NCBI GenBank assembly: GCA_001768125.1
Contig: MENB01000077.1
Coordinates: forward strand, 1 to 10,177
Length of the DNA: 10,177 nt
Direction of reading: 5' to 3'
From: Armatimonadetes bacterium RBG_19FT_COMBO_69_19
GTDB taxonomy: Bacteria > Sysuimicrobiota > Sysuimicrobiia > Sysuimicrobiales > Kaftiobacteriaceae
Shown piece by piece: positions 1 through 10,177 of the stretch. Position 1 is the first letter of the stretch, and every line of letters starts with the position of its first letter. The position numbers and the translations under genes were made by a program. The notes below the pieces were generated by a model. That model made no database searches. It saw only the letters and a list, made by a program, of their open reading frames with translations, and was not told the DNA's origin.

Positions 1-654
1 GAGATGACGTATGAGGAGATCCAGGCGGCGACGGAGGAGGCGCACAAGGCGGGCAAACACGTTGCCGCCCATGCCCATGCCACCGTGACGATCAAGGACT
101 GCCTGCGGGCCGGCGTGAACACCATCGAGCACGGCCGGTATCTGGATGAGGAAGCTGCGTCGCTGATGGCGCGGGCAGGGGCCTTCCTCGTGCCGACCCT
201 GTCGATTGCCCGCTCCATTGCCTACCGAGGGGAACAGTGGAACACCCCGCCGGATGCCGTTGAGTATGCGCGACGCGCTCTGAAGGCCGCCGAGGCCGGG
301 GTACGCCTGGCGCGCGAAGCCGGCGTGCGGATCGCCGTCGGCACCGATCCGCCGCGGCTGGACACCGTGCCGATGGAGTGCGAGGCGCTGGTGGAGGCGG
401 GGCTTACGCCCATGGAAGCGATCGTGGGGGCCACGTTGCGAGGCGCGGAGATCGTGGGGCGGGAGCAGGATTTCGGTACGGTGCAGGCGGGCCGGCGGGC
501 CGACCTGGCCGCGTACGCCGCCAACCCGCTTGACGACATCCGCGTGCTCGCGCAGGTGGAGTTTGTCATGAAGGACGGGATGACCGTGAAGGCGCCCGTG
601 GATAGGGGCGAGCACGTGACCGGCGGCGCCGCGCGCAGGGGGAGGGCACACTGA
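1..654 (+). CDS. Amidohydrolase, C-terminal part (5' end outside window)
   Basis: This is the 3' portion of a metal-dependent amidohydrolase of the imidazolonepropionase/Xaa-Pro dipeptidase-like group. The frame is already open at base 1 (Glu codon). The ATG at base 4 is an internal Met, because the same residues occur about 196 residues into the complete neighbouring paralogue. Visible TIM-barrel landmarks are the strand-5 His in HVAAHAH, the strand-6 His in NTIEHG, and the strand-8 catalytic Asp in VGTDPP. These are followed by the usual tail (GAEIVGREQDFGTVQAGRRADLA, then NPLDDI), where the metallo-barrel returns to the small beta domain. The N-terminal HxH and the bridging Lys lie upstream of the window. 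The enzyme probably hydrolyses a dipeptide-like or cyclic amide bond in the cytoplasm; no secretion signal can be judged. It differs from its neighbour around the strand-5 loop (HAHATVTIKD against HAMCTEGILN), which may change substrate preference. Its stop overlaps the next start by one base, so the two are surely co-translated. Confidence 0.9.
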   Translation, partial: EMTYEEIQAATEEAHKAGKHVAAHAHATVTIKDCLRAGVNTIEHGRYLDEEAASLMARAGAFLVPTLSIARSIAYRGEQWNTPPDAVEYARRALKAAEAGVRLAREAGVRIAVGTDPPRLDTVPMECEALVEAGLTPMEAIVGATLRGAEIVGREQDFGTVQAGRRADLAAYAANPLDDIRVLAQVEFVMKDGMTVKAPVDRGEHVTGGAARRGRAH

Positions 655-1862
655 TGGCAGCGGAGGGACAGCGGTTGGTGGTGCTGGCAGGGACGCTGAT
701 CGACGGGACGGGGACGGACCCGCTGGAGAAGGCGGCAATCGTCATTGAGGGCGGGCGTTTCAGCCAGGTGGGGCCACAGAACAAGATCAAGGTGGACCGC
801 AAGGACGGCGCGGTGCTGGACCTGAGCGACCGGGTGGTGCTGCCGGGGTTGATGGACGCGCACTGCCACTTCTACCACATGTACCGGAACTACTACGAAG
901 AGAACACCGTGGCGTTCGTGGCCCGAGCGATGCAGAACGCGGGGATGTGGCTGGACATGGGCGTGACCACGGTGCGGGAGATTGGGACGCGGGAGAACCT
1001 GGACCTGGGGTTGCGGGATGCGATCGCCGCGGGGCTGGTCCGGGGGCCGCGGATCTTTGCGAGCGGGACGGCGCTGGCGGCGACGGGTGGGGGGCCGGTG
1101 CTGGACGCGCCGCGGCGGTTCGTCTTCGAGATCACGGGAGCGGACGAGGCGCGGCGGGTGGTGCGGAAGCAGCTGCGGGCGGGGGTGGACTTCATCAAGC
1201 TGTTCACCACCGCCGGCGCCCCCTCCGGGCGGCCGGAGATGACGTATGAGGAGATCCAGGCGGCGACGGAGGAGGTGCACAAGGCGGGCAAACACGTTGC
1301 CGCCCACGCGATGTGCACAGAGGGCATCCTAAATTGCCTGCGGGCCGGCGTGAACACCATCGAGCACGGGAACGGGGTGAACGAGGAGTGTGTGGCGCTG
1401 ATGGTCAAGCAGGGGGCGTATCTCGTCCCCACGCTGTCCATCACCTACTCCATGGCCTATCGGGGGGAGCGCTGGAACACTCCCCAGTCAGTCGTCGAGT
1501 TTGCTCGGGGTGAACTGCCCGGGCTGATGGCCGGGGTGCGCCTGGCGCGAGAGGCCGGGGTCAAGATCGCGGCGGGCACCGATCCGCCGCGGCTGGACAC
1601 TGTGCCGATGGAGTGTGCGGTGCTGGTGGAGGCGGGGCTCACGCCGATGGAGGCCATTGTCGCGGCGACGCGCCGCGGCGCGGAGATCGTGGGGCGGGAG
1701 GAGGACTTCGGCACGGTGCAGCCGGGCCGGCGGGCGGACCTCGCGGGTTATGGGGTCAATCCGCTCGACGACATCACCGTACTGCAGCGCGCCGAGCTGG
1801 TGATGAAGGACGGGGTGGTCGTCAAGGACGGATTGGGGCGCCTCGCCGCGTCCGCCGCGTAG
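654..1862 (+). CDS. Amidohydrolase family protein (complete, tandem paralogue)
   Basis: This is a complete 402-residue metal-dependent amidohydrolase, a normal length for the imidazolonepropionase/Xaa-Pro dipeptidase-like group. All expected binuclear-site residues are present in order: H70-C-H72 in LMDAHCHFYH (strand 1), K182 in DFIKLFTTAG (candidate carboxylated lysine), H218 in HVAAHA, H238 in NTIEHG, and D310 in AAGTDPP. Residues 1-60 form the beta-sandwich half (LAGTLIDGTG, LDLSDRVVLPGL), completed by the C-terminal part (GTVQPGRRADLAGY, NPLDDI, VMKDGVVVKDG). There is no signal peptide, so it is likely cytoplasmic. The ATG shares one base with the upstream TGA and has a strong AGGGGGAGGG ribosome site about 7 bases upstream. 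The substrate cannot be read from sequence. Context (M19, M20 and lyase genes downstream) favours a dipeptide or N-acyl/N-substituted amino acid. The gene is roughly 70% identical in protein to the preceding copy by eye. Confidence 0.93.
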   Translation: MAAEGQRLVVLAGTLIDGTGTDPLEKAAIVIEGGRFSQVGPQNKIKVDRKDGAVLDLSDRVVLPGLMDAHCHFYHMYRNYYEENTVAFVARAMQNAGMWLDMGVTTVREIGTRENLDLGLRDAIAAGLVRGPRIFASGTALAATGGGPVLDAPRRFVFEITGADEARRVVRKQLRAGVDFIKLFTTAGAPSGRPEMTYEEIQAATEEVHKAGKHVAAHAMCTEGILNCLRAGVNTIEHGNGVNEECVALMVKQGAYLVPTLSITYSMAYRGERWNTPQSVVEFARGELPGLMAGVRLAREAGVKIAAGTDPPRLDTVPMECAVLVEAGLTPMEAIVAATRRGAEIVGREEDFGTVQPGRRADLAGYGVNPLDDITVLQRAELVMKDGVVVKDGLGRLAASAA

Positions 1863-1868
1863 CCCCCG

Positions 1869-3341
1869 ATGCCGCCTGACCCGTCCAAGACCGCGGTCGA
1901 CCGGTGGCTGCGCGGCCCCCGTCTGGCCGACGACCGTCGCCGCTTTCTCGCAGCGCTGCTAGATATCAATTGCGCGCACGTTGTCATGCTGCGGGAACGC
2001 GGGCTGGTTGCCTCGGATGCCGCCCGCGCGCTCCTGGACGCGAACGAGGGGATCCGGCTGGATCCGGGCCGGCTCGATGCCCATCCCGAGCGCGAAGACC
2101 TCTACTTCACCGTCGAGGCCGCGATCGCCAGCTCGGCCGGGGAGGAAGCCGGAGGCCAGCTGCACATTGGGCGGAGCCGCAACGACATCACCGCCACGAT
2201 GACCCGGATGGTGGTGCGTGATGACGATGCGCGGCTCGGACGCCTCTTGCTCGACGTTATCCGCGCCCTGGTCACCCTGGCCGCCGGGCACGCGCGGACG
2301 CTGATGCCCGGCTACACTCACCTCCGGCCGGGCCAACCGACGACGTTCGGTCACTACCTGACGGGCGTGGCGTGGGCGCTGCGCCGCGACTACCAGCGCC
2401 TGGCCGACGGGCGCGGCCGGGCGGACGAGTGCCCGATGGGTGCCGCGGCCTTCGCCGGGACGGGGTTCGACATCGACCGCGAGCGCATCGCGGCGCTGCT
2501 CGGGTTTGCCCGGCCAGTACCGCATACACAGGACGCTGTGGCATCGCGCGACAGTGTTCTGGAGCTGCTGGCCGGGCTCGCCCTGACCGCGTCCACGCTG
2601 GCGCGATGGATCGAGGATTGGTATGTCTGGTCCACGCTGGAGTTCGGATTCCTCCTCCTCGATCCTGCGATCGCCGGCGGCAGCAGCATCATGCCGCAGA
2701 AGCAGAACCCCAACGCCCTGGAGCGGACCCGGGCGAAGGCTGGGCACGTGGCGGCGGCCCTGCTGGACGCGTTGTTCGCCACAAAGGGAACAGGGTTCAC
2801 GCACGCTCAGGACATCAGCGTGGAGAGTGTGGCGCCGTTCTGGGTGGCGGCGGGCGAAATGGAAGCCATGCTGGATGTGAGCTGCCAGTTGGTCCGCTGC
2901 GTGCGCGTCAACTCCGCACGGATGCGCGAACGTGCTACCTCCGGGTTCACGATGGCCACGGAGATCACCGATGAACTAGTCCGGACGCGGAGGGTACCCT
3001 TCCGCACCGCGCACGGCATCGTCGCCCGGGCGGTGCGCGAGACGGCGGATGGTGATCAGCCAGCCCTTCTGGCGCGGTTGAATGCGGTTGGGGCCGAACT
3101 GGGCCGTCCGCTGCAGGTCACTGAGGCCGAGATCCACGGCTGGATGGATCCGGAGGCGGCCATCGCGCGGCGGCACTCCGGCGGTCCGTCCCCGGAAGAG
3201 GTGGCCCGCCTCCTGGGAGACCTCCGTCAGTGGATCCAGACGGCCGAGGACGAGCTGGAGCAGATCCGGCGCCGCCTGGCCGCGGCGGTAGCCGCCAGGG
3301 AACAGGCGGTGCGGTGCATCCTGGCCGGCGCCGAGGCGTGA
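1869..3341 (+). CDS. Argininosuccinate lyase superfamily enzyme, probably not a true ArgH
   Basis: This 490-residue protein belongs to the fumarase/argininosuccinate lyase superfamily, which eliminates fumarate from N-substituted aspartates or similar substrates. Superfamily landmarks are intact: GRSRND at 101-106, PGYTH with T150-H151, GTGFDIDRERIAALLGF at 197-213, the signature loop GSSIMPQKQNP at 271-281 containing the catalytic serine, and a C-terminal TSGFTMATEITDELVR block. Two regions depart from ArgH. The canonical substrate-loop stretch YNKDLQEDKE reads HAQDISVESV at 312-321, so the Lys and Gln that contact argininosuccinate become Gln314 and Ser317. The N-terminal GGRF and GSxAHA motifs are absent (INCAHVVML instead). 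No argG or other arginine genes are nearby. I therefore infer a relative acting on another N-substituted amino acid, as ethylenediaminedisuccinate lyase does in the same family. The ATG lies 6 bases past the previous stop without a clear ribosome site, so translation is probably coupled. A true ArgH with odd loops remains possible. Confidence 0.85.
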   Translation: MPPDPSKTAVDRWLRGPRLADDRRRFLAALLDINCAHVVMLRERGLVASDAARALLDANEGIRLDPGRLDAHPEREDLYFTVEAAIASSAGEEAGGQLHIGRSRNDITATMTRMVVRDDDARLGRLLLDVIRALVTLAAGHARTLMPGYTHLRPGQPTTFGHYLTGVAWALRRDYQRLADGRGRADECPMGAAAFAGTGFDIDRERIAALLGFARPVPHTQDAVASRDSVLELLAGLALTASTLARWIEDWYVWSTLEFGFLLLDPAIAGGSSIMPQKQNPNALERTRAKAGHVAAALLDALFATKGTGFTHAQDISVESVAPFWVAAGEMEAMLDVSCQLVRCVRVNSARMRERATSGFTMATEITDELVRTRRVPFRTAHGIVARAVRETADGDQPALLARLNAVGAELGRPLQVTEAEIHGWMDPEAAIARRHSGGPSPEEVARLLGDLRQWIQTAEDELEQIRRRLAAAVAAREQAVRCILAGAEA

Positions 3342-3353
3342 CACTTCGGACGC

Positions 3354-3360
3354 GGAGGGG
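3354..3360 (+). promoter_or_regulatory. Ribosome binding site fixing the M19 start
   Basis: GGAGGGG lies 7 bases before the ATG at 3368. It decides this start, because the reading frame stays open upstream into the 3' end of the lyase gene (back to about 3230). That upstream stretch has the composition of a shadow frame and no homology. Confidence 0.75.
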
Positions 3361-3367
3361 GAAGGGT

Positions 3368-4387
3368 ATGAAGCAGATCGCGGTAGATGAAGCGGCGGCG
3401 CGTCGGTTTCATCAGGAGGCCCTGGTGATCAACGCGCTGGACTCCACGCTGGAGGACAAGTTTACGGAGGACTACGTACAGGCCCTGATCGCGGGCGGCA
3501 TCAATGCCCTGAACGTCACCGTTCCCAGGCCGGAGCACCACTTCCGGGACGCGATTCGAGACTATGTGAAGTGGCGCCGCCGGCTGAGCGCGCTGGGTGA
3601 CGCTGTGCGGATCGTACGCCGCGCTGGCGACATCGGCCAGGCCAAAGAGGCGGGGCAGATCGCCGTCATCCTGGGGTTTCAGAATGCAAAGGCCATTGAG
3701 GACGACCTGGCGCTGCTGGAGGTCTTCCACCGTCTGGACGTGCGCGTCGTGCAGTTGACGTATGAGTATCGCAACTACGTCGGCAACGGCGTCGGCGAGC
3801 GCGTGGACGGGGGCCTGAGCCGGTTCGGTGTGGTCGCGGTGCAGGAGATGAACCGGCTCGGGATCGTTGTCGACCTCTCGCACGTAGGAGAGCGATCTTC
3901 GCTCGACGCGGTCGAGGCTTCTTCGGCGCCGGTGATCGTGTCGCACACCGTGGCCAAGGCGGTGCGCAACCACTTCCGCGGGGTGTCGGACGACATCCTG
4001 CGCGCTGTGGCCGCCCGCGGCGGGTGCATCGGCGTGGCGGGTCTATCGCTATTCCTCCGGGACGACGGTGTGGAGCGTGGCTCCACGCTGGCGGACTACG
4101 TGGATCACATGGAGCACATGATCGACGTCGCGGGCATCGACCACGTCGGCATTGGGTTCGACATCGGGTTCAAGCGCACTGAGGCAGACAGCCAGCGTAT
4201 CGCCAGCACGTATCCCGAGTTCGCCGTGAACCCACCCCTCGCGCTCCGCTACGCGACCGAGATCAACCGCGCAGACAAGGTGCCGAACCTGACCGTGGAG
4301 CTGTTGGGGCGCGGGTACCGTGAGGACGACGTGCGCAAGGTCCTGGGCCTCAACTGGTATCGGGTCTTCTCGCAGGTCTGGGGGTAG
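3368..4387 (+). CDS. Peptidase M19 (membrane/renal dipeptidase) family protein with atypical metal site
   Basis: This 339-residue protein has the length and fold signature of the M19 dipeptidase family, a TIM barrel that classically cleaves dipeptides with two zinc ions. Conserved elements are VVDLSH with H172, IVSHT with H193, NHFRGVSDD with R204, GIGFD with D265, and a C-terminal GLNWYRVF. Several canonical ligands are missing. The N-terminal DGHxD motif reads NALDS at 22-26, so both HxD ligands are lost. The bridging Glu of the GxEGG segment is Gln105 in ILGFQNA. The binuclear centre therefore cannot form in the usual way, and at most a mononuclear site around H172/H193/D265 remains. LGFQN appears to mark a divergent M19 subgroup often annotated simply as membrane dipeptidase; this is my recollection, not a search. 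There is no signal peptide, so it is probably cytoplasmic. The gene follows the lyase by 26 bases and abuts the M20 gene, so it is in the same operon. The actual reaction is unknown. Confidence 0.85.
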   Translation: MKQIAVDEAAARRFHQEALVINALDSTLEDKFTEDYVQALIAGGINALNVTVPRPEHHFRDAIRDYVKWRRRLSALGDAVRIVRRAGDIGQAKEAGQIAVILGFQNAKAIEDDLALLEVFHRLDVRVVQLTYEYRNYVGNGVGERVDGGLSRFGVVAVQEMNRLGIVVDLSHVGERSSLDAVEASSAPVIVSHTVAKAVRNHFRGVSDDILRAVAARGGCIGVAGLSLFLRDDGVERGSTLADYVDHMEHMIDVAGIDHVGIGFDIGFKRTEADSQRIASTYPEFAVNPPLALRYATEINRADKVPNLTVELLGRGYREDDVRKVLGLNWYRVFSQVWG

Positions 4388-4421
4388 TGAGCCAGCCGGG
4401 GCCGCGCGCGGCAGCCGGCGC

Positions 4422-4428
4422 GGAGAGG
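4422..4428 (+). promoter_or_regulatory. Ribosome binding site favouring the ATG start of the M20 gene
   Basis: GGAGAGG precedes the ATG at 4432 with suitable spacing (6 bases after GGAG). The competing GTG at 4387 overlaps the previous stop. It has only a weak G-run ahead of it and would add 15 residues that look like untranslated GC-rich sequence. Confidence 0.6.
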
Positions 4429-4431
4429 ACG

Positions 4432-5802
4432 ATGGAGCTCGAGCGGGTCTTTCACCGGATCGACGAGACCTTTGACCGCACCGTGGCGGAGCTGACCGCG
4501 TTCTGCGCCCAGCCGAGCATTTCCGCGCAGGGCATTGGAATGCAGGAGATGGCGGCGCTGGTTGCGGCGCGCTTCCGTGACCTCGGCGCGGACGTCCTCC
4601 CGCACGGCTTCGATTCCGGCTACCCCGTGATCTTCGCCCGACTGGCCGGCCAGAGCCCAAGGAGATTGCTGTTCTACAACCACTATGACGTGCAGCCGCC
4701 GGATCCCCTCGACCAGTGGCGCTCGCCTCCGTTCCAGCCCGAGGTGCGCGATGGATTTTTCTACGCCCGAGGAGCAGCCGACAACAAAGGCTCCCTCGTG
4801 GCGAGACTCGCCGCGCTGCGCGCGTTTCGGGAGGTGACGGGTGGCTTGCCGGTGTCCGTGGGCTACGTGGTGGAAGGCGAAGAGGAAGTGGGCAGCCCCC
4901 ACTTGGTGGCCTTTGTGGATGCCCACCGCGCCGCGCTGACCGGCGACGGATTGATCTGGGAAGGGGCTTCAGCCGACCAGCAGGGGAACCCGGTGTTGCG
5001 CCTGGGGAACAAGGGCACGCTGCATGTCGAACTCCGCGCGACCGGTCCGTCCTCCGACGCCCACGCCCGGTTCGGCGGGATCTTCCCCAACCCCATCTGG
5101 AAGATCGTTTGGGCGCTCGGACTGGTCCGCGGACCAGACGGACGGGTTCGCCTGCCCGGTTTTTACGATTCGGTCGTGCCGCCCTCGCCGGCGGAGGACG
5201 CCCTTTACGACCGCCTCGGTGCGGACGCCGGGCCGCTGCTGGGCCGCTACGGGCTGAAGGCCTCGTTTCCCCCGCGACCGGCCAGGGAGATGATGGTCGA
5301 GCTGTACGCGAGACCCACGTGCACGCTGACCGGTATCGGGGGGGGCTACCAGGGGCCGGGCGGCAAGACAATCGTGCCCTCCGCGGCGTTCGCCAAGCTC
5401 GAGTTCAAGCTCGTCCCGGAGCAGAATCCCGACACGCTCCTGGAGGCCCTCCGCGCCCACTTGGTCGCAGAAGGCTGCGACGTGGAGGTTCAGTTGCTGT
5501 CACGCGGTTACCCCTCGAAAACTCCGCTCGACCATCCTTTCGCCGACCTGGTCCGGGTCACGGGAGAACGCGTGTACGGCCGCCCCTTCACGATCGAGCC
5601 CACCTCATCCGGCACCGGCCCGCGTTACGCGTTCACGCGCTGGTCGTCCATTCCGGTGGTCGCGGTAGGCGGCGCGCACGCTGGCTCGATGATCCACGGA
5701 CCCAACGAGAACATCCAGCTGGAGGAGCTCCGGCTGCACACCAAGCATGTGGCGGCGTTGATGCAGGCGATGGCGGGTGGAGTGGACGCGAGCAGAACCT
5801 GA
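4432..5802 (+). CDS. M20 family metallopeptidase (carnosinase/ArgE/DapE-like dipeptidase)
   Basis: This 456-residue M20 metallopeptidase hydrolyses the amide bond of dipeptides or N-acyl amino acids with two zinc or cobalt ions. The catalytic set is complete: H84 and D86 in FYNHYDVQPPDP, bridging D117 in RGAADNKG, general base and ligand E151-E152 in VEGEEEVGSP, and the C-terminal ligand H422 in GSMIHGPNENI. The lid/dimerisation domain (about 190-310) contains the usual SSDAHARFGG segment with H211. The motif HYDVQPxDPxxxWxxPPF is typical of the M20 dipeptidase branch that includes carnosinases, rather than of DapE. There is no signal peptide. I chose the ATG at 4432 for its ribosome site; a GTG at 4387 overlapping the upstream stop is the alternative. 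It is the last gene of the plus-strand run and ends 4 bases from the convergent permease gene, so no terminator separates them. Unlike the M19 neighbour, it looks fully active and may supply the real dipeptidase activity. Confidence 0.92.
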   Translation: MELERVFHRIDETFDRTVAELTAFCAQPSISAQGIGMQEMAALVAARFRDLGADVLPHGFDSGYPVIFARLAGQSPRRLLFYNHYDVQPPDPLDQWRSPPFQPEVRDGFFYARGAADNKGSLVARLAALRAFREVTGGLPVSVGYVVEGEEEVGSPHLVAFVDAHRAALTGDGLIWEGASADQQGNPVLRLGNKGTLHVELRATGPSSDAHARFGGIFPNPIWKIVWALGLVRGPDGRVRLPGFYDSVVPPSPAEDALYDRLGADAGPLLGRYGLKASFPPRPAREMMVELYARPTCTLTGIGGGYQGPGGKTIVPSAAFAKLEFKLVPEQNPDTLLEALRAHLVAEGCDVEVQLLSRGYPSKTPLDHPFADLVRVTGERVYGRPFTIEPTSSGTGPRYAFTRWSSIPVVAVGGAHAGSMIHGPNENIQLEELRLHTKHVAALMQAMAGGVDASRT

Positions 5803-5806
5803 TTCT

Positions 5807-6733
5807 CTACCCAGAGCTTTTGCTGGCGGCACGCAGGCGCAGCCGCGGATCCAGCGCGTCACGCAAGCCGTCTCCTAACAGGTTGATCGAGAATACGGTC
5901 AGCATGATGGCGAGGCCCGGAAAGAACGTCACCCACCACGCGTAGATGAGGAACTCCTGGCCCTCGGCCAGCATCTTGCCCCACTCCGGCGTTGGTGGCT
6001 GTACCCCCAGGCCGAGGAAACTCAGCGCCGAGGCGGTGATGATTGCGCTGGCGATGCGCAGCGTGGCCATCACCACGAGCGGCGCCATCACGTTGGGCAG
6101 GATGTGTCGGAACATGATGTTCGACTCGCGATACCCGAGCGCCCGGGCCGCCAGAACGAACTCCTGTTCCTTGGCGCTGAGGACCATTCCCCGCGTCAGC
6201 CGCACGTAGTCTGGGATAGAGGCGATGCCGACGGCGATCATCAGGTTGACCAGGCTGCCGCCCAGGATGGCGATGATGAACAGCGCCAGTAGGATGCCGG
6301 GAAACGCCAGCATCAAGTCGACCATCCGCATGATCACCGCCTCCATCCGGCCCCCCCGGTAGCCGGCGATGAGCCCCGAACTGACGCCGATCGTGGCGGC
6401 GATGCTCACCGAGATGAGCCCTACCGGGAGCGTTGTGCGTCCACCCCAGAGGACGCGGGAGAAGACGTCGCGGCCGAAGCGGTCGGTGCCCATGGGGTGG
6501 GCGCGGCTCGGCGGCGTCAGGGCTTCGCCCTGACCGATCTTGAGCGGGTTGTAAGGACTCAACCGGGAAGCGGTGAGGGCGGACAGAACGATGAGGAGCA
6601 GCACAACGCTGCCAACCAGCGCGCTCCGGCTCTGCCGGAAGCGGCGGATCGCGAGCGCTGTCGGCGTACGACGGGGGCGGTCCCGATCTGTCACGTTTGT
6701 CGGCGGGGAAACCGCTAGGCGCGCCACGGACAT
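5807..6733 (-). CDS. DppC/OppC-type ABC transporter permease
   Basis: This 308-residue inner-membrane permease belongs to the peptide/nickel (PepT) ABC import family and forms the channel with the DppB-type partner encoded just upstream. Seen directly: a positively charged N-terminus, a first membrane segment at about 38-56, the DppC hallmark HPMGTDRFGRDVFSR at 79-93, several further hydrophobic segments (about 103-123, 138-160, 162-174, 219-240, 265-288), and the cytoplasmic EAA loop that docks the ATPase (EFVLAARALGYRESNIMFRHILPN, 191-214). The tail LGDGLRDALDPRLR is typical. The start is slightly uncertain. The ATG has GGAGG only 2 bases away, whereas a GTG two codons later (6727) has an ideal 8-base spacing; the product is almost the same. 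It lies 9 bases after the DppB-type gene in one operon. No ATPase gene follows; the next gene is convergent. Confidence 0.93.
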   Translation of the reverse strand: MSVARLAVSPPTNVTDRDRPRRTPTALAIRRFRQSRSALVGSVVLLLIVLSALTASRLSPYNPLKIGQGEALTPPSRAHPMGTDRFGRDVFSRVLWGGRTTLPVGLISVSIAATIGVSSGLIAGYRGGRMEAVIMRMVDLMLAFPGILLALFIIAILGGSLVNLMIAVGIASIPDYVRLTRGMVLSAKEQEFVLAARALGYRESNIMFRHILPNVMAPLVVMATLRIASAIITASALSFLGLGVQPPTPEWGKMLAEGQEFLIYAWWVTFFPGLAIMLTVFSINLLGDGLRDALDPRLRLRAASKSSG

Positions 6734-6742
6734 TTCCTCCCA

Positions 6743-7666
6743 CTAGTCATACCGCACCCGCGGATCGACGGCGGCATACGCGACGTCGACGACCAGGTTC
6801 ACGAGCAGGAATGACACTGCCGCAAACAGCACGATGCCCTGGACCATCGTGTAGTCCCGATTGAGGATGGAGGTCACGGTCAGGCGTCCCAGCCCGGGGC
6901 GGGAAAAGACCATTTCCGTCGTCACCGCCCCTGTCATCAGATGGCCGAACTGAAGGCCGAGGATCGTCACGGTCGGGATGAGGGCGTTCTTCAGGGCGTG
7001 GCGCAAGACCACGACCCGAGGCGCCAGGCCCTTGCTGCGTGCGGTGGTGATGTAGTCCTGGCGGAGGACCTCCAGCATGCTGGAGCGGACCAGCCTGGCC
7101 AAGATGGCCGCCGAGGAGAGACCCAGGGCTAGCGCCGGGAGCACAAGGCGTTCCATACCCCCCTGGCCGGTGGCGGGGAACCACGCCAGGCGGAACGAGA
7201 AGAACAGGATCAGCAGCAAACCAGAATAGAACGTGGGCATGGAGACGCCCACCATCGCCACGGCCATGGCGGACGTATCCACCCACGATCCGTGCATCAC
7301 CGCGGCCACGATGCCGAGGACGGTGCCGACGAGTACGGCAACCACCATCGCCGCCATCGTCAACTGAAACGTCCCCGGCAGGGCCTGCAGGATGCTATCC
7401 CGCACCGACCCCCGGTGCCGCATGCTGATCCCCAGGTCGCCGCGGGCCAGGCGCCATATGTAGTCTGCGTACTGTACCCACACGGGACGGTCCAATCCGA
7501 GCAGGCGCCTGATCTGGGCGGTGAGCTCCTCGCCCAGCGGCGTATCCCCCGCGTAGATGAGTGCCGGATCGCCCGGGATCAGGTGCAGCATGGAGAAGGT
7601 GAGGAGGGAGATCCCGATCAGAACGGGGATGACGTGGATCAGGCGCTGTGCGATGAACCTGTGCAT
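6743..7666 (-). CDS. DppB/OppB-type ABC transporter permease
   Basis: This 307-residue inner-membrane permease of the peptide/nickel ABC import family is the first of the two channel subunits. Family hallmarks are visible: the N-terminal membrane segment IPVLIGISLLTFSMLHLIPGDP (13-34), LGLDRPVWVQYADYIWRLARGDLG (56-79), central membrane segments at about 103-124, 134-158 and 173-192, and the EAA loop DYITTARSKGLAPRVVVLRHALKNALIP at 204-231. It also has VFSRPGLGRL (253-262) and the C-terminal DPRVRYD. The ATG is preceded by GGAG with 5 bases spacing. It follows the solute-binding protein gene across a 115-base gap holding a strong inverted repeat, and is followed 9 bases later by the DppC-type gene. 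Substrate cannot be read from a permease; the neighbouring hydrolases suggest peptides or peptide-like compounds. Confidence 0.94.
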   Translation of the reverse strand: MHRFIAQRLIHVIPVLIGISLLTFSMLHLIPGDPALIYAGDTPLGEELTAQIRRLLGLDRPVWVQYADYIWRLARGDLGISMRHRGSVRDSILQALPGTFQLTMAAMVVAVLVGTVLGIVAAVMHGSWVDTSAMAVAMVGVSMPTFYSGLLLILFFSFRLAWFPATGQGGMERLVLPALALGLSSAAILARLVRSSMLEVLRQDYITTARSKGLAPRVVVLRHALKNALIPTVTILGLQFGHLMTGAVTTEMVFSRPGLGRLTVTSILNRDYTMVQGIVLFAAVSFLLVNLVVDVAYAAVDPRVRYD

Positions 7667-7724
7667 GCACGCTCCGGCTCGGCCCGTGCCTTCTTCGCAA
7701 CCGCTGGCAGTCCTCCTGGCAGGC

Positions 7725-7758
7725 GTCCGGCAGCGGCGAGGCGTCGCCGCTGCCGGAC
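7725..7758 (-). repeat. Perfect 15-bp inverted repeat (intercistronic hairpin)
   Basis: Bases 7725-7739 and 7744-7758 are exact reverse complements around a 4-base loop, giving a very GC-rich 15-bp stem. It lies on the minus-strand transcript between the binding-protein stop (7782) and the DppB-type start (7666). No T-run follows in the transcribed direction, so it is not a classical intrinsic terminator. The position matches hairpins that protect the binding-protein part of an ABC-importer mRNA, or partly attenuate transcription, so that binding protein exceeds permease. That role is inferred. Confidence 0.8.
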
Positions 7759-7781
7759 AGAGGGGGAGGGGTCCGTACGCC

Positions 7782-9494
7782 TTACTTGTTCAGCCAGATG
7801 TTGTACCAGATCGTCGTGGCGCCCAGGCCGTCGACGGTCTCACCCATGACTTCGGCCCGCTTGGCATGGGTCATCAGGGAGTGGGTGAACGGGATGCCAA
7901 TCGCGTCCCGCATGATTTGCCGCTGCACGTTGGAGTACAGCGGCTTGCGTGCGGCCTGGCTCACCAGTCCCATGGCATCGTCGAGCCACTTGTCCACCTG
8001 CGGGTTCGAGTAGAAGGAGCGATTGTAGATTCCTCTGGTGTACGCGACCTCCCGGAGCATGTCGGGGTCGCTCTGCGGATCCCATGTGTACACGCCCTCG
8101 TAGTTGCGGCCGAGAATCGCGGTGCGCTGTGCCGCGACTTCCAAAGCCAGAAGACGGCAGTCGAAGCCCACGTCGTTCAAGTTCGCCTGGATGTACTCCG
8201 AGCGCGGCTCGTCCCTGCGGGCGCGGAAGACGAGGTCGAAGGTCAATCGCTCTCCGCCCTTCTCGCGCACACCGCCGCGTCCCACCTTCCAGCCGGCCTC
8301 ATCCAAGATTTGCTTCGCCCTGGCCGGGTCGTACTTGAACATGCCGGCCGCAACCCGGTCATAGCCCCAGGACAGTGGGGAGATGAAGTTCCAGGCAGGT
8401 TTGCCGGTTTCCCCGTAGATGGTCTTGGTCAGTCCCGCGCGGTCGACGGCGAAACAGGCCGCCTGCCGGACGGCCAGTTCCGCTGTGCGGGCGGGCTTCC
8501 CGGTGTCCGTCCGGGTGCTCATGTTGAGCAGCAGTGAGTGCGGAATGCCGTTCTGCTCCTGCTGAATGACGACAATGCCCCGGTTACGCTGCAGCGCGCG
8601 GAGCCCGAGCGGATCCACGCTCTCGATGAAGTGGACCTCCCCGGTCCGTAGCGCGCCCACCCGCACGGTGGATTCCGGGACGATCTTGATGATCACCGCG
8701 TCCAGGTAGGCCGGCCCGTTGCGACTGAACCCCGACGACGCCCAATTGTAGTTCGGGTTCTTGACGAGCGTGATGTGGTCGTTGGGGACGAACTCACGCC
8801 ACACGAACGGCCCTGTCCCGACGGGGTTGAACAGGAATTTCGCGTCCCCCATCGTCCGGACGGCCGTGGGGGATACGATCCCCAGATAGCCGTTCAGGTA
8901 GCCGAAGAATGGCGCGTAGCCGCGGCGCATGACGATGCGCGCGGTGTACTCATCGACGACGTCCGTCCGCTCGTACGGGCCGAGGTTGCCCCGGGCCGCG
9001 CCGGCGATCATCGTCGGGCTGACGATGCGATCCATGGTGAACTTCACGGCCTCGGCGTTGAACGGCGTGCCGTCGTGGAACCGCACACCTTGTTTGAGCT
9101 TGAACGTGAACGTCGTGGCGTCGGGGGAGACGGTCCAGGATTCGGCGAGGGCGGGGTAGTACCGGCCCGGGCCCAATTCCCAGACCAGCGGCTCGCAGAC
9201 GTGCGCCGTGATCTGCCGCACGGATGTGAAGGTCGTGGCCGCCGGATCGAACCGGTCGTCCACGCTGACCACTGCATACACCAGCGTCCCGCCGGCCTTG
9301 GGCGCAGGCCCGCCGGGGGCCGCCGTCACCCGCTGGAGGGGTAAGAGTCTGCCCGTGACAGAGGTGGCGGCCGCTGCGGCAGCGCCCGCGCTGACGAAGG
9401 CCAAGAACTCACGCCGGTTCAGCCTTCGAAACTGCATCCCCCGGGTGACCTGATCCAAGGTAAGGGGCTGATCGTGGTCGTCAGGCTTGCGCAT
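7782..9494 (-). CDS. ABC transporter solute-binding protein, family 5 (peptide-type), Tat signal
   Basis: This 570-residue extracytoplasmic binding protein of solute-binding family 5 (DppA/OppA-like) captures the substrate and delivers it to the permeases encoded next in the operon. It starts with a long charged N-region, then a twin-arginine motif NRREFL (26-31), an Ala-rich hydrophobic stretch (32-46), and a likely cleavage near TAAPGG (57-62). This predicts export folded through Tat, and no lipobox Cys is present. Family features are LAESWTVSPDATTFTFKLKQG (116-136) with VRFHDGTPFNAEAVKFTMDR, FNPVGTGPFVWREF (222-235), LVKNPNYNW (243-251), VRQAACFAVDR (342-352), and YDPARAKQILDEAGW (388-402). 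The start at 9494 is fixed by AAGGAGG 7 bases upstream; the frame stays open to 9986 but has no homology there. It is the first gene of the operon, driven by the promoter near 9659-9688. Ligand unknown. Confidence 0.93.
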   Translation of the reverse strand: MRKPDDHDQPLTLDQVTRGMQFRRLNRREFLAFVSAGAAAAAATSVTGRLLPLQRVTAAPGGPAPKAGGTLVYAVVSVDDRFDPAATTFTSVRQITAHVCEPLVWELGPGRYYPALAESWTVSPDATTFTFKLKQGVRFHDGTPFNAEAVKFTMDRIVSPTMIAGAARGNLGPYERTDVVDEYTARIVMRRGYAPFFGYLNGYLGIVSPTAVRTMGDAKFLFNPVGTGPFVWREFVPNDHITLVKNPNYNWASSGFSRNGPAYLDAVIIKIVPESTVRVGALRTGEVHFIESVDPLGLRALQRNRGIVVIQQEQNGIPHSLLLNMSTRTDTGKPARTAELAVRQAACFAVDRAGLTKTIYGETGKPAWNFISPLSWGYDRVAAGMFKYDPARAKQILDEAGWKVGRGGVREKGGERLTFDLVFRARRDEPRSEYIQANLNDVGFDCRLLALEVAAQRTAILGRNYEGVYTWDPQSDPDMLREVAYTRGIYNRSFYSNPQVDKWLDDAMGLVSQAARKPLYSNVQRQIMRDAIGIPFTHSLMTHAKRAEVMGETVDGLGATTIWYNIWLNK

Positions 9495-9501
9495 TGCCTC
9501 G

Positions 9502-9508
9502 CCTCCTT
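9502..9508 (-). promoter_or_regulatory. Ribosome binding site fixing the binding-protein start
   Basis: On the minus strand AAGGAGG, a near-perfect Shine-Dalgarno, sits 7 bases before the ATG at 9494. It decides the start, since the frame remains open for another 164 codons upstream. Confidence 0.85.
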
Positions 9509-9525
9509 CAAGAGTGGGCCAGACT

Positions 9526-9540
9526 GCCCCGATCTGGGGC
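9526..9540 (-). repeat. Small hairpin in the 5' leader of the ABC operon
   Basis: GCCCC (9526-9530) and GGGGC (9536-9540) flank a 5-base loop, giving a 5-bp GC stem about 32 bases before the start codon and 18 bases before the ribosome site. A stem this short is common by chance in GC-rich DNA, so a regulatory role is only possible. Confidence 0.3.
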
Positions 9541-9658
9541 GGGTGTTCTGCGGGCGGGTGCTTCTGGTGGGTGGTCATGACGCGTTGCCCCGGCGGTCGC
9601 GTACCTGCGATCCGTGCGAATCCTTGCGTTCGAGTCCGAAGCCAGGTAGATTGATGGT

Positions 9659-9688
9659 ATGTTACAACAAATACCCGATTTCTGTCAA
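9659..9688 (-). promoter_or_regulatory. Sigma-70-like promoter for the ABC operon
   Basis: Read on the minus strand, a perfect TTGACA (-35; plus-strand 9683-9688) is followed after 18 bases by TAACAT (-10; 9659-9664, 4 of 6 consensus bases). It lies in the only AT-rich patch of the window. The predicted start of transcription near 9652 leaves a leader of about 158 bases before the binding-protein gene. The remaining divergent gap (9495-9746) shows no other clear operator. A weak plus-strand pair (TTGCGT at 9624, TAGATT at 9647, 17-base spacer) might serve the small gene and amidase, but is not convincing. Confidence 0.6.
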
Positions 9689-9734
9689 TGCGGGAGTCTG
9701 GCCTCCTGAGCAAGGCCGGCCACCGGTGAAACCT

Positions 9735-9741
9735 GAGGGGG
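9735..9741 (+). promoter_or_regulatory. Ribosome binding site for the small amidase-partner gene
   Basis: GAGGGGG stands 5 bases before the GTG at 9747. It favours that start over the GTG at 9726, which has only a poor, distant AAGG. Confidence 0.5.
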
Positions 9742-9746
9742 ACGTC

Positions 9747-9929
9747 GTGCTCCACGTCAGGGCCGCGCTGGCCGACTGGGGGGTGCAGATCGGCGACGAC
9801 GAGGAATGCGTGGAGGTGGCCCGGCGCCTGCGTGTGCTGATGGGGCTTCTGCAGCGTCTGATGGAGCAATATCCGGACGACCCACGCGCGCTTGTTCCTC
9901 CCGGATTCCCGCCGCCGGGAGCGAAATGA
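9747..9929 (+). CDS. Small protein, probable accessory subunit of the adjacent amidase (AtzG/DUF4089-like)
   Basis: This 60-residue protein begins LHVRAALADWGVQIGDDEE, continues as an amphipathic helix rich in Leu, Val and Arg (about residues 19-40, CVEVARRLRVLMGLLQRLME), and ends in a Pro-rich tail (PDDPRALVPPGFPPPGAK). Length, the two-helix layout with a short acidic turn, and position directly before an amidase-signature gene recall AtzG/DUF4089 proteins. These bind and complete the amidase AtzE, as GatC does for GatA. The resemblance is by pattern only; I see no diagnostic motif. Its TGA overlaps the amidase ATG (ATGA, 9926-9929), which implies translational coupling and a stoichiometric complex. 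The start is a GTG at 9747; a GTG at 9726 would add 7 residues. The frame is open further upstream, but that part covers the promoter region. Confidence 0.6.
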   Translation: MLHVRAALADWGVQIGDDEECVEVARRLRVLMGLLQRLMEQYPDDPRALVPPGFPPPGAK

Positions 9930-10177
9930 GAGGGATGTCGGCGGAAGACATACTGTACGCGGGGGTGGCGGACCTGGGGCAGGCATACCGCGCGCGGCAG
10001 CTGAGTCCTGTGGAAGTCGTCTCAGCGCACCTGGCCCGCATCGCGGCAGCGGATCCTGATCTCCACGCCTACATCACGGTGACGTCCGAGCGGGCCATGG
10101 AGCAGGCGCGGCGGGCGGAGCGGGCGTTGCGCTCGGGTAGTGACCGCGGGGCGCTGCACGGCATCCCGTACGCGATA
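9926..10177 (+). CDS. Amidase signature family enzyme, N-terminal part (3' end outside window)
   Basis: These are the first 84 codons of an amidase-signature hydrolase, which cleaves amides with a Ser-cisSer-Lys triad. Visible family features are an N-terminal helix region DLGQAYRARQLSPVEVVSAHLARI (16-39), then DPDLHAYITVTSERAMEQARRAERAL (43-68), and the GALHGIPYAI segment (75-84). That segment directly precedes the catalytic Lys, which falls just past the window end. The Ser residues are also outside. The ATG overlaps the small upstream gene's stop by 4 bases and has GGGAG 4 bases ahead; an ATG three codons later is less well placed. The small partner protein argues for an AtzE-like amidase working as a heteromer, while GatA is less likely. 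Substrate is unknown; amides, carbamoyl or biuret-type compounds fit the family. Confidence 0.88.
   Translation, partial: MRGMSAEDILYAGVADLGQAYRARQLSPVEVVSAHLARIAAADPDLHAYITVTSERAMEQARRAERALRSGSDRGALHGIPYAI

Follow-up and report, generated by a model that had tools for sequence, protein, structure and literature searches.

EDDS lyase of Chelativorans sp. BNC1 (PDB 6g3d) adds amines to fumarate and thereby yields N-substituted aspartates, and its residues Q159, D290 and Y320 lie near the substrate (PMC12363623). From the same strain, the EDTA-binding protein EppA, a member of the NikA/DppA/OppA-like superfamily, was described by authors who state that uptake of aminopolycarboxylates besides EDTA may occur and who docked EDDS (PMC7312458). 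The EppA importer (6wm6) comprises a NikA/DppA/OppA-like binding protein and two permeases and serves aminopolycarboxylate use (PMC7312458). A further group for comparison is formed by ArgH-like paralogs whose gene neighbours are catabolic (e.g., P0009-P0038, Ammoniphilus L022, Clostridia L023 and the plasmid loci L118-L122). No description of such a catabolic branch was found in the titles and abstract openings searched, which is no proof of its absence from print.

Here, the gene of a lyase of 490 aa was compared with these systems and with argininosuccinate lyase (ArgH; TIGR00838), with which its product shares the fold and the catalytic Ser, Thr-His and Arg-Asn. The product is probably a catabolic C-N lyase with the argininosuccinate lyase (ASL) fold that belongs to the branch of EDDS lyase; its likely substrate is some N-substituted aspartate, not argininosuccinate, from which it would eliminate fumarate with release of a free amine or amino acid.

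Gene organisation and arginine enzyme of the host

The window, i.e., the whole stretch of 10,177 nucleotides that was analysed, comprises bases 1-10177 of the 11,517-base contig C77 of a host genome of 2.24 Mb (190 contigs, estimated completeness 80.8%). The lyase ORF (1869-3341, plus strand) is a member of a run of five co-directional plus-strand genes with junctions of -1, +6, +26 and -1 bases. According to the ORF list and profile matches, the run begins with the 3' part of an Xaa-Pro dipeptidase-like amidohydrolase gene truncated by the contig start (1-654, plus strand). It is followed by an amidohydrolase gene (Amidohydro_1; 654-1862, plus strand), which overlaps the preceding stop by 1 base and ends 6 bases before the lyase gene. 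The best solved matches of the latter protein were Xaa-Pro dipeptidase 2qs8 and L-Arg carboxypeptidase 3mtw, and its score was under the cut-off of the NCBIfam Xaa-Pro dipeptidase model. Both amidohydrolases share 73% identity over 201 residues and, as judged from this likeness, the pair is a tandem duplication inside the lyase run. Starting 26 bases past the lyase gene, a gene assigned by profiles to the M19 membrane-dipeptidase family (3368-4387, plus strand) precedes one for an M20-family peptidase (4387-5802, plus strand), which, provided that its listed GTG start is correct, overlaps the M19 stop by 1 base. The best solved match of the M20-family protein was the metallocarboxypeptidase Sso-CP2 (4mmo), with dipeptidases next.

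Convergent with the lyase run, profiles placed an OppC/DppC/NikC-type ABC permease (5807-6733) and an OppB/DppB/NikB-type ABC permease (6743-7666) on the minus strand. There they are followed by a NikA/DppA-like family-5 solute-binding protein (7782-9497, minus strand; start approximate, ORF open to 9986). The best NCBIfam model of the binding protein was NikA, under its cut-off (205.6 vs. 393 bits). The importer resembles that of EppA in its parts, but in structure matches EppA 6wm6 (5.4e-11) was far poorer than 5u4o (2.8e-50) or NikA 4oer (2.5e-38). Nickel as the cargo of the NikA-like binding protein was considered and dropped. No importer ATPase gene was found among the window proteins scanned. 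Near the right end of the window an amidase starts (Pfam), which contains N stretches past the window.

The initial annotation had pointed to the absence of arginine genes nearby, and indeed no arg family was found among the window proteins scanned (Pfam, NCBIfam). A canonical argH (TIGR00838, 554.3 bits) was located directly 3' of argG (TIGR00032, 527.8 bits) on contig C189 of the host genome. Since the host has a canonical argG-argH pair elsewhere, the window lyase would be a second, non-arginine lyase; it is probably not the argininosuccinate enzyme of the host. Both observations also argue against the alternative that it is a second, diverged argininosuccinate lyase, still active in arginine metabolism or kept as a spare ArgH.

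Fold, catalytic residues and substrate pocket

The lyase matched PF00206 (Lyase_1, 151.7 bits) and PF14698 (ASL_C2, 39 bits), both over cut-off. It also passed the cut-off of the NCBI argH model TIGR00838 (341.7 vs. 279.5 bits), a point in favour of a spare ArgH, and an annotation pipeline would therefore name it argH. The ASL fold is predicted from a structural model, with which EDDS lyase ranked first in Foldseek (four entries, TM 0.84-0.87, 30% identity), and the alignment took in the whole C-terminal tail (model residues 20-489). In VIA-align, the Z for ArgH was as high as that for EDDS lyase. The catalytic frame is intact, as had been noted initially, with SRND at residues 103-106, T150-H151 and GSSIMPQKQNP at 271-281. 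An alignment of 237 sequences, which served for the pocket comparison, showed that R104-N105, T150-H151, S272-S273, K278, N280 and E285 are kept. The roles of the catalytic Ser, Thr-His, Arg-Asn, Lys and Asn were assumed, S272 presumably being the catalytic base, and we take Arg-Asn, Thr-His, Ser, Lys and Asn to be the residues that hold the fumarate half of the substrate.

The substrate loop (codons 312-322, HAQDISVESVA; 2802-2834, plus strand, counted from 1869) reads HAQDISVESV from residue 312, in agreement with the initial annotation, and carries a one-residue insertion relative to ArgH. In what we take to be delta-crystallin numbering, H312 replaces Tyr323, S317 replaces Gln328, V321 replaces Lys331 and N282 replaces Asp293, so that the pocket Tyr, Gln and Asp of ArgH and its usual Lys are all exchanged. 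In the GSxAHA motif, N34 takes the place of Ser, while A36 and H37 are retained. On the ArgH side, Tyr323 was present in 117 and Gln328 in 115 of 121 rows, six of which come from catabolic-looking loci (L114, L128, L129, L130, L133 and L136). Since Lys331 (K in 86/121, T in 30/121) and the Ser of GSxAHA (S in 85/121, D in 31/121) vary there, Tyr323 and Gln328 are the better markers of ArgH. The loss of the loop Gln and Lys claimed initially was thus found for both residues, with Gln as a strong marker but Lys as a weak one when taken alone; likewise, the GSxAHA motif is altered, but its Ser is no universal mark of ArgH.

Seven metagenomic proteins (P0002-P0008; 80, 69, 60, 58, 57, 52 and 44% identical to the lyase) form with the lyase a clade of eight, hereafter the query clade, in which H312, S317 and N34 are fixed (8/8). 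Because relatives at 80-44% identity keep these residues, the pocket is beyond chance, and chance or a frameshift artefact as the cause of the odd loop was discounted. The change of Tyr323 and Gln328 to His and Ser in all eight members and of Asp293 to Asn in the lyase speaks against a spare ArgH, but with Thr at Lys331 in 30 of 121 ArgH-side rows pocket variation alone is compatible with an argininosuccinate reaction. The exchange of Tyr, Gln and Asp for H312, S317 and N282 suggests that the amine part of the substrate is unlike the guanidinium of argininosuccinate. EDDS lyase and the window lyase both have a loop without Gln and without Lys. The candidate identity of the window lyase with EDDS lyase proper was rejected because the pocket residues differ, Q159, D290 and Y320 of EDDS lyase corresponding to H151, N282 and H312.

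Among the matches listed, 86 of 119 relatives lacked both the loop Tyr and Gln and 33 had both; likewise, 86 of these 119 were placed in the query half. From this distribution in the aligned sequences, the changed loop characterises a broad paralog branch rather than this locus. The ArgH-like paralogs with catabolic neighbours, which are 37-45% identical to the window lyase, resemble it in their loop without Tyr and Gln, in their long C-terminal tail, in the Asn of the N-terminal AH motif (88/108) and in the importers that often adjoin them. The tail past G438 had a median length of 51 residues in the query clade vs. 24 on the ArgH side.

At codon 279 (window positions 2703-2705), Gln stands where QKKNP has its second Lys. 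Outside the query clade this position was K or R in 229 of 229 aligned rows; inside the clade it was Gln in five and Arg in three of the eight members. The confinement of Gln279 to the query clade would fit an elimination that involves a different leaving group or acid, be it at a C-S or C-O bond or on another amino-acid backbone, and that yields a product other than fumarate. The superfamily performs such reactions elsewhere, and the lyase showed below-cut-off likeness to models of 3-sulfopropionylcysteine synthase XcbD, nitrosuccinate lyase and cycloisomerase. Yet the residues that we presume to hold the fumarate half are retained. In addition, fumarate and N-substituted aspartates are what EDDS lyase, as the branch member with a characterised activity, works on (PMC12363623). 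Elimination to a product other than fumarate is therefore considered unlikely, and release of fumarate by a C-N lyase is the preferred reading.

Phylogenetic placement and distribution

In a FastTree of 213 rows, the lyase and P0002-P0008 were grouped with a support of 100, and the query half of the tree (99 rows) included EDDS lyase with a support of 99. Left out of this tree were P0001 (the window's own protein, 99% identical), L024 (on the contig of L112), L110 (a fragment) and L111 (the host's own ArgH again). When 24 more rows, mostly plasmid-borne, were added (237 rows), the query half was supported at 64 when it included EDDS lyase and at 86 when it did not; L114 switched sides, and two of the added rows, L128 and L133, fell on the ArgH side. 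In an IQ-TREE of 66 chosen rows, 22 ArgH rows together with L129 and L136 were split with an SH-aLRT of 100 from 42 others, namely the lyase, the paralogs, again including L114, L128 and L133, and EDDS lyase. The query clade of eight had a support of 100 in this tree, and EDDS lyase stood apart from it on a long branch (1.31).

AU tests rejected a position of the query clade within bacterial ArgH (p 0.00188) and within archaeal ArgH (p 0.0104). A tree in which all ArgH and the query clade were held together, a grouping absent from the best tree, was not rejected (p 0.312). With HMMs built without the query clade, the lyase scored 539.9 bits against the profile of 108 paralogs vs. 416.0 bits against that of 115 ArgH rows. 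Thus, trees, AU tests and profile scores place the lyase outside known ArgH, perhaps beside it, and make EDDS lyase a branch-mate but no near relative. For the spare-ArgH alternative, it is a point in favour that a sister position to ArgH was not rejected, but nesting in bacterial or archaeal ArgH was; with the separate argG-argH pair, this alternative is regarded as quite improbable. The initial proposal of a substrate other than argininosuccinate is accordingly upheld by the separate argG-argH pair, the pocket, the position outside the bacterial and archaeal ArgH clades and the membership in the EDDS-lyase branch, but tempered by the failure of the AU test to reject a sister position to all ArgH and by the variable Lys331. 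Two conditions named initially as refuting the proposal, clustering inside the ArgH clade and absence of any other argH, thus did not refute it.

The query clade is distinct and seemingly rare. In two genus mates (one 99% complete), the best matches to the lyase, L106 and L107, were 38 or 35% identical and grouped with ArgH. At E 1e-120, relatives were detected in three of 43 genomes of the phylum, i.e., the window's own, G021 and G033; L112, L113 and L114 from the latter two belonged to other subclades than the query clade (66-row IQ-TREE). A search of genome contigs with the lyase alone yielded 16 pattern matches and no relatives. With alignment A1, nine of the best 80 of 593 matched stretches were on the paralog side, the others being ArgH; the nine include L024, which lies on the same contig as L112 of G021. 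A search for the query clade with alignment A2 (E 1e-125) found none in 400 genomes of the phylum of G046, an empty result that proves nothing since at most three candidates were scored per genome. The same search gave hits in two of 398 genomes of the phylum of G049, and these (L155 and L156) were rejected as members, since the tree placed them outside the query clade.

Neighbours of related lyases and proposed function

Of 25 loci on the paralog side, 16 had an importer solute-binding protein no more than 4.5 kb away, compared with two of 60 ArgH-side loci, from which L129, L130 and L136 had been set aside (5/63 with them). When any transporter-type match was counted, lone ABC ATPases included, the contrast was much weaker (16/25 vs. 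17/63). Fourteen loci with short flanks were excluded, and the reference set for neighbour matching was drawn largely from paralog loci, self hits being excluded; this exclusion missed the TRAP binding protein of L022, which is visible in Pfam. Fifteen of the 25 paralog loci were plasmid regions, taken from 20 chosen among the 60 listed of 269 records, two of them unannotated. Without plasmids, the counts were 5/10 paralog loci vs. 2/59 ArgH loci.

The neighbours of the paralogs differed from those in the window (asparaginase, SIS, MmgE/PrpD and opine-dehydrogenase-family proteins), hinting at other conjugates. In G021, of the same phylum, the surroundings of another paralog include an M20 peptidase and a PTE-family protein besides SBP-OppB-OppC. 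The lyase of L117 (G033:C280, 2263-7333) grouped with or near EDDS lyase, and its gene neighbours encode an M20 peptidase, an Opp-type ATPase and a protein of the MmgE/PrpD family, which we take to be that of iminodisuccinate epimerase. Asparaginase and SIS proteins were found beside paralogs in L022 (4876-9533), L120 and L122, the latter two additionally with amino-acid ABC importers and MmgE/PrpD. Since these neighbours recall fructose-asparagine clusters, the lyase there could free fumarate from an Amadori aspartate. In L022 (11494-16379) and L023 (5784-12191), the paralogs have a TRAP-type transporter, a regulator of the GntR type and an octopine-dehydrogenase-family protein as neighbours, a context that hints at opine-like conjugates. 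Other paralogs occur within sugar-ABC operons (L126, L131 and L132); the operon of L126 also has ROK and nagB genes, and that of L131 a PfkB kinase. On plasmids of Burkholderia, Chelatococcus and Shinella (L129, L130 and L136), lyases that fell on the ArgH side adjoin genes for MmgE/PrpD, polysaccharide deacetylase and amino-acid ABC importers, possibly by independent recruitment from ArgH itself.

Paralogs in L127 and L137 adjoin genes for PLP-dependent and ATP-grasp enzymes, joined in L137 by adenylation-domain (NRPS-like) genes, and both loci look biosynthetic. These two plasmid loci, together with the amine addition to fumarate by EDDS lyase in vitro (PMC12363623), would be in line with a synthetic window lyase that joins an amine and fumarate to an N-substituted aspartate. 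The other window proteins are hydrolases and importer parts, however, and the proteins scanned with Pfam included neither a ligase nor an ATP-grasp family, which makes a synthetic role very improbable.

For the preferred catabolic reading, we infer the following route, including the order of its steps, the reaction and its direction, and the release of fumarate and an amine. First, an aspartate conjugate (opine-like, aminopolycarboxylate-like or peptide-linked) would be taken up by the NikA/DppA/Opp-type importer. Second, its amide bonds would be opened by the pair of prolidase-like amidohydrolases together with both peptidases, M19 and M20. Third, the lyase would split the remaining C-N bond to yield fumarate and the amine, with S272 presumably acting as the base while the loop of residues 271-281 closes over the bound conjugate. 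Finally, the fumarate would enter the TCA cycle.

More tentatively, the query clade and the wider ArgH-paralog branch may represent a large set of catabolic lyases for N-substituted aspartates that has mostly gone unrecognised, each lyase being paired with an importer of its own and with enzymes that unwrap the conjugate. These enzymes would be peptidases here and asparaginase plus SIS, opine-dehydrogenase-family or MmgE/PrpD proteins elsewhere. The version in the window might then end an undescribed route for peptide-linked aspartate conjugates. Relatives of the lyase are usually labelled as an arginine enzyme: all names visible among the matches listed, P0110 excepted, read argininosuccinate lyase. 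If these relatives release fumarate from other aspartate conjugates, carbon and nitrogen sources would be hidden under one wrong name, and the branch would be a source of C-N lyases useful for making N-substituted aspartates.
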